Positions 1 through 64,000 of a stretch of 64,000 nucleotides of DNA are shown piece after piece. The position numbers and the translations under genes were made by a program. Under the pieces are notes generated by a model, which worked only from the letters and a program-made list of their open reading frames with translations, searched no databases and was not told the origin of the DNA. How positions within the stretch are numbered: the first letter of the stretch is position 1; every line of letters starts with the position of its first letter. The stretch is from Halalkalicoccus subterraneus (lineage in GTDB: Archaea > Halobacteriota > Halobacteria > Halobacteriales > Halalkalicoccaceae). Where the stretch lies: NCBI RefSeq assembly GCF_003697815.1, contig NZ_RDQG01000021.1:1-64000 (forward strand). Reading direction: 5' to 3'.

Positions 1-258
1 AAAGACGACAAGGACGATAAGCACCGCGACCGCGACGACAAAGACGACAAGCACCGCGACCACGACGACAAAGATCGGAAGCGCAAGGACGACAAAGACG
101 ACGATAAGAAAGGCAAGCACGACGATAAGAAGGACAAGGACGAAGACGACGACGAGAAAGGCAAGCACGACGGCAAAGACGACAAGGACGGCCGACGCGG
201 TGGACGCCGTGACGGCGACAAGAAGGGCAAGGACGAGAAGAAGCACAAGCACGACTGA
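1..258 (+). CDS. C-terminal end of a Lys/Asp/His-rich protein (5' end outside window)
   Basis: Frame 1 is open from the first base to a TGA at 256-258, giving 85 residues made almost only of Lys, Asp, His, Arg, Glu and Gly in short units such as KDDK, DDKHRD and KGKHD. Third codon positions are nearly all C or G, which supports this frame. There is no hydrophobic core, so this is probably a disordered, charge-alternating tail. Such lysine density is unusual in an acidic halophilic proteome. The start and any folded domain lie upstream of the window, so function cannot be assigned. It converges on the sufS-like gene. Confidence 0.7.
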   Translation, partial: KDDKDDKHRDRDDKDDKHRDHDDKDRKRKDDKDDDKKGKHDDKKDKDEDDDEKGKHDGKDDKDGRRGGRRDGDKKGKDEKKHKHD

Positions 259-332
259 TCCGCTCGGTAACGCGGACGCTTCCGTGACCGCGGTATAGCG
301 CTCCCGAACGGCGGATCATCACTATTCTCGTT

Positions 333-349
333 CGAACCGTTTCGGTTCG
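333..349. terminator. Perfect hairpin between convergent genes
   Basis: A 7-bp inverted repeat (CGAACCG / CGGTTCG) with a TTT loop lies between two convergent genes. There is no adjacent T-tract, so it is either a transcript-end hairpin or incidental dyad symmetry. Confidence 0.3.
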
Positions 350-478
350 CGCGATTCGATGCGTGTCGACTTCACGAATAGCCGACGCGTACCGACGAAC
401 CGATTTGACTGCTCCGAGCGCTGCTCGGTAGCATCTCACGAACGCACAACTGCAGTAATTTTCCCGCGCGGCGGTCGC

Positions 479-1726
479 TTACGCGAACAGTTGGCGCGCG
501 TCGTCGACCGCCTCGACCAGTCTATCGATCTCCTCGCGGGTGTTGTAGAGATAAAAGGAGGCCCGCGCGGAGGCCGCTGTGCCCAGCACGTCATGCAGCG
601 GCTGGGTACAGTGGTCGCCCGCCCGGATCGCGACCGCGTGGTCGTTCATGATCGAGGCCAGGTCGTGAGCGTGGACCCCGTCGAGGTTGAATCCGACTAG
701 TCCGCCACGCTCCGTCGGATCAGATGGTCCGTAGACCTCGATGTCGTCGAACTCCGCGAGTCGCTCCAAGGCGTACTCGGTGAGCCACTCCTCGTGGGCG
801 CGGATCCGATCCATGCCGATCCCTTCGAGGTACTCCACCGCCCGTTCGAGGGCGATCCCCTGGGCGATCAGAGGTGTACCCGCCTCGTACTTCCAGGGGA
901 GATCGTTCCACGTCGAGTCCTCGAACTCCACCTTCCGGATCATCTCGCCGCCATAGAGGAACGGCTCCATCGCCTCCAGAATCTCTTCTTTCCCGTACAG
1001 ACAGCCGATTCCGGTAGGGCCGGCCATCTTGTGGCCCGAGAAAGCATAGAAGTCGGCGTCGATCGTCTCGACGTCCACCGGGCGGTTCGGGACGGCCTGT
1101 GCGCCGTCGACGAAGATCAGCGCGTCCTGCTCGTGGGCGAGATCGGCGAGTTCGCTCACGGGGTTGATCGTCCCGAGCGCGTTCGAGACGTGCACCACGG
1201 AGACCATCCGTGTGTCCGGACCGATCAGCTCGCGGGCGTGGTCCATGTCGAGTTCGCCCTCCTCGGTGATCCCGATATAGCGGACCGTCGCACCCGTCTT
1301 CTTCGCGATCTGTTGCCATGTCACGAGCGATGCGTGGTGCTCCATCTCCGTGAGGACGACCTCGTCGTCCTCGTCCAGTTCATTGAGCCCCCACGCGTAG
1401 GCGACGAGGTTCTCGGCTTCGGTAGTGTTTTTCGTAAAGACCATCTCCTCACGCCCGCCCGAGGCACCGACGAACTCAGCGAGGGTGTCGTGGGCCTCCT
1501 CGTAGCGAACAGAGGCCTCCTGGCTGAGGTGATGGATTCCGCGGTGGACGTTTGCGTTCGTCTCTCGGTAGTACTTGCTGATCGCGTCGATCACCTGGTT
1601 CGGCGTCTGCGTGGTGGCGGCGTTGTCGAGGTACACCAGCCGGTTGCCGTCGAACTCGCGTTCGAGGATCGGGAAGTCCTCTCGGACGCGCTCGACGTCG
1701 AGCGGCGCGGATTCCTGAATGCCCAT
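479..1726 (-). CDS. sufS: SufS-type cysteine desulfurase
   Basis: 415 aa, the usual length for class II (SufS/CsdA) cysteine desulfurases. These PLP enzymes move sulfur from cysteine through a persulfide to SUF Fe-S cluster assembly in the cytoplasm. The N-terminus has the family signature YLDNAATTQTP. The PLP lysine is in SGHKM (about K233) and the persulfide cysteine is in RAGDHCTQP (about C373), where many homologues have RxGHHCA. The ATG at 1726 begins MGIQESAPLDVERVREDFP, matching the normal N-terminal helix. It is transcribed alone here and no sufBCD genes are nearby. Kynureninase-type aminotransferases are related, but the GDHC motif favours SufS. Confidence 0.93.
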   Translation of the reverse strand: MGIQESAPLDVERVREDFPILEREFDGNRLVYLDNAATTQTPNQVIDAISKYYRETNANVHRGIHHLSQEASVRYEEAHDTLAEFVGASGGREEMVFTKNTTEAENLVAYAWGLNELDEDDEVVLTEMEHHASLVTWQQIAKKTGATVRYIGITEEGELDMDHARELIGPDTRMVSVVHVSNALGTINPVSELADLAHEQDALIFVDGAQAVPNRPVDVETIDADFYAFSGHKMAGPTGIGCLYGKEEILEAMEPFLYGGEMIRKVEFEDSTWNDLPWKYEAGTPLIAQGIALERAVEYLEGIGMDRIRAHEEWLTEYALERLAEFDDIEVYGPSDPTERGGLVGFNLDGVHAHDLASIMNDHAVAIRAGDHCTQPLHDVLGTAASARASFYLYNTREEIDRLVEAVDDARQLFA

Positions 1727-1824
1727 TGGATGTGATGAGGAGTTCGAGGGAGAACATTCCTTCGGTCCACACGGGGTAGCGTAACCGGATCCGGTTATAC
1801 CGCGTCGGCACGACCGTCCGTGCG

Positions 1825-2838
1825 ATGCGTTTCCATACCGTTACTACCTCGCCCGGAGTAGCGTCCGATATGGCTTCGTTCGCGAACCGGCCGCTCGGCT
1901 CTGCACCGACCGGGGACGCCCCGAACCCGCTCGACATCCCCTGGATCGATATCCACCAGCACACCCAGTCGTTGACGTGGAACGACAGGGAGAAATTCGA
2001 TCTCAGCGGCGCCCGCGCGGCCGTGATGATCGCCGCGGGTTACTACTGGGCACCGTATCGGCCCGTCTCGGCTGACGACGTGCGCTTCCTCTGGGACGAC
2101 GCCCTCCGGCGCGCGGCCTGTTTCGACCACCGACACTTCTACGACCAGTACGTCGCCGTCGGCGTCCACACGTGGGCTGGCGTCGAAGGAGCAGAGGAAC
2201 TGCTCGCGGCCCTGCCCGGGTACTGCGAGGACGAACGGGTAATCGCCATCGGGGAGACGGGGATCGAGTCGACCCATCACACCGCCGCCTGGGGGCTCGA
2301 CGACCAGCGCGACGTCGTGCGCGAACAGATGCATATCGCCCGCGAGACGGGGCTTCCGATCCTGGTTCACACGCCCGGATCGAGCAAGGGCGGTTTGCCC
2401 GCACAGTACAGCCACAGCTACGAGGAGGCGAACGAGAGCTTCACCGAGCCGCTATTGGACCCGGAACACGCGAAACACGAAGCCGTCGAGATCGACCTCG
2501 AACTCGCCGACGAGGTAGGACTCCCCGACGAACAGGTGGTGATCGACCACGCGAGCCCGGAGGTCGTCCCGCTCGTCCTCGAAACCACTGACTGCTATCT
2601 GAGCTTCAGCGTCAGCGCGCCGTGGCTGCGCGGGTTCGATCCTGCGGACGTCGCGAGGGCGATCGAGGAGTACGGTGCCGACAGGATCGTCCTCGACACC
2701 GACCTCATCGGCGCGATGGAACACGACGCCTTCGCGATGAAGCGCACGATCATGGACCTGTGTCGCCTCGGTGTCGACCGCGAGGCGATCGGGAAAGTCG
2801 TCTACGGGAACCCGAAAGCGATCCTCGGGATCGAGTGA
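1825..2838 (+). CDS. TatD-related metal-dependent hydrolase
   Basis: 337 aa from ATG 1825. A TATA-like TTATAC at 1795-1800 places the transcription start near this codon, consistent with a leaderless mRNA. An in-frame ATG at 1870 is an alternative. The metal-binding pattern of the TatD/amidohydrolase TIM barrel is visible: DIHQH near the start, GETGIE in the middle, LVHTPG, VIDHAS and LDTDL. The family includes 3'-5' DNases and lactonase-like hydrolases, and archaeal members of this subgroup have no assigned substrate. Two charged insertions separate the core motifs. It converges on the DUF424 gene, with no bases between the two stop codons. Confidence 0.8.
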   Translation: MRFHTVTTSPGVASDMASFANRPLGSAPTGDAPNPLDIPWIDIHQHTQSLTWNDREKFDLSGARAAVMIAAGYYWAPYRPVSADDVRFLWDDALRRAACFDHRHFYDQYVAVGVHTWAGVEGAEELLAALPGYCEDERVIAIGETGIESTHHTAAWGLDDQRDVVREQMHIARETGLPILVHTPGSSKGGLPAQYSHSYEEANESFTEPLLDPEHAKHEAVEIDLELADEVGLPDEQVVIDHASPEVVPLVLETTDCYLSFSVSAPWLRGFDPADVARAIEEYGADRIVLDTDLIGAMEHDAFAMKRTIMDLCRLGVDREAIGKVVYGNPKAILGIE

Positions 2839-3129
2839 TCACATCCGCAAGAACTGCGCGTGAAGCGTGCCGTCGATGTCGAGGACGTTCGTCTCCTCGA
2901 CGTGGCCCTGCTCGATCGCGAGCGAGACCGATCGCTCGCCGACGAGGTTCGCCACGCTTGCGCGCGCGAGGCTGTTCACGACCTCCGACTCGCCGGCCTC
3001 CTCGCCGCCGTAGAACTCCTCGGTGACGGTGATTGAGAACTTCCCGTTCTCGAAGGTCTCGCCGATAAGCCCCCGATCGCAGACCGAGACCAGCAACCCC
3101 TTCGGTGTCTCACGCTCGGTGAGGATCAT
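2839..3129 (-). CDS. DUF424 family small protein
   Basis: 96 aa, starting at the ATG at 3129-3127 (MILTERETPKGLLVSVCD). It matches the conserved archaeal DUF424 family in length and in the motif DRGLIGETFENGKFSITV. No biochemical function is established for this family. Its start overlaps the stop of the upstream TPR gene by four bases (ATGA), so the two are very likely co-transcribed and translationally coupled. A longer open frame to 3345 exists, but the extension is Arg-rich and overlaps the TPR gene, so I reject it. No signal peptide or membrane segment is present. Confidence 0.85.
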   Translation of the reverse strand: MILTERETPKGLLVSVCDRGLIGETFENGKFSITVTEEFYGGEEAGESEVVNSLARASVANLVGERSVSLAIEQGHVEETNVLDIDGTLHAQFLRM

Positions 3130-3860
3130 TTCTCCACGAGCTGCTGTTCGGCGTCGGCGCGCAGCTCTTCGGCCTCGTCGGCGAGATCCTCGGCCTGTTC
3201 GTCCTCGCCGAGCTCCTCGTGGGCACGGGCTTTCTCCTCCAGGAGATCGGCGCTCCTGAGGCCCAGTCGCATCGCGTTGTCGAAGCAGTTGACCGCCTCC
3301 TCGGCGAGGCCGCGTTCGAGCAGGAAGAAGCCGCGGTTGTACCACGCCTGCGCGAAGCGGTTGTCGATTTCTACTGCTCGCTCGGCGTGTTCGAGCGCCT
3401 GCTCGGTTTTCCCGGTCTCCCAGAGCGCATAGGCCAGATTGGTCTCGGCGACCGCGGCGTGTTCCGAGCGCTCGGCGATCCGCAGGGCCTCCTGGTAGGC
3501 GCCGATCGCCTCGTCGTACTCCTCCATCTGGGCGTGGGCGACGCCCTTGTTCGTCCAGGCTTCCTGTTCGAGCAGCGAGTCCTCCTCGGCGAACCGAGCC
3601 GCGCGCTCGAAGGTCGTCGTCGCCTGCTCGTGGCGGTTGATCTCCATGTAGTTCAGCCCCACGTCGATCAGCGACTCGACGTCGATGGCCTCCTGATTGA
3701 CGTTGTGCTCGTCGAGCAGGTCGGTGAGCACCCGTGAGTCGACGGGGTCGACCTTGTCGGTGTCGACCCGTAGCTCCGGCGGGTCGAGATCGAACTCCTC
3801 GTAGGTCTCGTTGAAGCCCTGCCCCTCGGAAAAGTGGTGGTCGTCCTCTGAATCGGTCAT
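3126..3860 (-). CDS. Tetratricopeptide repeat protein
   Basis: 244 aa, starting at MTDSEDDHHFSEGQ (ATG 3860). After an acidic N-terminal third, tetratricopeptide units follow from about residue 85: AWTNKGVAHAQMEEYDEAI, an AETNLAYALWETGKTEQAL unit and an AWYNRGFFLLERGLAEEAV unit, then a charged coiled C-terminus. TPR solenoids mediate protein-protein contacts, and the partner is unknown. The frame stays open further upstream to 4577, but that part is Arg/Ser-rich and antisense to thpR, so it is not coding. The gene is coupled by ATGA to the DUF424 gene downstream, so the two products probably act together. Confidence 0.88.
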   Translation of the reverse strand: MTDSEDDHHFSEGQGFNETYEEFDLDPPELRVDTDKVDPVDSRVLTDLLDEHNVNQEAIDVESLIDVGLNYMEINRHEQATTTFERAARFAEEDSLLEQEAWTNKGVAHAQMEEYDEAIGAYQEALRIAERSEHAAVAETNLAYALWETGKTEQALEHAERAVEIDNRFAQAWYNRGFFLLERGLAEEAVNCFDNAMRLGLRSADLLEEKARAHEELGEDEQAEDLADEAEELRADAEQQLVEK

Positions 3861-4185
3861 AGACGGGGTACGCGAGGGTGCGGGGTAAGGCTTACGTCGA
3901 ACGCCCTCACTCGGGATTGGTGACCCTCGTTCGCCCTTTTGATGTCCATAAGAAAGGCCGTAAAGCGGTCTTTCTGGGTCCAGAAAATCACTTCGCGATT
4001 TTCGAGACCGGCCAGGTTCCGCCGAGTCGCGGTGTGCGATCGCGCATCGCTCTCGGGAACGCCAGCCCTTCCCCGTCCCGCTCGTGCGACCGCCGCCGTT
4101 GGCGGCCGCACTCGCGCCGGCCGTCGCACCGTGACAGTACCGCCCGCACCCACACCGATTAGCCGGTTCGTAACGAAGCTCCGCC
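3861..4185. other. Intergenic region with long imperfect hairpin, no gene seen
   Basis: 325 bases between divergent genes. No convincing reading frame is visible; the open frames are Arg/Pro-rich shadows. Bases 3983-4003 hold a perfect 7-bp stem (GAAAATC / GATTTTC, loop ACTTCGC). CGGTCT at 3966-3971 pairs with AGACCG at 4005-4010 outside it. This could be a structured transcript, an operator or a remnant. I see no clear TATA box for thpR. Confidence 0.4.
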
Positions 4186-4743
4186 ATGCGCCTGTTCGTC
4201 AGCATCGACCTCCCCGACGAGTTTGCCGACCGAATCGCGTCCCTCCAGGAGGAGTTCGCCGACGCGGGGGGACTTCGATTCACCGACCCCGAACAGACCC
4301 ATGTGACGCTGAAGTTCCTCGGCGAGACCGACGAGGACCGAATCGCGGAGCTCGAAACTGCTCTCGAAACCGCCGTCGCCGATACCGGAATCGAACCCTT
4401 CGAGGCCGAATACGGCGGGCTGGGTGTTTTTCCCTCGTCCGAGTACATCAGCGTCGTCTGGCTCGGAGTACGCGCGGGAAGCGAGGCAATGGCACGGCTC
4501 CACGAGTCGATCGAACGCGAAATGGTCGCCGTCGGGTTCGATCCCGAGGACCATGATTTTACGCCCCATGTGACCATCGCGCGGATGAATCACGCCGGCG
4601 GCAAGGCGCTGGTCCAGCGACTCGTCCGCGAGCGCGACCCGACCATCGGACGGACGAACGTCGAGGAAATATCGCTCACGGAGAGCGAACCCGCTTCCGA
4701 CGGCCCCGCCCACTCGACCGTCTCCACCGTTTCGCTCGATTGA
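4186..4743 (+). CDS. thpR: RNA 2',3'-cyclic phosphodiesterase (2'-5' RNA ligase family)
   Basis: 185 aa, the normal length for the ThpR/LigT branch of the 2H phosphoesterase superfamily. Both catalytic HxTx motifs are present, HVTL at about residue 39 and HVTI at about 128. The N-terminus MRLFVSIDLP is typical. Family members open 2',3'-cyclic phosphates on RNA and can join tRNA half-molecules through 2'-5' bonds; the physiological archaeal substrate is not settled. It is a cytoplasmic single-gene unit. In other haloarchaea I recall the gene beside the CCA-adding enzyme gene, which is not seen here. Confidence 0.92.
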   Translation: MRLFVSIDLPDEFADRIASLQEEFADAGGLRFTDPEQTHVTLKFLGETDEDRIAELETALETAVADTGIEPFEAEYGGLGVFPSSEYISVVWLGVRAGSEAMARLHESIEREMVAVGFDPEDHDFTPHVTIARMNHAGGKALVQRLVRERDPTIGRTNVEEISLTESEPASDGPAHSTVSTVSLD

Positions 4744-4822
4744 TCCGTTCCTCGAAAATATACGTCATAAAACATCTCCGATTATGTGATACATTTATTA
4801 TGTTAGGGAACAGTTATGTCTC

Positions 4823-5119
4823 ATGGTCCGATGCAACCGCTGTGATGGCTACGTCTCGCGCGACTATGCCCGTGTGTTCGGCGACAACCACGATCAGGTT
4901 TCCGAGTGTCCGAACTGCCCCATAAGCTGGCAGGAAGAGGAGGCCGACCGGTCCGAGGAATCAGATCGCAAACTGACGTTCAGGATGAGCGAGTTCGAAC
5001 TCGACGAATCAAGCGAGCCGGACGAATCGAGTGAGGAACGCGAGTCGGTCGATTCGGAAACCACGCGCGCCAATGGTCCGTTCGGCCGGGTCGGGCGGGC
5101 TGTCTCGGGGCTGTTCTGA
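4823..5119 (+). CDS. Small zinc-ribbon-like haloarchaeal protein
   Basis: 98 aa. The N-terminal third has two cysteine pairs, CNRC at about residues 4-7 and CPNC at about 29-32. They are separated by [15 protein letters not shown], as in a small zinc-binding domain common in haloarchaea (DUF7563-like, from memory). The rest is a Ser/Glu/Asp-rich linker ending in a short amphipathic stretch ([12 protein letters not shown]). An AT-rich segment just upstream (ATACATTTATTATG, near 4790-4802) fits a TATA promoter. Role unknown: zinc-ribbon proteins of this size often bind nucleic acid or protein partners. It lies directly before the ribosomal-protein cluster. Confidence 0.7.
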
Positions 5120-5162
5120 AAAGGACAGGATTTTATGCGCCCGTGGGGTAGTAGCGGCCACT

Positions 5163-5315
5163 ATGGGCAAGAAATCGAAGGCCAAGAAGAAGCGGCTGGC
5201 GAAGCTCGACCGCCAGAACACGCGCATCCCGTCGTGGGTGATGCTCAAGACCGACCGCGACGTGACGCGAAACCCCAAGCGGCGAAACTGGCGCCGTAGC
5301 GACACCGACGAATAA
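5163..5315 (+). CDS. rpl39e: 50S ribosomal protein L39e
   Basis: 50 aa, highly basic and exactly the L39e size, starting [19 protein letters not shown] and carrying the conserved [10 protein letters not shown] motif. L39e is an archaeal/eukaryotic protein lining the peptide exit tunnel. The frame stays open upstream, but the family N-terminus and a TTTTATGCG promoter-like stretch at 5130-5138 support ATG 5163. Its TAA shares one base with the ATG of rpl31e, the conserved rpl39e-rpl31e-tif6 arrangement, so co-translation is likely. Confidence 0.95.
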
Positions 5316-5593
5316 TGAGCGCAAGCGACTTCGAGGAACGCGTGGTAACGGTCCCGCTGCGGGACGCGAAAGCCCAGGCCAGCCACGAGCGCGCGGGCAA
5401 GGCGATGACGATCGTCCGCGAGCACCTCGCGAAGCATTTCAAGGTCGAGGAAGACGCCGTGCGGCTCGACCCCTCGATCAACGAGGCCGTCTGGGAGCAG
5501 GGTCGGCGCAAGCCCCCGAGCAAACTCCGCGTGCGGGCGGCCCGCTTCACCGAGGACGGCGAGGCGCTCGTCGAGGCCGAACTCGCACGATAG
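5315..5593 (+). CDS. rpl31e: 50S ribosomal protein L31e
   Basis: 92 aa. It matches L31e, which sits near the tunnel exit of the large subunit and contributes to the docking area for SRP and other nascent-chain factors. Recognisable segments are [28 protein letters not shown] and [13 protein letters not shown]. It overlaps rpl39e by one base at its start and tif6 by one base at its end (TAGTG), making a tight polycistronic unit. Confidence 0.95.
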
Positions 5594-6258
5594 TGCTTCG
5601 CACCGCCTTTTTCGGCTCGTCGTCGGTCGGCGTCTTCGCCAGTGCGACCGACGATGCACTCCTCGTGCGAAACGACGTCGAGGACGACCTGCGCGAGGAG
5701 CTAGAGGAGGAACTCGGCGTGTCGACGGTCGCAACGACCATCGGCGGGGCTTCTACCGTCGGCGCGCTCTGTGTCGGCAATTCGAAGGGATTGCTCGTAA
5801 GCAGCCGGATCACCGGGGTCGAGCGCGAGGCGATCGGCGAGGTCACTGAGTTGCCGATCACCGAGCTTCCCGGGAAGATCAACGCCGCGGGCAACGTCGT
5901 GCTCGCGAACGACAGCGGCGCGTACGTCCACCCCGACCTCTCTCGGGAGGCCGTCAAGGCGATAACAGAGGGACTCGACGTCCCGGTCGAGCGCGGCGAG
6001 ATCGCCGGGCTTCGAACCGTCGGTACGGCCGCGGTGGCGACCGACGAGGGCGTGCTCTGTCACCCGAAGGCGACCGACGGCGAACTCGACTTTCTCGAGG
6101 AACACCTCGGTGTCTATGCCGACATCGGGACGATCAACTACGGCGCGCCGCTCGTGGGGGCGGGACTGGTCGCAAACGAGTTCGGCTACGTCGCGGGGCG
6201 GGACACCACGGGCCCCGAACTCGGGCGTATCGAAGACACGCTGGGCTATCTCGACTAG
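5593..6258 (+). CDS. tif6: Translation initiation factor aIF6
   Basis: 221 aa with a GTG start that shares a base with the rpl31e stop. aIF6/eIF6 binds the large subunit and blocks premature joining with the small subunit. The five-fold pseudosymmetric repeats can be followed: [17 protein letters not shown], then [44 protein letters not shown] and [14 protein letters not shown]. It is co-transcribed with rpl39e and rpl31e. In related haloarchaea the next gene is commonly rplX (L18Ae), but here only a 70-base gap separates it from pfdA. Confidence 0.95.
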
Positions 6259-6293
6259 GAAGATACTTCCGACTCGCGGGCCCAGTCGTAGGC

Positions 6294-6332
6294 ATGACGT
6301 TCACTTCTCTCAACACGGTGATCGCGCGATGA
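6294..6332 (+). other. 12-codon ORF where rplX is expected
   Basis: ATG 6294 opens a 12-residue frame (MTFTSLNTVIAR) whose TGA overlaps the pfdA start by four bases (ATGA). It could be a coupling leader peptide or the relic of a deleted gene. It is too short to be L18Ae, and I have no evidence that it is translated. Confidence 0.3.
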
Positions 6333-6790
6333 GTATGGGCGGTGGCAACCCCGAACTGCAGGAGCTCTCCCAGCAGCTCCAGGAGCTCGACGCCCAACAG
6401 GACGCGCTGGAGGAGGAGGTCGATGACCTGCAGAACGAGCAGGCCGAGATCACCGAGGCCGTCTCGGCGCTCGAATCGCTCGAAACCGGTTCGACGGTGC
6501 AGGTTCCCGTCGGTGGCGGCGCATACGTCCGTGCGACGGTCGACGACATCGACGAAGTGGTGGTAGACGTCGGTGGCGGCTTTGCGGCCGAGCAGGAACG
6601 CGACGACGCGACCGAGACCCTCCAAGCCAAGCGGAACACGCTTTCGGAGCGCATCGACGAGGTCGAAGCCGAGATCGACGAGCTGTCGTCGGAGATCGAC
6701 GAGGTCGAACAGCGCGCCCAGCAGGTCCAACAGCAGGCCCAGCAGCAGGCGATGCAGCAGATGCAACAGCAACAGAACGACGAGCGGTAA
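6329..6790 (+). CDS. pfdA: Prefoldin subunit alpha
   Basis: 153 aa. Prefoldin is a hexameric jellyfish-shaped holdase (two alpha, four beta) that passes unfolded chains to the thermosome. The pattern is typical: an N-terminal coiled coil (ELSQQLQELDAQQDALEEEV), a central beta hairpin (TGSTVQVPVGGGAYVRATV), and a C-terminal coiled coil ending in a long Gln-rich stretch. ATG 6329 overlaps the tiny upstream ORF. A second in-frame ATG follows at 6335. The beta subunit is not in this window. The gene lies four bases upstream of ftsY and is probably co-transcribed with it. Confidence 0.93.
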   Translation: MSMGGGNPELQELSQQLQELDAQQDALEEEVDDLQNEQAEITEAVSALESLETGSTVQVPVGGGAYVRATVDDIDEVVVDVGGGFAAEQERDDATETLQAKRNTLSERIDEVEAEIDELSSEIDEVEQRAQQVQQQAQQQAMQQMQQQQNDER

Positions 6791-6793
6791 GCC

Positions 6794-8011
6794 ATGTTCG
6801 ACGGCCTGAAAGAGAAGATCGGGCGCTTTCGCGACGACGTCGAGGAGGAAGCCGAAGACGCGGAGGACGCGCCCGAACCGACGGACGCCGCCGAACCCGA
6901 CACATCGGACGACCCGGAGTCGAGTGGGTCGAACGATCCGGTCGTCGAGGCCGATACGGCGGCGGCATCCACCGAGGTTCCCGAACCCGAACCCGATTCC
7001 GAGCCCGAACCGGCGGGTTCGGGCGAGCCGGTCGACCCCGAAGCATCCGACGAACCCGACGAGCCGATCGCGGCGGACGCCGCCGAACCCGAACCGGAAC
7101 CCGACGAGCGCTCGTCGGGTTCCGGTAGCGGGTTTATGCACCGCGCGAGGTCGCTCGCGACCGGCCAGATCGTCGTCGACCCCGAGGTCATCGAGGGACC
7201 GCTCGACGATCTGGAGTTCGCGCTGCTCGAAAGCGACGTCGAGTTCACGGTCGCCCAGGAGATCGTCACGAACCTGCGGGCCGATCTCGAGAACGCGACC
7301 CGTGGGATGACCCAAACCGTCGAGGAACGGGTCGACCAGGCGCTTCGCGAGGCGCTATTGGACGTGATCAGCGTCGGGCAGTTCGATTTCGACGAGCGGA
7401 TCGCCGCCGCCGACAAGCCCGTTACCCTCATTTTCACCGGCGTCAACGGCGTCGGCAAGACCACCTCGATCGCGAAGCTCTCGCGATACCTCGAGGAGCG
7501 CGGGTATTCGACGGTGCTGGCAAACGGTGACACCTACCGGGCGGGCGCCAACGAGCAGATCGCAGAGCACGCCGACCGGCTGGGAACGGAGCTGATCTCC
7601 CACGAGCAGGGCGGCGATCCGGCGGCGGTGATCTACGACGCCGTCGAGTACGCCGAGGCCCACGGGGTCGACGTGGTGCTCGGCGACACGGCGGGCCGGC
7701 TCCACACGAACGAGGGGCTGATGGACCAACTCGAGAAGATCGATCGGGTCGTCGGCCCGGACATGACGCTCTTTACCGACGAGGCCGTCGCCGGTCAGGA
7801 CGCCGTCCAGCGCGCCAAGAAGTTCAACGACGTCGCGGAGATCGACGGCGCGATCCTCACGAAGGCCGACGCGGACGCGAACGGCGGCGCGGCGATCTCG
7901 ATCGCCTACGTCACCGGCAAGCCGATCCTCTTTCTGGGCACCGGTCAGGAGTACGACGATATCGAACGGTTCGACCCCGAATGGGTCGTCGATCAGCTGG
8001 TCGGCAAGTGA
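6794..8011 (+). CDS. ftsY: Signal recognition particle receptor FtsY
   Basis: 405 aa. FtsY is the SRP-receptor GTPase that docks SRP54-ribosome complexes at the membrane translocon. An acidic N-terminal domain of about 115 residues, rich in Glu/Pro/Asp as usual in halophiles, precedes the NG domain. The GTPase motifs are all visible: GVNGVGKTT near residue 216, GDTYRAGANEQ, DTAGR, TKADADANGG and the closing GTGQ. It belongs to the tif6-pfdA-ftsY transcription unit. Its partner srp54 lies 5.9 kb downstream on the same strand. Confidence 0.96.
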   Translation: MFDGLKEKIGRFRDDVEEEAEDAEDAPEPTDAAEPDTSDDPESSGSNDPVVEADTAAASTEVPEPEPDSEPEPAGSGEPVDPEASDEPDEPIAADAAEPEPEPDERSSGSGSGFMHRARSLATGQIVVDPEVIEGPLDDLEFALLESDVEFTVAQEIVTNLRADLENATRGMTQTVEERVDQALREALLDVISVGQFDFDERIAAADKPVTLIFTGVNGVGKTTSIAKLSRYLEERGYSTVLANGDTYRAGANEQIAEHADRLGTELISHEQGGDPAAVIYDAVEYAEAHGVDVVLGDTAGRLHTNEGLMDQLEKIDRVVGPDMTLFTDEAVAGQDAVQRAKKFNDVAEIDGAILTKADADANGGAAISIAYVTGKPILFLGTGQEYDDIERFDPEWVVDQLVGK

Positions 8012-8090
8012 GCGTCCCGTTCGTGAACCGACGAGCCAGTTCCGTGATCCGCCATCGTAACTACCGGCTCGATCCGCGAGGAGATCAGTA

Positions 8091-9620
8091 ATGGCCGAGG
8101 ACGACGAGCCCTTCCGGAAGCTGTTCGCCGGCGGGAGCATCGTCTTCATCGGCGAGATGTTCGGGTTGGCGATCTCGTTCCTCTCGACGCTCGTCATCGG
8201 GCGTCTGCTAGGGCCCGAGGGCTACGGTGCGATCGCGCTGGGCTCTGCGGCGCTCGCGACCGCCTCGACGCTCGTTCTCCTGGGAATGCACACGGGTATC
8301 GGGCGATTCCTGCCGCGATACGACGACCCCGAGCGGCGTCGCGGCGTCCTCGTCTCGGCGTTCCAGCTCGTACTCCCCCTCTCGGTGCTCGCCGGGGGGG
8401 TCCTATTCGTCTTCGGCGATTCCATTGCGATGACCGTCTTCGGCGACGAGAGCGTCGCGCCGGTGTTGCGCGTGTTCGGGCTCGCGATGCCCTTTGCCTC
8501 GGTCGAGAAGCTCGCTGTCGGTGGGATCCAGGGAACGAAACGCTCGGCCCCGAAGGTGTTCGTCGAGAACGTTACCGCCCACCTCACGCGACTCCTGCTC
8601 GCCGTGGTCATCCTCTGGTTGGGGTTCGACGCCGCCGGCGTCGCGTGGGCGTACGTGCTCGGTCACGCCGCCGCCGCTACCCTGGGAATGTACTACCTCT
8701 ACCGGTACACGTCGCTGTTTACGCGCACTCCGGCCGTCTCGATGCACCGCGAACTGCTCGCCTTCTCCGCACCGTTGATCATCTCCTCGATCATGGTGAA
8801 GATCCTCGCCGATATCGATACGTTTCTGCTCGGCTATTTCGTCTCGACGGCCGACGTCGGCATCTACAACGTGCTCTACCCGCTCGCGACGATGTTGACG
8901 GCGGTGCTCGCCTCGTTCGGGTTCCTGTTCGTGCCGATCCTCTCGGAGCTGCACGCCGAGGGCGACGTCGCGGAGATGAAACACACCTACCAGCTGGTCA
9001 CGAAGTGGATCTTCATGGTCTCGCTGCCGATCGTGCTGGTGATCGCGCTGTTTCCCGAACTGCTGCTTCGCTACACGTACGGTCCGGACTACACCGAGGG
9101 AGCGCTCGCGCTGTCGATCCTCGCGGGCGGCTTTTTCGTCCACGCCGTCGCCGGTCCCAACTACAAGACGCTGACCGCGATGGGCAACACCCGCCTGATC
9201 ATGGTCGACAACATGGGTGCCGCGTTGCTCAACGTCGCGCTGAACGTCGTTTTCATCCCACGCTATTCCTACCTCGGCGCGTCGGTCGCGACCGTCATCT
9301 CGTATCTCGCGCTCAACATCGCGTACTCGACACAACTGTACACGCGAACCGGGATCCACCCCTTCTCCCCGTCGCTGTTCAAGCCCGCGATCGCCGCGAC
9401 CGCCTCCATCGGCGCGATCTATCTCGTCGTCACCTCGATCGTGACCGTCACGCTCCCGGTGTTCCTCCTCATGTTCTCGCTCTTTCTCGCGATCCACGCG
9501 GTCGTGACTCTGCGCCTCGGCGGGATCGAACGCGAGGAAGTCCTCCTCGTGCTCGACTTCGAGGAGCGACTCGGCGTCGACCTCGGCCCCGCAAAGACGA
9601 TCGCGAAACGCTTCCTCTGA
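8091..9620 (+). CDS. Polysaccharide/oligosaccharide flippase (Wzx-like, MATE/MOP superfamily)
   Basis: 509 aa with about 12-14 hydrophobic segments. The opening fits the polysaccharide transporter branch of the MOP superfamily: FAGGSIVFIGEMFGLAISF, then LLGPEGYGAIALG. The characteristic central segment is FLFVPILSELHAEGD. Such proteins flip lipid-linked glycans across the membrane (compare AglR in Haloferax, suggested for dolichol-phosphate-mannose). It sits 79 bases downstream of ftsY and upstream of an exported beta-helix protein and a GT-C-like protein, so a role in surface glycan export is likely. The substrate is not predictable. Confidence 0.85.
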   Translation: MAEDDEPFRKLFAGGSIVFIGEMFGLAISFLSTLVIGRLLGPEGYGAIALGSAALATASTLVLLGMHTGIGRFLPRYDDPERRRGVLVSAFQLVLPLSVLAGGVLFVFGDSIAMTVFGDESVAPVLRVFGLAMPFASVEKLAVGGIQGTKRSAPKVFVENVTAHLTRLLLAVVILWLGFDAAGVAWAYVLGHAAAATLGMYYLYRYTSLFTRTPAVSMHRELLAFSAPLIISSIMVKILADIDTFLLGYFVSTADVGIYNVLYPLATMLTAVLASFGFLFVPILSELHAEGDVAEMKHTYQLVTKWIFMVSLPIVLVIALFPELLLRYTYGPDYTEGALALSILAGGFFVHAVAGPNYKTLTAMGNTRLIMVDNMGAALLNVALNVVFIPRYSYLGASVATVISYLALNIAYSTQLYTRTGIHPFSPSLFKPAIAATASIGAIYLVVTSIVTVTLPVFLLMFSLFLAIHAVVTLRLGGIEREEVLLVLDFEERLGVDLGPAKTIAKRFL

Positions 9621-9730
9621 GCGCTGACCGCTCTCCTCGCCGTGGCTTCCCCGCTATCGGCGGCTCCCCCCATTCTATTTTACGTCGATAAACACATAAT
9701 ACTTATTACTTGTCAAGATATCTATCAAAC

Positions 9731-11734
9731 ATGTCAAATCAGAGATCGAATGGCGCTTCGATGAGTCGACGAACCTATCTCGCGGCCGGACTCGCCGCGG
9801 TCGCGGGCGTTGGTGTGGTTGGAAGCGGGTCGGCGCGAGCAATGGCAGCGAACGATCCCGCTCCGACCGGTACGGAGATCGGTGGCGGCGAGGAGTACGA
9901 CCGTCACGTCTCCCCGGAGGACGCGGACGTCGTCGTCTCGACCCGCGAGGAGCTCCTCTCGGCGCTTGAGAGCGGATCGAAAACGATCTACGTCGACGAC
10001 GATGCGACGATCGACCTGAGCGCTCGCCGGATCACGATCCCCGGCGACGTGACGCTGGCGAGCGGGCGGGGCCGCGACGGCTCGTCGGGAGCGTTGATCA
10101 CCGCTGACGAACGCACTTCGCGGCTCTTTCAGGTCTTCGAGGACGGCGTGCGAATCACCGGGCTTCGATTCCGGGGCCACCAGGTCGGTTATTACGACTC
10201 GTCGGGAGACGCTTGGAGCCATAACTCGCTCGCGATCCGTGCGTACACCGACTGCGAGGTCGATAACTGTGAGCTCTACGGCTGGACGTTCGCCGCGATC
10301 GGGATCGGCCGTCACGGCTCGGATCCGCTCGTCAGCGACGCACACGTCCATCACTGCTCGCTTCACGACAACATGATGACCGGGCTCGGCTACGGCGTCG
10401 TCGTCTATCAGGGTCACCCGGTGATCGAGTACAACTACTTCGACGGGAACCGCCACAGCATCGCCGCCGGTGGCGAGGCGGGCTGTAGCTACGAAGCTCG
10501 GTACAACATCCAGGGCCCGAACGGGCTGATCTTCGGATTCGAGATGCACAGCCCCGGTGGCGACCGGATCGACATCCACCACAACACGTTCGAACTCGTC
10601 GAGAACCGCGGCGGTCGGATCACGCGCGCGGTGGCGCTCCGGGGAACACCCAGCGACGGCGCGAGCATTTGGAACAACTGGTTTTTCAATCCGACCGATC
10701 CCGGCGGCGATCGGTACGCGAACGGTTCGCCGATCGCACAGTACGGCGACGATGTGAGCGGAACCGAGTGGAACGACGTGTCGCTCTCCGACAACCACTT
10801 CGGCGAGGACGAACCGGCACCGGGGATCGGACACCCGCGCGGGGGCTCATCGACCCAGTCCGAGACGGCACAGCTCCGCGTCTACGTCCGCGAAGAGGGT
10901 GCTGAGGAGCACCTCGAGGGTGCGACCGTCGAGGTCCAGGCACGCGACGGGACGATACTGGATGACTACGACGACCCGCTGACGGCCGAAACCGTCGCGG
11001 GCGAGGAATACTTCGGCGCGTACGCGCGCTTCGACGACCTCCCCGTCGGTCGTTACGACGTTCGAGCGAGCCACCCCGGCTACGAACCGGGTTCGTACCT
11101 GGATCTCGAACTCGATTCCTCGGGACGACAGCCCCCGATCTCGCTGGAGCCACGCGAACGAGACGTCCTCACGGTGACCGGACGCGGCGAGACGTCCCAC
11201 TACGAGTTCGCGACCGACCTCGCGGACGGCGAGATCAAGAAATCCACCGAGTACGGGGCGACCATCAACAGCTACGACAGCATCGACGGGTCGACGGTCA
11301 CGGGACGCACCACGAACGAGCCCGACTCGTTCGCCTTCGTGGGCGAGGTGGTCTCCTTCGAGGCCGACGGCCCCGTTGACGTGTTGCTCAACGGTGAGGC
11401 CGTCGATCCGGACGAGTTCGCCCCGGACGAGCCGGGCGACTCCATCGACGACGGGCAGGTGATCACGGTCGAGGGCGGCAGCTACGCGGACCCGACGCAT
11501 TACCTCTTCGAGGTCACCGGTCGTGTCGAGAAGTCCGACGCCAACGGCGCGACCGTCGACGACGCCGACGAGATCGCCGGACGGGTCGTCGCCGGTATCC
11601 TGCGGGGCGAACACGACAGCTACGTCATCCCGTCCGACGACGCGATCACCAGCTTCATCTCGCTCGGGGGGATCTCCGTCCGAATCGACGGGACCGAGGT
11701 TCCCTCCGGGGAGGTCGAATCGTACTTCGAGTGA
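9731..11734 (+). CDS. Tat-exported right-handed beta-helix surface protein
   Basis: 667 aa from ATG 9731, about 20 bases after an AT-rich promoter-like stretch at 9690-9712. The N-terminus has a twin-arginine signal (SRRTYLAAGLAAVAG) and an Ala-x-Ala site. Residues about 90-370 form a pectate-lyase-like parallel beta-helix with repeated Asn/His turns (DNCELYGWTFAAIGIG, EYNYFDGNRHSIAAGG). A carboxypeptidase-regulatory-like beta-sandwich follows at about 385-470. Two copies of a roughly 95-residue module close the protein (about 477-575 and 575-667); the same module occurs in the 42257-43648 gene. It may bind or cleave an acidic polysaccharide at the cell surface. Catalytic residues cannot be assigned by eye. 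Confidence 0.85.
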   Translation: MSNQRSNGASMSRRTYLAAGLAAVAGVGVVGSGSARAMAANDPAPTGTEIGGGEEYDRHVSPEDADVVVSTREELLSALESGSKTIYVDDDATIDLSARRITIPGDVTLASGRGRDGSSGALITADERTSRLFQVFEDGVRITGLRFRGHQVGYYDSSGDAWSHNSLAIRAYTDCEVDNCELYGWTFAAIGIGRHGSDPLVSDAHVHHCSLHDNMMTGLGYGVVVYQGHPVIEYNYFDGNRHSIAAGGEAGCSYEARYNIQGPNGLIFGFEMHSPGGDRIDIHHNTFELVENRGGRITRAVALRGTPSDGASIWNNWFFNPTDPGGDRYANGSPIAQYGDDVSGTEWNDVSLSDNHFGEDEPAPGIGHPRGGSSTQSETAQLRVYVREEGAEEHLEGATVEVQARDGTILDDYDDPLTAETVAGEEYFGAYARFDDLPVGRYDVRASHPGYEPGSYLDLELDSSGRQPPISLEPRERDVLTVTGRGETSHYEFATDLADGEIKKSTEYGATINSYDSIDGSTVTGRTTNEPDSFAFVGEVVSFEADGPVDVLLNGEAVDPDEFAPDEPGDSIDDGQVITVEGGSYADPTHYLFEVTGRVEKSDANGATVDDADEIAGRVVAGILRGEHDSYVIPSDDAITSFISLGGISVRIDGTEVPSGEVESYFE

Positions 11735-11895
11735 TCGGCTTCAGTTGACGACGCTCGATCATGTGTGTTCACGTACCGAATCAGCCGTCAACAGAAGCTT
11801 AGTAATACCTGGGGTCGGTAGCACGACGTGCGATGCGAAGGTGGAGCGCGATAGGACAGTGCGGTCGCCCGAGTCCGGTCGAGAGAGTATCATAA

Positions 11896-13815
11896 ATGCA
11901 GTTCTCGATCGGCCGGTACCGGATCGGGTTTGGAACCCTCGGTGCCGTCGCGGGGCTGGGCGTTGCCGGGCTCGTGCTCCTGTTCAACCTCTTCCTCTCG
12001 CACATGTTGGTGCGGACGCTCCCGCCGATCCTCACGGGGGCCTGTCTGCTTTATCTCGTCGCCAGGCGGAACCCGACGCCCGCCGTCGGAACGCTTCCGA
12101 CCTGGGCCGTCCACGCTCTCCCGAGCGTCGTGTTCCTCGGGACGGCCGCGCTGATCGCGCTCTCGCTTGCGACGGGCGGTCGTGGCCCGACCTTCTATCT
12201 GCTCACGATCGCGCTCTCGGTGGTGGTATTCGTTCAGATCGCGTTCACCCCCGATGAACAGTTCTCGGTCGGAATGGGTCTCGCGCAGGTGCTCGCGCTC
12301 GGGTTCGTGGTCCGGTTTGCGGGGCTGTTGGGTTCGGCGGGGTACGTCGGCGTCGACGTTTGGATCCACATGCCCCAGTACGTCGAAGGGATCCTCTCGG
12401 CGGGTTCGATCCAGGGAATGGGCCCAACGAAGTACGCTCTGGCCCCGCTCTATCACCTCTCGGTCGCCTCGACCTCGTTGCTCGCCGACCTTCCTCCGCG
12501 CCTCGCGCTGTTCGGCTCGATCGGGATCGCGATGGGTCTCACCGGTCTGTTCGTCTACCTGACGGCCGCCCGGTTCGTCGACCCGCGGTGGGCCGTCTTC
12601 GCCGCGGCGGCCTACTCGATCAGCGACTTCGTCGTCGTCTGGTCGATCCACCTCATCCCGACGAGTCTGGGCGTGGTGTTCTTTCTCGCCGTCCTGTTGG
12701 TGTTCGTCCGGATCCAACAGCGGGGAACCCGCCCGGCGGTGCTCGTGTTGATAGTCGCGTTCGTCCTCGCGATGGCGTTGACCCACCAGGTCGCCTCGTT
12801 CATCATGCTCGTGTTGCTCGGAGCCGGCTCGCTCGCCCAGATCGCGCTGAACATGGGCCAACTTCGCGACCGACTGTTCGCGGACTCATCTCCCTCGATT
12901 CGGGTCCACAGCGTTCACGGGTACTCCGCGTTCGCGGTCGGGTTGCTCATGCTCATCTGGAGCGTGACTCCGTGGGGCAACCGGACCTTCGTTGAGGCGG
13001 TGCTCGTCATCCTCTGGGGTTCGATCGAGGGTAGCGCCGGTCTGTTCAACCGGGGCGAGACGACGAACGCGGTGGCCGCCGGCGGCGATCAGACGCTCCT
13101 TGGCCAGACGGTTATCCCGCTGATCGATCAGGTGGGGTTCTCGATGCTCCTGTTCGGGACGGTCGTCGGGAGCCTCTACATACTCCAGCGTGAGCGAGCC
13201 AGTCAGTCGGGGCTGGCGCTGATCATCGCCGCCGTGATCATGCTGTTTTTCACGCTCGTGCCGCCGCTGTTCGGTCTGCGGAACTTCCTGCCCGGGCGCT
13301 GGTTCGCGTTCCTCTACGCGGTGCTCGCGATACTCGCCGCCGTTGGTTTCGATCGCCTCCGGCGCGATTGCTCGCCCCAGTTGTTCGCGGCCGTGGCGCT
13401 CGTCTTCGCGCTCGTCTTCTCCGGGGGGATGGTGCTCACGAGCGACGCGACCCAGGACGCGCCGGCGTTTCCCGAGGAGAACGTCCGGTACGCCTACACG
13501 CCGGCCGAGATGAGCGCGATGGAGACGATCGTCGAGCACACCGACAGCGACGCGACCGACCCCATCTACAGCGACTCGCCGTACATCAGTGCCTTGAACC
13601 GGTACGGCGGGGAGGAGCGCTTCTCGTCCGCGACCGTCGACGACGGCCCCCCCGACCACGAGGTGACGCTGTATCGCGACTATCAGCGCGACGGCGCGCC
13701 ACGATTCGAGACCGAGGAGGGAGCGGACCACATCCAGCGAACCACGATCGACGAAATGTGTGGGACGCGAACCATCGGGTACGACAACAGCGACGTCACC
13801 CTCTGTGAACGCTGA
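11896..13815 (+). CDS. Polytopic membrane protein, GT-C-like (paralogue of 37414-39429)
   Basis: 639 aa with about 12 transmembrane segments and an extracytoplasmic C-terminal domain of about 120 residues. The first large loop, [19 protein letters not shown], has the acidic residue followed by Trp/His seen in GT-C glycosyltransferases that use lipid-phosphate sugars. [13 protein letters not shown] further on also fits that fold. The C-terminus ends with [16 protein letters not shown], shared with the paralogue 24 kb away. A promoter-like TTAGTAATACC lies at about 11800. Neighbours are a beta-helix exoprotein and a flippase. Function is inferred from fold only. Confidence 0.72.
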
Positions 13816-13871
13816 GACGGGCGCGGTCAACGAACAAAGCCTTTAGCGCTTCGGCCGTCTATCGTAGCCAA

Positions 13872-15257
13872 ATGGTACTCGACGATCTCGGAACCTCCCT
13901 CAGAGGGACCTTGGAGGACCTCCGCGGGAAGTCCCGGCTCACCGAAGAGGACGTGCAGGCGGTCGTCAAGGAGATCCAGCGCTCGCTTCTGCAGGCCGAC
14001 GTCGACGTCTCGCTGGTGATGGAGCTCTCCGACTCGATCAAGACCCGCGCGCTCGAGGAAGAACCGCCCGGCGGGACGACCGCCCGCGATCACGTGCTTC
14101 GTATCGTCTACGAGGAACTGGTCGCGCTCGTCGGTGACTCCGCCGAGATTCCCCTCGAAGAGCAGACGATCATGCTCGCGGGCCTGCAGGGGTCGGGGAA
14201 GACGACCACGGCGGCGAAGATGGCGTGGTGGTTCTCGAAGAAGGGACTGCGTCCCGCCGTGATCCAGACCGACACGTTCCGGCCGGGCGCCTACGACCAG
14301 GCCAAACAGATGTGCGAGCGCGCCGAAGTCGAGTTCTACGGGGATCCCGACGCCGAAGATCCCGTCGAGATCGCCCGCGAGGGAATGGCGGCCACTGCCG
14401 ACGCCGACGTCCACATCGTCGACACCGCGGGTCGTCACGCGCTGGAGGACGACCTGATCGAGGAGATCGAGGCGATCGGGGACGCCGTCCAGCCCGATCG
14501 GTCCCTCCTCGTGCTCGACGCCGCCATCGGGCAGGGCGCGAAGGAACAGGCCCGCCGGTTCGAGGAATCCATCGGAATTCAGGGCGTCGCGATCACCAAG
14601 CTCGACGGGACCGCGAAGGGTGGTGGTGCCCTTACGGCGGTCAACGAGACCGACTCGACGATCGCCTTTTTGGGGACCGGCGAGGAGGTCGAGGACATCG
14701 AGCGCTTCGAGCCCAACGGCTTCATCTCCCGACTGTTGGGGATGGGCGACCTGAAGCAACTCACTGAGCGCGTCGAGCGCGCGATGGCCGAAACCCAGGA
14801 AGAAGAGGAGGATTGGGACCCCGAGGACCTGCTGTCGGGGACCTTCACGCTGCACGACATGCGAAAGCAGATGAACGCGATGAACCGCATGGGCCCGCTG
14901 GACCAGGTCATGGACATGATCCCCGGACTCGGTGGCGGGCTCATGGACCAGCTTCCGGACGACGCGATGGACGTCACCCAGGACCGACTGCGGAAGTTCG
15001 AGATCATCATGGACTCGATGACCGACGCGGAGATGGAACACCCCCGCGCGATCGGTCAGAGCCAGATCGAACGCATCGCCCGTGGCTCGGGGACCGACGA
15101 GGAAACCGTCAGGGAACTGCTCCAGCAACACAAGATGATGGAGCGCACCCTGAAACAGTTCCAGGGCATGGGACAGGGCAACATGGACATGGAACGCATG
15201 ATGAAACAGATGGAAAACCAGGGCGGCGGTGGCGGCGGCATGGGCGGTCTGTTCTAA
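13872..15257 (+). CDS. srp54: Signal recognition particle protein SRP54
   Basis: 461 aa, typical for archaeal SRP54 (Ffh homologue). The N domain is residues 1-90. The GTPase domain has GLQGSGKTT near residue 104, [18 protein letters not shown] and [13 protein letters not shown]. The Met-rich M domain (about 300-461) contains [21 protein letters not shown] and binds signal sequences and 7S RNA. The Gly/Met tail ([12 protein letters not shown]) is normal for the family. It works with FtsY (6794-8011). The 7S RNA gene is not seen in the window. Confidence 0.97.
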
Positions 15258-15281
15258 GCGCGAATACCGCCTACAGACCCG

Positions 15282-15692
15282 TTATTCGTCCGTTACCGGC
15301 CGCCCACCTTCGGTCGGCGGCGCGACGTGATCGACGTACGACTCGACGTCGGGCTCGTCTACCCGCACCTCGATGTCGATCTCGCCGAGTTCGTCCTCCT
15401 CTCCGACCGCGAAGTTCACGACGCCCTGGAAGGCGGCCTGCTTCTTGAGTGAGAACGAGAAATATTCGCCCGACTGCCGCCGGAAGAACTCGTTTCTGGC
15501 GGTGTCGAGGATCTCCTGGCGGTGCAGTAGTTCGGAGAAGTGATCCAGCGAGCGGGTCGTCCCGACGATCCGACCGTTTTCGGCACTCAGTTCGGCTTCG
15601 GGAACGAGGTTCGACACGGCGTCTTTGACCCTGTCGGTGACTTCAGTGTCGTGGACCGGCGCTCGGACGGTCGCCTCGATCCGGTAGATCAT
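15282..15692 (-). CDS. UPF0201 (COG1325) family protein, putative RNA-binding
   Basis: 136 aa matching the archaeal UPF0201 family, whose two-domain fold resembles a ribosomal L5-like RNA-binding domain. Motifs include YRIEATVRAPVHDTE, FSELLHRQEILDTAR and FSFSLKKQAAFQGVVNF. No function has been demonstrated. Its ATG overlaps the stop of the UPF0200 kinase gene by four bases, so the pair is co-translated, an arrangement common in haloarchaea. It converges on srp54 with a 24-base gap. Confidence 0.88.
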   Translation of the reverse strand: MIYRIEATVRAPVHDTEVTDRVKDAVSNLVPEAELSAENGRIVGTTRSLDHFSELLHRQEILDTARNEFFRRQSGEYFSFSLKKQAAFQGVVNFAVGEEDELGEIDIEVRVDEPDVESYVDHVAPPTEGGRPVTDE

Positions 15693-16234
15693 CGTTCCAT
15701 CCCCTTCGAGAGGAGTTCGCGGATCCGCTCGCGAAAGCGCTCCAACGAGTCGGTGTTCTCGATCGTGACGTCCGCGCGGGTCATCGCCTCGCCCATTCCG
15801 AAGCCCAGTTCGCGCTCGTCGCGGGTTTCCAGCGACTCGGTTTCAGGGTTGTCCCGCCCGCGCGTTCCCAGTCGCTGTTCTCGTATCTCGAAGGGTGCCT
15901 CGACCGCGATCAGGGTGAAGTCCTCGCCGAAGGCCTCCTCGAAGCGCTTTGCCTCCGCACCCGATCGAAGCCCGTCGACGAGGACGACCCTGCTCCCTTC
16001 GAGGCGCTCCTCGATCAGCGGCAGGGAGCGCTCGGCGATCGCGAGCGGACCGTCCTCCTCGCGCATGGCCGTCGCGACCTCGCCGTGGTGGTCGGCGGGG
16101 TCGAGCCCTCGATCCCGGCACTCCCGACGGATGACGTCGCCCATCGTGACGACGGGGATCCCCTCCTCGCGGGCGACGGCGGCGGCCTCGCCCTTCCCGC
16201 TGCCCGGCAGGCCGACGGTTCCGATGACTCGCAT
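15689..16234 (-). CDS. UPF0200 nucleotide kinase-like protein (dephospho-CoA kinase-like fold)
   Basis: 181 aa with an N-terminal P-loop (VGLPGSGKGEAAAVA) and the family motif VVTMGDVIRRECRDRG. LVDGLRSGAEAKRFE and the arginine-rich LID (FEIREQRLGTRGR) are also present. The fold resembles adenylate/dephospho-CoA kinases, but the archaeal UPF0200 substrate is not known. It is the first gene of the UPF0200-UPF0201 pair and is coupled by an ATGA overlap. The AT-rich stretch at 16293-16320 lies between it and the divergent broken membrane gene. Confidence 0.88.
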   Translation of the reverse strand: MRVIGTVGLPGSGKGEAAAVAREEGIPVVTMGDVIRRECRDRGLDPADHHGEVATAMREEDGPLAIAERSLPLIEERLEGSRVVLVDGLRSGAEAKRFEEAFGEDFTLIAVEAPFEIREQRLGTRGRDNPETESLETRDERELGFGMGEAMTRADVTIENTDSLERFRERIRELLSKGMER

Positions 16235-16327
16235 TCGCCGGCGATAGACGGGGTCGGCGGTTAAATCTGCTGGGTCGGCCCGTCACGGCCGGAAACATTA
16301 TATCAAAATAAATATATTTTGAGAGTG

Positions 16328-16722
16328 ATGTCCGATGCAGGTAGCCACTGGACGTCTTACGCTACGACGGCGCTTACCCTCCTCGTGATCACCGGACTGG
16401 CCAGCCCAGAGATCTACTGTCTCGTCCAGGGAGAACCCTCAACGACGGGATCTCGACGCTCGCGACCGCCGGGATCCTCCTGGGACTCGTTTCATCCTTT
16501 TACCTCATCGACTGGATCGACGCGAAGCGCTCGCTCGGCTATACGACCGTCGTGTTCCTGTATTTGGTCGTCCTCTGTGGCACAATCGTCGGATGCTCCC
16601 TGCTCATCTGGGTCGTTCCCGACTCACCGGGGGCGGTCGGGATACTGATCGTCTCGGTTCTGGGGGCGCTGTTGGCTCTCCGCGGGCTGATTCGGGGCCC
16701 CGTGGACGGGCAGGCGTCATAG
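16328..16722 (+). pseudogene. Small membrane protein gene broken by a one-base deletion
   Basis: The frame from ATG 16328 encodes MSDAGSHWTSYATTALTLL and continues to CLVQG at about 16431. Coding character then moves by one base. The new frame runs from about 16432 (RTLNDGISTLATAGILLGLV) through three hydrophobic segments to a TAG at 16720-16722. Adding one base at the GGG run (16429-16431) would restore an uninterrupted protein of about 131 aa with four membrane segments. An AT-rich promoter (ATATCAAAATAAATATATTTT) precedes it. It is either a genuine frameshift mutation or a sequencing error at a homopolymer. The product is unrecognised. Confidence 0.75.
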
Positions 16723-16812
16723 CGTTCCAGCGGGTCGGGCTCGTTCGCGAGAAGCGGCTCGCGCGGGTCGATCCCGATGACTTTTCACGGCCGCCCCCGA
16801 AGCCGCCTCCGA

Positions 16813-16887
16813 GGGCACGTAGCTCAGTCCGGATAGAGCGTCGGACTTCTAATCCGACGGTCGTGGGTTCGAATCCCATCGTGCCCG
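16813..16887 (+). tRNA. tRNA-Arg (anticodon TCT)
   Basis: 75 nt cloverleaf without intron or encoded CCA. The acceptor stem GGGCACG/CGTGCCC pairs fully. The D-stem is GCTC/GAGC, the anticodon stem TCGGA/TCCGA with loop CTTCTAA (anticodon TCT, reading AGA), and the T-arm GTGGG-TTCGAAT-CCCAT has one G-U pair. The discriminator base is G. Confidence 0.95.
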
Positions 16888-16967
16888 CTTTTCTGCAACG
16901 AACGGATGTGAGGAGCGAAAAGCGAACCACGTGGAATTCGAAGCAGGGAGCAGCTCTGCTGCGACTG

Positions 16968-16990
16968 GGGTTCGAATCCCATCGTGCCCG
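16968..16990 (+). repeat. Exact 23-bp copy of the tRNA-Arg 3' end
   Basis: Bases 16968-16990 repeat exactly the last 23 bases of tRNA-Arg (16865-16887), covering half the T-stem, the T-loop and the 3' acceptor strand. The copies are 103 bases apart. Integrases commonly leave such 3'-end copies (att sites), but the segment between them holds no gene. An inverted repeat (GTGCCCG at 16984-16990, CGGGCAC at 17012-17018) follows. Confidence 0.7.
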
Positions 16991-17096
16991 TTCGTTCGCT
17001 TCGCTCACTCACGGGCACTCTTGAGTCCCCCTCGTTTCGTCACTGGCGGCTTCGCCGCCGGTTCCCAGCGGGACCTCCGCTCCCGCCCGGCTCACG

Positions 17097-17113
17097 GAAT
17101 TCCCATCGTGCCT
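17097..17113 (+). repeat. Third, degenerate copy of the tRNA 3' end
   Basis: GGAATTCCCATCGTGCC resembles the tRNA-Arg end GAATCCCATCGTGCC with one inserted T. It may be an older att scar from the same target tRNA, or chance similarity. Confidence 0.35.
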
Positions 17114-17171
17114 GATTCTTTCGCGGCAAATGGACCGCACCGCTTTTGCCCTGCCCCGCGAGAACCCGACC

Positions 17172-17690
17172 ATGGCCGATACGGACCTCATCGCGGCGCT
17201 TCGCGAGGCCGACGCCGTCCAGTACGGCGAGTTCGAACTCTCGCATGGCGGGACGAGCGACTACTACGTCGACAAGTACCGCTTCGAGACCGATCCCCGA
17301 TGCCTTTCGCTGATCGCGTCGGCCTTCGCCGAGCGGGTCGACGAGCCGAAACTCGCGGGCGTCGCCCTCGGGGCAGTGCCATTGGTGGCAGTCACGAGCG
17401 TCGAGACGGACCTCCCGTACGTCATCGCGCGCAAACGACAGAAGGAGTACGGCACCGCCAATCTGATCGAGGGCGCTCTCGAAGAGGGCGAGGAGGTGCT
17501 CGTTTTGGAGGACATCGCGACGACCGGGCAAAGCGCCGTCGACGCCGCCGAGGCGCTCCGGGAGGCCGGTGCCCGCGTCGAGCGCGTACTGGTTGTCGTC
17601 GACCGCGAGGAGGGCGCCCGCGAACTGCTCGCCGAGCACGACCTCGAACTCGAAGCGTTGCTCACGGCCACGGAGCTTCTCGACCGGTAG
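17172..17690 (+). CDS. pyrE: Orotate phosphoribosyltransferase
   Basis: 172 aa from ATG 17172 ([21 protein letters not shown]), the archaeal OPRTase length; an ATG at 17130 adds an unlikely extension. The enzyme joins orotate and PRPP to form OMP, the fifth step of pyrimidine synthesis. Motifs are [15 protein letters not shown] near the N-terminus, [18 protein letters not shown] (catalytic loop), and the PRPP-binding [19 protein letters not shown] near residue 110-130. It is followed 73 bases later by the PRTase-domain regulator gfcR. Confidence 0.93.
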
Positions 17691-17763
17691 TATCCGCTCC
17701 CGTGCGTGTTTTCTCCGGGATCCGATTCGGGATATTCATGCTCGTGTAGATCACCCTTCGAAT

Positions 17764-18477
17764 ATGAACAGAGCGGAGAAGGCTGCCCTGCAGTTGCAGG
17801 CGGTCTCGGTGCTCGGAATGCTGAAGGAGACGCGCACGTACGACGAACTCGCCGATCTGACGGGCCTGCCGGCGGGCGACCTCAACCGCTACGTCAACGG
17901 CCACGTCCTTCCGGGGACCGACCGCGCTCGCGCGGTCATCGACGGCGTCGGCTACGATACCCTTACTGCGGAGCTCGATGCGCGGATCGAACTCGACGGG
18001 GAGGGCTACGTCGACAACTCCGGGATCGTCTTCGATCAGCCCTTCCTCGATCTGGTTGCGCCGATCGCCGCCGAGTCCTTCGAGTTCGAGCGCCCTGACG
18101 TGGTGTTGACGGCCGCAACCGATGGAATCACGCTCGCGGCGGCGATGGCGCGGTACTTCGACGCTCGGTGTGCCTACGCGAAGAAATCGAAGGAGACGGC
18201 CGTCGAGGAGTTCATCGAGGCCCGCGATCGCCTCGATTCGGGGATCGAACTCACCTACTACCTGCCGGCCTCGGTACTGTCTGCGGGCGACACCGTACTG
18301 GTGGTCGACGACCTGATCAGGTCGGGCGAGACCCAGGAACTCCTGCTCGATATCGTCGACGGCTCGGACGCCCACGTCGGCGGCGTCTTCGCACTTATTG
18401 CCGCCGGAGACGAGGGGATCGAGCGCGCCCGGGCGCGAACCGACGCTCCGGTCGGCGCACTCGAACGCCTCGACTGA
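17764..18477 (+). CDS. gfcR: GfcR-type transcriptional regulator (HTH plus phosphoribosyltransferase-like domain)
   Basis: 237 aa from ATG 17764. The N-terminal 60 residues form a helix-turn-helix (TYDELADLTGLPAGDLNRYVNGHV). The rest is an orotate-PRTase-like domain with the PRPP loop VLVVDDLIRSGETQELLLD. In Haloferax volcanii GfcR activates genes of sugar catabolism and glycolysis, and the PRTase-like domain is thought to sense a metabolite. The start follows from the conserved MNRAEKAALQLQAV; the open frame upstream overlaps pyrE. Annotation as a second pyrE is a common misassignment that the N-terminal HTH argues against. Confidence 0.9.
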   Translation: MNRAEKAALQLQAVSVLGMLKETRTYDELADLTGLPAGDLNRYVNGHVLPGTDRARAVIDGVGYDTLTAELDARIELDGEGYVDNSGIVFDQPFLDLVAPIAAESFEFERPDVVLTAATDGITLAAAMARYFDARCAYAKKSKETAVEEFIEARDRLDSGIELTYYLPASVLSAGDTVLVVDDLIRSGETQELLLDIVDGSDAHVGGVFALIAAGDEGIERARARTDAPVGALERLD

Positions 18478-18512
18478 AAACGATGTGTGTACAGCTTTTC
18501 GGCGAGATAATA

Positions 18513-18528
18513 CGAAAATACTTAAATA
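18513..18528 (+). promoter_or_regulatory. BRE/TATA promoter of the NCS2 permease gene
   Basis: CGAAAATACTTAAATA combines a purine-rich BRE and a TATA box about 35-45 bases before ATG 18559, predicting an almost leaderless transcript. Confidence 0.7.
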
Positions 18529-18558
18529 AGTGCGTTGTGCTACGACAACTCATGCATT

Positions 18559-19938
18559 ATGGGGACCGCTGAACGCCTGCGGGCGTACTTCGACGTGACG
18601 GGGTCGGGAAGCGACGTCAGGACCGAGACCGTCGCCGGGATCACGACGTTCCTGGCGATGTCGTACATCATCCTGGTGAATCCGGTGATCCTCGCCGAGG
18701 CGATCACGGTCGAGGGCTACTCCACCCAGGAGGTCCAGCAGATGATCGCCATCGCAACCGTCCTCTCCGCCTTCGTCGCCACAGCCGTAATGGCCGTCTA
18801 TGCCAACCGTCCGTTCGCGCTCGCACCGGGAATGGGGCTCAACGCCTTTTTCGCCTTCACCGTCGTCCTCGGGCTCGGGATCCCGTGGCAGACCGCGCTC
18901 GCAGCCGTCTTCGTCGAGGGGCTGCTCTTCATCGCCATCACGGCCGTCGGCGCGCGAAAGTACGTCATCGAACTGTTTCCCGAACCGGTGAAGTTCTCCG
19001 TCGGTGCGGGGATCGGGATCTACCTGCTCTTTATCGGCCTCCAGGAGATGCAACTGGTCGTCGCAGACGAGTCGACGCTGGTCGCCCTGGGGAATGTCGC
19101 CGCGAACCCCGTCGCTACGCTGGGCGTTCTCGGGCTTGCGGTCACGTTCGTCCTCTGGGCGCGCGGGATCAAGGGCGCGATCGTCATCGGGATCGTCGGC
19201 ACGACCCTTCTCGGGTGGGCGCTCACAGTTGGAGGCGTCTTCTCACGGGGCGTCGTCACCCCCGAGACGTTCGCAAGCCCCCAGTACGACATCACGCCGC
19301 TTGCCGGTGCCTTCCTCGACGGGCTGGCCGACGTCGATCCGTTGACCTTCGCGCTAGTCGTGTTCACCTTCTTCGTCGTCGATTTCTTCGACACTGCCGG
19401 GACGCTGATCGGCGTCTCGCAGTTCGGCGGCTTCCTCGACGAGGACGGCGACCTCCCCGAGATCGAGAAGCCCCTGATGGCCGACGCCATCGGGACCACC
19501 GTCGGTGCGATGCTCGGAACCTCGACGGTGACGACCTACATCGAGTCCTCGACGGGCGTCGAGGAGGGCGGCCGTACGGGATTGACGGCGCTGGTCGTCG
19601 CCGGGCTCTTTCTGGTCTCGCTGGTCGCGATCCCGCTGATCGCGGCGATTCCCGCCTACGCCTCGTACATCGCGCTCGTCGTCGTCGGGATCATCATGCT
19701 TCAGGGGGTGCTCGACGTCGACTGGAACGACCCCGCGTGGGCCGTCTCGGGCGGGCTGACGATCACGGTGATGCCGCTGACCTACTCGATCGCCAACGGG
19801 CTCGCCGCCGGCATCATCGCCTACCCGGTTATCAAGGCCGCCATCGGTGAGTTAGACGATGTGCGCCTCGGTCAATGGCTGCTCGCGGCGGTGCTCGTCG
19901 GCTACTTCTACGTCCAGACGAGCGGGATGTTGCTCTGA
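18559..19938 (+). CDS. NCS2 nucleobase permease (AzgA-like)
   Basis: 459 aa from ATG 18559 (MGTAERLRAYFDVTGSGSD), with about 12-14 membrane segments. It fits the AzgA/adenine-guanine-hypoxanthine branch of the nucleobase:cation symporter-2 family. Visible motifs are TETVAGITTFLAMSYIILVNP, ALAPGMGLNAFFAF, the FFVVDFFDTAGTLIGVSQ segment and GTSTVTTYIESSTGVEEGGRTG. It would bring purine bases into the cell by cation symport. It follows pyrE and gfcR on the same strand but has its own strong promoter. Confidence 0.9.
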   Translation: MGTAERLRAYFDVTGSGSDVRTETVAGITTFLAMSYIILVNPVILAEAITVEGYSTQEVQQMIAIATVLSAFVATAVMAVYANRPFALAPGMGLNAFFAFTVVLGLGIPWQTALAAVFVEGLLFIAITAVGARKYVIELFPEPVKFSVGAGIGIYLLFIGLQEMQLVVADESTLVALGNVAANPVATLGVLGLAVTFVLWARGIKGAIVIGIVGTTLLGWALTVGGVFSRGVVTPETFASPQYDITPLAGAFLDGLADVDPLTFALVVFTFFVVDFFDTAGTLIGVSQFGGFLDEDGDLPEIEKPLMADAIGTTVGAMLGTSTVTTYIESSTGVEEGGRTGLTALVVAGLFLVSLVAIPLIAAIPAYASYIALVVVGIIMLQGVLDVDWNDPAWAVSGGLTITVMPLTYSIANGLAAGIIAYPVIKAAIGELDDVRLGQWLLAAVLVGYFYVQTSGMLL

Positions 19939-19976
19939 TCCGGTCGCTTTTGAGCGTGGGCGACCTACGGAGGGTG

Positions 19977-20231
19977 ATGGCACCGATAGAGTTCTACGCG
20001 CTCGATGGCTGTCCGTTCTGTGCGAAAGTCGAAAGCAAACTCGACGAACTCGGCGTCGAGTACACCACCCATTCGGTTCCGAGCAGCCACGCCGAGCGAA
20101 CCGAGGTTGAGGAGATCAGCGGCCAGACCGAGGTTCCGATGATCGTCGACCCCGACCACGACGTCGAGGGGATGCACGAGAGCGACGACATCGTCGAGTA
20201 CCTCGAAGAGACCTACGGCTCGGCGTCGTAA
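19977..20231 (+). CDS. Glutaredoxin-like protein
   Basis: 84 aa from ATG 19977. It has a thioredoxin fold with the dithiol motif CPFC at about residues 11-14. TEVPMIVDPDH (cis-Pro loop) and the C-terminal ESDDIVEYLEETYG helix follow, as in the glutaredoxin / GST N-terminal group. It likely reduces disulfides or mixed disulfides in the cytoplasm. Haloarchaea use gamma-glutamylcysteine rather than glutathione, so the low-molecular-weight thiol partner may differ. The open frame upstream belongs to the permease region and is not part of this protein. Confidence 0.88.
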   Translation: MAPIEFYALDGCPFCAKVESKLDELGVEYTTHSVPSSHAERTEVEEISGQTEVPMIVDPDHDVEGMHESDDIVEYLEETYGSAS

Positions 20232-20274
20232 TCGGTTTCGAGGCGCGTTCACAACGACGACGTGGATCGGGGGA

Positions 20275-21243
20275 TCAGGCGTGCTCTTCGGGCGGCGTGG
20301 TACGCTCGCGGATCAGCTCCCTGAGCTCCTCGCCGTCGCGGGCCGATTCGGCCTCCTCGCGTTCGAGGATCGCGGTTCCCTCGATCTCCTCGCGGGGAGC
20401 CTTATCGACGAAGTAGACCGATCGCGTCAGTGTGACCTTCCCGAGCGAGCCCATGATTCGGGCGCGCTTCTCGGCGGTTTTCGTGAACGCCGAGTTGCCG
20501 GTGAGAAGGCTCTCCTCCTCGCCTGTGTCCTCGCCGACGGCCTTGAACGGCGCGCGCGTCGTCGGGTGGACGTCGAAGCCGGCCCGCGTGAGCACCGCGG
20601 TGATGCCCTCGTCTTCCGGTTCGACGTCGGGGTCCTCGGGGGTGGGTTCGGCGTCGCGAACTTCCTCCGCACCGTCCAGTACATCGACCGGGCTGGTCAG
20701 GGGCGCGTTGAACAGGTCCTCCAGCGCCATCGCTACCTCGATCGAGGCGTTCATCCCGTCCTCGTACTTCGAGACCGTTCGCCGGGAGACGCCGAGCTCG
20801 GTGGCGAGCTGACCGAGACTCCAGCCGAGCTTCTCGCGCTCGTCGGCGAGGATGTCGCTGTCGATGCTGACGTACAGCCCGCCCGGTGCGGCGTAAATGA
20901 GGGGTGGAACGTTCTCGACGAACAGGTCCATCGCGGTGTCGGGGCTGAAGACGGGCACCCCATGGCGGAAGTAGACCACGCCGGGTTCGAGCTCCTCGTC
21001 GCGGGTTCGTAGCCCGATGACGAACGGCGTGGCGTTCAGGTAGCTCCCGAGCCGGCGCATCTCCGCGCCGGTCACCCCGTCGAACCCGTCGACGTTGCCC
21101 AGGATCTTCACGAGAATCAGGTCCTCGCCGCGCCGTGCCGCGATATCGAAACTCTTCGGGCGGATGGCACACCGGTCGCTCACCGCAAATCCCGCGTCGG
21201 TGAGCATCGCTGTTACGTTTCCGACCAGTGCAGACCGAGACAT
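20275..21243 (-). CDS. Putative HTH-type transcriptional regulator (COG1395 family)
   Basis: 322 aa. An N-terminal domain of about 125 residues ([29 protein letters not shown]) resembles a nuclease-like/sensor fold. A Cro/CI-type HTH follows at about 130-185 ([28 protein letters not shown]). A second alpha/beta region ([18 protein letters not shown]) and a charged tail complete the protein. This archaeal family is conserved as a predicted regulator with unknown targets. It is divergent from tiaS, with overlapping intergenic promoters. Confidence 0.87.
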
Positions 21244-21266
21244 ATTCCTATATAAGTCATTCGACC

Positions 21267-21274
21267 CATATATG
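21267..21274 (-). promoter_or_regulatory. TATA box of the COG1395-type regulator
   Basis: CATATATG lies about 25-30 bases upstream of the minus-strand start at 21243, the spacing expected for a leaderless archaeal transcript. Confidence 0.6.
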
Positions 21275-21327
21275 TGTTGTGACAGTGTAGCGGCCCGTTC
21301 CCCACTTCTCCCCTGCTCTCCCGTCGG

Positions 21328-21336
21328 TATATATTA
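21328..21336 (+). promoter_or_regulatory. TATA box of tiaS
   Basis: TATATATTA lies about 46-54 bases upstream of ATG 21382, predicting a leader of about 20 nt. Confidence 0.6.
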
Positions 21337-21381
21337 CAGCGAGTCGAAAGCCGTTAGCCCGCCGGGCGGGTAGACGGGGCA

Positions 21382-22650
21382 ATGACCGTCGTCGGACTCG
21401 ACGATACTGATTCGCGGACACGCGGGATGTGTACGACGTACGTCGCTCGCGAGATCGCCGACGCGCTTGCGGAGGCGGGCGCAACCGTCGGGGGGCTCCT
21501 GTTGGTTCGGCTCAACCCCGCGATCGAGCACAAGACCCGCGGCAACGCCGCCCTCGCGATCCACACTGACTACGATCCCGGGGAGGCGTTCGAGCTCGCC
21601 GGCCGGCAGGTCGAGGCCCTCAGCGAAACCGACGACCCGAACACCCAGCCCGGACTCGTCGTCGCGCCCGGTGATCCCAGTTCAGTTCCGGATTCGGTCG
21701 CCGAGTTCGCCCGTCGCGCTCTCAGGGACCGTCTCTCGCCCGACGAGGCGCTCGAACTCGCCGACACGTGGGGCTACTTCCATCGAGGCTGGTCGGGCGG
21801 GCGCGGGCGGATCGGCGCGCTCGCAGCGGTCGGTGCGGATCGGGCGTTCTCCGAGTGGACTTCGGAACTGATTGCCTATCGCGAGCGCGGGCGGTGGGGT
21901 TCCTCACGGGATGTCGACCCCGACTCCGTTTTCGAGGCTGCCGAGTCCGAGTACCCCGTCGTGTGGGACACGGTCGACCGCGAAACCGGGGATACGGTCT
22001 GTGTTCCCCATACGCCCGGCCCGGTTCTCTACGGCATTCGGGGTGACGATCCCCGTGCTGTTCGACGGGCCACAGAGCGCATCGAGAGCGAACCGGTCGC
22101 GGACAGCGCGCTCTTTACGACGAACCAAGGTACCGACGCCCACCTGCAGGACGGGGCGGTCGGCTCGGTCGGGGACGGCCGGGCCTACCGGGTAGAGGGA
22201 GCGGTTTCTACCCCGCCCCAGACCCGCCGGGGCGGCCACGTCTTCTTCGAGATCCGCGACGGGGACGATCGGTTGCGGTGTGCGGCGTTCGAACCCACGA
22301 AACGCTTTCGCGACCGGGTGCGCGCGCTTCGTGAGGGCGACCGGATCACCTCCTGTGGGGAGGTCTCGGATGAAACGCTGAAACTCGAGAAGTTCGCGGT
22401 GCGCGAACTGAATCGAATCGAACGTCGGAACCCGCGGTGTCCCGACTGCGGGCGCTCGATGGAGAGTGCCGGCCACGAACAGGGCTATCGCTGTCGGGAC
22501 TGTTCGACGAGTGCGGAGCGGAAAGACGAGATCGAGGTTGAGCGCGACCTCGACCTGGGGTGGTACGAGGTGCCGCCGACGGCGCGACGCCACGTCGCGA
22601 AACCACTCGTCAGAGGTGGCTTCGACGGGCCGGTCCACCCCGAACGGTAG
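21382..22650 (+). CDS. tiaS: tRNA(Ile2) 2-agmatinylcytidine synthetase
   Basis: 422 aa. TiaS attaches agmatine to C34 of the tRNA-Ile with CAU anticodon, so that it reads AUA; this is an archaea-specific modification. The N-terminus GLDDTDSRTRGMCTTYV is the family signature. HRGWSGGRGRIGALAA marks the central domain. An OB-fold region (GGHVFFEIRDGDDRLRCAAF) and a C-terminal zinc ribbon (CPDCGRSMESAGHEQGYRC, then RDC) bind the tRNA. The gene starts at the first ATG after its own TATA box. Confidence 0.94.
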   Translation: MTVVGLDDTDSRTRGMCTTYVAREIADALAEAGATVGGLLLVRLNPAIEHKTRGNAALAIHTDYDPGEAFELAGRQVEALSETDDPNTQPGLVVAPGDPSSVPDSVAEFARRALRDRLSPDEALELADTWGYFHRGWSGGRGRIGALAAVGADRAFSEWTSELIAYRERGRWGSSRDVDPDSVFEAAESEYPVVWDTVDRETGDTVCVPHTPGPVLYGIRGDDPRAVRRATERIESEPVADSALFTTNQGTDAHLQDGAVGSVGDGRAYRVEGAVSTPPQTRRGGHVFFEIRDGDDRLRCAAFEPTKRFRDRVRALREGDRITSCGEVSDETLKLEKFAVRELNRIERRNPRCPDCGRSMESAGHEQGYRCRDCSTSAERKDEIEVERDLDLGWYEVPPTARRHVAKPLVRGGFDGPVHPER

Positions 22651-22651
22651 G

Positions 22652-22966
22652 CTACCAGTCGCCCGCTACATTCGTGTCTTCGGGTTCGGTCGGTGCCTCG
22701 TCGCCCCGCAACACCACATAGGCGATCGGGACGACGATCCCGATCGGGAACAGGAGGAACGACACGCCGACGGCGATCGACCATAGCAGTTCGTTGTTCT
22801 CGCGCTTGGCAGCGTCCTTGTAGACCCAGTAGCCGACGGCGATCCCGACAATCACGAGCACGACCGTCATGACCTGCGAGATCAGTATCAGCGTCTCCAT
22901 GTCTACCGGGAAGTCCTCGGGGAGCTCCGACTGCAGCAACACGAGCGTCGAAAGCAACTGTTCCAT
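22652..22966 (-). CDS. Small two-helix membrane protein
   Basis: 104 aa. Two hydrophobic helices (about 29-46, ISQVMTVVLVIVGIAVGYWV, and about 62-84, LLWSIAVGVSFLLFPIGIV) flank a basic loop (YKDAAKRENNE). The C-terminus is acidic. Family not recognised; haloarchaea carry many such proteins. It is convergent with tiaS, with a one-base gap between stop codons. AT-rich DNA upstream (22985-23170), which includes an inverted repeat (AGAAGAA at 23035-23041, TTCTTCT at 23061-23067), is shared with the divergent ABC transporter operon. Confidence 0.75.
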   Translation of the reverse strand: MEQLLSTLVLLQSELPEDFPVDMETLILISQVMTVVLVIVGIAVGYWVYKDAAKRENNELLWSIAVGVSFLLFPIGIVVPIAYVVLRGDEAPTEPEDTNVAGDW

Positions 22967-23157
22967 CTATCGTCCCCCGCTTGCGCTGTCGATTCGATTC
23001 CCGATTCGCGTACCACGGTATTTTATTTCCACATAGAAGAACGGAAATTATACGCTATACTTCTTCTGATACATTATGTATATCTGATAATAATCCGGTC
23101 CCGGATCGGTATTGGTTTTATGAATCCGATGTATCATTCATTCGTTAGTATCGACAA

Positions 23158-23170
23158 GATATATGTATTT
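23158..23170 (+). promoter_or_regulatory. TATA promoter of ABC exporter operon
   Basis: GATATATGTATTT lies about 30-42 bases upstream of the GTG start at 23200, giving a short leader. Confidence 0.55.
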
Positions 23171-23199
23171 TGTTCAATAACGTCGGATTGATCAAAACT

Positions 23200-24114
23200 G
23201 TGTCTGCTATCGAACTGACGGACGTCACCAAACGATACGGCGAGGAAACGGCGCTCTCGGGGCTCGATCTCACGGTACGCGAGGGAGAGATATACGGGTT
23301 TCTCGGCCCCAACGGGGCGGGGAAATCGACGACGATCAACCTGCTTCTGGATTTCGTTCGGCCGACCTCCGGCGAGATCCGTGTGTTCGGCCACGATGCC
23401 AAAGAGGAGGGTCTCGCGATCCGCGAGCGGACTGGGATCCTGCCCGAAGGTGTCTCGCTGTACGACCGGCTGACCGGCCGTCAACACATCGAGTTCGCCA
23501 TCGAGTCGAAGGCTGTAGACGACGACCCGGACGCGCTGTTCGAGCGGGTCGGGCTCGGCCCTGACGCCGCAGGTAAGAAAGTCGGTGGTTACTCGAAGGG
23601 GATGGCCCAACGCCTCGCGCTCGCGGCCGCGATCGCGGGCGAACCCGATCTCCTCATCCTCGACGAGCCTTCGACGGGGCTCGACCCCGCGGGCGCCCGC
23701 GAGATGCGCGAGATCATCCGCACCGAGCGCGATCGCGGCGCGACGATCTTCTTTTCGAGCCACATCCTCGAACAGGTCGATGCGGTCTGTGATCGCGTCG
23801 GTATCCTCCGGGACGGCGAACTCGTCGCCGAGGACACCGTCGACGGGCTCCGCGAATCGACGAGCGAGGAGACGACGCTGGTGGTCGAACTCGATCACCT
23901 GCCCGACGGTGCGACCGAGCAGGTCGCCGCGCTCGATGGGGTTTCGAACGTGACCACACAGGGGACGACCGCGACCGTCACCTGCCGGGACGAGGTGAAG
24001 ACACGGGTCATCCGAGGCTTCGAGGAAGCGGGCGCGACCGTCGAGGACTTCGAGACCGAGGAGTCCTCGCTCGAGGACCTCTTCATCGACTACACGACGG
24101 GGGCGACCGCATGA
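23200..24114 (+). CDS. ABC transporter ATP-binding protein (ABC-2 type exporter)
   Basis: 304 aa from GTG 23200 (MSAIELTDVTKRYGEETAL), chosen because it follows the TATA box and matches family N-termini; an open frame from TTG 23170 adds ten residues. Walker A is GPNGAGKST, the signature is GGYSKGMAQRL, Walker B is LLILDEPSTGLDP, and the switch is FFSSHILEQVDAVCD. The last 80 residues are the regulatory extension typical of DrrA/CcmA-like exporters. It pairs with the permease whose start overlaps its stop (ATGA). The substrate is unknown; multidrug, lipid and copper-linked (NosF) relatives exist. Confidence 0.93.
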   Translation: MSAIELTDVTKRYGEETALSGLDLTVREGEIYGFLGPNGAGKSTTINLLLDFVRPTSGEIRVFGHDAKEEGLAIRERTGILPEGVSLYDRLTGRQHIEFAIESKAVDDDPDALFERVGLGPDAAGKKVGGYSKGMAQRLALAAAIAGEPDLLILDEPSTGLDPAGAREMREIIRTERDRGATIFFSSHILEQVDAVCDRVGILRDGELVAEDTVDGLRESTSEETTLVVELDHLPDGATEQVAALDGVSNVTTQGTTATVTCRDEVKTRVIRGFEEAGATVEDFETEESSLEDLFIDYTTGATA

Positions 24115-24968
24115 GCGCGATCGCCATCGCCAAGAAGGACTTTCAGGACGCCGTGCGCTCGCGCGGGCTGATCGCGCTGACGGTGATCTTCGTTCTCTTT
24201 ACCGTCGCCGGCGCCTACATCGGGACACAGATCTCCGGCTTGCTCGGCGAGGAAGCCGGCGACACGCTCGATCTGATCATCGCCCTCCAGACGCCCGCGA
24301 GCTTTCTGGTCCCGATCATCGCCCTGCTGATCGGCTACGGCGCCATCGCCGGCGAGCGAGAGAGCGGCAGCCTGAAGTTCTTGCTCGGGCTGCCTCACAC
24401 CCGTGAGGACGTCGTCCTCGGGAAGGTACTCGGTCGAACGGGGGTCGTCGCGGTCTCGATCTTGATCGGCTTCATCGCCGGGATGATCGCCATCTTCGCG
24501 TTCACCGGTTCGTTCTCGGTCGTCGAGTACGCCGTCTTCACCCTGTTGACGATCGCGCTGGGCTTCGTCTACGTCTGTATCGGTGTCGGCCTCTCTTCGA
24601 TGACCAAATCGACCACACGCGCCGCGATCGGTGCGTTCGGTCTACTCGCACTGTTCTGGATCCTCTGGGGCGTTATCGCCCAGTTGCTGCTGTATCTCAT
24701 GTCGGGATCGGTCCTTCCCCAACCGCCGATTCCCGGCTGGTACGTCGCGTTCCTCTCGCTGCCCCCGGGACCAGCCTACGGTTCCGCGCTCGGAGCGGTC
24801 TTTGACGAGGGCGGTCTCGCCGTCGCGAGCACCTACGAGGGTCAGGGCCTCGTCGAGGGTGGAATCCCCATCGTCGCCGAACCGTGGTTCGGCTTCGTAT
24901 TGCTCGCGGCGTGGGCGTTCGTTCCGCTGGCGCTCGGCCTGCTTCGGTTCGATCGCGTCGATCTGTAG
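24111..24968 (+). CDS. ABC-2 type permease
   Basis: 285 aa with six hydrophobic segments and the ABC-2/NosY-like opening AIAKKDFQDAVRSRGLIALT. YGAIAGERESGSLKFLLGLP is the conserved cytoplasmic loop that contacts the ATPase, and LSSMTKSTTRAAIGAFGLL follows later. It is translationally coupled to the ATPase gene by a four-base overlap, and together they would form a homodimeric exporter. A broken small membrane gene follows within 40 bases. Confidence 0.9.
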   Translation: MSAIAIAKKDFQDAVRSRGLIALTVIFVLFTVAGAYIGTQISGLLGEEAGDTLDLIIALQTPASFLVPIIALLIGYGAIAGERESGSLKFLLGLPHTREDVVLGKVLGRTGVVAVSILIGFIAGMIAIFAFTGSFSVVEYAVFTLLTIALGFVYVCIGVGLSSMTKSTTRAAIGAFGLLALFWILWGVIAQLLLYLMSGSVLPQPPIPGWYVAFLSLPPGPAYGSALGAVFDEGGLAVASTYEGQGLVEGGIPIVAEPWFGFVLLAAWAFVPLALGLLRFDRVDL

Positions 24969-25007
24969 AATCGAAGGGTTCTATCCCGTCCCCGCCGACG
25001 CCCTCAC

Positions 25008-25185
25008 ATGAACCGTTCGGTCCTCTTTACGGCACTCGCGGTGGGGCTGGTCGGGGCCGTTTCTCGCCCCGCTGTTCGGCCCGACCGCCGCGTATTCGCC
25101 GGTCGTCGCTTTTCTCGTCTGTGCATTCGGCGCGCTTGCCGGCCTGTGGATCGTCTCCTATGCTCTGGCGCTCGACGCTCGGTAG
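25008..25185 (+). pseudogene. Small two-helix membrane protein gene with one-base insertion
   Basis: ATG 25008 encodes MNRSVLFTALAVGLVGA, a first membrane helix. At about 25059 the coding sense moves by one base: from 25060 the next frame reads FLAPLFGPTAAYSPVVAFL, then CAFGALAGLWIVSYALALDAR, and ends in TAG at 25183-25185. Removing one base from the GGGGCCG segment would restore a protein of about 58 aa with two or three hydrophobic helices. The original frame instead turns Arg-rich after the shift. It is the second apparent single-base lesion in a small membrane gene in this window. It may be real or a sequencing error. Confidence 0.75.
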
Positions 25186-25262
25186 CCGCGCTCCCGCGCG
25201 GGCCGGGTCGAAAACCGTGAGCCCGAAATCGACAGCGCCAGCCCGAAGAACTTCGAGAACCG

Positions 25263-26360
25263 TTAGGTCCACTCCGCCTTCAGCCCGCTGCCCGTCAACG
25301 GGACGACCACGTCGTTGCCGTCGTCGAGAACGCCCCGCTCGCGGTACTCCCGCAGGGCGGCCGGCGCGACCGCACACGTCGGCTCCACGTAGAAGCCTGC
25401 CCGGTGGAGCCGGTCGAGTTCGCGTTCGGTCGCCGCCTCCTCGATCGCGATCGCGTCCCCCTCGCTCTCGGCGATCGCCTCGTGGATCTCCTCGCTGCGT
25501 ACGGGTTCGCGAATCTGAATCCCGTCGGCCACGTCGTTCGTGTCCCCCCGCCCGCCGTGACGCCCGTCGGCGATCGGCGCGTAGCCGGCGGCCTGCGCGC
25601 CGAGCAATCTGGGCACGGAATCGATCCAGCCGGCCTCCGAAAGCGCTCGAAAGCCCCGATAGGCTCCCAGAAAGAGGGTGCCGTGACCCAGCGGGAGAAC
25701 GACCGCGTCGGGGACCCGCCAGCCGCGCTGGGCGGCGATCTCGAACGCGACCGTCTGCGTGCCGGCGAAGAACGCGGGGTTCCACGCGTGGCTGGCGTAC
25801 CAGCCGTCTCCTCCTTCCACCGCCTCGATACACGCCTCAGTGACCGCTTCTCGACTCCCTTCGACCGTCCGTACCTCGCCGCCCGCGCGCTCGATAGCGG
25901 CGACCTTCGAGGCTTTGACCCCTGCCGGTACGTAGATCTCCGCGTCGATCCCGGCACGCGCCGCGTAGGTCGCGACCGCCGCGCCCGCGTTCCCCGAGGA
26001 GTCCTCTATCACTCGTTCGACACCTAGCTCTGCGGCCCGCGAGAGGAGCGTCGTCGCACCCCGGTCCTTGAAACTCCCCGTCGGGAAGACGTACTCCAGT
26101 TTGAACGCGGCGTCCCAGTCGGGGGCGGCGACGAGCGGCGTAAAGCCCTCGCCCAGCGTGACCCGACGCTCGATCGGGACGAACTCCGAGAACGCCCACA
26201 GCCCGTGACGAGTGTCGAGGGCCGAAAACGACGGGGGCGGGCCATCGGGAAGCGGTCGGACGGCGAGTTCGAGTGGACTCCCGCACGAACAGCGCCACGG
26301 TTCGTCCGCGCTCGCGGGGTAGTGCCGGTCACAGGCCGGACACCGAAGATCGACGGCCAT
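25263..26360 (-). CDS. Threonine synthase-like PLP enzyme
   Basis: 365 aa, fold type II PLP enzyme. An N-terminal zinc-finger-like segment (CPAC and CSCG at about residues 8-11 and 29-32) is typical of archaeal threonine synthases. The PLP lysine lies in TGSFKDRGA (about K98). EDSSGNAGAAVATYA is the phosphate/substrate loop, and the C-terminus LTGSGLKAEWT is also characteristic. It would convert O-phosphohomoserine to threonine, though paralogues with other substrates exist in haloarchaea. Its ATG shares one base with the stop of the upstream deacylase gene (TGATG). Confidence 0.85.
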   Translation of the reverse strand: MAVDLRCPACDRHYPASADEPWRCSCGSPLELAVRPLPDGPPPSFSALDTRHGLWAFSEFVPIERRVTLGEGFTPLVAAPDWDAAFKLEYVFPTGSFKDRGATTLLSRAAELGVERVIEDSSGNAGAAVATYAARAGIDAEIYVPAGVKASKVAAIERAGGEVRTVEGSREAVTEACIEAVEGGDGWYASHAWNPAFFAGTQTVAFEIAAQRGWRVPDAVVLPLGHGTLFLGAYRGFRALSEAGWIDSVPRLLGAQAAGYAPIADGRHGGRGDTNDVADGIQIREPVRSEEIHEAIAESEGDAIAIEEAATERELDRLHRAGFYVEPTCAVAPAALREYRERGVLDDGNDVVVPLTGSGLKAEWT

Positions 26361-27316
26361 CAGTACGAGTCGATTCCGGTCGCGATCGAACAGACGTATT
26401 CGCCCGTTGCGACTTGGGGGAGCCGCCGCGAGCGCCAGAAGATCCCGTTGCCGTCGGCGCTCACGTCGGTTTTGATCGTCCCGAAGACGTCCCTGACGGT
26501 GAAGACCGTCTCGCCGCGCGAGACCCGCTCACCCAACTCCTTCTCGAAGCGGACCAGCCCGCCCGCGGGCGCGCCGTACTGGTCGAACCCGGTCGCGCGC
26601 GTCTGGTCCCCTGGATCGCTCTCCCCGTCGAGAAAGCCGTAGTGACGGAGCACGTTGAACACGCCCCGGACGCCGTACTGGATGCTCTCGTCGTCCCAGC
26701 CGACACAGCCACCCAGTTCGGGATCCACAGTGGGAATCCCCTCGTCGGGACCGACGCGTGCGAGCTGGCCGCTCGGTCCCTTCTGGTCGAGGACGTAGCC
26801 GCAGTCGAAGACCTTCGCGAGTTCGAGACACTCCTCGTGGAGGCGGTGGCGCGTCCCACAGCGCACCCGGACCTCGTTGAGCATCCGGCTGGTCGAGCCC
26901 TGATGGAGGTCGAGGATCAGGTCCGCCTCCGTTGCGGCCTGGAACGTGGCGTGGGCGATCCGTTCGGAGGAGGTCCCCTCGCTGTCGCCCGGGTAGGTGC
27001 GGTTGGTCTTCGTGTCGTCGATCGGGTTCCTGTGCTGTGCGACCTGAAACCCGTGGTAGTTGACGATCCCGACGACGAGGACGCTACCTGCAAGCTCTGT
27101 GGGATCGATCCGGGGGACGACCCGCTGAATCACGCCGATCCCGTTGAGTTCGTCGCCGTCGCTGGCGGCCTGTACGTAGAGCGTTTCACCGTCCCGTTCA
27201 CCGTTTATCACCGCGACCGGCAGCCCGAACTCCCCGCCGTCGCGCGTCTCGCCGACGGGTAGCCGCCCCGTGTCGGTCTCGCCGGGGGCGGCCGCCGCCG
27301 TTCCGAGGCTCCTCAT
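26360..27316 (-). CDS. Succinylglutamate desuccinylase/aspartoacylase family (M14-like) enzyme
   Basis: 318 aa. It fits the AstE/AspA branch of zinc carboxypeptidase-like deacylases. YVQAASDGDELNGIGVIQ replaces the usual GxHGDE-type first metal motif with D and E. NPIDDTKTNRTYPGD is the substrate-binding segment, and LILDLHQGS supplies the metal-binding histidine. A C-terminal beta domain follows. These enzymes remove acyl groups from amino acids. The first motif has Ala-Ser where a His is usual, so metal binding may be altered. It precedes the threonine synthase-like gene in a coupled pair. Confidence 0.8.
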   Translation of the reverse strand: MRSLGTAAAAPGETDTGRLPVGETRDGGEFGLPVAVINGERDGETLYVQAASDGDELNGIGVIQRVVPRIDPTELAGSVLVVGIVNYHGFQVAQHRNPIDDTKTNRTYPGDSEGTSSERIAHATFQAATEADLILDLHQGSTSRMLNEVRVRCGTRHRLHEECLELAKVFDCGYVLDQKGPSGQLARVGPDEGIPTVDPELGGCVGWDDESIQYGVRGVFNVLRHYGFLDGESDPGDQTRATGFDQYGAPAGGLVRFEKELGERVSRGETVFTVRDVFGTIKTDVSADGNGIFWRSRRLPQVATGEYVCSIATGIDSY

Positions 27317-27413
27317 TACTCCTATTCGACGCGGCCACGCCCTTTAGGCGTTCGATTACCCGTCCGTGCGAAAGATCGACGCGATTTTGCGTTCCCCTCC
27401 CGAAGGGGATGGC

Positions 27414-27686
27414 GTGAACGAGGACCAACACGAGCCGTCGCTCGCGGGGCTGTTGCTCGCCCTCGGCGTCCGGCGAAACGCCGTCATCGGGTTCGCCGTC
27501 GGGGTCGCGCTCGCCGTCGGCGCGTACGTCTACCGGATCGTCCTCGTCGATGCGGCCCCAGGTGTCGAGAGTTCCCCCGTCTTGTTCGGCGCGCTCGCGG
27601 TGACGCTCGCGATGTCGGTCGGAGCGTTCGTCGCGATCTCGCTGACGGTCGCCGCGGCGGTTCAGCGTGCCCGTCGGATCGATTGA
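27414..27686 (+). CDS. Small two-helix membrane protein
   Basis: 90 aa from GTG 27414, chosen because AAGGGGAT sits just upstream like a ribosome binding site. A GTG at 27366 would add 16 residues. Two long hydrophobic helices are visible: NAVIGFAVGVALAVGAYVY, and VLFGALAVTLAMSVGAFVAI followed by SLTVAAAV. The linker is short and extracytoplasmic and the C-terminus is basic (QRARRID). The family is not recognised, but similar proteins precede citrate synthase in related genomes as far as I recall. It ends 41 bases before citZ. Confidence 0.7.
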   Translation: MNEDQHEPSLAGLLLALGVRRNAVIGFAVGVALAVGAYVYRIVLVDAAPGVESSPVLFGALAVTLAMSVGAFVAISLTVAAAVQRARRID

Positions 27687-27727
27687 GAAACGATAATCCT
27701 TAACCGGGATGGTAATCAACCTTGAGT

Positions 27728-28864
27728 ATGGCAGACGATCTGAAAAAGGGACTCGAAGGTGTGCTCGTCGCCGAATCCTCACTGAGCTACATCGATGGGG
27801 GGGAGGGAATGCTCGTGTATCGAGGGTACGCTATCGAGGACCTCGCCCACGAGGCGAGCTACGAGGAGGTGCTCCACCTGCTCTGGTACGGCGAACTCCC
27901 GACCCGCGAGGAGCTCGACGCGTTCAACGAGCGAATGGTCGCCGAACGCGCCGTCGACGACGCGATCCTCGACACCGTCGAGGCGCTCGCGGCCGCCGAC
28001 GCCGAACCGATGGCCGCGCTTCGTACGGCGGTCTCCCAGCTCTCGAGTACGGACCCCGACGGTGAGACCGATCCCGAGGACCGCGAGGCCACCCTGGACA
28101 AGAGCCGTCGGCTCACGGCGAAGATCCCCACGATCATCGCCGCGTTCGACCGGTATCGCGACGGCAACGATCCCGTCGAGCCCCGCGAGGACTTGGGCCA
28201 CGCAGCGAACTTCCTCTACATGCTCAACGACGAGGAACCCGACGAGATCGCGGAGGAGACGTTCGACGCGGCGCTCGTCCTTCACGCCGATCACGGCCTG
28301 AACGCCTCGACGTTCTCGGGGATGGTCACCGCGAGCACCCTTTCGGACGTCTACAGCGCGGCGACGAGCGCCGTCGGCACGCTCAAGGGCGCCTTGCATG
28401 GCGGCGCGAACCAGAACGTGATGAAGATGCTGAAAGAGGTCGACGACAGCGACAAGGACCCCGTTAAATGGGCGAAGGACGCCCTCGATTCGGGCCGCCG
28501 GGTCGCCGGGTTCGGCCACCGCGTCTACGACGTCAAGGACCCGCGAGCCTACATCCTCGGGGAGTTCTCCGAGTCGCTGGCCGAGGAGGCCGGCGAGATG
28601 AAGTGGTACGACTACAGCGTCGCCATCGAGGAGTTCATGCAAGAGGAGAAGGGAATCGCCCCGAACGTCGACTTCTACTCGGCGACGACCTACTACCAGA
28701 TGGGGATCCCGATCGACCTCTTCACGCCGATCTTCGCGCTCTCGCGCGTCGGCGGCTGGACCGCCCACGTCGCAGAACAGTACGAGGACAACCGGATCAT
28801 GCGTCCGCGCGCGCGCTATGTCGGCGACGAGGACCAGGAGTTCGTCCCCCTCGACGAGCGCTGA
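27728..28864 (+). CDS. citZ: Citrate synthase
   Basis: 378 aa from ATG 27728 (MADDLKKGLEGVLVAESSL), the length of archaeal type I citrate synthases. It condenses oxaloacetate and acetyl-CoA to citrate in the TCA cycle. The catalytic residues are recognisable: His in LKGALHGGANQN (about H224), His in GFGHRVYDVKDPR (about H264) and Asp in NVDFYSATTYY (about D315). The N-terminal SLSYIDGGEGMLVYRGYAIED is also characteristic. A distinguishing check against 2-methylcitrate synthase cannot be done by eye. Confidence 0.94.
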   Translation: MADDLKKGLEGVLVAESSLSYIDGGEGMLVYRGYAIEDLAHEASYEEVLHLLWYGELPTREELDAFNERMVAERAVDDAILDTVEALAAADAEPMAALRTAVSQLSSTDPDGETDPEDREATLDKSRRLTAKIPTIIAAFDRYRDGNDPVEPREDLGHAANFLYMLNDEEPDEIAEETFDAALVLHADHGLNASTFSGMVTASTLSDVYSAATSAVGTLKGALHGGANQNVMKMLKEVDDSDKDPVKWAKDALDSGRRVAGFGHRVYDVKDPRAYILGEFSESLAEEAGEMKWYDYSVAIEEFMQEEKGIAPNVDFYSATTYYQMGIPIDLFTPIFALSRVGGWTAHVAEQYEDNRIMRPRARYVGDEDQEFVPLDER

Positions 28865-28931
28865 CGAGTTCCCCTTCGAACGTGACGATTTCCAAACAGT
28901 TATGATGTCTTAACACCTTCTCAGACGATAC

Positions 28932-29007
28932 GGGCACGTAACTCAGCCAGGACAGAGTACCGGGTCTCGCACCCGGCAGCCACGTGGTTCGAATCCCGTT
29001 GTGCCCG
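28932..29007 (+). tRNA. tRNA-like gene, possibly degenerate tRNA-Arg (TCG by position)
   Basis: The acceptor stem pairs over seven positions with one G-U (GGGCACG / TGTGCCC). The D-stem is ACTC/GAGT and the anticodon stem CCGGG/CCCGG is perfect. The loop TCTCGCA puts TCG at 34-36 but has C instead of the near-universal U at position 33. The T-stem fits only if the T at 28985 is bulged out (ACG[T]GG / CCCGT). It is either a pseudogene, a one-base sequencing error, or an unusual tRNA. An AT-rich stretch upstream could be its promoter. Confidence 0.55.
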
Positions 29008-29164
29008 CTCACTCGCTTTGCCCGTTCGCCCGATTGAGGGGTGGAAACCGCCCCTCGCTACTCGCGCCAGCCCCGCTCTTTCGTCGCTGTTACTCCTTCG
29101 ACTCCCGTGTGTGCGTCGCTTCGCTGACCGTAACCCGAAAGCACCCGTCGGACGAACCACGACT

Positions 29165-29551
29165 ATGCCCCGATTCTTCGTCTACGGAACCCTCACCGAC
29201 CCCGAGCGCCTCGCCGAGTTGCTCGACCGCTACGACCTCGGATCCGAAGCCACGCTGTACGGCCTTCACCGGGTCGACGGACGGTACCCGACGCTCGCGC
29301 CCGGCGGCGAAGTGGAGGGTAGATTGCTCGAAACGCCCGAAACCGATCGTCTCGACGCCTACGAGGGGGTCGGGCCGGGGCTCTACGTTCGGGTATCGGT
29401 TTCCGTCTCGGACGGCACGAGCGCCGACTGCTACGTCGGTGATCCCGACCGCCTCGACGCGGACGCCGAGTGGCCCGGGGCAGGTCCCTTCGCGGAACGC
29501 GTCCGATCGTATCTCGACGAACGTGTCGTCGAAATCGGCCACAAAGGATGA
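29165..29551 (+). CDS. Gamma-glutamylcyclotransferase-like protein
   Basis: 128 aa from ATG 29165 (MPRFFVYGTLTDPERLAELL). The opening YGTL is the substrate-binding signature of the GGCT/AIG2-like fold. The catalytic glutamate is probably the Glu in LDAYEGVG, and LYVRVSVSV matches the family's YxR(V/I) strand. These proteins cyclise gamma-glutamyl amines to 5-oxoproline, and many haloarchaeal members are uncharacterised. It is the only gene between the tRNA-like sequence and ilvA. The open frame to 29018 is rejected because it is Arg/Pro-rich and overlaps the tRNA 3' flank. Confidence 0.85.
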   Translation: MPRFFVYGTLTDPERLAELLDRYDLGSEATLYGLHRVDGRYPTLAPGGEVEGRLLETPETDRLDAYEGVGPGLYVRVSVSVSDGTSADCYVGDPDRLDADAEWPGAGPFAERVRSYLDERVVEIGHKG

Positions 29552-29628
29552 CACCCGTGCGCCGTCCGTCTGACGGCCCGTCATATCGATTCCGTCGGGC
29601 GGTTTCACTTCCGTTTCGGACGGAATGG

Positions 29629-29638
29629 TTTTATATAG
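29629..29638 (+). promoter_or_regulatory. TATA box upstream of ilvA
   Basis: TTTTATATAG, followed at 29639-29648 by GTAGGGAGAC. ATG 29745 is over 100 bases away, so the leader would be about 80 nt, long for a haloarchaeon. Confidence 0.5.
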
Positions 29639-29658
29639 GTAGGGAGACCTCGTAGACC

Positions 29659-29680
29659 TGCACGTCACACGGTTCGTGCA
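29659..29680 (+). promoter_or_regulatory. Hairpin in ilvA leader
   Basis: TGCACG and CGTGCA form a 6-bp inverted repeat with a 10-nt loop, just after the predicted transcription start of ilvA. It may be a regulator binding site or an RNA structure. Confidence 0.4.
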
Positions 29681-29744
29681 TTCCCCATCCGTCACCGATT
29701 TTTCCGAAGGAACCGTTAACAGTCCCCCTCGCGTAGCCGCCGAT

Positions 29745-30956
29745 ATGCTCGGTATTCAGGACATCTATGCGGCCCGCGAGCGCGTCGACCGGACGGCGCG
29801 TCACACTCCTCTGGAGTACTCACATACCTTTTCGGAGATGACCGGTGCGGACGTCCGCCTCAAACTCGAGACCTTCCAGCGGACGGGGTCGTTCAAGATC
29901 CGCGGGGCGACCAACCGCATCGCGACGCTCTCCGAAGCGGAGCGGGAGGCGGGCGTCGTCACCGCGAGCGCGGGCAATCACGCCCAGGGGGTCGCCCTTG
30001 CGGCCACCCGCGAGGGCGTCGACGCGATCGTCGTCATGCCCGAACACGCGCCGATCTCGAAGCTCAAAGCCACCCGGAGCTACGGCGCTGAGGTTCTCCT
30101 GTACGGCGAGGACTACGACGCCGCCGCCGAGCGCGCCCACGAGATCGAACGCGAGGAGGGACGAACCTACGTCCACGCCTTCGACGACGAGGCGGTGATG
30201 GCCGGCCAGGGGACCATCGGTCTCGAGATCGCGGAGGACTGCCCCGAGGTCGATACCGTGGTCGTGCCCATCGGCGGGGGCGGACTGATCTCGGGTATCG
30301 CGACCGCGCTCAAAGCACAGGAGCGCGATGTCCGGGTGATCGGCGTACAAGCGGAGGGCGCGGCGAGTACCGCCGACTCGCTCGCGAAGGGGTCGATTCG
30401 GGAGTGGGACAGCGTCGATACGATCGCCGACGGGATCGCGGTCGGCCAGCCCGGCAATCACACCTTCGAGGTGATCCGCGAACGCGTCGACGAGGTGGTG
30501 ACGGTCTCGGATTCGGAGATCGCCGTCGCACTCGCGGCGCTGCTCGAACGCTCGAAGACGCTGGTCGAGGGGGCGGGAGCGGTGCCACTCGCGGCGCTCC
30601 TTTCGAACGCCTTCGACTACGAGGAAGGCGAGACGATCGTCCCGGCGCTGTGTGGCGGCAACATCGACCTGAACACGCTGACGACGGTGATCATGCGCGG
30701 GCTGGTCGAGACGGGGCGGTATCTGAAGATCCGAACGGTCTTGAAGGACCGACCAGGTGCGCTTCGCCAGCTGATCGATGTGATCTCCGAGAACCGCGCG
30801 AACATCTACGCGATCCAGCACGACCGGACGTCCCGTGACATCGCGATGAACGCCGCCGAGGTGGTGATCGACCTCGAAACCCGGGGCCACGACCACGTCG
30901 AGGAGTTACTGGCAGGGATGCGCGAGGAGGGCTACGAGGTTGAGGTTCTGGTGTAG
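29745..30956 (+). CDS. ilvA: Threonine ammonia-lyase (threonine dehydratase)
   Basis: 403 aa from ATG 29745 (MLGIQDIYAARERVDRTARH), matching the single-ACT catabolic/biosynthetic type. It deaminates threonine to 2-oxobutanoate, the entry to isoleucine. The PLP lysine is in GSFKIRGA (about K51). The phosphate loop is ASAGNHAQGVA, and VPIGGGGLISG follows. Residues from about 330 form one ACT domain (LKDRPGALRQLIDVISEN), a likely amino-acid-binding allosteric site. The gene ridA follows 30 bases later. It has a TATA box, a hairpin and an unusually long leader. Confidence 0.92.
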   Translation: MLGIQDIYAARERVDRTARHTPLEYSHTFSEMTGADVRLKLETFQRTGSFKIRGATNRIATLSEAEREAGVVTASAGNHAQGVALAATREGVDAIVVMPEHAPISKLKATRSYGAEVLLYGEDYDAAAERAHEIEREEGRTYVHAFDDEAVMAGQGTIGLEIAEDCPEVDTVVVPIGGGGLISGIATALKAQERDVRVIGVQAEGAASTADSLAKGSIREWDSVDTIADGIAVGQPGNHTFEVIRERVDEVVTVSDSEIAVALAALLERSKTLVEGAGAVPLAALLSNAFDYEEGETIVPALCGGNIDLNTLTTVIMRGLVETGRYLKIRTVLKDRPGALRQLIDVISENRANIYAIQHDRTSRDIAMNAAEVVIDLETRGHDHVEELLAGMREEGYEVEVLV

Positions 30957-30986
30957 ATTTAAGAACGCCCCGGTCGAGGATGAGGT

Positions 30987-31367
30987 ATGAAGCGGATCAT
31001 CACCACGTCGGATGCACCCGAGGCGATCGGTGCGTACAGTCAGGCGACGACCGCGGGCGACCTGCTTTTCAGTGCCGGACAGATCGCGCTGACCCCCGAC
31101 GGTGAGATGCTCGCCAACGAGTCCGTCGCGGTTCAGACCCGCCAGTGTCTCGACAACGTCACGGGCATCCTCGAAAGCGAGGGACTCTCGACCGAGCACG
31201 TCGTCAAGACGACGATCTACCTCGACGACATCGCCGATTTCGATGAGATGAACGAGGCGTACGGCGAGTATTTCGCGGACGATCCGCCGGCCCGAAGCGC
31301 CTTCGAGGTCGGGGCGCTCCCGAAGGGGGCGGCCGTCGAGATCGAGGCCATCGCGACGACCGAGTGA
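30987..31367 (+). CDS. ridA: RidA family enamine/imine deaminase
   Basis: 126 aa, starting MKRIITTSDAPEAIGAYSQAT, the RidA/YjgF/UK114 signature. RidA hydrolyses reactive enamines and imines released by PLP enzymes, notably the 2-aminocrotonate made by threonine dehydratase. The substrate-binding arginine is in DDPPARSAFEVGALPKGA and the conserved glutamate in VEIEAIA. Its position directly behind ilvA fits that partnership well. Its stop overlaps the start of the next small gene by one base (TGATG). Confidence 0.94.
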   Translation: MKRIITTSDAPEAIGAYSQATTAGDLLFSAGQIALTPDGEMLANESVAVQTRQCLDNVTGILESEGLSTEHVVKTTIYLDDIADFDEMNEAYGEYFADDPPARSAFEVGALPKGAAVEIEAIATTE

Positions 31368-31573
31368 TGGACCCGCGGTTGAAGGCCAGCCTGCTGTGGG
31401 GGGCGATCGGGGCGCTTTCGTTTCTGGTCCTGATTCAGGGCTACGAACTGCTCTCGGCCGATCGTCTCTCCGGTTCGCTGAAGTTCGTGGTCGCGGCGAT
31501 CGTCGCCCTCGTCGCCAGCGGATCGGCGTACGCCGTCGAGCCGGTTCTGTTCGACGAGAACGGAAGGGTTTAA
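31367..31573 (+). CDS. Small two-helix membrane protein
   Basis: 68 aa from ATG 31367, overlapping the ridA stop by one base. Two hydrophobic helices (LLWGAIGALSFLVLIQGYEL and VVAAIVALVASGSAYAVEPV) make up most of the protein. It is probably co-translated with ridA. The family is not recognised. It ends 28 bases before tRNA-Ser. Confidence 0.75.
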   Translation: MDPRLKASLLWGAIGALSFLVLIQGYELLSADRLSGSLKFVVAAIVALVASGSAYAVEPVLFDENGRV

Positions 31574-31601
31574 ACGCGAACGGCAGGTAAGGACGGTGTA
31601 A

Positions 31602-31683
31602 GCCGGGATGGCCGAACGGTAAAGCGCACGCCTGGAAAGCGTGTTCCCGTATGGGATTCTGGGTTCAAATCCCAGTCCCGGCG
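31602..31683 (+). tRNA. tRNA-Ser (anticodon GGA)
   Basis: 82 nt class II tRNA. The acceptor GCCGGGA/TCCCGGC pairs fully and the discriminator is G. The anticodon stem CACGC/GCGTG encloses loop CTGGAAA (anticodon GGA, reading UCC/UCU). The long variable arm has a TCCC/GGGA stem. The T-arm is CTGGG-TTCAAAT-CCCAG. No intron or encoded CCA. Confidence 0.95.
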
Positions 31684-31688
31684 TTTTT
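31684..31688 (+). terminator. T-tract terminator after tRNA-Ser
   Basis: Five T residues directly follow the discriminator base, the usual archaeal tRNA termination signal. Confidence 0.5.
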
Positions 31689-31769
31689 CCGATTTCGACC
31701 CCACGAGCGTTTCGTCGTGCTCTCACGGTTCGAGCGGGAGTGCCGTCCGTTCGTCCGTCGTCGGATCGG

Positions 31770-31979
31770 TTACCGGATCTCGTCGAGCGGGACGTAGGAT
31801 CCACGTTTGGCCGCGATCCAGCGGCTGTTGGGACGCCCCCGAGTCGCATCGAAGACGACGACCTCGTCGGTTTCGAACTCCCCGTTCAGCCCGACCCCAC
31901 CGGGATTGAACGTATACCGGATCGCGAACGTCGGCCAGTCGTCGGTCGATCGCGGTCGTCTCGACCGGCCGTCAGTCAT
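31770..31979 (-). CDS. Small haloarchaeal protein (DUF7511-like)
   Basis: 69 aa. The C-terminus SRWIAAKRGSYVPLDEIR matches a motif I recall from short haloarchaeal proteins near sensor or regulatory genes (WISA..GSFV.L.EMR). The central segment (GEFETDEVVVFDATRG) would form a beta-rich fold. Its start lies inside the last codons of the upstream small gene, so the two are co-expressed. Function unknown. Confidence 0.65.
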   Translation of the reverse strand: MTDGRSRRPRSTDDWPTFAIRYTFNPGGVGLNGEFETDEVVVFDATRGRPNSRWIAAKRGSYVPLDEIR

Positions 31980-32142
31980 CTGTTTGCTCGTCGGGAAACG
32001 ACGCTTCGAGCCGGTCGAGATGCTCGATCGCCTCCTGGAGGTCCACCATCTGTCCGGCCCGTAAGTCGTCGTGCTCGTGGGACACTTCCTCCAAGAGCGT
32101 TTTCGCCGCGGCGACCTTCGTCGGGAGTGGGATCGAACTCAT
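31972..32142 (-). CDS. Hypothetical 56-aa helical protein
   Basis: ATG at 32142-32140 encodes MSSIPLPTKVAAAKTLLEEV, then a mainly helical, acidic chain (AGQMVDLQEAIEHLDRLEAS) ending in TGA at 31974-31972. It overlaps the start of the downstream DUF7511-like gene by eight bases. The same frame is open further upstream to about 32337 without another ATG, and that part is Ser/Arg-rich and less convincing. Function unknown; it probably acts with its overlapping neighbour. Confidence 0.5.
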   Translation of the reverse strand: MSSIPLPTKVAAAKTLLEEVSHEHDDLRAGQMVDLQEAIEHLDRLEASFPDEQTDD

Positions 32143-32487
32143 CAGTTCGATCGCCCCCCGCGAGACGACCGGCCCATCGTCGCGCTCTCGAGCCGACGGT
32201 GCTCGCAGTGCCGGCGACGCGGATCGACTACTGTCGGCCCGACCGGCGATCCCGGCGGTGTGAATTCGACGGTACTTCTCGGAAACCGATTTGCGGGCTG
32301 GATGCGGTGATACATGACAGTGCTCTCCTGCTCCAATACTATCTAATTAAATATATATCTTAAATAATATATATGTAACTCGCCGGTTACTCGCAGGTAA
32401 GGACGCAAAGAAATATTATATCTATAATATAATAAAGTATATGTATTTATAGATGTAATCGACGGTACTGCATACGTTGTTCCGCTC
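32143..32487. other. Divergent intergenic region, AT-rich promoter block
   Basis: 345 bases without a convincing gene. Bases 32337-32460 are strikingly AT-rich, with several TATA-like runs (AATTAAATATATATCTTAAA, AATAATATATATGTAA, TAATATAATAAAGTATATG) that could serve the kinase gene and the divergent small genes. GTAACTCGCC and GTTACTCGCAG form a short imperfect direct repeat in the middle. Confidence 0.5.
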
Positions 32488-35070
32488 ATGACGACCGTCC
32501 ATGTCCTCTATATCGGCCGTGCGGCCCGTACGCTCGAACGGCTACTCGCCGAATCCGACACTTCGTCTCCGATCATCGTCACCGCCGTCCCGACGGTCGA
32601 GGCGGCCGTCGAGTGGCTTTCGACCGGACAGTCGGACTGTCTGGTCTGGGGCCTCGACTGCGAGGACGCTCCCCAACTGGAGCGGCTGTTCTCGATCGCA
32701 CCCGGAGTTCCGGTCGTGGTTCCCGAGTCGACCTCGCCGCCCGAGTGTCTCGAGAGAGACGCTCCCTCGATCACGCGGACGCGCGACAGCTCGCTCGTCG
32801 AGGCGGTGAGATCGACCGCGGAGCCGGATGACGCCCCTCTGGACTCGCCGCCGGAGGTGATCCTCTCGTTGCTCGATCGGTCGGCCGATCGGATCGCCAG
32901 GATCGACCGTGAAGGGATCTACCGGTCGGTAAGCGAGAAGCTGGCCGATAGCCTCGACCGGTCGAGCGCGGAGCTACTCGAGGCCTCGGTCGGAACCGCC
33001 TGTCCGGGTGATCCCGAGACCGTCGTCGAGCACGGCCGTCGGGCGATCGAGACGGGGACGATACAGCGAGACTCGGACGGGACCTATCGGTACGTCTACG
33101 TCCCGATCGACGGCGAACAGTTCCAACTCGTCGTTCAGGATCCCGAGCCGGCGACGAACGGTCAGCGGGTCGAACCCGCAAACGAGTTCATCGAGACCGT
33201 CCTCGACCGGTTGACGGACATCTTCTTCGTCTTCGACCTGTCCGGTCGGTTCCTCCACTGGAACGACCGCCTCACCGAGGTGACCGGCTACACCGACGAG
33301 GAGATCCAGTCGATGACGCCGATGGAGTTCTTCGTCAAGGAGGACTACGAGCGGATCGATTCGGCCATCTCCGAGATCGTCGAGACCGGCGATGCGACCG
33401 AGATCGTTCGCATCCGAACCCATGGAGGGCAGTTGTTACCCTACGAGTTCACCGGATCGATGGTCACCCACGAGGACGGAGCGCCCCGATACGTCTGCGG
33501 GGTCGCACGCGACGTCTCGCGCCGCCGCCGCTCGGAACGGGTGTTGCGCGAGCGCGAACAGGCGCTTGCGAACCTCATTCGAAACTTGCCGGGCGTGGTC
33601 TATCGGTACCGAAACGAGTCGGGGTTTCCCGTGGAGTTCATGAGCGAGGGCTGTTCGAGCCTGACTGGCTATCCGAGGGACCACCTCGAATCCGGCGAAC
33701 TCTCCTGGATGAACGACGTGATCCATCCCGAGGATCGCGCGGGCGTCAAGCGCGACGTACGGGAGGCACTCGAGGCCGGCGAGCAGTACCAGACGACCTA
33801 CCGCGTCGAAACCGCCGGCGACGGGATCCGGTGGATCTGGGAACAGGGAGGCGGGGTCGACGCGCCCGACGGGACGGTCGAGTACCTCGACGGGTACCTC
33901 ACCGAGATCACCGATATCGTCGAGATCGAGGAGGAACTACGCCGCGAGAAGGCCTTCACCGAGAGCGCGCTCGACGCCCAACCCGACCTGTTCTACGTCT
34001 TCGCGCCCGACGGTACCATCCTGCGCTGGAACGACCGGTACAACGAGGTGACCGGCTACACCGACGAGGAGATCCAGTCGATGCACCCCATCGACTTCAT
34101 CGCCGACGAGGACGTCCCGCAGGTACTCGATACGGTCGAAGCGCTCACGGATGATCACGAGTCGGTCTCGATCGAGGCCACGCTCGTGAGCAAGGACGGG
34201 ACGCATATTCCCTACGAGTTCACCGGCTCCGTCATCGAGGACATCGGCGAACCGACCTTCGACACCCACGAGGCCGACGTCTACATCTGTGGTACGGGCC
34301 GTGACATCTCCCAGCGGGTCACCGCCGAGCGAGAACGCCAGGAGGCGATCACCGAACTCGAGCGCTCGAACGCCGAACTCGAACGCTTCGCCTACGTGGC
34401 GTCTCACGACCTCAAGGAACCGCTTCGAATGATCCGGAGCTATCTCGACCTGATCCAGCGCCGCTACGAGAGCGAACTCGACGAGGACGCGGACGAGTTC
34501 ATCACCTACGCCGTCGACGGCGCAGAACGGATGCGACAGATGATCGACGATCTGCTGACCTACTCCCGTGTCGGTACCGACGACATCACGCTTCAGTCGG
34601 TCGACTGCAACGCGGTTCTCGATCGGGTCATCGACGCGCTTCGTCTCTCGATCGAGGAGACGGACGCCGATATCACGGTCGAACCGCTTCCGACCATCGA
34701 GGCTGACGACCAGCAGCTCGGTCAGCTCTTTCAGAACCTCGTCAGTAACGCCATCGCCTACGCGGGTGATTCATCGCCGAGTGTCCGCATCTCCGCGAGC
34801 GACCGCGGGGATGAATGGCGTTTTTCGGTCTCGGATTCGGGTGTCGGTATCGAGCCCGATATGACCGACGAGGTGTTCGAGATCTTCTCTTCGGGATCGG
34901 CCTCCTCGAGCACCGGAATCGGCTTGGCTATCTGTCAGAAGATCATCCGGCGCCACGACGGCGAGATCTGGGTCGAATCCGAACCCGGCGTCGGTTCGAC
35001 GTTTCATTTTACCGTACCAAGCGGAAAACCGATCGACGCCGAAGGCGGACTCGAACCGTCGGATGGATAG
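32488..35070 (+). CDS. Multi-PAS sensor histidine kinase
   Basis: 860 aa, with no membrane segment visible and so probably cytoplasmic. Domains in order: a degenerate receiver-like region (1-110), a divergent PAS (about 121-225), three further PAS/PAC domains (about 232-355, 356-485, 486-620), HisKA with the phospho-accepting His in ASHDLKEPLRM (about H640), then HATPase_c with N box QNLVSNAIAYAG and DSGVGIEPDM and GIGLAICQKI. PAS domains 2 and 4 share a 40-bp identical DNA stretch, pointing to internal duplication. No cognate response regulator is adjacent. Confidence 0.92.
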   Translation: MTTVHVLYIGRAARTLERLLAESDTSSPIIVTAVPTVEAAVEWLSTGQSDCLVWGLDCEDAPQLERLFSIAPGVPVVVPESTSPPECLERDAPSITRTRDSSLVEAVRSTAEPDDAPLDSPPEVILSLLDRSADRIARIDREGIYRSVSEKLADSLDRSSAELLEASVGTACPGDPETVVEHGRRAIETGTIQRDSDGTYRYVYVPIDGEQFQLVVQDPEPATNGQRVEPANEFIETVLDRLTDIFFVFDLSGRFLHWNDRLTEVTGYTDEEIQSMTPMEFFVKEDYERIDSAISEIVETGDATEIVRIRTHGGQLLPYEFTGSMVTHEDGAPRYVCGVARDVSRRRRSERVLREREQALANLIRNLPGVVYRYRNESGFPVEFMSEGCSSLTGYPRDHLESGELSWMNDVIHPEDRAGVKRDVREALEAGEQYQTTYRVETAGDGIRWIWEQGGGVDAPDGTVEYLDGYLTEITDIVEIEEELRREKAFTESALDAQPDLFYVFAPDGTILRWNDRYNEVTGYTDEEIQSMHPIDFIADEDVPQVLDTVEALTDDHESVSIEATLVSKDGTHIPYEFTGSVIEDIGEPTFDTHEADVYICGTGRDISQRVTAERERQEAITELERSNAELERFAYVASHDLKEPLRMIRSYLDLIQRRYESELDEDADEFITYAVDGAERMRQMIDDLLTYSRVGTDDITLQSVDCNAVLDRVIDALRLSIEETDADITVEPLPTIEADDQQLGQLFQNLVSNAIAYAGDSSPSVRISASDRGDEWRFSVSDSGVGIEPDMTDEVFEIFSSGSASSSTGIGLAICQKIIRRHDGEIWVESEPGVGSTFHFTVPSGKPIDAEGGLEPSDG

Positions 35071-35322
35071 CGCCCGTACCACTCTTGCTCTTCGAGGCGT
35101 TTATTGTGGTATTAACAGATGAACTGAGCTAAAATCGATTCAGCGAAACGTTCCTCTCCGATTAACGTGAACGTTATTCTCGACCGAATTCCCGAATACC
35201 ACGTGTTTCGAACCGGTATACTACCGTTTTCAACTCTGAGTCGGGTGTAGGAGATGTAGCCTCGTAAACTATCGTCCGGTTATATATCCTCGGCTAGCAG
35301 ACTATGGTGTGAGGTACACTGA

Positions 35323-35637
35323 ATGCATGATTTAACAGGTTTCCAGCGTGACCTACTCTTGGTGATCGCTGGGCTCGATGAACCGAAGGGTCTGGACGTC
35401 AACGACGAACTCGAGGAGTACTACGGGACTGAGATCCGCCACGGACGTCTGTATCCGAACCTCGATACGCTGGTTAACAAGGGACTGGTGAAGAAGGGCA
35501 AACACGATCTACGGACCAACAAGTACATCCTGACAGACCGCGGCGAGCGCGAGATCGAGGCTCGGCTCAACTGGCAGCTCTCGTATATCCCCGACGAGAT
35601 CAAAAGCCGCCTCGAAGGTCTCCCTCAGATGCAGTAG
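35323..35637 (+). CDS. PadR-family transcriptional regulator
   Basis: 104 aa winged-helix protein. LLLVIAGLDEPKGLDVNDEL, then EIRHGRLYPNLDTLVNKGLV and TNKYILTDRGEREIEARLNW fit the haloarchaeal PadR group closely. These small dimers usually lack a long C-terminal dimerisation domain, as here. TATATATCC at 35281-35289 is a promoter-like element about 40 bases upstream of the ATG. Target genes are unknown; the surface-glycan genes that follow are candidates by position only. Confidence 0.88.
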   Translation: MHDLTGFQRDLLLVIAGLDEPKGLDVNDELEEYYGTEIRHGRLYPNLDTLVNKGLVKKGKHDLRTNKYILTDRGEREIEARLNWQLSYIPDEIKSRLEGLPQMQ

Positions 35638-35690
35638 TCGATCGCCCTCATGCAGACAGTTTCCACCCGTGTGCGATGGGGGGGAGAACG

Positions 35691-37316
35691 CTATTCGAGG
35701 TAACCGAGATCCGAGAGTCGATCCTTTACTTGCCCGTCCTCGGCGCTATTCGCCGTCGAATCCGAGTATTCGGGATACGTCTCCGAACCGCTGTCGTCGA
35801 CCACCGGTAGGACCCGTCCGTCCATCCGGTCGCTGTACGGCACGCCCAACGCGGCACAGATCGTCGGACCCACGTCGAACAGGTGCGCGTCCGATAGATC
35901 CGCGTCGGTGTCGATCCCGTCGCCCGCGGCGACGACGATCCCGTCGAGCTTGTGGTTCCACGGTTCGGTCGGCGGCCCGAACAGTCCGTCGCGCAACTGG
36001 GCCGAGAGGAACTGCTCGAAGTCCTTCGGTACCGTCAGGATATCGACCCCATTCTCTGCGTACGGTCCCCAGAAGTACTCCTCGCGCGGGGCGACCTCGC
36101 CGAAGACCGGATCCCCGTCGGGGGTTTCGACGCCTTCGAGCCGCTCGATCAGCTCGTCCCGTAACGCCTCGTACTCTCCTCGCGCAACGACGCCCTCCGG
36201 ATCGCGCCCTTCGAGGTTGATTCGAACCCCGAGCTCGGTGCGAGCCCGCATGTATGCCCGTGATTCGGGGAAGTCGACCTGCTGTGCGCCGGTCCGACTC
36301 ACGCCGGAGGGCGCGTAGCGCCGGGCGAGCGACCCTAGCCCGAGTCGATCGAGGACGGCGATCGCACGCGACGGGGTCAGGCCCGTCTTTGCGACTGCGG
36401 CCACGGCCCGTTCGATCCGGTTTGGCTCCCAGGTCGTCCGCTCGTCGCCTTGGCGCAGCTGTTCGCGGATCGGGTTCCACGACGGCATTCCCTTTCCGCC
36501 AGCCGACGTTTCGACATATCCCTCGCGCCGGAGGTACTCGTTGATGCGGAACTCGTAGTTCTCGTAGGGACCGATTCCGTGATCGCTCGCGATGAACACG
36601 CGTTTCGGCTCGCACTCGGCCATGATCTCGCCGATCTGCTCGTCGGTCGTCTCGTAGATCCGCCTGACCTTCTCGTGATCACCCTCGAACTCGTGAAAGA
36701 CCGTATCGGTCTTCTGAAACTGGACGAACCCGAAATCGGGTTCGTACTCGTCGGCGAGGTAGCGAAACGCTTCCCCGCGCATCCGCGCCAGCGTACAGTA
36801 CTCGTCCATCTTCTGTGTCTCGCTGTATTCGAGATCGCCGCGCGAGTAGTTCGGATACACCCTGTACTCACCGATCGCTTCCTCGACATCCTCGAGGAGT
36901 CCCTTCGGATGTGTGCCGGGGTTTTCGGGGCCGATGAACCCGGGGAGGATCGCGCCGTCTATCTCGTCGGGGGGATGGGTGACCGGGACGTTAACGATCA
37001 CGCTCGAGCGGTCGTGTTCGTCGAGCAGCCGCCAGAGGGCGTGCTCGCGGACGTGGTTTGCCGTCACGACCTCCCAGTCATAGCCGTCGTAGTCGACGAA
37101 GCCGAAGACGCCGTGCTTGCCCGGGTTCACACCCGTGTACATGGAGGGCCACGCGCTCGGCGTCCAGGGGGGGATCTGTGATTCGAGTGGGCCGCTCGTG
37201 CCCTCCTCGATGATCGACTCGATGTGCGGAATGCTGTCGGTTTCGGAGAGGCGATCGAAGACGGGTTGGCAGGCAGCGTCGATCCCGATCAGAAGTGTGT
37301 CCATTCGATTGCTCAT
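35691..37316 (-). CDS. Alkaline phosphatase superfamily / type I phosphodiesterase-like enzyme
   Basis: 541 aa without a signal peptide. The fold is that of nucleotide pyrophosphatase/phosphodiesterases. LLIGIDAACQPVFDRL carries the first metal-binding Asp. The nucleophile is Thr52 in PPWTPSAWPSMYTG, and ASDHGIGPYE supplies Asp-His metal ligands. GKHGVFGFVDYDGYDWEVV is typical of the haloarchaeal subgroup found in polysaccharide clusters. It would cleave phosphoesters, possibly on a lipid- or nucleotide-linked sugar. It converges on padR and is followed upstream by the GT-C-like gene on the same strand. Confidence 0.83.
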   Translation of the reverse strand: MSNRMDTLLIGIDAACQPVFDRLSETDSIPHIESIIEEGTSGPLESQIPPWTPSAWPSMYTGVNPGKHGVFGFVDYDGYDWEVVTANHVREHALWRLLDEHDRSSVIVNVPVTHPPDEIDGAILPGFIGPENPGTHPKGLLEDVEEAIGEYRVYPNYSRGDLEYSETQKMDEYCTLARMRGEAFRYLADEYEPDFGFVQFQKTDTVFHEFEGDHEKVRRIYETTDEQIGEIMAECEPKRVFIASDHGIGPYENYEFRINEYLRREGYVETSAGGKGMPSWNPIREQLRQGDERTTWEPNRIERAVAAVAKTGLTPSRAIAVLDRLGLGSLARRYAPSGVSRTGAQQVDFPESRAYMRARTELGVRINLEGRDPEGVVARGEYEALRDELIERLEGVETPDGDPVFGEVAPREEYFWGPYAENGVDILTVPKDFEQFLSAQLRDGLFGPPTEPWNHKLDGIVVAAGDGIDTDADLSDAHLFDVGPTICAALGVPYSDRMDGRVLPVVDDSGSETYPEYSDSTANSAEDGQVKDRLSDLGYLE

Positions 37317-37413
37317 TGCGTCCTTGTTTTCCGTTTGGTGGTCATCTGGTTAAAACACCGCCCTCTGTATTTCGCGTGTCCGTGGGTCTCGATCACGAAC
37401 CCGCCGTTCGAGT

Positions 37414-39429
37414 TCACGCGTCGGTATCCCCTTCACCTTCGAAAGTGACGCCGCTGTCGGCATCGGTATCGACGTCCCAGGTCGCCGTACACATCGTTAC
37501 ATCGCTGTTGTCGTAGGCGTAGTGTCGCTCGGGCCCACAGAGTTCGCTTCGGCTGATGCCGGGAGTGACGCTTTGCTCGTCCTCAGCGACGAAGAACGTA
37601 CCGCCCGTGCTTTGGTGCTCCCGATAGATCACCGTCTCGGAGTCGCGAAGGCCCTGGTCGGTGACGTTCGTCGCGACCGCAGGTCCGGGTCCGGCCCGTG
37701 AGAAGACGGTGTTGTACGGATGGTCCGTGTGATAGACCTCGCCCGCCTCCTCGTCAACCGGACGGATTTCGCCGATCGTATCGACTGCGCTCAGCTCGGC
37801 TTGGTTGTAACTGTACTGGGTCTGGGCGTCGGGGAATCGTGGGTTATCGATCGTGCCGTCGGTCGCGGCGAACGACACTACCGGGAACGTGAGGGCGAAC
37901 ACGAGCAACACGACGAGAACGACCGGCGTCGTCAGGCGGCGAGAGAGGTACGCGACGCCGACCGCCGCAAGCAGGCCCATCGGAGCGGCGAGGAAGGCGT
38001 ACCAGCGCTGAGGAATGAACGTCCGCACGCCGAACATGGGAAAGCCGAGGATGAACACGAGCATCACGACGATTGCGGCCCCGCACATGATCGCTCCATG
38101 AGTGATGTTGCGTCGTCTGAGGACGTAGAAACAGCCCACGACCGCGAGGGCGAACGGAATGAGGAACACCGCCGCGTCGATGTACTGGACCGCCTGTTCG
38201 ATCAGCGTCGGGTCGAGGGCCGATTCCGAGCGTGATCCCGTCGTGTCGCCGAGGCCCGCCGATTGCTCGAGGGTCACGCGAAAGAAGCTGAACGTCGTCG
38301 CGAGGAACGTATCGCCGTTATACGGCGTCAGCGACCACATGAACGTGATGAATCCGAGGTCGAACGCCAGCAGTCCGGTGAGGCTCACAGAATCGGTGCG
38401 TCCGGCGCGGAGTCCACGAAACTGACTCGGCGGGCTGAACAGTTCGAAGCGCAACAGGAGGTGTGCGAGCAGTCCTGCACCCGTCAGGATCAGCATGATG
38501 AACGCCGAGATCTGGTGGGTGAGGATCGTCGCGACGCTGAGGAGGACGATCAGGGTGAACTCCCGGCCGCCCGGAGTGACGTCGAGCACCCTGACGAGCA
38601 GATAAAACACGCCGAGGAAGAAGATCAATCCGAGCCCGGTCGGGATCAGATGGATCGACCACTCGACGGTGTGCGCCGAAATCGCGTAGATCGCGGTCGC
38701 AAACAGGCTCCAGCGTGCGGAAACGAACAGCCGCGACGCGATGTAGAGAAACACCGGTGAGAACGCCATTGCGAATCCGATCGAGAGGAACAGTCCGTCT
38801 CTGACCGGGATGTCGCCCAGAATACTCGTCGCGGCGACCGCGAGGTGGAACAGCGGCGACGCGTAGTACTTGTTCCCCTCGAGGAAACCGAGCGAACCGG
38901 TTTCGACGATGGAGACCGTCCACGAGGGGACGTGCGTCCAGACGTCGATCCCGATGAACCCGGGGGTCGTTAGCAAGGCGATATACCGGATGGTGAACGC
39001 GAACGCGAGGATCTGGACCATCACCAACCACGGCACGAAGTCCCGCTCGCGCGTGAAGAAGATCTGTGCGAAGATGGTGATGCCGATGACCGTTGCGATG
39101 GTGTAGAACGCCGTCGTCCGACCGCCCTGATAGAGCCCGAGGAAGATCAACAGGCCGGTTCCGAGGATCGTCACGCTCGGCAGCAGTCGACCCGCCCACG
39201 TCGGAAGCGCTGGAAGCCCCTCCGTGTTGTTCGTCCGGACCGCGAGCAGGTATATCACGGAGGCGAACACCAGTGCGAGGGGAATCGCGACGATGTAAAA
39301 GTTCGACGCGACCAGTCGAAGCGGTAACAGCCCGATGGCCAGTACGAGCGCGAGGATCGCACCGATCACGTCGAAGCGCTGTGTCGAAAGCCAGCCGTAG
39401 AACCGGCCGCTAATGGCCACGGCGGTCAC
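37414..39429 (-). CDS. Polytopic membrane protein, GT-C-like (paralogue of 11896-13815)
   Basis: 671 aa with about 13 membrane helices and an extracytoplasmic C-terminal domain. GIDVWTHVPSWTVSIVETGS is the acidic first loop, NKYYASPLFHLAVAATSILG and [18 protein letters not shown] follow, all shared in the same order with the other copy. So is the C-terminal CGPERHYAYDNSDVTMC. The likely role is a GT-C glycosyltransferase or polymerase using lipid-phosphate sugars. Its neighbours are a polysaccharide deacetylase-like gene, an LpxD-like gene and a phosphodiesterase. Confidence 0.72.
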   Translation of the reverse strand: MTAVAISGRFYGWLSTQRFDVIGAILALVLAIGLLPLRLVASNFYIVAIPLALVFASVIYLLAVRTNNTEGLPALPTWAGRLLPSVTILGTGLLIFLGLYQGGRTTAFYTIATVIGITIFAQIFFTRERDFVPWLVMVQILAFAFTIRYIALLTTPGFIGIDVWTHVPSWTVSIVETGSLGFLEGNKYYASPLFHLAVAATSILGDIPVRDGLFLSIGFAMAFSPVFLYIASRLFVSARWSLFATAIYAISAHTVEWSIHLIPTGLGLIFFLGVFYLLVRVLDVTPGGREFTLIVLLSVATILTHQISAFIMLILTGAGLLAHLLLRFELFSPPSQFRGLRAGRTDSVSLTGLLAFDLGFITFMWSLTPYNGDTFLATTFSFFRVTLEQSAGLGDTTGSRSESALDPTLIEQAVQYIDAAVFLIPFALAVVGCFYVLRRRNITHGAIMCGAAIVVMLVFILGFPMFGVRTFIPQRWYAFLAAPMGLLAAVGVAYLSRRLTTPVVLVVLLVFALTFPVVSFAATDGTIDNPRFPDAQTQYSYNQAELSAVDTIGEIRPVDEEAGEVYHTDHPYNTVFSRAGPGPAVATNVTDQGLRDSETVIYREHQSTGGTFFVAEDEQSVTPGISRSELCGPERHYAYDNSDVTMCTATWDVDTDADSGVTFEGEGDTDA

Positions 39430-39462
39430 CTCGGGTCGACCGCCGACCGCGGGTCTGACAGT

Positions 39463-40233
39463 TCATTCGTTTGTTCCGTATTGAAATTCGTCAACGTTAT
39501 ATTTCTTTTCAACAAGCTGTTCGTGCATAAACCGTCTCGTTCGCTCCAGTTCGGCCTCGACCTCGTTCGAAAGCCGGGTCTCGAAGTCGGCGTCCTCGTC
39601 GCCCCACAATCCCGGATGCGTGAGTATCTGGAGCTTATCGGGGAGTTCGCCCGCGAGCGGATGTTCCTCGCGCCAGCGCTGGTTCGAGTCGCCACGGTAG
39701 GCGATGTCAGTGAAGAACCGCTCCTCGTAGGTGCTCGTAAAGCCCTCGAACGACCGCCGAAAGAGCCACTCGTCGGGTCGGTGAAACGAGACCGCTTCGC
39801 TCACATTGCCGACGGCACATGCCAGTGCCTCGCGCTCTTCAAGGACTCGTTCGGTGACAGCAGTCGAGGACGCCTCGCCGTCCCAGTACTGGTGAGTACT
39901 GAAATGGATGCCGATAGTGTGTCCCATCGATTGCAGTTCCCCGAGCGCGCTCCTGATAGGCTTATAAAAGACGTTGTACAGCGGGCAGTTCAGCAACACG
40001 AAGTACGTCGCTTCGATCCCCAGATCGGCCTCGATCCGGCCCATCTCGAGTGCCTTCCGTGGCGAGAAGTCGATGTCGTGTCTGACGATCATCTCGCCGG
40101 GTTCGAGCGGGTCGTCGTAGTCGGCGGGGGTGTAACCCGCATCGAGGAGGTCGGTGAGAAATCGTTCGTACCAGTCGAAGGTGAACTCGACCGGCTCCGT
40201 CGGTTCTCGTCTGGAGGGGCTGTGAGTGTTCAT
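39463..40233 (-). CDS. Polysaccharide deacetylase-like protein (cytoplasmic)
   Basis: 256 aa without a signal peptide. MIVRHDIDFSPRKALEMGRI contains the metal-binding Asp-x-Asp-like start of the NodB-homology fold. GHTIGIHFSTHQYW gives the histidines of the second motif. PLYNVFYKPIRSAL and SFHRPDEWLF also fit the family. Such enzymes often act on sugar intermediates in nucleotide-sugar clusters. Its start overlaps the stop of the LpxD-like gene by four bases (ATGA), indicating translational coupling and a shared pathway. Confidence 0.8.
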   Translation of the reverse strand: MNTHSPSRREPTEPVEFTFDWYERFLTDLLDAGYTPADYDDPLEPGEMIVRHDIDFSPRKALEMGRIEADLGIEATYFVLLNCPLYNVFYKPIRSALGELQSMGHTIGIHFSTHQYWDGEASSTAVTERVLEEREALACAVGNVSEAVSFHRPDEWLFRRSFEGFTSTYEERFFTDIAYRGDSNQRWREEHPLAGELPDKLQILTHPGLWGDEDADFETRLSNEVEAELERTRRFMHEQLVEKKYNVDEFQYGTNE

Positions 40234-41054
40234 TGCTCTGTGATGGGCCGGGCCGGCGTCCCGACGACGGTCGTATCGTCGGGGACGTCCGAGAGGACGC
40301 CCGCGTTCATCCCCACTTCGGCGTCATCACCAATGGCGATGTCGGTTGCGACCGAGACGTGCGGATGGATCGTCACGCGCTCGCCGACGGTCGCACCGCC
40401 CGAAAACCCCGATCCGTAGGCGACGGTAGTGTCGCTCCCGATCCGGACCTGGTGGGCGAGGTGGACCTGCCCGCTCAGTTTCGCGCCGTGCTCGACGACG
40501 GTCTCGTCGAAGACCGCGCGGTCGATCGAGCTGTTGGGGCCGACCTCGACGTCGTCCTCGATCAGGACGTCTCCGTCGTGAATCTGCCGGTGGAGCCGGC
40601 CCGCCTCCTCGCGCGCGAAACCAAATCCCGCACTTCCGAGGACTGCGCCGGCTCGTATCGTGCAGTCGTCGCCGATCTCGACACAGTCGGCGATACGTGT
40701 CTGTGGACCGATAACGCACCGCTCGCCGATCGTCGCCCCCTCCTCGACGACCGCAGTCGGGTGGACCCGTGTCTCCCCGACCCGGTCCATGAAGAACTCG
40801 TTTGCGGCCCTGACGAACGCGAGCTTGGGCTCGGGGACGAACACGAGTGTTCTCCCCTCGACGGTTCCGATTTCGGGCGGACAGACGATCGCGCCAGCAT
40901 CCGAACTCCTGACGTACTCGGGGTCGTCGTAGACGCAGAACGCGAGCTCGTCGGTGGTGGCCGAGTCGAGTGCGCCGACACCTTCGACGGCCGTCTCGGG
41001 CCCGACGTGCTCGCCGTCGACGAACGCGGCGATCTCGGTTGACTGAATCCTCAC
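40230..41054 (-). CDS. LpxD-like sugar N-acyltransferase
   Basis: 274 aa. The N-terminal 95 residues (DGEHVGPETAVEGVGALDSA, then LAFCVYDDPEYVRSSDAGAI) resemble the uridine-binding domain of UDP-3-O-acylglucosamine N-acyltransferase. The rest is a left-handed hexapeptide beta-helix (VHPTAVVEEGATIGERCVIG, then GAVLGSAGFGFA and SIDRAVFDETVVEHGAKLS). Archaea lack lipid A, so the acceptor is probably an amino sugar of a surface glycan. It is coupled to the deacetylase-like gene, so deacetylation and acylation may be consecutive steps. Confidence 0.83.
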   Translation of the reverse strand: MRIQSTEIAAFVDGEHVGPETAVEGVGALDSATTDELAFCVYDDPEYVRSSDAGAIVCPPEIGTVEGRTLVFVPEPKLAFVRAANEFFMDRVGETRVHPTAVVEEGATIGERCVIGPQTRIADCVEIGDDCTIRAGAVLGSAGFGFAREEAGRLHRQIHDGDVLIEDDVEVGPNSSIDRAVFDETVVEHGAKLSGQVHLAHQVRIGSDTTVAYGSGFSGGATVGERVTIHPHVSVATDIAIGDDAEVGMNAGVLSDVPDDTTVVGTPARPITEQ

Positions 41055-41226
41055 TGTAGTCTCACTCGCAGTCGTTTCGGGAGGTATTTTATTATCCCGA
41101 CTCTAACGGCCGGCTGTCGAAGCACCTGCTCCGGTCACGACCACGGGAACCTGTCGCTGTGGACACAGTAGACCCCCCATAGTAATGGCCCGTGATCCGA
41201 GAGCTACCGACGAGATCTGCTCTATC

Positions 41227-42192
41227 ATGTATAACGACAAAACGATCGCCGCCGTGATTCCGGCGTACAACGAGGAGCCGTTTATCGGTGAGGTCATCGA
41301 GACCCTCCCCGAGTTCATCGACCGCGCGTACGTGATCGACGACCGCTCGACCGACGATACGTGGGGCGAGATCCAGCGCAAGGCCGAGGCCGTCAACGAT
41401 GAGGGCGAGACCACACTCGATCGCGTCGTCCCGATTCGCCACGCCGAGAACAAGGGCGTCGGCGGTGCGATCAAGACGGGCTACCTCCACGCGCTCGACG
41501 ACGAGATGGAGGTCACGGCCGTCATGGCGGGCGACGGCCAGACCGAACCCGACATCGTCGAGCGGATCGTCCGTCCCGTCGCCGAAGGCAAGGCCGAGTA
41601 CTCGAAGGGGAATCGCCTGCTCGGGGCCGAACGCCGCGACATGCCGTTGTTCCGGCAGATCGGGAACTTCACCCTGACGCTGATCACGAAGATCGCGAGT
41701 GGCTACTGGAAGATCATGGACCCCCAGAACGGGTCGACCGCGATCTCCTACGAGGCGCTCGACAAGGTGGGGATCGAGGACATGTACGAGGACTACGGCT
41801 ACTGTAACGACCTGCTCGTGCGCCTCAACGCCAAGAACATGCGCGTCGCCGACGTGAAACGCCGCGCAGTCTACAAGGACGAGGAGAGCGGCATCGACTA
41901 TAAGACCTACATCCCGAAGGTATCGGGGCTGCTTCTCAGGGATTTCCTCTGGCGGCTTCGCGTGAAGTACCTGATCCGGGACTTCCACCCGCTGGCGCTG
42001 TTCTACTACGTCGGCGCGGCCTCGGCGGGTATCGGGCTGTTTTCGGCGCTCAAATCAGCGCTCGATCGTGAGGGGACTTCCCGGGGGACCTCGATCGTCT
42101 TGTTCGTGCTCGGCTGGCTGTTCATGCTGCTTGCGATGGTCTTCGACATGGAAGAGAGCAAGGACCTCGAAGTCCTGCTGTACGACGAGTAG
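41227..42192 (+). CDS. GT2 family glycosyltransferase (dolichol-phosphate sugar synthase-like)
   Basis: 321 aa from ATG 41227 (MYNDKTIAAVIPAYNEEPF), the usual family start; an in-frame ATG at 41185 adds 14 residues. GT-A motifs are IDDRSTDDTW, MAGDGQTEPD (metal/nucleotide-binding DGQ) and MDPQNGSTAISY. Two membrane helices close the protein (FYYVGAASAGIGLFSAL and IVLFVLGWLFMLLAMVF). The arrangement resembles AglJ/DPM1-like enzymes that load a sugar onto dolichol phosphate. TTTTATTATC near 41085 may be its TATA box. It is divergent from the LpxD-like gene. Confidence 0.87.
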   Translation: MYNDKTIAAVIPAYNEEPFIGEVIETLPEFIDRAYVIDDRSTDDTWGEIQRKAEAVNDEGETTLDRVVPIRHAENKGVGGAIKTGYLHALDDEMEVTAVMAGDGQTEPDIVERIVRPVAEGKAEYSKGNRLLGAERRDMPLFRQIGNFTLTLITKIASGYWKIMDPQNGSTAISYEALDKVGIEDMYEDYGYCNDLLVRLNAKNMRVADVKRRAVYKDEESGIDYKTYIPKVSGLLLRDFLWRLRVKYLIRDFHPLALFYYVGAASAGIGLFSALKSALDREGTSRGTSIVLFVLGWLFMLLAMVFDMEESKDLEVLLYDE

Positions 42193-42256
42193 GAGTAGTC
42201 GCGCCGAGTCGACGATCGACCGATACGGTCTTCGAGTCGAAATCGCCGCTGTTCGT

Positions 42257-43648
42257 TCAGTAGTGGTAGACCGTCTCGCGGACGCCGCCCTCGACGTCGA
42301 TGCCGTCGGCGTCGACCGAACCGGCACCCGAGGTGACCGAAACCGCGTCGCGTGCTCCGCCACCGCTGATCGAGCAGTCCTCGATGCTGACCGATTCGGC
42401 ACCGGACATCACGCGGATACACTCGGTCTGGTTAATGGACATGTAGATGTCGAGGCCGCTGATCTCGATGTCTCCACCGTCACACCGGACGGGCCGCTGG
42501 CCGCCGAAGCCGGAGATCTCCTCGTCGTACTCGAACTCCGCGTTCTTCAGCGAACAGCTGTCGCCGTCGAGTCGAACGCCCGCGACGTTGGTGTTCTCGA
42601 AGCTCCCACCCTCGACGTGGACCTCGCCCTCGTCGCTTGAACAGTAGATACCGTTGTCGGGGAACGGCCCGATCTGGCAGTCCTTGATCGTGACGCTCCC
42701 GGAGTGATAGTCGCTGACGAGCAGGCCGGTCCCGCCGCGGCCGCCGGAGACGTCCTCGCCGCCGTCCGAGAGGTCGACGTTCTCGACGAGGCCGTCGCCG
42801 CCGCTGTTCTGCATGCCGACGAGCATCGGGCCCTTGCTGGCCGTGTCGTGTTTGCCCTCGACGGTGAGGTCACCCGCGTACAGGTCGTTTCCGGCCTGCA
42901 GTTCGAACACTCGACCGCCGGTGTTGCTGCCGGTGATGTCGACGGTGAAGCCCTCAACGTGGAGGTCGTCGATGGGTGAGCTGTAGGTACCGAGTTTGAA
43001 GGTGTAGCCGTCGGTCGGTTCTACCTTGATCGTCGCGTCGTCGCCGACCATCCCGAACTTCGAGTAGTTCGTGAGTCGGACCGTCCCGCTGATGCGGTAC
43101 TCGCCCGACGGGAACTTCACGAGCGTTCCGTCGCCGGCGACGTCCTCGAGAACCGACTCGATCGATGAGCCACCACTATTGTCCGCACCGGCCTCGACGA
43201 TGTCGACGACCTCCGAGTATCCGGACTCGTCGGCATCGACGTCCTCGTCGGCGTCCGACTCGGAATCGGATTCCGAGTCGTCGGTGTCGCCGAAGTCGGC
43301 CGGCTCGCCGTTGATCGTTACCGTGACCGAAGCGGACGATTCGAAGTCCGAGACTTCGCCGGAGAATGCATACGAGTCGGGTTCGTTGGTGGTTCGTCCC
43401 TCGACGGACGTCCCGTCGATTGAGTCATAGGAGTTGATCGTCGCGTCGTTCGCGTCCGATTTCTCGATGTCACCGCTGACCGAGAACTCGTAGTAAGCGG
43501 TCGATCCCTCGCCCGAGACAGTGATTACGTTCTCGCCATCGGCGCCAGCCAATGAACCGAGTGCTGGCGTCGCTGCGATCCCCGCAAGTGCCCCGATATA
43601 ACTGCGTCTGCTGACAGAACTGCGCTCTTCGTGGTCGTTATCTCGCAT
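42257..43648 (-). CDS. Tat-exported beta-helix surface protein with duplicated module
   Basis: 463 aa. It opens with a twin-arginine signal (SRRSYIGALAGIAATPALG). The roughly 80-residue module at about 39-121 (ENVITVSGEGSTAYYEFSV, ATINSYDSIDG, TTNEPDSYAFSGEV) is also found twice at the C-terminus of the 9731-11734 protein. A Ser/Asp/Glu linker follows (about 125-145). Residues about 148-463 form a right-handed beta-helix (GEYRISGTVRLTNYSKFGMV, NGIYCSSDEGEVHVEGGSFE). It is probably an extracellular polysaccharide-binding or lyase-like protein. Catalytic residues are not identifiable by eye. Confidence 0.85.
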   Translation of the reverse strand: MRDNDHEERSSVSRRSYIGALAGIAATPALGSLAGADGENVITVSGEGSTAYYEFSVSGDIEKSDANDATINSYDSIDGTSVEGRTTNEPDSYAFSGEVSDFESSASVTVTINGEPADFGDTDDSESDSESDADEDVDADESGYSEVVDIVEAGADNSGGSSIESVLEDVAGDGTLVKFPSGEYRISGTVRLTNYSKFGMVGDDATIKVEPTDGYTFKLGTYSSPIDDLHVEGFTVDITGSNTGGRVFELQAGNDLYAGDLTVEGKHDTASKGPMLVGMQNSGGDGLVENVDLSDGGEDVSGGRGGTGLLVSDYHSGSVTIKDCQIGPFPDNGIYCSSDEGEVHVEGGSFENTNVAGVRLDGDSCSLKNAEFEYDEEISGFGGQRPVRCDGGDIEISGLDIYMSINQTECIRVMSGAESVSIEDCSISGGGARDAVSVTSGAGSVDADGIDVEGGVRETVYHY

Positions 43649-43902
43649 TCCGATAACATCACAACGGTGGTCGGTACTAATCTTTTCGGAATCAAGATAG
43701 GCTCAAAAATTGGTAATATAACCCTAATTATCCTCTATATGATGGTTTAATCGACGGACAGAATCCTTCTTAGAGGGATGTGGACGATCGACAGAGCTGA
43801 TCCACTCATGTCGAAGATGAGGGAGTTCCGGTGGAGCCGGCCCCTGAGAGAACCCTAATCCGGTTACTAATTCTGATTTGCAACTCCATAATGTAATTTA
43901 TA

Positions 43903-43912
43903 CAATATATAA
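43903..43912 (+). promoter_or_regulatory. TATA promoter of the Tat-exported deacetylase-like gene
   Basis: CAATATATAA about 31-40 bases before ATG 43943, within a broad AT-rich intergenic region (43649-43942) that holds no other gene. Confidence 0.6.
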
Positions 43913-43942
43913 GTAAGACGTTACGAATGGACGGAGCAGACG

Positions 43943-45109
43943 ATGGCTAACACGCTCGGTGACCGTCCCCATCGGCGCTCGTTCTTGCGAGCGATCGGTG
44001 CTGGGGCGGCCGCGATCGGCGTTTCCGGTGCCCTTTCGGGGACTGGAGCCGCTCAGGACGAGGAGACGGACGACGAACCCGCCGGCTACCTTTCGATCAT
44101 TTACGATGACGGTCCGGCCGAGGACTACGATATGTACCGGATCCACCGGGAGTACGATGCTCCCGGCTGCACCGCAGCTTGTTCGGGCTTGGTTGACTCG
44201 GACGAGAGTTGGCTGACGACCGAGCAGCTCGAGGAGATGTCCGATTTCGGTTGGGAGGTCATGTCTCATACGGTAGATCACCGTCCGCTGGGCAAGGTGT
44301 CGATCGAAGCCGACGTCGAGGCGGACGACGACCGGATCTACGCTCAGACCAACAACCAGGGTCGCTTCGAAGGTGATCCGATCGTCGTGCTCGACGGGGA
44401 AAGCAAGGCTAAAGCGACCGTCGTGGGCAACGGCGAGGACGATACCGGTCTGTACATCGAACTCGAAGAACCGATCGGCCAACGCTTCGATGCCACGGAG
44501 GCGTTCGTCCGATACACGGACGAGTTCATCGAGGAAATCCTCGCGAATTCGCGGGCCCAGCTCGAGGAAATCGTCGGCGAGGGATGGATCACTGGATTCA
44601 TCTATCCCTACGAGCGCAACGACGGGTTCGTGAGCGAGGCGATCTCGAATCACTACGACGCGGCGCCGCGGCGCGATAAGGCCGGCGGGCTCAATCCCGA
44701 GTCCAGTATCGACCCGCACGCTCTATCCCGGGAGTACATGGAGACCGACCGTATGGACGAGGACGAGATCGAGCGGTTCCTCGACACCGTCGCGAACGAA
44801 CCCGACTACGGGATCCTCGCTGGTCACAGCCAGTACGATACCCTGCCACCGGAACGTCTCGAGTTCGTCCTCGAACAGGCTCAACAGCGCGACATCCAAG
44901 TCGTCACGGTTCAGGACGCACTCGACGCCTTCGGCGTCGTTGACGCACCAGAGCGAAATATCGAGGACGAAACGCCGGACGATGCTACTACCGACGAGGA
45001 CAACGAAGACGGTGGACGTGCCACCGGTGGTGACGAGAGCAGCGAGGAGGACGAACCCGATGGGTTCTTCGCTCGCATTTTCGCTTTCTTCCGGTCGCTG
45101 TTCAACTAG
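43943..45109 (+). CDS. Tat-exported polysaccharide deacetylase-family protein
   Basis: 388 aa. The signal is twin-arginine (PHRRSFLRAIGAGAAAIGVS) with an A-x-A site near residue 34. The mature part shows the NodB-homology start GYLSIIYDDGPAEDYDMY, where DD supplies metal ligands. MSHTVDHRPLG provides the His-x-x-x-His motif, and GFIYPYERNDGFVSEAIS follows. A roughly 70-residue insertion (VSIEADVEADDDRIYAQTNN and beyond) separates motifs. The tail is highly acidic and ends in an aromatic stretch (FFARIFAFFRSLFN) that may anchor it. It likely modifies an extracellular glycan. Confidence 0.83.
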   Translation: MANTLGDRPHRRSFLRAIGAGAAAIGVSGALSGTGAAQDEETDDEPAGYLSIIYDDGPAEDYDMYRIHREYDAPGCTAACSGLVDSDESWLTTEQLEEMSDFGWEVMSHTVDHRPLGKVSIEADVEADDDRIYAQTNNQGRFEGDPIVVLDGESKAKATVVGNGEDDTGLYIELEEPIGQRFDATEAFVRYTDEFIEEILANSRAQLEEIVGEGWITGFIYPYERNDGFVSEAISNHYDAAPRRDKAGGLNPESSIDPHALSREYMETDRMDEDEIERFLDTVANEPDYGILAGHSQYDTLPPERLEFVLEQAQQRDIQVVTVQDALDAFGVVDAPERNIEDETPDDATTDEDNEDGGRATGGDESSEEDEPDGFFARIFAFFRSLFN

Positions 45110-45152
45110 CCTATTATATATCTCATTCTACAATATTCATTTAATTTATAGA

Positions 45153-45196
45153 AATACTTAATAAATTCTGGTAACGAACGTAGTGGTCGTAGGAGA
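45153..45196 (+). promoter_or_regulatory. TATA box and ribosome binding site before GTG start
   Basis: AATACTTAATAAAT (45155-45168) is the likely TATA box. AGGAGA at 45191-45196 sits six bases before GTG 45203 and decides that start. Confidence 0.6.
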
Positions 45197-45202
45197 TAGA
45201 CG

Positions 45203-46081
45203 GTGACTTCCAATACAGGCCAGGCCCAGCGGGTCGTTGATACCGTCGACCTCATCTCGAAGAAGTGGCATCCGGTGATCATCCACCGGCTGCTCGAAGA
45301 GGGAGGGCCGTTACGGTTCAATGAGATCAAAGACCGCGTTGATGGCATCTCCGCGAAGGTCCTCACGGACAGTCTGGCGGACCTGACGGAGAACGAACTG
45401 TTGTGTCGGACCGTCGTGAGCGAATCACCGCTTCGCGTCGAGTACGAACTGACGAACACGGGACGAGAGCTTCAGGACGCGCTCGAAGCACTCGCGGCGT
45501 GGGGCGATCGACACCTCGATCCGGACCCCGATCCGACCGTGTTAATAGTCGACGACGACCCACGGCTGGTGAACATGCACGCCAGCTGGCTCGACCCCGA
45601 TCACACCGTCAAACGGGCGTACGACGGCGAGGAGGCGTTCCGACAGCTCGATGAGTCAGTCGACGCGGTGGTGCTCGATCGTCGAATGCCGGGCGTCTCC
45701 GGCGAGGACGTCCTCGCGCGGATCCGCGAGTGGAACCTCGACTGCGGCGTCGTAATGCTCTCGGCCGTCGAACCGGACTTCGATATCGTCGATATGGGGT
45801 TCGACGATTATATCGTCAAACCGGGGTACCGACACGAGGTTCGCGAGGCCGTTACCGACGTTCTCGCGCGCGAGATGCATGACGAACCCCTTCGGGAGTA
45901 CCTCGCACTGTCGGCCAAGGAGTCGCTGTTGCGCGCCGAGAAATCCGACGTCGATCTCGCGGCTAGCGACGAGTATACCGCACTCAGCGAGCGGATCGCG
46001 TCGCTCGAATCGAAACTGGACGACCCGTCCGAGGCCGCTGACGACGCTCGACTCCGGGCGATCGTCAACGACGGGTCCTGA
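45203..46081 (+). CDS. HxlR-type HTH / receiver / HalX fusion regulator
   Basis: 292 aa from GTG 45203, supported by an AGGAGA site. Residues 1-105 form an HxlR/MarR-like winged helix (KKWHPVIIHRLLEEGGPLRF, ISAKVLTDSLADLTENELL). Residues about 112-225 are a receiver domain with the acceptor Asp in VVLDRRMPGVSG (about D159). Residues about 226-280 are a HalX helix (MHDEPLREYLALSAKESLLR, AEKSDVDLAASDEYTAL). HalX response regulators normally lack an N-terminal DNA-binding domain, so this fusion is unusual. A receiver-histidine kinase follows on the same strand. Confidence 0.87.
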   Translation: MTSNTGQAQRVVDTVDLISKKWHPVIIHRLLEEGGPLRFNEIKDRVDGISAKVLTDSLADLTENELLCRTVVSESPLRVEYELTNTGRELQDALEALAAWGDRHLDPDPDPTVLIVDDDPRLVNMHASWLDPDHTVKRAYDGEEAFRQLDESVDAVVLDRRMPGVSGEDVLARIREWNLDCGVVMLSAVEPDFDIVDMGFDDYIVKPGYRHEVREAVTDVLAREMHDEPLREYLALSAKESLLRAEKSDVDLAASDEYTALSERIASLESKLDDPSEAADDARLRAIVNDGS

Positions 46082-46227
46082 TCCGACTCGAACCTCGACG
46101 GCTCACGCACCTTCCATCGCCAAACTGACCTGTTCCGATATTTTTACAAGCAATAGTATAATATATAATATAGAAACCACACCGATGCGGTCAGTCGGTG
46201 GCTGTCCAACCCGGTACCCCGCAATCA

Positions 46228-47304
46228 ATGAACTCCGTCCACACGTTCGAATCGGTGTTCCTCATCGAGGACAACCCCGGCGATGCACGGCTCATCGAGG
46301 AGATGCTCCGGGACTCACGAGAGGATTCCCCGATCGAACTCGTCCACGAACCGACCCTCGAGAGCGGCCTCGATCGGCTCTCGACGACCGACCCGGACGT
46401 GCTGTTGCTCGATCTCCGTCTCCCCGACAGCACGGGCCTCGAAACGCTCGAACGTGTTCTCGACGCAGTCGAGGTGGTGCCGGTAATCGTCCTGACGGGA
46501 ATGCCCGAGACGAAACTCGGTATGACTGCCGTCTCACACGGCGCTCAAGACTACCTCGTGAAGGACGACGTCACCTCTGAGGTCCTCGTGCGCACGATCC
46601 GCTACTCGATCGAGCGCAAGAAAACCGAGCGTGAACTCCGGATGCGAACGCATGAGCTCACCATCCTCAATCAGCTCACTCGACACGACATCCGGAACGA
46701 CATCAGCCTCGTCGTTGGCCGCGCCCGTGAGGTGACCGAGTACGTCGAACCGCGGGGCCAGGACGCCATCGACGAGATCATCCAGTCGAGCAACCACATC
46801 CTCCAGATGACCCGGACTGTGGGAGATATCGTCGAGACGGTCACCGACGACGAGGCGGTCGATCTCTACCCGGTCGCGCTCGCGGACGTACTCGCAAGCG
46901 AGATCGACAAGGCCAGGGGGCTGTATCGCGACGTCGAGCTCTCGGCCGACGGCGACCTCCCGGGGATTCGGGTGCGCGCGAACGACCTCCTCTCCTCAGT
47001 AGTTGGTAACCTGATCAGCAACGCCATCTTCTACAACGACAAGGAGGTTCCCGTCGTCACGATCTCGGTCGACGCATCGACCGAGTCTGTGGTGCTCCGG
47101 GTGGCGGACAACGGTCCCGGGATTCCCGACCGGCGCAAGGAGCGCATCTTCGAGGCGGGCGAACAGGGAATGGCGAGTTCGGGAATGGGGATCGGGCTCT
47201 CGCTGGTCGACCGACTCGTTACCCGGTACGACGGCGACATCTGGGTCGAGGACAACGATCCGGAGGGATCGGCGTTCTGTGTCGAACTAGCTCGGATCGC
47301 GTAG
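46228..47304 (+). CDS. Receiver-histidine kinase hybrid
   Basis: 358 aa from ATG 46228; a GTG at 46198 would add ten residues. The N-terminal receiver (VFLIEDNPGDARLIEEMLRD) has the acceptor Asp in LLLDLRLPDSTG (about D62) and the switch lysine in QDYLVKDDV. HisKA carries LTRHDIRNDISLVVG (about H153). HATPase_c motifs are NLISNAIFYND, DNGPGIPDRR and GMGIGLSLVDRLV. No sensor domain or membrane segment is present, so the input probably arrives through phosphorylation. A strong AT-rich promoter block is at 46138-46180. It probably works with the upstream HxlR-receiver-HalX protein. Confidence 0.88.
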   Translation: MNSVHTFESVFLIEDNPGDARLIEEMLRDSREDSPIELVHEPTLESGLDRLSTTDPDVLLLDLRLPDSTGLETLERVLDAVEVVPVIVLTGMPETKLGMTAVSHGAQDYLVKDDVTSEVLVRTIRYSIERKKTERELRMRTHELTILNQLTRHDIRNDISLVVGRAREVTEYVEPRGQDAIDEIIQSSNHILQMTRTVGDIVETVTDDEAVDLYPVALADVLASEIDKARGLYRDVELSADGDLPGIRVRANDLLSSVVGNLISNAIFYNDKEVPVVTISVDASTESVVLRVADNGPGIPDRRKERIFEAGEQGMASSGMGIGLSLVDRLVTRYDGDIWVEDNDPEGSAFCVELARIA

Positions 47305-47403
47305 CCCGGATCTTCCATCTATCATCGTTTGCGACACTGATAATAAGATACGCCGCACACACTCGACACCGAATGACTGACGGATTCCACCCACACTCCG
47401 ACC

Positions 47404-48657
47404 ATGTCTGAGCGACTCGACGTCGCGTTCGTCCCGGCCGAATGTCCGGGAAGCGACGGCACCGGCGCGACGCACAGCTCGACGGTATACATCGAACACC
47501 TCTCACACCACCACGACCTGACGGTGTATGTCTCGACGCAGATGGACGCCGGGGAGGCGACGCTCCCGGCCACCAACCGCGTCGAGTACGTCCTCCACGA
47601 TGGGCTCCCGAAACTCCCGCACCCGATCTTCACGAAGATCGACGCCCTTCGCGAGGAGAGCGACGCCCTCGAACGTCACGACCTGGTTCACTCTTACTCC
47701 TCGGCGTTCATCCCGGTGCTCGCGGACCTCGACGTTCCGACGCTTCTCACGCTCAACTCCTACTTGCCCGTCTGTCCGAAGGCGGACATGATGTACCACG
47801 GCGAGCGCAAGTGCTCGGGGCCGGGCCGACTCAAATGCGCAACCTGCGTGCCTGCGACGGGCCTCAAGCGGAGACAGGGGCTCGAAGCTGAACTCAGGCA
47901 GGGGTACGTTTCGATGGGTCAGATCCCCTTCGTTCAACGATCGATGGACCGAGCGAACGAGATCACCGCGTATCACGCGCTCTCGCCGCATTTAAAGAAC
48001 GACTACGCACAACTCGGGTTCCCTGCGGAGGCGACGACTGTCGTTCCGCACTTCTACGACGAGGAGTTCTACCGGCCGCGCAAGGACCCGATCGAACCCA
48101 CCGAGCCGATCGACGCGCTGTACGTCGGCGCGCTGCAGGACATCAAAGGGATCGACACGCTCGTCCGGGCGCTCGCGCTACTCCGTCGGCGCGGGCGCGA
48201 CGTCGAACTCCGGATCGCCGGTCGTGGGCCGCTCGAACCGCAGCTCAGGGAGCTCGCGACCGACCTCGGCGTGAACGACGCGATCACGTGGCTGGGCTAT
48301 GTCGATCACGGGAAACTCCCCGATCTCTATCAGTCCTCGGACGTGTTCGTCTACCCGGGCATCATCGACGAACCGTTCGGACGGGTCATGCTCGAAGCAC
48401 TCGCGGCCCATACCCCGATCGTCAGCGCCGACGTCGGCAGCATGGACTACATCGTCGGACCGGCCGGAACGCTCTTCGAACCCGGCGACCCACAGTCGCT
48501 CGCGTCGGCGTTCGATACCCTCTCTGAGGACTACACGTCGTATCGGGAGGCTATCCCCCATCAGTTGGAACGCTTCGCGCCAGAAACGGTCATCGACTCG
48601 TTCTGTACGCTCTATGCGGAGACGGCTGCGACGACTGACCCTGATCGCTCAACGTAG
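47404..48657 (+). CDS. GT4 family glycosyltransferase
   Basis: 417 aa GT-B fold enzyme. The N-terminal domain includes GTGATHSSTVYIEHLSHHHD, and a cysteine cluster (VCPKADMMYHGERKCSG, then CATC) seen in a subset of GT4 enzymes near their acceptor site. The C-terminal domain has ALYVGALQDIKGIDTLVRAL, and LEALAAHTPIVSADVGSMDY provides the nucleotide-sugar E-x7-E-like region. It would transfer a sugar to a lipid- or glycan-linked acceptor at the cytoplasmic face. It is the first glycosyltransferase of the large locus and ends about 100 bases from the convergent sequon-rich lipoprotein gene. Confidence 0.88.
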   Translation: MSERLDVAFVPAECPGSDGTGATHSSTVYIEHLSHHHDLTVYVSTQMDAGEATLPATNRVEYVLHDGLPKLPHPIFTKIDALREESDALERHDLVHSYSSAFIPVLADLDVPTLLTLNSYLPVCPKADMMYHGERKCSGPGRLKCATCVPATGLKRRQGLEAELRQGYVSMGQIPFVQRSMDRANEITAYHALSPHLKNDYAQLGFPAEATTVVPHFYDEEFYRPRKDPIEPTEPIDALYVGALQDIKGIDTLVRALALLRRRGRDVELRIAGRGPLEPQLRELATDLGVNDAITWLGYVDHGKLPDLYQSSDVFVYPGIIDEPFGRVMLEALAAHTPIVSADVGSMDYIVGPAGTLFEPGDPQSLASAFDTLSEDYTSYREAIPHQLERFAPETVIDSFCTLYAETAATTDPDRST

Positions 48658-48753
48658 CCGCCCGTTCGGTATGTCGTCCGTTTTCCGACGGACGCGTCAC
48701 TATCCGGTTGGTGCACAAAAAACGGTGTGATCTGGTGTACCGACTGGTAGCGT

Positions 48754-49116
48754 CTAAGACTGATTCTCTTCGGAATCGTTACCGAGACCTTCGGAGTCGT
48801 TCTCCATCTCGGAATCGTTACCGAGGCCTTCGGAGTCGTTCTCCTCGGAGTCGTTACCGAGACCTTCGGAATCGTTCTCCATCTCGGAATCGTTCTCCTC
48901 TTCGCTACCGAGGCCGCCTTCGGAGTCGTTCTCCATCTCGGAGTCGTTCTCCTCTTCGCCACCGAGGCCGCCTTCGGAGTCGTTCTCCTCACCCTCGGAG
49001 CCGTTATCCTCGCCCTCGCCGCCTCCGTTGCCGCTGTCGGTACATCCCGCGAGCGCGAATACACTTGCTGCGCCTGCTGCTTCGACGAATCGCCGTCTGC
49101 TGAGTTTCTCTTGCAT
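48754..49116 (-). CDS. Tat lipoprotein composed of N-glycosylation sequon repeats
   Basis: 120 aa. The N-terminus combines a twin-arginine motif (SRRRFVEAAGAASVFALAGC) with a lipobox cysteine at residue 25, so it should be an exported lipid-anchored protein. The mature 95 residues are Gly/Glu/Asp/Asn/Ser only, built from units such as ENDSEGLG and ENDSEM. They contain twelve Asn-x-Ser sequons (ten NDS, one NGS, one NQS), about one per eight residues. No folded domain is visible. A likely role is a heavily glycosylated surface brush or acceptor. It is divergent from a transmembrane wHTH regulator. Confidence 0.8.
   Translation of the reverse strand: MQEKLSRRRFVEAAGAASVFALAGCTDSGNGGGEGEDNGSEGEENDSEGGLGGEEENDSEMENDSEGGLGSEEENDSEMENDSEGLGNDSEENDSEGLGNDSEMENDSEGLGNDSEENQS
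48757..48990 (-). repeat. Tandem short repeats inside the sequon lipoprotein gene
   Basis: Units of about 12-39 bases containing GAGAACGACTCCGA (minus strand) recur many times, with occasional synonymous changes (GATTCC for GACTCC). Such arrays expand and contract by slippage, so repeat number probably varies between strains. Confidence 0.75.
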
Positions 49117-49440
49117 TTGTCTTCCCCCGGTGACCCTTAGTGGCCGAACGGGGTTTACTATATATCGGCTAAATCTTTGACGACCGATCGAACCCGACCT
49201 AGCTGATCGAAAGGGTATGAATGTAGCTGAAAGTGGCCGGAACCGGCCTACTCCGATGATCGATCAAAAACAGCCTCTCGACACCTATAACGGGCGTTTG
49301 AACCGATTCAACTCTATATTATGATATTTTTATGGTACCATTTCGTCCTTCCACACACGAAAAGGGACATTAAGGAGTGGCCGGTAGTAGGTGTCGAAGA
49401 CGAATGATTCGGTTATCGCCCTGCACGACCCGCACTTTCC
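49117..49440. other. Divergent intergenic region with promoters on both strands
   Basis: 324 bases, no gene seen. ACTATATATCGG (49158-49169) is a TATA candidate for the minus-strand lipoprotein about 45 bases away. TCTATATTATGATATTTTTATG (split at about 49312-49333) may serve the plus-strand regulator, giving a leader of about 80-100 nt. A palindrome at 49235-49248 lies between them. Confidence 0.5.
49235..49248. promoter_or_regulatory. Palindromic operator candidate
   Basis: GGCCGGAACCGGCC is a 6+6 inverted repeat around AA, midway between the two divergent promoters. It is a plausible site for a dimeric wHTH protein; no binding data exist. Confidence 0.35.
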
Positions 49441-50613
49441 ATGCCATGGAGACACATGGATAGGGGAGTTTCCGTTCCCGTCGGGCTGCTCGCAGCGTTC
49501 GTCGTTTTGGTGGCGCTCGTGGTCGGCGTCGCCGGTGGGGCACCCCTCGCCGACGATCCGAACGACGCCAGCGGCGCGACCGGCGTCGACAGCGACTCGA
49601 TTGGTATTCATAACGCGTCCGTCGGTGGACAGGGATATATCGAGGGGCAGGAGGAGCTCGTCTCCGAGCATCCCGGTCCGGCCTACGTCTGGTCGACCGA
49701 GCCGTTGACGGTCAACGCGACCGTCGGCGGCGCGGCCGACGAGGAGTATACGGTCTGTGCGGAAGCCACCGACACGGACGGCGACGTCCTGTCGGAGCTC
49801 GGCTGTCAGAACGTCACGTCCGCCGGTGGCGATCAGACCGTCGAGTTCGGGATCGAGGGCTGGTCGGACTATCAGGGCGAAAGCTGGATCACCATCGAAG
49901 TCCGCGACGGGAGCGACACGGTGACCTACTACGAAACGGTCCCGGTCACCGTGCTCCAGCCGGATGGCGACCTCTCGGGTGACGGGTTGACCAACGCCGA
50001 GGAGGTCAGATACGGCACCGACTTCACCACACCCGACACGAACGGCGACGGACTGACCGACTGGGAGGAGGTGAAGGTCCACGGGAGCGACCCCCTTGAA
50101 ACCGACACGAGCGGCGACGGGGTCAGCGATGCGGCCGCGGTCCGCCTCGGACTCGACCCGACGATCCCGTATCTCCCCTACGTCTACGTCGGCGGCGGTC
50201 TCTTGCTCGTCGGCATCGTCGTCGTGGGCGGCGGCGCGTTGGGCTGGCATCTCATGCGCCGGTACACGAGCGGGAATCCCGTAGAGACGACGGACCACGA
50301 GCCGACGATCGACGACTCCTCGGGCGAGCCCCGACCCGCTCCCCCGACCGACGACCCGGTTTCCGAACCGGCACCGGAACGCGACAGTGAGGGACTACCC
50401 CTGACCAAAGAGGAAGAGATCTGCCGGCTCCTGCGCGAACACGAGGGTCGGATGAAACAGTCCCAGCTCGTCGACCGGACCGAGTGGTCGCAAGCGACGG
50501 TCAGTCGTCTCGTCTCGAAGCTCGAAACCGACGGCACGATCACCAAGCTCCGTTCGGGACGGGAGAACATCGTCGAACTCCGGACGCCCGAATCGGAGCC
50601 TTCTGACGCGTAA
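49441..50613 (+). CDS. Transmembrane regulator: exported domain, TSP3-like repeats, TM helix, cytoplasmic wHTH
   Basis: 390 aa. A signal/anchor (PVGLLAAFVVLVALVVGVAG) leads to an extracytoplasmic region with beta structure (about 45-180). Ca-binding thrombospondin type 3-like units follow (LSGDGLTNAEEVRYGTD, DTNGDGLTDWEEVKVHGSD, DTSGDGVSD). A membrane helix (YVYVGGGLLLVGIVVVGGGA) and a Pro/Asp-rich linker connect to a C-terminal winged helix (about 320-378: EICRLLREHEGRMKQSQLVD, WSQATVSRLVSKLETDG). It could carry surface status directly to DNA. The same wHTH occurs in the 60142-60732 protein. Confidence 0.82.
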   Translation: MPWRHMDRGVSVPVGLLAAFVVLVALVVGVAGGAPLADDPNDASGATGVDSDSIGIHNASVGGQGYIEGQEELVSEHPGPAYVWSTEPLTVNATVGGAADEEYTVCAEATDTDGDVLSELGCQNVTSAGGDQTVEFGIEGWSDYQGESWITIEVRDGSDTVTYYETVPVTVLQPDGDLSGDGLTNAEEVRYGTDFTTPDTNGDGLTDWEEVKVHGSDPLETDTSGDGVSDAAAVRLGLDPTIPYLPYVYVGGGLLLVGIVVVGGGALGWHLMRRYTSGNPVETTDHEPTIDDSSGEPRPAPPTDDPVSEPAPERDSEGLPLTKEEEICRLLREHEGRMKQSQLVDRTEWSQATVSRLVSKLETDGTITKLRSGRENIVELRTPESEPSDA

Positions 50614-51615
50614 TCAGTCGATCAGCGCGAGTCGCGTGGTCTCGTCCGCGGTATCGGGCGACGGGTTCTCCGGTGCGTCGCCGTGATAGAGGAGGAACCA
50701 GATGTAGACGTCGCCGTCGGTCGTCGGCCCGGCCTCGTACGCGGTCCGCTCGGTTTCGCCGTCCTCGACGGTGGTCTCGAACCGATCGAACTCCGTCCCG
50801 TTACCGACGTTCTCGACGGTCCGTCCGTCATCGCTCAGGGAGACCTCCTGCTGGTAGACGACCGTCGTATACGTCTGTGTCTCGCCCTCGTGGTTCTCGA
50901 TACCGACCGTTATCGGGGCGGTCTCGCCCGCCGAGAGGTTCGTCGGAAGGTCCGTTGCCGTCAGGTTCCCGTCGTCGTTCTCCGAGAGCAAATACAGCTC
51001 CGTGTGGGGCTCCTCGTCCGGCAACGACGGGGCGGCGATCGCCATGTACGCCCCGCCGACGAGCAGGACGAGCAGACTGAACACGAGCGTGACGTTCAAC
51101 AGGACGTGGCGTTTGTTCTCCGGTTCGAACGCCTGCCGGTGCTCCCCACGACGACGGTTTCGAACCCGAAAGAGGTTCGGGATGCCACTAACCGAGGCGC
51201 CGATACCCGGTCCGTACCGGTTTTCGGGAACGACCCGGGCGCGCCTGAGGAGTCCGACCAGCCCGAAGAACACGCTCCAGGCGACGACTGCAACGCCGAT
51301 CGGCAGGAGCGTGATACCATATGGAGTGAAGTTCGCGGCGTACGCGATCATCGAGACGATCGCGAGACTCAGCGCGATCGACAGGACGACGCGTTCGACG
51401 GTGCCGAGTCCCTGACCGTCCTCGTCCGGCGCTTCGGGAAAGAGCGCGCTGATGAGGGCGTATCCGGGCAGCAACAGGACGAGCGGGAGGGCGAGTGCGA
51501 TACGGATCGGCGTGATCGTCGTCCCGAGGACGAGGATTCCGACCGCGGCGAGTGCACTGAAGAGGACGAGAGCGAGGAGGTCTCCCGCCCACCGGTGGGG
51601 CTTCATTTCCTCCAC
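50614..51615 (-). CDS. DUF1616 membrane protein
   Basis: 333 aa. Four N-terminal helices (LLALVLFSALAAVGILVLGT, LALPLVLLLPGYALISALFP, VLSIALSLAIVSMIAYAANF and the following helix) match DUF1616. A basic loop and a further helix (LLNVTLVFSLLVLLVGGAYM) precede an extracytoplasmic beta domain (LYLLSENDDGNLTATDLPTN). That domain has sequons NLT, NLS and NGT and resembles a CARDB-like fold. DUF1616 proteins often occur beside archaeal S-layer glycosylation genes, but no activity is known. An ATG at 51606 is an alternative start. Its stop abuts the stop of the wHTH gene with no gap. Confidence 0.83.
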   Translation of the reverse strand: MEEMKPHRWAGDLLALVLFSALAAVGILVLGTTITPIRIALALPLVLLLPGYALISALFPEAPDEDGQGLGTVERVVLSIALSLAIVSMIAYAANFTPYGITLLPIGVAVVAWSVFFGLVGLLRRARVVPENRYGPGIGASVSGIPNLFRVRNRRRGEHRQAFEPENKRHVLLNVTLVFSLLVLLVGGAYMAIAAPSLPDEEPHTELYLLSENDDGNLTATDLPTNLSAGETAPITVGIENHEGETQTYTTVVYQQEVSLSDDGRTVENVGNGTEFDRFETTVEDGETERTAYEAGPTTDGDVYIWFLLYHGDAPENPSPDTADETTRLALID

Positions 51616-51732
51616 CTACGCGAGGTGCCATCAAAAACCCCGCGACCGACGTTCGCGGCGATACCTCGGCTCTCGGTACCGATTGACATTGATTGGGAGC
51701 CGCTAATACGCCATCGATGGGGCTTAATACGT

Positions 51733-51738
51733 TTATAA
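51733..51738 (+). promoter_or_regulatory. TATA box of the wbp-like operon
   Basis: TTATAA within ACGTTTATAAC, about 62-67 bases upstream of the small ORF start at 51800. The rest of the 309-base gap 51616-51924 holds only that ORF and no other signal I can support. Confidence 0.5.
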
Positions 51739-51799
51739 CAAAGCCCCCACTACTCAGTAACTAAAGCGAGAACGGACTCCGTCCGCTCGCGCTTCAACC

Positions 51800-51928
51800 A
51801 TGACCACGACATCACTCTCCCCTGTCGTCCCGTCTACCGGGCCGACGACAGGACACGACTACATCACCCGATCGGCGTTCGAGACCCCTCGTGCCGACGG
51901 ACTGCGTCCCTTCGGGGGCAACAGATGA
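51800..51928 (+). CDS. 42-aa ORF leading the wbp-like operon (uncertain)
   Basis: ATG 51800 opens a frame (MTTTSLSPVVPSTGPTTGHD) of 42 codons whose TGA overlaps the aminotransferase start by four bases (ATGA). It is Thr/Pro/Gly-rich without recognised motifs. It may be a coupling leader or a small protein. The long stretch between the TATA box and ATG 51925 favours something functional here, but third-position bias is weak over such a short span. Confidence 0.4.
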   Translation: MTTTSLSPVVPSTGPTTGHDYITRSAFETPRADGLRPFGGNR

Positions 51929-53013
51929 TCCCCATTGCGAACCCCGACATCGGCGAGGGCGAACAGGAGGCCGTCGCGGACGTCCTCGATTCGGGCTACA
52001 TCGCGAGCGGCGACGTCGTCACCGACTTCGAAGAGGAGTTCGCCGCGTTCTGCGAGGCCGATCGCGGCGTCGCGACCGCGAACGGCACCGCCGCCCTTCA
52101 CGCGACCTGCGAAGCGCTCGACGTGCGGGGACAGGCGGTCGTCACGACGCCCTTCTCGTTCGTCGCGACGGCGAACTCGATCCGACTCGCGGGCGGCGAA
52201 CCGGTGTTCGCCGACATCGACCCCGAGACGTACAACCTCGACCCCGACGCGGCCGAGGCGATCCTGCGCGAACGCGAGGACGTCGCGGCGATCATGCCGG
52301 TGCACCTCTACGGTCTGCCGGCCGCGATGGATCGGTTCGTCGAACTCGGCGAGGAGTACGACGTCGCCGTGATCGAGGACGCCGCACAGGCACACGGCGC
52401 GACCGTCGACGGCCGACCCGTCGGCTCGATCGGCGACGTCGCCTGCTTTTCCTTTTACCCGACGAAGAACATGACGACGGGCGAAGGGGGAATGGTGACG
52501 ACGGACGACCCCGAGATCGAGGCCGGCGTTCGCCAGTTCATCAACCACGGCCGCGACGGCAGCGCCCAGTACGCTCACACGTCCGTCGGCCACAACCTCC
52601 GGCTGACGAACATCGCCGCCGGGATCGGGCGCGTCCAGCTCGATCGGCTCGAAGAGTTCACCGAGGCCCGCCAGGACAACGCGAGGCGACTCACCGACGG
52701 GCTCTCCGACACGGGGGTCGAAACGCCGGTCGTTCCGGACGACAGGACCCACGTCTATCACCAGTATACGGTCCGTACCGAGGACCGCGATGGACTCAAG
52801 GAAGCGCTCGAACGGGCCGACGTCGGAAGCAAGGTCTACTACCCGACCTGCATCCACGAACTCGCCGCCTACGATGGCTACAGCGCCGACGTCCCGAACG
52901 CGTCCCGTGCATGCGACGAAGTGCTCTCCCTGCCGGTTCATCCGCACGTCTCGGCGGACGATATCGATCGGATCGTTGATGCCGTCGCGGACGCTGGGGT
53001 GAACCATGTCTGA
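51925..53013 (+). CDS. DegT/DnrJ/EryC1 family aminotransferase (WbpE-like)
   Basis: 362 aa PLP-dependent sugar aminotransferase. The PLP lysine is in FYPTKNMTTGEGG (about K181). GTAALHATCEALDVRGQAVV and DVRGQ...TTPFSFVATANSI form the cofactor pocket, and the Asp binding the ring nitrogen is in VIEDAAQAHGA. WbpE of Pseudomonas aminates the 3-keto intermediate of UDP-GlcNAcA. The immediately downstream dehydrogenase, overlapping by eight bases, is a WbpB-like partner, which supports that assignment. Start ATG 51925 overlaps a small upstream ORF. Confidence 0.88.
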   Translation: MIPIANPDIGEGEQEAVADVLDSGYIASGDVVTDFEEEFAAFCEADRGVATANGTAALHATCEALDVRGQAVVTTPFSFVATANSIRLAGGEPVFADIDPETYNLDPDAAEAILREREDVAAIMPVHLYGLPAAMDRFVELGEEYDVAVIEDAAQAHGATVDGRPVGSIGDVACFSFYPTKNMTTGEGGMVTTDDPEIEAGVRQFINHGRDGSAQYAHTSVGHNLRLTNIAAGIGRVQLDRLEEFTEARQDNARRLTDGLSDTGVETPVVPDDRTHVYHQYTVRTEDRDGLKEALERADVGSKVYYPTCIHELAAYDGYSADVPNASRACDEVLSLPVHPHVSADDIDRIVDAVADAGVNHV

Positions 53014-53983
53014 GCAGCCTCCGGTCAGGGTGGGCGTCATCGGCGTCGGCAGCATGGGCCAGAACCACGTTCGCGTCTATCGGGAGCTACCCGAAACCGA
53101 GCTCGTCGGGATCCATGACGTGGATATGGAGCAGGCGCGCTCGGTCGCCGAGGCGTTCGGCACGGACGCACTCGATATGACCGACCTACTCGAGTCGGTC
53201 GACGCCGTTTCGATCTCGGTCCCGACGCAGTTCCACTACGACACCGCCCGCGAGTGTATCGAGGCCGGCGTCAACGTTCTGGTCGAGAAACCCCTCGTCG
53301 AGGACCTTGCGGACGGCCGGGCACTGATCGACTTCGCCGACGAACGCGACGTCGTTCTGCAGGTCGGCCACATCGAGCGGTTCAACCCGGCGGTCATGAC
53401 GCTGATGGAACTGCTCGACGATATGGAGATCATCGCGATCGAGGCCCGCCGTCTCGGGCCGCCGCTCGATCGGGAGATCGATGACACCGCCGTGATGGAC
53501 CTGATGATCCACGACCTCGACATCGTGCTGTCCATCTTCGGGGAAGAAGCAGAAGAGGTCCACGCCGTCGGTGCGCGGGACACGAACTACGCCACGGCGA
53601 CGATCCAGACCCCGTCCGGTCGGATCGGGCAGTTCACCGCCAGCCGCGTGACCCAGCAGAAGGTCCGCGAGCTAACGATCACCGCCGATAAATGTCGAGT
53701 GGTCGTCGACTACATCGACCAGTCGATCGAGATCACTCGCCAGTCGCTCCCCGAATACGTCGATCAGGAGGGCTTTCGCTATCGCCATGAGAACGTCGTC
53801 GAACAGGTGCTCGTCGAACGCCGCGAGCCGCTGAAAAACGAGCTCTCGGCGTTCGCCGAATCGGTCAGAACCGGCACCGAACCGGTCGTGACCGGTGAGG
53901 ACGGTCTTCGAGCGCTCTCGCTCGCACGCGAGATCGACGGGCTCGCCGCCCCGAAACAGGACGCACCGACTGACACCCTTTGA
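53006..53983 (+). CDS. Gfo/Idh/MocA oxidoreductase (WbpB-like)
   Basis: 325 aa. The N-terminal Rossmann fold has VGVIGVGSMGQNHVRVYREL, and the family active-site motif is VLVEKPLVEDLADG with the conserved Lys. The C-terminal alpha/beta domain includes DLMIHDLDIVLSIFGE, where a His is near the expected catalytic position. In the Wbp pathway the enzyme oxidises C3 of UDP-GlcNAcA to the 3-keto sugar, which WbpE then aminates. Its start lies within the last codons of the aminotransferase gene, so the two are translationally coupled. Confidence 0.86.
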   Translation: MSEQPPVRVGVIGVGSMGQNHVRVYRELPETELVGIHDVDMEQARSVAEAFGTDALDMTDLLESVDAVSISVPTQFHYDTARECIEAGVNVLVEKPLVEDLADGRALIDFADERDVVLQVGHIERFNPAVMTLMELLDDMEIIAIEARRLGPPLDREIDDTAVMDLMIHDLDIVLSIFGEEAEEVHAVGARDTNYATATIQTPSGRIGQFTASRVTQQKVRELTITADKCRVVVDYIDQSIEITRQSLPEYVDQEGFRYRHENVVEQVLVERREPLKNELSAFAESVRTGTEPVVTGEDGLRALSLAREIDGLAAPKQDAPTDTL

Positions 53984-54010
53984 GACGACTCATGTACCAG
54001 CCATCACCCG

Positions 54011-54027
54011 GGAGAGCGACACTCTCC
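54011..54027 (+). terminator. Hairpin between wbpB-like and wbpD-like genes
   Basis: GGAGAG and CTCTCC form a perfect 6-bp stem with loop CGACA, 28 bases after the upstream stop. There is no T-tract, so it may be a processing or attenuation hairpin. Confidence 0.35.
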
Positions 54028-54058
54028 TATAGCTTGCACACAAATACACCCATGAGTT

Positions 54059-54100
54059 ATGTCCGAGAAACAACCGAAAAACGGAGGGATCGCTGAATGA
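54059..54100 (+). other. 13-codon ORF and strong Shine-Dalgarno before wbpD-like gene
   Basis: ATG 54059 ([13 protein letters not shown]) ends in a TGA overlapping the next start by four bases. GGAGGGA at 54083-54089, seven bases before ATG 54097, is an unusually good ribosome binding site for a haloarchaeon. Confidence 0.4.
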
Positions 54101-54690
54101 GCGACACGCGCCTCGATCTCGGCGAGGACTGCGTCATCGACGACCCCGACACCGTGGGATATCTCCACGACGAATCGGCCGATCCTGCCGTCATCGGTGA
54201 TCGGGCCCGCATTCGCAAGGGGACGATCGTCTACGCGGACGTCGAGATCGGGGACGACTTCACGACGGGTCACAACGCCCTCGTACGCGAGGAGACGACC
54301 ATCGGCGACGACGTGATCGTCGGTACGGACACCGTCATCGACGGTACGACCGAGATCGGCTCGCACGTCAGCCTTCAGACCGGCGTTTACGTCCCGACGG
54401 ACACGACGATCGGCTCGAACGTCTTCGTCGGTCCGCGTGCGGTGATGACGAACGACCCCTACCCCGTCCGGCAGGACGACGACCTCGTGGGCCCGACCCT
54501 CGAGGACGGCGTCTCGATCGGCGCGAACGCGACGATCCTCCCCGGGGTGCGCATCGGCGCGGGCTCGTTCGTCGCCGCGGGGGCGATCGTCACCGAGGAC
54601 GTTCCTCCGCACACCCTCGCGTTGGGGACGCCCGCGCGACACCGCGACCTTCCCGAGTCACTCTCGGGGGAGAACCTACTCCATGAGTAA
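54097..54690 (+). CDS. Hexapeptide-repeat N-acetyltransferase (WbpD-like)
   Basis: 197 aa left-handed beta-helix. Hexapeptide turns run through [20 protein letters not shown], then [20 protein letters not shown] and [20 protein letters not shown]. The last is the conserved active-site loop of WbpD/PglD-type sugar N-acetyltransferases. It would acetylate the 3-amino group introduced by the upstream aminotransferase, giving UDP-GlcNAc3NAcA. The downstream dehydrogenase start lies inside its last codons. The His expected in the catalytic loop of some relatives is not obvious here. Confidence 0.87.
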
Positions 54691-56071
54691 TACAGTACGG
54701 AGCGCTCCGGCGCTCTACGGCTCCGAGGCATCGACGGACGAACAACGCAGTGCCCTGACCGGTGGCGAGATCCCCGTTGCGGTCTACGGACTCGGCAAGA
54801 TGGGACTGCCCCTCGCGTCGGTCTACGCCGACGTGACCGGTAACGTCACCGGGATGGACGTCGACCCCGAGGTCGTCGAGGGCGTCAACGCCGGTGAGAA
54901 CCATATCACTGGTGAACCCGGCCTCTCGGACCTCGTGGGCGAGGTCGTCGACCGGGGCGCGTTCTCGGCAACGACCGACGGCGCTGCGGCCGCGGAGGCC
55001 GCCCGAATCCACGTCGTGATCGTGCCGACGCTGGTCGACGAGGACAGCAAACCCGACCTCTCGGTCGTCGAGACGGTGATGGAACAGATCGCCTCGGGAC
55101 TCACACCCGGCGATCAGGTGATCCTCGAATCGACGGTGCCCCCCCGCACCTGTCGTGACGTGGTCGCTCCGCTGCTCGCCGAGGAAAGCGGACTGGACCG
55201 CGAGGAGTTCGGCGTCGCCTTCTGTCCCGAGCGCACCGCGAGCGGGCGGGCGATCGAGGACATCCGTGGGGCCTACCCCAAGATCGTCGGCGGGATCGAC
55301 GCAGAGAGCACCCGCGTAGCCGAACTGATCTACGGCGAGATCAATAGCCAGGAGATCATTCCCGTCTCGGACGCGACGACCGCGGAGGCGGTCAAGGTGT
55401 TCGAAGGGGTGTATCGCGACGTCAACATCGCGCTCGTGAACGAGCTGACGAAACACGCCGAAGAACTCGAGATCAACGTTCTGGAGGCGATCCAGGCCGC
55501 GAACACCCTGCCGTTCTGTGACCTGCACATCCCCGGTGCGGGCGTCGGGGGTCACTGCATCCCCTACTACCCGCACTTCCTGATCCAGATGTTCGATGCG
55601 GACTCGCGGCTGATGGAACTCTCTCGCGAGATCAACGACACGATGCCGACCTACACCGCGGAACTCGCCCTCTCCGGGCTGACGAAGCACGGAAAGGAGA
55701 CCGAGGGAAGCGACGTGCTCGTCCTCGGGCTGACCTATCGGGCCGGCGTCGACGAGCTGCGCGCGACGCCCGCGGTGGGCGTCATCGAGCGTCTCGCGAG
55801 TGCGGGCGCGAACGTCACCGCGGTCGATCCGATCACCGACTCCTACGAACCGTTCGAGGACGCGGGCGCGGAGGTCACCTCGCTCGACGATGCGCGCGAG
55901 CGAAGCTACGACGCGGTCGTGCTGGTGACCGCCCAGGAAGCGTTCGAGGAGCTCGAGATACCTGCGCTGGCGACCGACGACCCGCTGGTGGTCGTCGACG
56001 GCCGGCAGGCCCTGACGGAGCTACAGAATGAACACGGAATCTACTACAGAGGGATCGGTATCAATGCCTAA
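54683..56071 (+). CDS. Nucleotide-sugar 6-dehydrogenase (WecC-like)
   Basis: 462 aa UDP-sugar dehydrogenase. The N-terminal NAD domain has [20 protein letters not shown]. The catalytic cysteine lies in [13 protein letters not shown] (about C292), and the central helix segment is [20 protein letters not shown]. The family oxidises the C6 hydroxyl of UDP-hexoses to a carboxylate in two NAD steps. Overall features (GEPGLSD near residue 75, YYPHF) look closer to UDP-ManNAc dehydrogenase WecC than to UDP-Glc dehydrogenases. It overlaps both neighbours (8 bases each). Confidence 0.88.
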
Positions 56072-57359
56072 TTCCACAACGAAAACGGTCTGTATCGTCG
56101 GCCTCGGTTACGTCGGCCTGCCGCTCGCAAGCGCCTTCGACGAGGAGGGGCTCGACGTGATCGGCTTCGACGTCGACGAGGAGAAGATAGCGGAACTTTC
56201 GGAGGGTCGCGACCCGACCGGTGAGATCGGCGACGACGTCGTCTCGAAAAGCGGGATCGAGTTCACGACGGATCCGGCTCCGATCGAGCGTGCCGACTAC
56301 GCCATCATCACCGTGCCGACGCCGGTCGACAGCATGAAGAACCCGAATCTCGACTTCGTCGAGAGTGCGGGTCGGACCGTCGGCGAGCACCTCTCGACCG
56401 GCACGACCGTCGTCCTCGAGTCGACCGTCTACCCGGGCGTCACGCGGGACGTCCTCGGCCCGGCGATCGAGGAGGCCTCGGGGCTGACCCAGGGTGAGGA
56501 GTTCAACATGGGGTATTCGCCCGAGCGGCTCTCTCCGGGGACTGATAAGAGTCTCCGCGAGGTCAAGAAGATCGTCAGCGGCGACACCGACGAGACGCTC
56601 GAGGACTTAGCCGCGCTCTACGGTACCATCATCGACGCCGGGCTTTATCACGCTGAGACCATCGAGGCCGCGGAGGCGGCGAAGGTCCTCGAGAACATCC
56701 AGCGTGACGTGAACATCGCGGTCGTCAACGAGCTCGCGCTGATCTGTGACCACATGGGACTCGACACGCAGGAAGTGATCGATGCGGCGTCCTCGAAGTG
56801 GAACTTCCATCCGTACACGCCGGGGCTCGTCGGTGGTCACTGCATCCCAGTTGATCCCCTGTTCCTAGTGCATGGCTCCGAACGCGCGGGATACTCGCCG
56901 AAGCTCATCCTCCAGGCCCGCGAGGTCAACGAGTACATGCCCAAACACACCGCGGAGCTCACGCTCAAGGCGCTCAACAAGTCCGGCAAGGTGCTTCAGG
57001 ACAGCCGGCTGGTCGTGCTCGGACTCGCGTACAAGCCCAACGTCGGCGACCTTCGAACCTCCGAGATCGGCGGCGTCATCACGACGCTTGCCGAGTACGG
57101 AATCGAGTGTGACGGTTACGACCCCCTCGCACCCGACGAGAAGATCCGCGAGTCGTTCGGGATCGACCCGCTTTCCGAGATGGACTTCGACGGCGCGGAC
57201 GGGATCGTGCTGGCGACGCCCCACGACGAGGTTCTCGAGGAGTTCGATCTCCGAGCGGCGAAAGAGCAACTCGCCGACGATCCCGTTCTCGTGGACGTGA
57301 AAGGCGTGCTGGATCAAGCCGAGGTCGAGGAGGTCGGTTATGCCTACCGCAAGCTCTGA
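56064..57359 (+). CDS. Nucleotide-sugar 6-dehydrogenase (WbpA/TviB-like)
   Basis: 431 aa from ATG 56064, overlapping the preceding stop. The NAD motif is VGLGYVGLPLASAF, the catalytic cysteine is in LVGGHCIPVDPLFLVH (about C260), and YSPERLSPGTDKSL is typical of the WbpA/TviB/WbpO group that uses UDP-GlcNAc or UDP-GalNAc. It is clearly different from the upstream WecC-like enzyme, so the operon encodes two uronate-forming steps. Its product would be the UDP-GlcNAcA needed by the WbpB/E/D-like enzymes. It overlaps the DUF354 gene by 20 bases. Confidence 0.88.
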   Translation: MPNSTTKTVCIVGLGYVGLPLASAFDEEGLDVIGFDVDEEKIAELSEGRDPTGEIGDDVVSKSGIEFTTDPAPIERADYAIITVPTPVDSMKNPNLDFVESAGRTVGEHLSTGTTVVLESTVYPGVTRDVLGPAIEEASGLTQGEEFNMGYSPERLSPGTDKSLREVKKIVSGDTDETLEDLAALYGTIIDAGLYHAETIEAAEAAKVLENIQRDVNIAVVNELALICDHMGLDTQEVIDAASSKWNFHPYTPGLVGGHCIPVDPLFLVHGSERAGYSPKLILQAREVNEYMPKHTAELTLKALNKSGKVLQDSRLVVLGLAYKPNVGDLRTSEIGGVITTLAEYGIECDGYDPLAPDEKIRESFGIDPLSEMDFDGADGIVLATPHDEVLEEFDLRAAKEQLADDPVLVDVKGVLDQAEVEEVGYAYRKL

Positions 57360-58389
57360 GGGCGGACGCCTGCTGATCGCCATCCAGCATCCAGCGCACG
57401 TCCACTTCTACAGGCACGCGATTCGCGAACTCGAGGACGACCACGAGGTCTCGATCGTCGTGCGCGACTCGGAGGTCGCGACCGACCTGCTCGACGCCTA
57501 CGGGTTCGAATACGACGTGATCGGTCGTTCGGCCTCGGGAATCCGGTTGCTCGCCGCCCAAGGGCTCTACGAGGCGCGGATGCTACGTCACGCCCGCGAC
57601 TTCAGGCCCGACGTGATGACCGCGATCGGCGGGTCCGCAGTCGCCCACGTCGCGCGTGCCGTCGGTGCGAAGAGCGTCGTCTTCACCGACACTGAACACG
57701 CGACGCTGACGAACAGGCTGATGGCCCCCTTCGCCGACGAGATCTGGACGCCCGAGTGCTTCCACGAGGACTTCGGCGAGAAACAGGTTCGGTATCCGGG
57801 CTATCACGAACTCGCCTATCTCCATCCCGATCGGTTCACCCCGGACGAGTCGATCCGTGGGGAGGTCGGGGTCGCGTCCGACGAGCCGTTCGTCGTGCTC
57901 CGACTCGTCTCGTGGGAGGCCTCCCACGACGCCGGCGCGGGCGGTATCGACGACGTGGGTGATGTCGTCGACCGTCTCGAAGCCACGGGGGCGACGGTGT
58001 TGATCACCGCCGAGGGCGACCTACCAGAACGCGTGCGCGATCGACAGGTGGACATCGAGCCCCATCGGATGCACGACCTGCTCGCCGAGGCGTCGCTGTT
58101 CGTCGGCGAGGGTGCGACGATGGCGGCTGAAAGTGCGGTGCTCGGAACGCCCGCAGTCTACGTTAACACCCTTCGGATGGGCTATACGGACGAACTCGAG
58201 GCGCGTTACGGGCTCCTGTTCAATCGGCAAGGGGCGTTCCGTCACCGAATGGCGATCGAGACGGCCGAAGCGGTCCTCTCGGGGGAGATCGATCGCGATT
58301 GGGACGCCGCACGCGAGCGCCTGCTCGCGGAGAAGGTCGATACGACCACCGTTATCACCGAGGCACTCACTGGCGATGGCACTCGATAG
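57340..58389 (+). CDS. DUF354 family protein (GT-B-like fold)
   Basis: 349 aa. The start MPTASSEGGRLLIAIQHPAH overlaps the preceding gene. Conserved DUF354 features are IQHPAHVHFYRHAIRELE, GGSAVAHVARAVGAKSVVF, TDTEHATLTNRLMAPFADEI, and a C-terminal GEGATMAAESAVLGTPAVYV. The family is distantly related to GT-B glycosyltransferases and UDP-GlcNAc 2-epimerases, and its activity is not established. Position directly after four Wbp-like genes suggests it completes or uses the nucleotide sugar. It may be the missing 2-epimerase or the first transferase. Confidence 0.85.
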   Translation: MPTASSEGGRLLIAIQHPAHVHFYRHAIRELEDDHEVSIVVRDSEVATDLLDAYGFEYDVIGRSASGIRLLAAQGLYEARMLRHARDFRPDVMTAIGGSAVAHVARAVGAKSVVFTDTEHATLTNRLMAPFADEIWTPECFHEDFGEKQVRYPGYHELAYLHPDRFTPDESIRGEVGVASDEPFVVLRLVSWEASHDAGAGGIDDVGDVVDRLEATGATVLITAEGDLPERVRDRQVDIEPHRMHDLLAEASLFVGEGATMAAESAVLGTPAVYVNTLRMGYTDELEARYGLLFNRQGAFRHRMAIETAEAVLSGEIDRDWDAARERLLAEKVDTTTVITEALTGDGTR

Positions 58390-59299
58390 CGTCCTGCAGT
58401 TGGTGACGACGCGTCGATCCTTTTTCGACCAGCAGGTGCGGGCACTCGAAGCACGCGGCGTCGACTGTACCGTCCTCGAAGTTCCCCAACCGGACGATGG
58501 ACGCGGAGCAAACGCGTTCGCGCGGTTTTATCGTAACGTCCTTCGGGAAGCAACGTTCGGCGAGTACGACCTCGTTCACGCGAACTACGGGCTGGTCGGC
58601 CCGTTCGCGCTGGCCCAGCCTACCCGTCCCGTCGTGCTTTCGATTTGGGGATCGGAAGTGATGGGATACTCGAACAGGCTCGATCGGACGACACGCTTCG
58701 CCGCGCGCCACAGCGATGCGGTGATCGCTCCGTCCGGAGCGGTTTCACGGGAGCTCGATGTGCCCCACACCGTGATCCCGTTCGGCATCGATACCGACCT
58801 GTTCCGACCGATCGATCGGGATGAGGCACGCGAGTACCTTGGTTGGGACCCCGACCAACGGATCGTCCTCTTTCCGTATGACTCCACACGTGCAGTGAAG
58901 AACTACCCATTGGCCGAGCGCGTCGTCGACCGTCTCTCGGTGGATGCTGAACTCCGGACCGTCTCAGGACTGGACTACGAGGAAATGCCCTACGTGATGA
59001 ACGCGAGCGACGCGTTGCTCGTCACCTCCGAGCGCGAAAGTGGCCCCATGGTCGTCAAAGAGGCGCTCGCGTGCGATCTCCCGGTCGTGTCGACCGACGT
59101 CGGTTTCGTTCGTGACGTGCTCGCCGGCGTTTCGAACTGTTCCATTGACCGATCCGTGAACGATCTGTCGGCCAGCCTCGATTCGATACTCAAGCGGGGT
59201 CTACGCGCCGATGGGCGGGACGTTATCGGTGATTTAGGCATCGAAACGATGGGTGACGAACTCCTTACGCTGTACACAATGATCGATCGCCTCGCGTAG
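58376..59299 (+). CDS. GT4 family glycosyltransferase (short)
   Basis: 307 aa from ATG 58376, which overlaps the DUF354 gene by 14 bases. The GT-B signature is in the C-terminal half: SERESGPMVVKEALACDLPV, then VSTDVGFVRDVL. The N-terminal domain includes YDLVHANYGLVGPFALA and VLSIWGSEVMG. At 307 residues it is shorter than typical GT4 enzymes (350-420) but keeps both domains. It is the last gene of the operon starting at the 42-aa ORF and would use the sugar made there or extend the glycan. Confidence 0.86.
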   Translation: MALDSVLQLVTTRRSFFDQQVRALEARGVDCTVLEVPQPDDGRGANAFARFYRNVLREATFGEYDLVHANYGLVGPFALAQPTRPVVLSIWGSEVMGYSNRLDRTTRFAARHSDAVIAPSGAVSRELDVPHTVIPFGIDTDLFRPIDRDEAREYLGWDPDQRIVLFPYDSTRAVKNYPLAERVVDRLSVDAELRTVSGLDYEEMPYVMNASDALLVTSERESGPMVVKEALACDLPVVSTDVGFVRDVLAGVSNCSIDRSVNDLSASLDSILKRGLRADGRDVIGDLGIETMGDELLTLYTMIDRLA

Positions 59300-59537
59300 A
59301 AACAAGAACACTTTTGCTGGAAACGGGCGCGCGAGAACACTCCCTTATCCCGTAGGTAGGCATAAGTGTATATGCGAGTTCACACTCATACCACTGTGTT
59401 CGGATGATTGAACGTCTGTATGGGGGACGTAGACCCGATTTGATTGAGTTCATAGACTAGCAAAAATAATTTCTTCTAATCGGAGACGATTGGTGGAACG
59501 ATCCGAAACGGTCTAAAACGGGTCGGAACAACGGCCG

Positions 59538-59546
59538 ATTTATTAC
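59538..59546 (+). promoter_or_regulatory. TATA promoter of the DUF7344-like/wHTH gene pair
   Basis: ATTTATTAC about 30-38 bases before ATG 59576. A-rich repeats (GAAACGG, AAAACGGG) at 59500-59525 just upstream could bind a regulator. Confidence 0.55.
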
Positions 59547-59575
59547 GCGTGGCCCGGTATGTCATATGTGTCGAA

Positions 59576-60142
59576 ATGATGTCGACTATCAATGCGGAGC
59601 AATCCTCCTCGGGCGATACCGTGGAGGCTGCCCCCTCTGAAGGATCCCTTTCGCGCGATGATATGTTCCATGTCCTTCAGAACGAGCGTCGTCGCCGTGT
59701 TCTACAGTATCTCTCGGACACGGAGGGGCCTGTCGACATGCGCGATATCGCAGAACAGGTCGCCGCCTGGGAACACGATACGACCGTTCAACAGCTCACC
59801 TCCGATCAACGGCAACGCGTCTATATCGCGCTGTACCAGTCTCACCTCCCGAAACTGGCCGATTTCGATCTCATCACCTATAACCGAAACCGTGGCGTCG
59901 TCGAGCGGACTGCCCTCGCCGATGAAGTCGCGCAGTATCTCGATCCCAACGGCGCGAACGACCACTCCGACGGAAACACCACGTGGACGCGCTACTATGG
60001 CGGGACGACCCTCGTTAGTATCGGTCTGATCGCACTCACGGCACTCGGTATCTTGCCGTTTACCAGCATCGCATTGGCATCCGTAATAACGGCTATGTAC
60101 GCGATAGTCACAGTGGGATTCACGCGATGGTCGGACGATTGA
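59576..60142 (+). CDS. DUF7344-like winged-helix protein with two membrane helices
   Basis: 188 aa from ATG 59576. MFHVLQNERRRRVLQYLSDT, then GPVDMRDIAEQVAAWEHDTT and RVYIALYQSHLPKLADFDLI match the ArsR-like winged helix common in haloarchaea (DUF7344, from memory). The C-terminus has two helices (TTLVSIGLIALTALGILPFT and IALASVITAMYAIVTVGF). It is therefore a membrane-associated putative DNA-binding protein. It overlaps the next membrane wHTH gene by one base (TGATG), so the pair is co-translated. Confidence 0.82.
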   Translation: MMSTINAEQSSSGDTVEAAPSEGSLSRDDMFHVLQNERRRRVLQYLSDTEGPVDMRDIAEQVAAWEHDTTVQQLTSDQRQRVYIALYQSHLPKLADFDLITYNRNRGVVERTALADEVAQYLDPNGANDHSDGNTTWTRYYGGTTLVSIGLIALTALGILPFTSIALASVITAMYAIVTVGFTRWSDD

Positions 60143-60732
60143 TGGCTGATTTAGGGAGTACAATAGTCCCACTCACCGGTACGACAGACGTCCGTGTCGG
60201 TTCACCGAGTTACGTCGGTTTCGCCTCATCGGGGGAAGCGACCGTGGACACCTCCTCGTCCCGATACGGCATCGGAGTCGGATTCGGTCCCGGAGCCGTT
60301 GCACTGCAGTCGACGCCCGGTATCGACTGCATGATGGCGCTCATCGTCGGTCTGCTAGGTGGCATGCTCGCTGGAATGGCGATCTCCCGTGCTCGTGTGT
60401 CCGAGCCCGACAACCCCTCGGGAAAGGTCCCGTGGACACCGCCGATGGCTGCGGACGACACTGAGACCACCACTGCGGATCGAACGTACGACGGGGACCG
60501 GGCGTTAACCGACGAAGAGCGTGTCGTTCAGTTATTGAGCGCGCACGAGGGGCGCATGAAGCAATCACGGATCGTCGACGAGACCGACTGGTCGAAGGCG
60601 AAAGTCAGTCGGTTGCTCTCGGCGATGGCGGAACGCGACGAGATCACGAAGCTGACGATCGGGCGGGAGAACATTATCTTCCTCGGCACAGTGGACGAGG
60701 GCTACGTCTCAGGCGAGGGTTCGAAGCGCTGA
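60142..60732 (+). CDS. Membrane-anchored winged-helix protein
   Basis: 196 aa from ATG 60142; an ATG at 60127 is also possible. A roughly 60-residue N-terminal segment is followed by one membrane helix (MALIVGLLGGMLAGMAISRA, about 65-84). A linker follows, then a winged helix (about 132-187: VVQLLSAHEGRMKQSRIVDE, WSKAKVSRLLSAMAERDE, GRENIIFLG). That domain is closely similar to the wHTH at the end of the 49441-50613 protein. It is probably a membrane-tethered regulator working with the DUF7344-like partner. Confidence 0.8.
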   Translation: MADLGSTIVPLTGTTDVRVGSPSYVGFASSGEATVDTSSSRYGIGVGFGPGAVALQSTPGIDCMMALIVGLLGGMLAGMAISRARVSEPDNPSGKVPWTPPMAADDTETTTADRTYDGDRALTDEERVVQLLSAHEGRMKQSRIVDETDWSKAKVSRLLSAMAERDEITKLTIGRENIIFLGTVDEGYVSGEGSKR

Positions 60733-60950
60733 GGCCAGAATACACACCTGCTTTGAGGGTTGGGTCGGCAGCGTGAGACCTGACCCTGTCGCGTTGGGTC
60801 CGATAGTGGTTGCGAACCGGTTCGACGGTGTCCAGATCCGGATCGAATCCCGTCGTAATCGGTAATCCTTGATGTACGAACTATCAGTGAATGGGTGTCT
60901 CTATTGAGTGTCAATTGTCGGGTATCATCGACCCGTTTCGCCATCCTCTG

Positions 60951-60975
60951 GCGGGGTCCCCGCTCGATATTTTTC
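60951..60975 (+). terminator. GC-rich hairpin followed by T-run
   Basis: GCGGG-GTC-CCCGC followed by TCGATATTTTT resembles an intrinsic terminator, about 220 bases after the wHTH gene. It would separate that unit from glmS. Confidence 0.4.
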
Positions 60976-61102
60976 ATCCTCTTTCTTATGGTTCCGCTCG
61001 TCGTTTAGCAGGCTTTTAGTCTCCGTATAGTAATACCCATGAGAGACTACCGTTCGAGTAGAAGTCGACCGACGTATACCCGCCGCGAAACCACTTCCAA
61101 TC

Positions 61103-61168
61103 ATGATACACGACACCCCTCGATCCGAAACGCCACGACGACCGTTCCCCTCACCGAGGGTGAACTGA
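61103..61168 (+). other. 21-codon ORF immediately upstream of glmS
   Basis: ATG 61103 encodes MIHDTPRSETPRRPFPSPRV and one more residue (N), with its TGA one base before the glmS ATG. GAGGGTGA near its end could act as the glmS ribosome binding site. Possible leader peptide; no direct evidence of translation. Confidence 0.35.
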
Positions 61169-61169
61169 A

Positions 61170-62981
61170 ATGTGCGGAATCATTGCCTGCGTCGGATCGG
61201 ATGACGCTGCCGACACCGTCCTGACCGGCCTCGAAAACCTCGAATACCGGGGATATGACTCGGCCGGTGTCGCTATTCAGAACGGGACCGATCTCGTGGT
61301 CCGAAAGCGAGCCGGCAAGATCAGCGAGCTCACCGGCGGATTCGTCAGGGACCTACCTGAGGGGGTTTCCGGGATCGGTCATACCCGCTGGAGTACGCAC
61401 GGCCCGCCGACGGACGAGAACGCACACCCGCATACGAGCGCATCAGGTGCCGTTGCCGTCGTGCATAACGGTATCATCTCCAACTACGAAGCCCTTCGTT
61501 CCGAACTCGAGACCGCGGGATACGCCTTCGAGAGCGACACCGACACCGAGGTCATCCCCCATCTCGTCGAACAGTACTTAACACAGGGACTCGATAGCGA
61601 CGAAGCCTTTCGGCGAGCCATCGACCGGCTCGAAGGGAGCTACGCGATCGCGATGATGATCGAGGGCGAGAACGTCGTTCGGGCGGCGAGACAAGGGTCG
61701 CCGCTCGTCGTCGGACTCCACGACGACGCGTACTACCTCGCGAGCGACGTCCCCGCGTTCCTCGAGTTCACTGACGAGGTGATCTACCTCGAGGACGGCG
61801 ACATCGTCACCGCTGAGAGCGGATCGATCTCGATCACGAATCTGGCCGGCGATCCGATCTCCCGCGAGGTCGACGTCGTCGATTGGGACCCCGAAGAGAC
61901 CGGTAAGGGCGAATACGATCACTACATGCTCAAAGAGATCGAGAGTCAGCCCGAGTCCCTCTCGAATACGATCCGCGGCCGGATCGACCCCGACGAACCG
62001 GCAGTTCGTCTCGAGGGGTTCCCAGCAGGCTGCTTCGAGGACGTTTCGGAAGTTCATTTCGTGGCGTGCGGTACTTCGTACCACGCTTCTCTCTACGGCG
62101 CACGGTTGCTCGATGAGGCAAACGTCCGGGTACGGACCTCGAGAGCTAGCGAATTCACCGGTCGTGTTCCCGATCCCGAGGGGACGCTCGTGGTCGCGGT
62201 CACACAGAGCGGTGAGACCGCGGATACGCTCGGCGCGCTTCGGGCCGCCTGGTCCGCGGGTGCTGACACGCTGGCAGTGACGAACGTCGTCGGGTCGACA
62301 ATGGCCCGCGAGGCCGACGACGTGCTCTATATCCGCGCCGGACCGGAGATCGGTGTCGCCGCAACCAAGACGTTCTCATCGCAGGTCGTTACCCTCGCAC
62401 TGCTCGCCGAACGGCTCACCGAGGACATCGACGGGGCGATCCGCCGGGACGACCTCGGGTCCTATCTCCGACACCTCTCGGTGCTGCCCGATCAGATCGA
62501 GGAAGTGATTCGCACGTCGCGGGCCGAGGCACTCAGCACGAAGTACGAGGATCGAAACGCGTACTTCTTCATCGGACACGCGCTCCAACATCCCGTCGCG
62601 CTCGAAGGGGCGCTCAAATTCAAGGAGATCACCTACGAACACGCTGAGGGGTTCGCCTCCGGTGAGCTCAAACACGGCCCGCTCGCGCTCGTCACTCCCG
62701 GCACGCCCGTCTTTGCACTGTTCGACGGCAAACACGACGAGAAGACCCACACCAACGCGAAAGAAGCCCAAGCACGCGGGGCGGAGATCATTGCGATCAC
62801 CGCAAGCGAGCGAACCGCGGAATTCGCCGACGACGTTCTCGTGATTCCGGACACCCATCCGGACCTGAGCGGACTGCTCGCGAACATCCAACTGCAGTTC
62901 GTCTCCTACTACACTGCACGGCGTCTCGGACGCCCGATCGACAAGCCGCGCAACCTCGCGAAGAGCGTCACGGTCGAATAG
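61170..62981 (+). CDS. glmS: Glutamine-fructose-6-phosphate aminotransferase
   Basis: 603 aa. GlmS makes glucosamine-6-phosphate from fructose-6-phosphate and glutamine, the first step to UDP-GlcNAc. The N-terminal amidotransferase has the nucleophilic Cys2 (MCGIIACVG), with ENLEYRGYDSAGVAI, then GHTRWSTHG. Two SIS sugar-isomerase domains follow (FVACGTSYHASLYGARLLDE, TQSGETADTLGALRAAW, ATKTFSSQVVTLALLAERL). The C-terminus KPRNLAKSVTVE is the conserved isomerase tail. It sits beside the nucleotide-sugar operon and would supply its precursor. It has a long leader. Confidence 0.96.
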   Translation: MCGIIACVGSDDAADTVLTGLENLEYRGYDSAGVAIQNGTDLVVRKRAGKISELTGGFVRDLPEGVSGIGHTRWSTHGPPTDENAHPHTSASGAVAVVHNGIISNYEALRSELETAGYAFESDTDTEVIPHLVEQYLTQGLDSDEAFRRAIDRLEGSYAIAMMIEGENVVRAARQGSPLVVGLHDDAYYLASDVPAFLEFTDEVIYLEDGDIVTAESGSISITNLAGDPISREVDVVDWDPEETGKGEYDHYMLKEIESQPESLSNTIRGRIDPDEPAVRLEGFPAGCFEDVSEVHFVACGTSYHASLYGARLLDEANVRVRTSRASEFTGRVPDPEGTLVVAVTQSGETADTLGALRAAWSAGADTLAVTNVVGSTMAREADDVLYIRAGPEIGVAATKTFSSQVVTLALLAERLTEDIDGAIRRDDLGSYLRHLSVLPDQIEEVIRTSRAEALSTKYEDRNAYFFIGHALQHPVALEGALKFKEITYEHAEGFASGELKHGPLALVTPGTPVFALFDGKHDEKTHTNAKEAQARGAEIIAITASERTAEFADDVLVIPDTHPDLSGLLANIQLQFVSYYTARRLGRPIDKPRNLAKSVTVE

Positions 62982-63068
62982 TGCTCCGCATCGAGTGATG
63001 CTCCCAGGCTGGAACCCTTCGCGATCAAAAGTAAAATACATCGTTCGACCCACTCTATCCGTTCCCGT

Positions 63069-64000
63069 ATGAGGACGGAACTGTTCGGGGTGTTCGGGGA
63101 CCGCGAGCGGTTCGTCCAGCTTCGCTCCCCTGATACGTTCGATCGGGTCGTCTCCGGGGAGTCGGTCACCGTCGGTATCACGGATCCGGCCCTCGGCGAA
63201 CCGGACCGTACCGGGATCTATCGCGGCGATGACGGCCTGTGTGTCGTCTGGGGCGAGGCCTTTCCCATTCGGTCGACTGACGACCCGACAGCGAAATGGT
63301 TGCTTGAACGGTACGTCGAGGAGGGTGTAAACGCGTTCGAGCAGTTGAACGGGTCGTATATCGCCCTCGTCGAACACGACGACGACGCGATCGTCGTTAC
63401 CGATCCGTTACATTCCTGGGAGTGTTTCTTCGCCGACGGCGAGTCGACTCGTCGGTTCGGTACGGACGTAGCTGCGCTAGCGAGAACGTTGCCCTCGCCG
63501 ACGTTCGACTGTCGCGGGCTCTGTGAGTTCCTCCACTTCGGGTTGACGTTCGGGGCCACGACGGCCATCGAGGGGATCGACCGGCTGGCGTTCGACAGCG
63601 CCTTGACCGCCGATTCGGTCGAAGCGCTCTCGCGGTTCGTATACGACCCGTCCGCCTTCCACTACGTCGAGGAGCTCGCGATCCGGCTCGAACGCGCGAT
63701 CGAGCGGCGCGGACAGTATCCCGGACGAAAGGGGATGTTGATGAGCGCCGGTTACGATTCTCGGTTGTTGCTCGCTGCCCTCCCCGAAATCGACGTCTGT
63801 TACACGCTCGGCACCATGCGAACCCCCGAGGTACAGGTCGCACGCAAGGTAGCGAGCCAGTACGGAGCACACCACCATACGCTCTTGGTCAACGAGAACT
63901 ACCTCTCGGCCGATTCGACGGTCGTTCAGTCTACCAACGGGATTCGCGAATCGATCCACGTTCATCACCGTGGCAACACGAACGAGATCGACTGCCGGAC
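63069..64000 (+). CDS. Asparagine synthase-like protein (truncated by window end)
   Basis: The frame opens at ATG 63069 (MRTELFGVFGDRERFVQLRS) and has no stop before base 64000, giving at least 310 residues. It lacks the N-terminal catalytic Cys of glutaminases but keeps a degenerate glutamine-amidotransferase-like domain (QLNGSYIALVEHDDDAIVVT). The ATP-pyrophosphatase signature is MSAGYDSRLLLAAL. AsnB-like proteins of this type are frequent in archaeal surface-polysaccharide clusters, where their activity is unproven; they may amidate a uronate. Placement after glmS fits that. Confidence 0.85.
   Translation, partial: MRTELFGVFGDRERFVQLRSPDTFDRVVSGESVTVGITDPALGEPDRTGIYRGDDGLCVVWGEAFPIRSTDDPTAKWLLERYVEEGVNAFEQLNGSYIALVEHDDDAIVVTDPLHSWECFFADGESTRRFGTDVAALARTLPSPTFDCRGLCEFLHFGLTFGATTAIEGIDRLAFDSALTADSVEALSRFVYDPSAFHYVEELAIRLERAIERRGQYPGRKGMLMSAGYDSRLLLAALPEIDVCYTLGTMRTPEVQVARKVASQYGAHHHTLLVNENYLSADSTVVQSTNGIRESIHVHHRGNTNEIDCR

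Follow-up and report, generated by a model that had tools for sequence, protein, structure and literature searches.

Among eukaryotic glycan carriers, CD52 holds a single N-glycan on a GPI anchor, and mucins are O-glycosylated. The closest described archaeal systems are from Haloferax volcanii, where 45 N-glycoproteins have been identified (PMC8241124). The many exported proteins that are AglB substrates in this species include lipobox proteins, a DUF1616 protein, and a transmembrane glycoprotein/HTH protein (PMC8241124 Table 1). HVO_1944 is annotated as a transmembrane glycoprotein/HTH protein, and its locus number adjoins that of another N-glycoprotein, HVO_1945 (PMC8241124). The Hfx. volcanii N-glycan is the tetrasaccharide Glc-GlcA-GalA-MeGlcA; haloarchaeal N-glycans can be acidic (PMC8241124). 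Glycosylated sites show little preference at position x of the sequon besides the exclusion of Pro (PMC8342417).

We analyzed a window of 64,000 nucleotides from Halalkalicoccus subterraneus (G000; contig NZ_RDQG01000021.1) that encodes a short lipoprotein in which Asn occurs almost exclusively in N-x-S sequons (Table 1). The initial annotation, which gave no strand, had described a Tat/lipobox signal ending at Cys25, twelve Asn-x-Ser sequons in a mature chain of about 95 residues, and no folded domain; all three descriptions hold for this minus-strand ORF. The signal reads MQEKLSRRRFVEAAGAASVFALAG ahead of C25, and the twin-arginine motif, short hydrophobic stretch, and Cys-terminated lipobox of haloarchaeal Tat lipoproteins are present (SRRRFVEAAGAASVFALAG, then C25) and conserved in the genus; we infer lipidation at Cys25. 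The mature chain (C25 to S120, 96 aa) contains 13 Asn, with 12 in sequons (ten NDS, one NGS, and one NQS), Asn30 being the sole exception; the final NQS forms the C-terminus, directly followed by the stop codon. Acidic residues number 38 and FILVWY residues five, and Lys and Arg are absent. A Pfam search with the lipoprotein returned 0 families above the gathering score, and a single-sequence AlphaFold2 model had a mean pLDDT of 57 and a pTM of 0.12, consistent with a disordered mature chain. The protein combines a predicted unfolded repeat-rich chain, dense glycosylation motifs, and a variable repeat number, all features of a mucin-like or glycan brush protein. Its 12 N-x-S sites in a predicted exported chain, together with a full AglB encoded in the same genome (G000:C79; TIGR04154, 866 bits, above cut-off), are likewise features of AglB-dependent N-glycoproteins.

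Table 1. Features of the lipoprotein locus and its surroundings, in window coordinates.
Feature	Position	Strand	Basis or remarks
GT4-family glycosyltransferase, converging neighbour	47404..48657	+	syntenic in G002, G004, G006
Sequon-repeat lipoprotein gene, 120 aa	48754..49116	-	ORF; codon-position G+C 0.68/0.41/0.69; syntenic orthologues
Acidic, predicted disordered sequon repeat, Asn38 to Ser120, 12 N-x-S	48757..49005	-	sequence, DNA repeats, composition, AlphaFold2
Cys25, predicted lipid-anchor cysteine	49042..49044	-	lipobox ALAG, then C
Tat signal peptide, SRRRF motif and lipobox, residues 1-24	49045..49116	-	near letter-for-letter conservation in genus
Divergent promoter region common to the lipoprotein and regulator genes	49117..49440	.	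70% mean column identity, 4 genomes
Membrane-anchored putative regulator	49441..50613	+	signal segment, beta-rich outer domain with two conserved Cys, TSP3 repeats, TM helix, DUF7343 winged helix
DUF1616 membrane protein	50614..51615	-	syntenic
Nucleotide-sugar block: DegT aminotransferase, Gfo/Idh oxidoreductase, hexapeptide acyltransferase, two UDP-sugar dehydrogenases	51925..57359	+	

Shuffling of the mature chain gave a mean of 2.0 sequons, and none of 2000 shuffles reached 12. The DNA of the gene is a tandem-repeat array (periods 18, 21, 39, 54, and 75) in which the NDS codons are near-identical between copies (AAC GAC/GAT TCC). The sequons within this gene are young tandem copies; because of their near-identical DNA the 12 sites are not independent, and the gene alone cannot show selection on the sequon.

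The genome encodes a close paralogue at another site (G000:C25), also with 12 sequons and away from any regulator. Syntenic orthologues occur in three relatives (G002, G006, and G004), flanked by the same GT4 glycosyltransferase on one side and the same divergently transcribed protein on the other. That of G002 carries 13 N-x-S sequons, twelve with Glu at x (NES), and those of G006 and G004 consist of acidic repeats with no Asn. The regulator-adjacent gene of the sister genus (G007 and G009) is likewise acidic and Asn-free. Acid density per residue is 0.63 to 0.79 in the Asn-free members versus 0.38 to 0.40 in the two sequon-bearing members of the same genus, an approximately twofold difference. 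The regulator tree unites G000, G006, and G004 and places G002 outside them, so either the sequons disappeared at least from the G006/G004 lineages or they arose twice. Homologues that keep the repeats and lose the Asn-x-Ser pattern had been named beforehand as evidence against a glycan carrier, and the Asn-free acidic tandem repeats of G004, G006, G007, and G009 are, taken literally, of this type; the wider comparison below nevertheless favors use of the sequons in members that have them.

We searched the regulator against 394 genomes of the order and inspected the surroundings of 50 matches (L045-L074 and L155-L174), scanning for lipoproteins by lipobox, hydrophobicity, and acidity, criteria that are blind to Asn and sequons. 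A short low-complexity lipoprotein adjoined the regulator in 25 of the 50 loci, in several haloarchaeal families and in two orientations, with mature lengths of 60 to 139 aa. With its paralogue in the same genome and these 25 loci, the protein is one member of a widespread class rather than a singular case. In a scan of named genomes with the regulator alignment, unrelated TSP3 proteins dominated, and the Haloferax and Haladaptatus matches had no such adjoining lipoprotein. Several regulator-linked lipoproteins (L057, L062, L066, L072, and L168) contain EETT/METT-type repeats with few Asn and are possibly O-glycosylated instead; the Thr-richness of several class members may point to O-glycosylation. 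In G002, more sequon-rich lipoproteins lie away from the regulator (L028, about 8985-9434, plus strand; L196; L027, 9594-10169), among them an 85-aa chain with 12 of 12 Asn in sequons, a 60-aa chain with 8 of 9, and an N-x-S/T-rich linker that precedes an apparent cupredoxin-like domain.

Sequon statistics were computed on 22 regulator-linked mature chains, leaving out the near-duplicates L060 and L063, L071 (a possible domain), and L054 (an extra domain). In these chains, 126 of the 131 Asn fall in sequons compared with 27.4 expected from shuffling; in the excluded L071 the count is 17 of 18. Ser or Thr occupies position +2 from Asn in 96% of cases, and every other offset from -4 to +6 shows 4 to 20%. 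When repeats were collapsed to 34 dissimilar contexts, 31 kept Ser/Thr at +2. Plain chance or composition as the source of the sequons is ruled out by the shuffles and the offset spectrum. The repeat units differ between lineages (NDS, NES, NDT, NAT/NGT, NMS/NMT, and NET), and in G015 synonymous Thr codons (ACG 5, ACT 4, ACC 2) underlie a preserved NDT pattern. The lipoprotein of that genome (L157, 2867-3202, minus strand) ends in a VGNDT/AGNDT run, a nearly pure five-residue sequon polymer.

For comparison, in ordinary lipoprotein linkers of this genus and its sister genus, taken from genomes with AglB, sequons accounted for 40 of 104 Asn (15 expected), with Ser/Thr at +2 in 39% and at other offsets in 10 to 17%; per-protein sequon fractions differed between the regulator-linked class and these linkers (Mann-Whitney p 1e-5). 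The confinement of Ser/Thr to +2, combined with different units in different lineages, argues for selection on the sequon itself. In this class the pattern looks selected rather than a mere by-product of repeat amplification, and near-total confinement of Asn to sequons across lineages is hard to explain without selection for glycosylation.

These counts also bear on the alternative that the lipoprotein is simply a lipid-anchored acidic disordered spacer or polyelectrolyte, as is common in haloarchaeal lipoprotein linkers, with unused sequons that arose by accident when an Asn/Asp/Ser/Glu/Gly-rich repeat was amplified. The syntenic members, the four Asn-free ones included, all share just one feature, acidic disorder free of Lys and Arg, and Lys and Arg are absent from all 22 regulator-linked chains. 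Asn-to-Asp requires one base change, the repeats without Asn are readable as the same GLG-containing unit after N-to-D and S-to-D/E replacement, and the NDS copies are near-identical in DNA, all as a spacer would predict. However, composition and amplification leave unexplained why Ser/Thr should recur at exactly +2 across differing units and persist in the collapsed contexts, and the corresponding values of 39% in ordinary linkers of the genus and 5% in an AglB-less species also speak against unused sequons. We judge a bare spacer unlikely.

The AglB-less species is G006, of the same genus, in which neither TIGR04154 nor PF02516 detected an AglB/STT3; among genomes of the order (completeness filter 95), 391 of 393 have one. 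Its orthologue has zero sequons, and in its other lipoprotein linkers 1 of 20 Asn (5%) lies in a sequon. Among exported proteins, 13 of 195 Asn are in sequons in G006 versus 102 of 526 in G000, G001, and G002 (Fisher p 1.8e-5), a comparison based on heuristic home-made gene calling and on a looser classifier that replaced a stricter one yielding too few proteins. Neither set shows sequon enrichment in G006. Sequons in exported proteins of the genus thus track N-glycosylation, and G006 is possibly a naturally N-glycosylation-free haloarchaeon. In the second AglB-less genome, G309, which is fragmented, there are only 4 linker Asn, and its AglB-bearing genus mates have only 8, too few to be informative.

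Sequons were not retained in all orthologues of AglB-bearing species: G004, G007, and G009 encode AglB and their orthologues are Asn-free. The absence of sequons thus does not require loss of AglB, and whatever function the locus has does not depend on glycosylation. The rule of sequons if and only if AglB, drawn from G000 and G002 against G006, is ruled out by these three genomes. With three of the four genomes carrying Asn-free orthologues being AglB-positive, the sequons appear to be selected yet dispensable on a polyanionic anchored chain. The constant part of the group is a putative lipid-anchored polyanionic disordered chain, and sequons are a common but dispensable decoration. One reading is that glycans and acidic side chains could be alternative routes to the same hydrated brush.

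On balance, we favor a role as a lipid-anchored glycan/polyanion brush, that is, a Tat-exported, Cys25-lipidated, and AglB-glycosylated unfolded acidic chain, as the probable one. Tat export and subsequent lipidation of Cys25 would tether the chain of ~95 residues to the outer face of the membrane, AglB would attach N-glycans at many of its Asn-x-Ser sites, and the resulting brush would occupy the space between membrane and S-layer. Dense neighboring sequons may be only partly occupied. The protein part would act as a scaffold whose repeat number and unit change freely, with conservation acting on the anchor, disorder, negative charge and, in most lineages, the restriction of Asn to sequons. 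Expression of the lipoprotein is probably tied to the divergent membrane-anchored winged-helix protein and the surrounding surface-polysaccharide genes. What the computation establishes is the anatomy, the predicted disorder, the cross-lineage sequon constraint, the presence of AglB, and the synteny; we infer lipidation, glycan occupancy, brush function, and regulation. The dedicated glycan carrier or brush originally proposed is strengthened by the cross-lineage confinement of Asn to sequons and by AglB in the genome; its dedication to glycans sits poorly with the four Asn-free syntenic orthologues.

The neighboring winged-helix protein and the genes around it offer another view of the locus. 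Four species conserve the upstream block of each gene, that of the lipoprotein start and that of the regulator, despite differing repeats, and the outer domain of the regulator (residues 55-172) is a predicted beta-sandwich with weak, partial fold matches that include a porphyran-binding CBM and the biofilm matrix protein RbmA. Regulator homologues occur in sugar gene clusters. The initial annotation had placed the lipoprotein in a locus rich in glycosyltransferases and nucleotide-sugar enzymes, an assessment confirmed by the GT4, GT2, DegT aminotransferase, Gfo/Idh, two UDP-sugar dehydrogenase, hexapeptide transferase, and glmS-like genes of the window. The outer domain of the DUF1616 protein contains NLT and NLS where G006, G004, and G002 have Asp/Glu for Asn, another gain or loss of sequons at the locus. 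Genes for a DUF7344 protein and another DUF7343-like winged-helix protein (59549-60732, plus strand) lie directly upstream of the glmS-like gene; on Haladaptatus plasmids, regulator homologues likewise adjoin glmS and nucleotide-sugar dehydrogenase genes. A protein at 45203-46081 (plus strand) has the unusual single-protein domain order HxlR helix-turn-helix, response-regulator receiver, HalX.

The lipoprotein could alternatively be a signalling partner, a reporter of glycosylation or surface state that is read by the outer domain of the regulator, which would then adjust the surrounding polysaccharide genes, and this seems improbable to us: the conserved promoter of the divergent pair, the recurrent adjacency across families and orientations, the fold matches, and the sugar gene clusters favor it, but half of the regulator loci lack such a lipoprotein, the G000:C25 paralogue and two further sequon-rich lipoproteins of this kind in G002 sit away from any regulator, and the fold matches are weak and partial. 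In its envelope-surveillance form, in which the adjacent winged-helix protein would read the glycosylation state of a disposable sequon-saturated lipoprotein to tune surface-sugar genes, and the chain would become purely acidic when AglB is lost or unused, we find the idea similarly doubtful.

A glycan/polyanion brush, if glycosylated, would make these proteins archaeal counterparts of mucin-like or CD52-like glycan carriers, with N-glycans and a lipid anchor as their basis. AglB would have in them natural substrates of very high site density, and the space between membrane and S-layer would gain a new component. A sequence test for N-glycosylation under selection comes from the restriction of Asn to sequons, with the naturally AglB-less relative G006 as a control, and the recurrent pairing with a membrane-anchored winged-helix protein makes the regulatory link testable. 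Archaeal lipoproteins and AglB-dependent glycoproteins are already known; the sequon-repeat class looks new, and in the open-licence literature we found no description of near-all-sequon proteins, of the lipoprotein-regulator pairing, or of DUF7343.

Comparison with known systems disclosed both similarities and differences. Ordinary haloarchaeal Tat lipoprotein linkers share the signal type, the acidic low-complexity sequence after Cys and, in this genus, sequon enrichment; they lead to a folded domain, whereas the present protein is all linker, with far stronger confinement to sequons. Eukaryotic CD52, CD24, and mucin-type carriers are short unfolded lipid-anchored peptides whose main role is glycan carriage, which the proposed way of working resembles by analogy; they are non-homologous to this class, which has an archaeal lipobox and up to 13 N-sequons. 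The AglB-dependent N-glycoproteins of Hfx. volcanii (S-layer glycoprotein, pilins, and lipobox proteins) are likewise exported, carry N-x-S/T sites, and belong to an AglB host (PMC8241124). The lipobox proteins listed there have 1-2 identified sites, with no near-all-sequon protein described (PMC8241124), whereas the Halalkalicoccus lipoprotein is composed of little but candidate sites.
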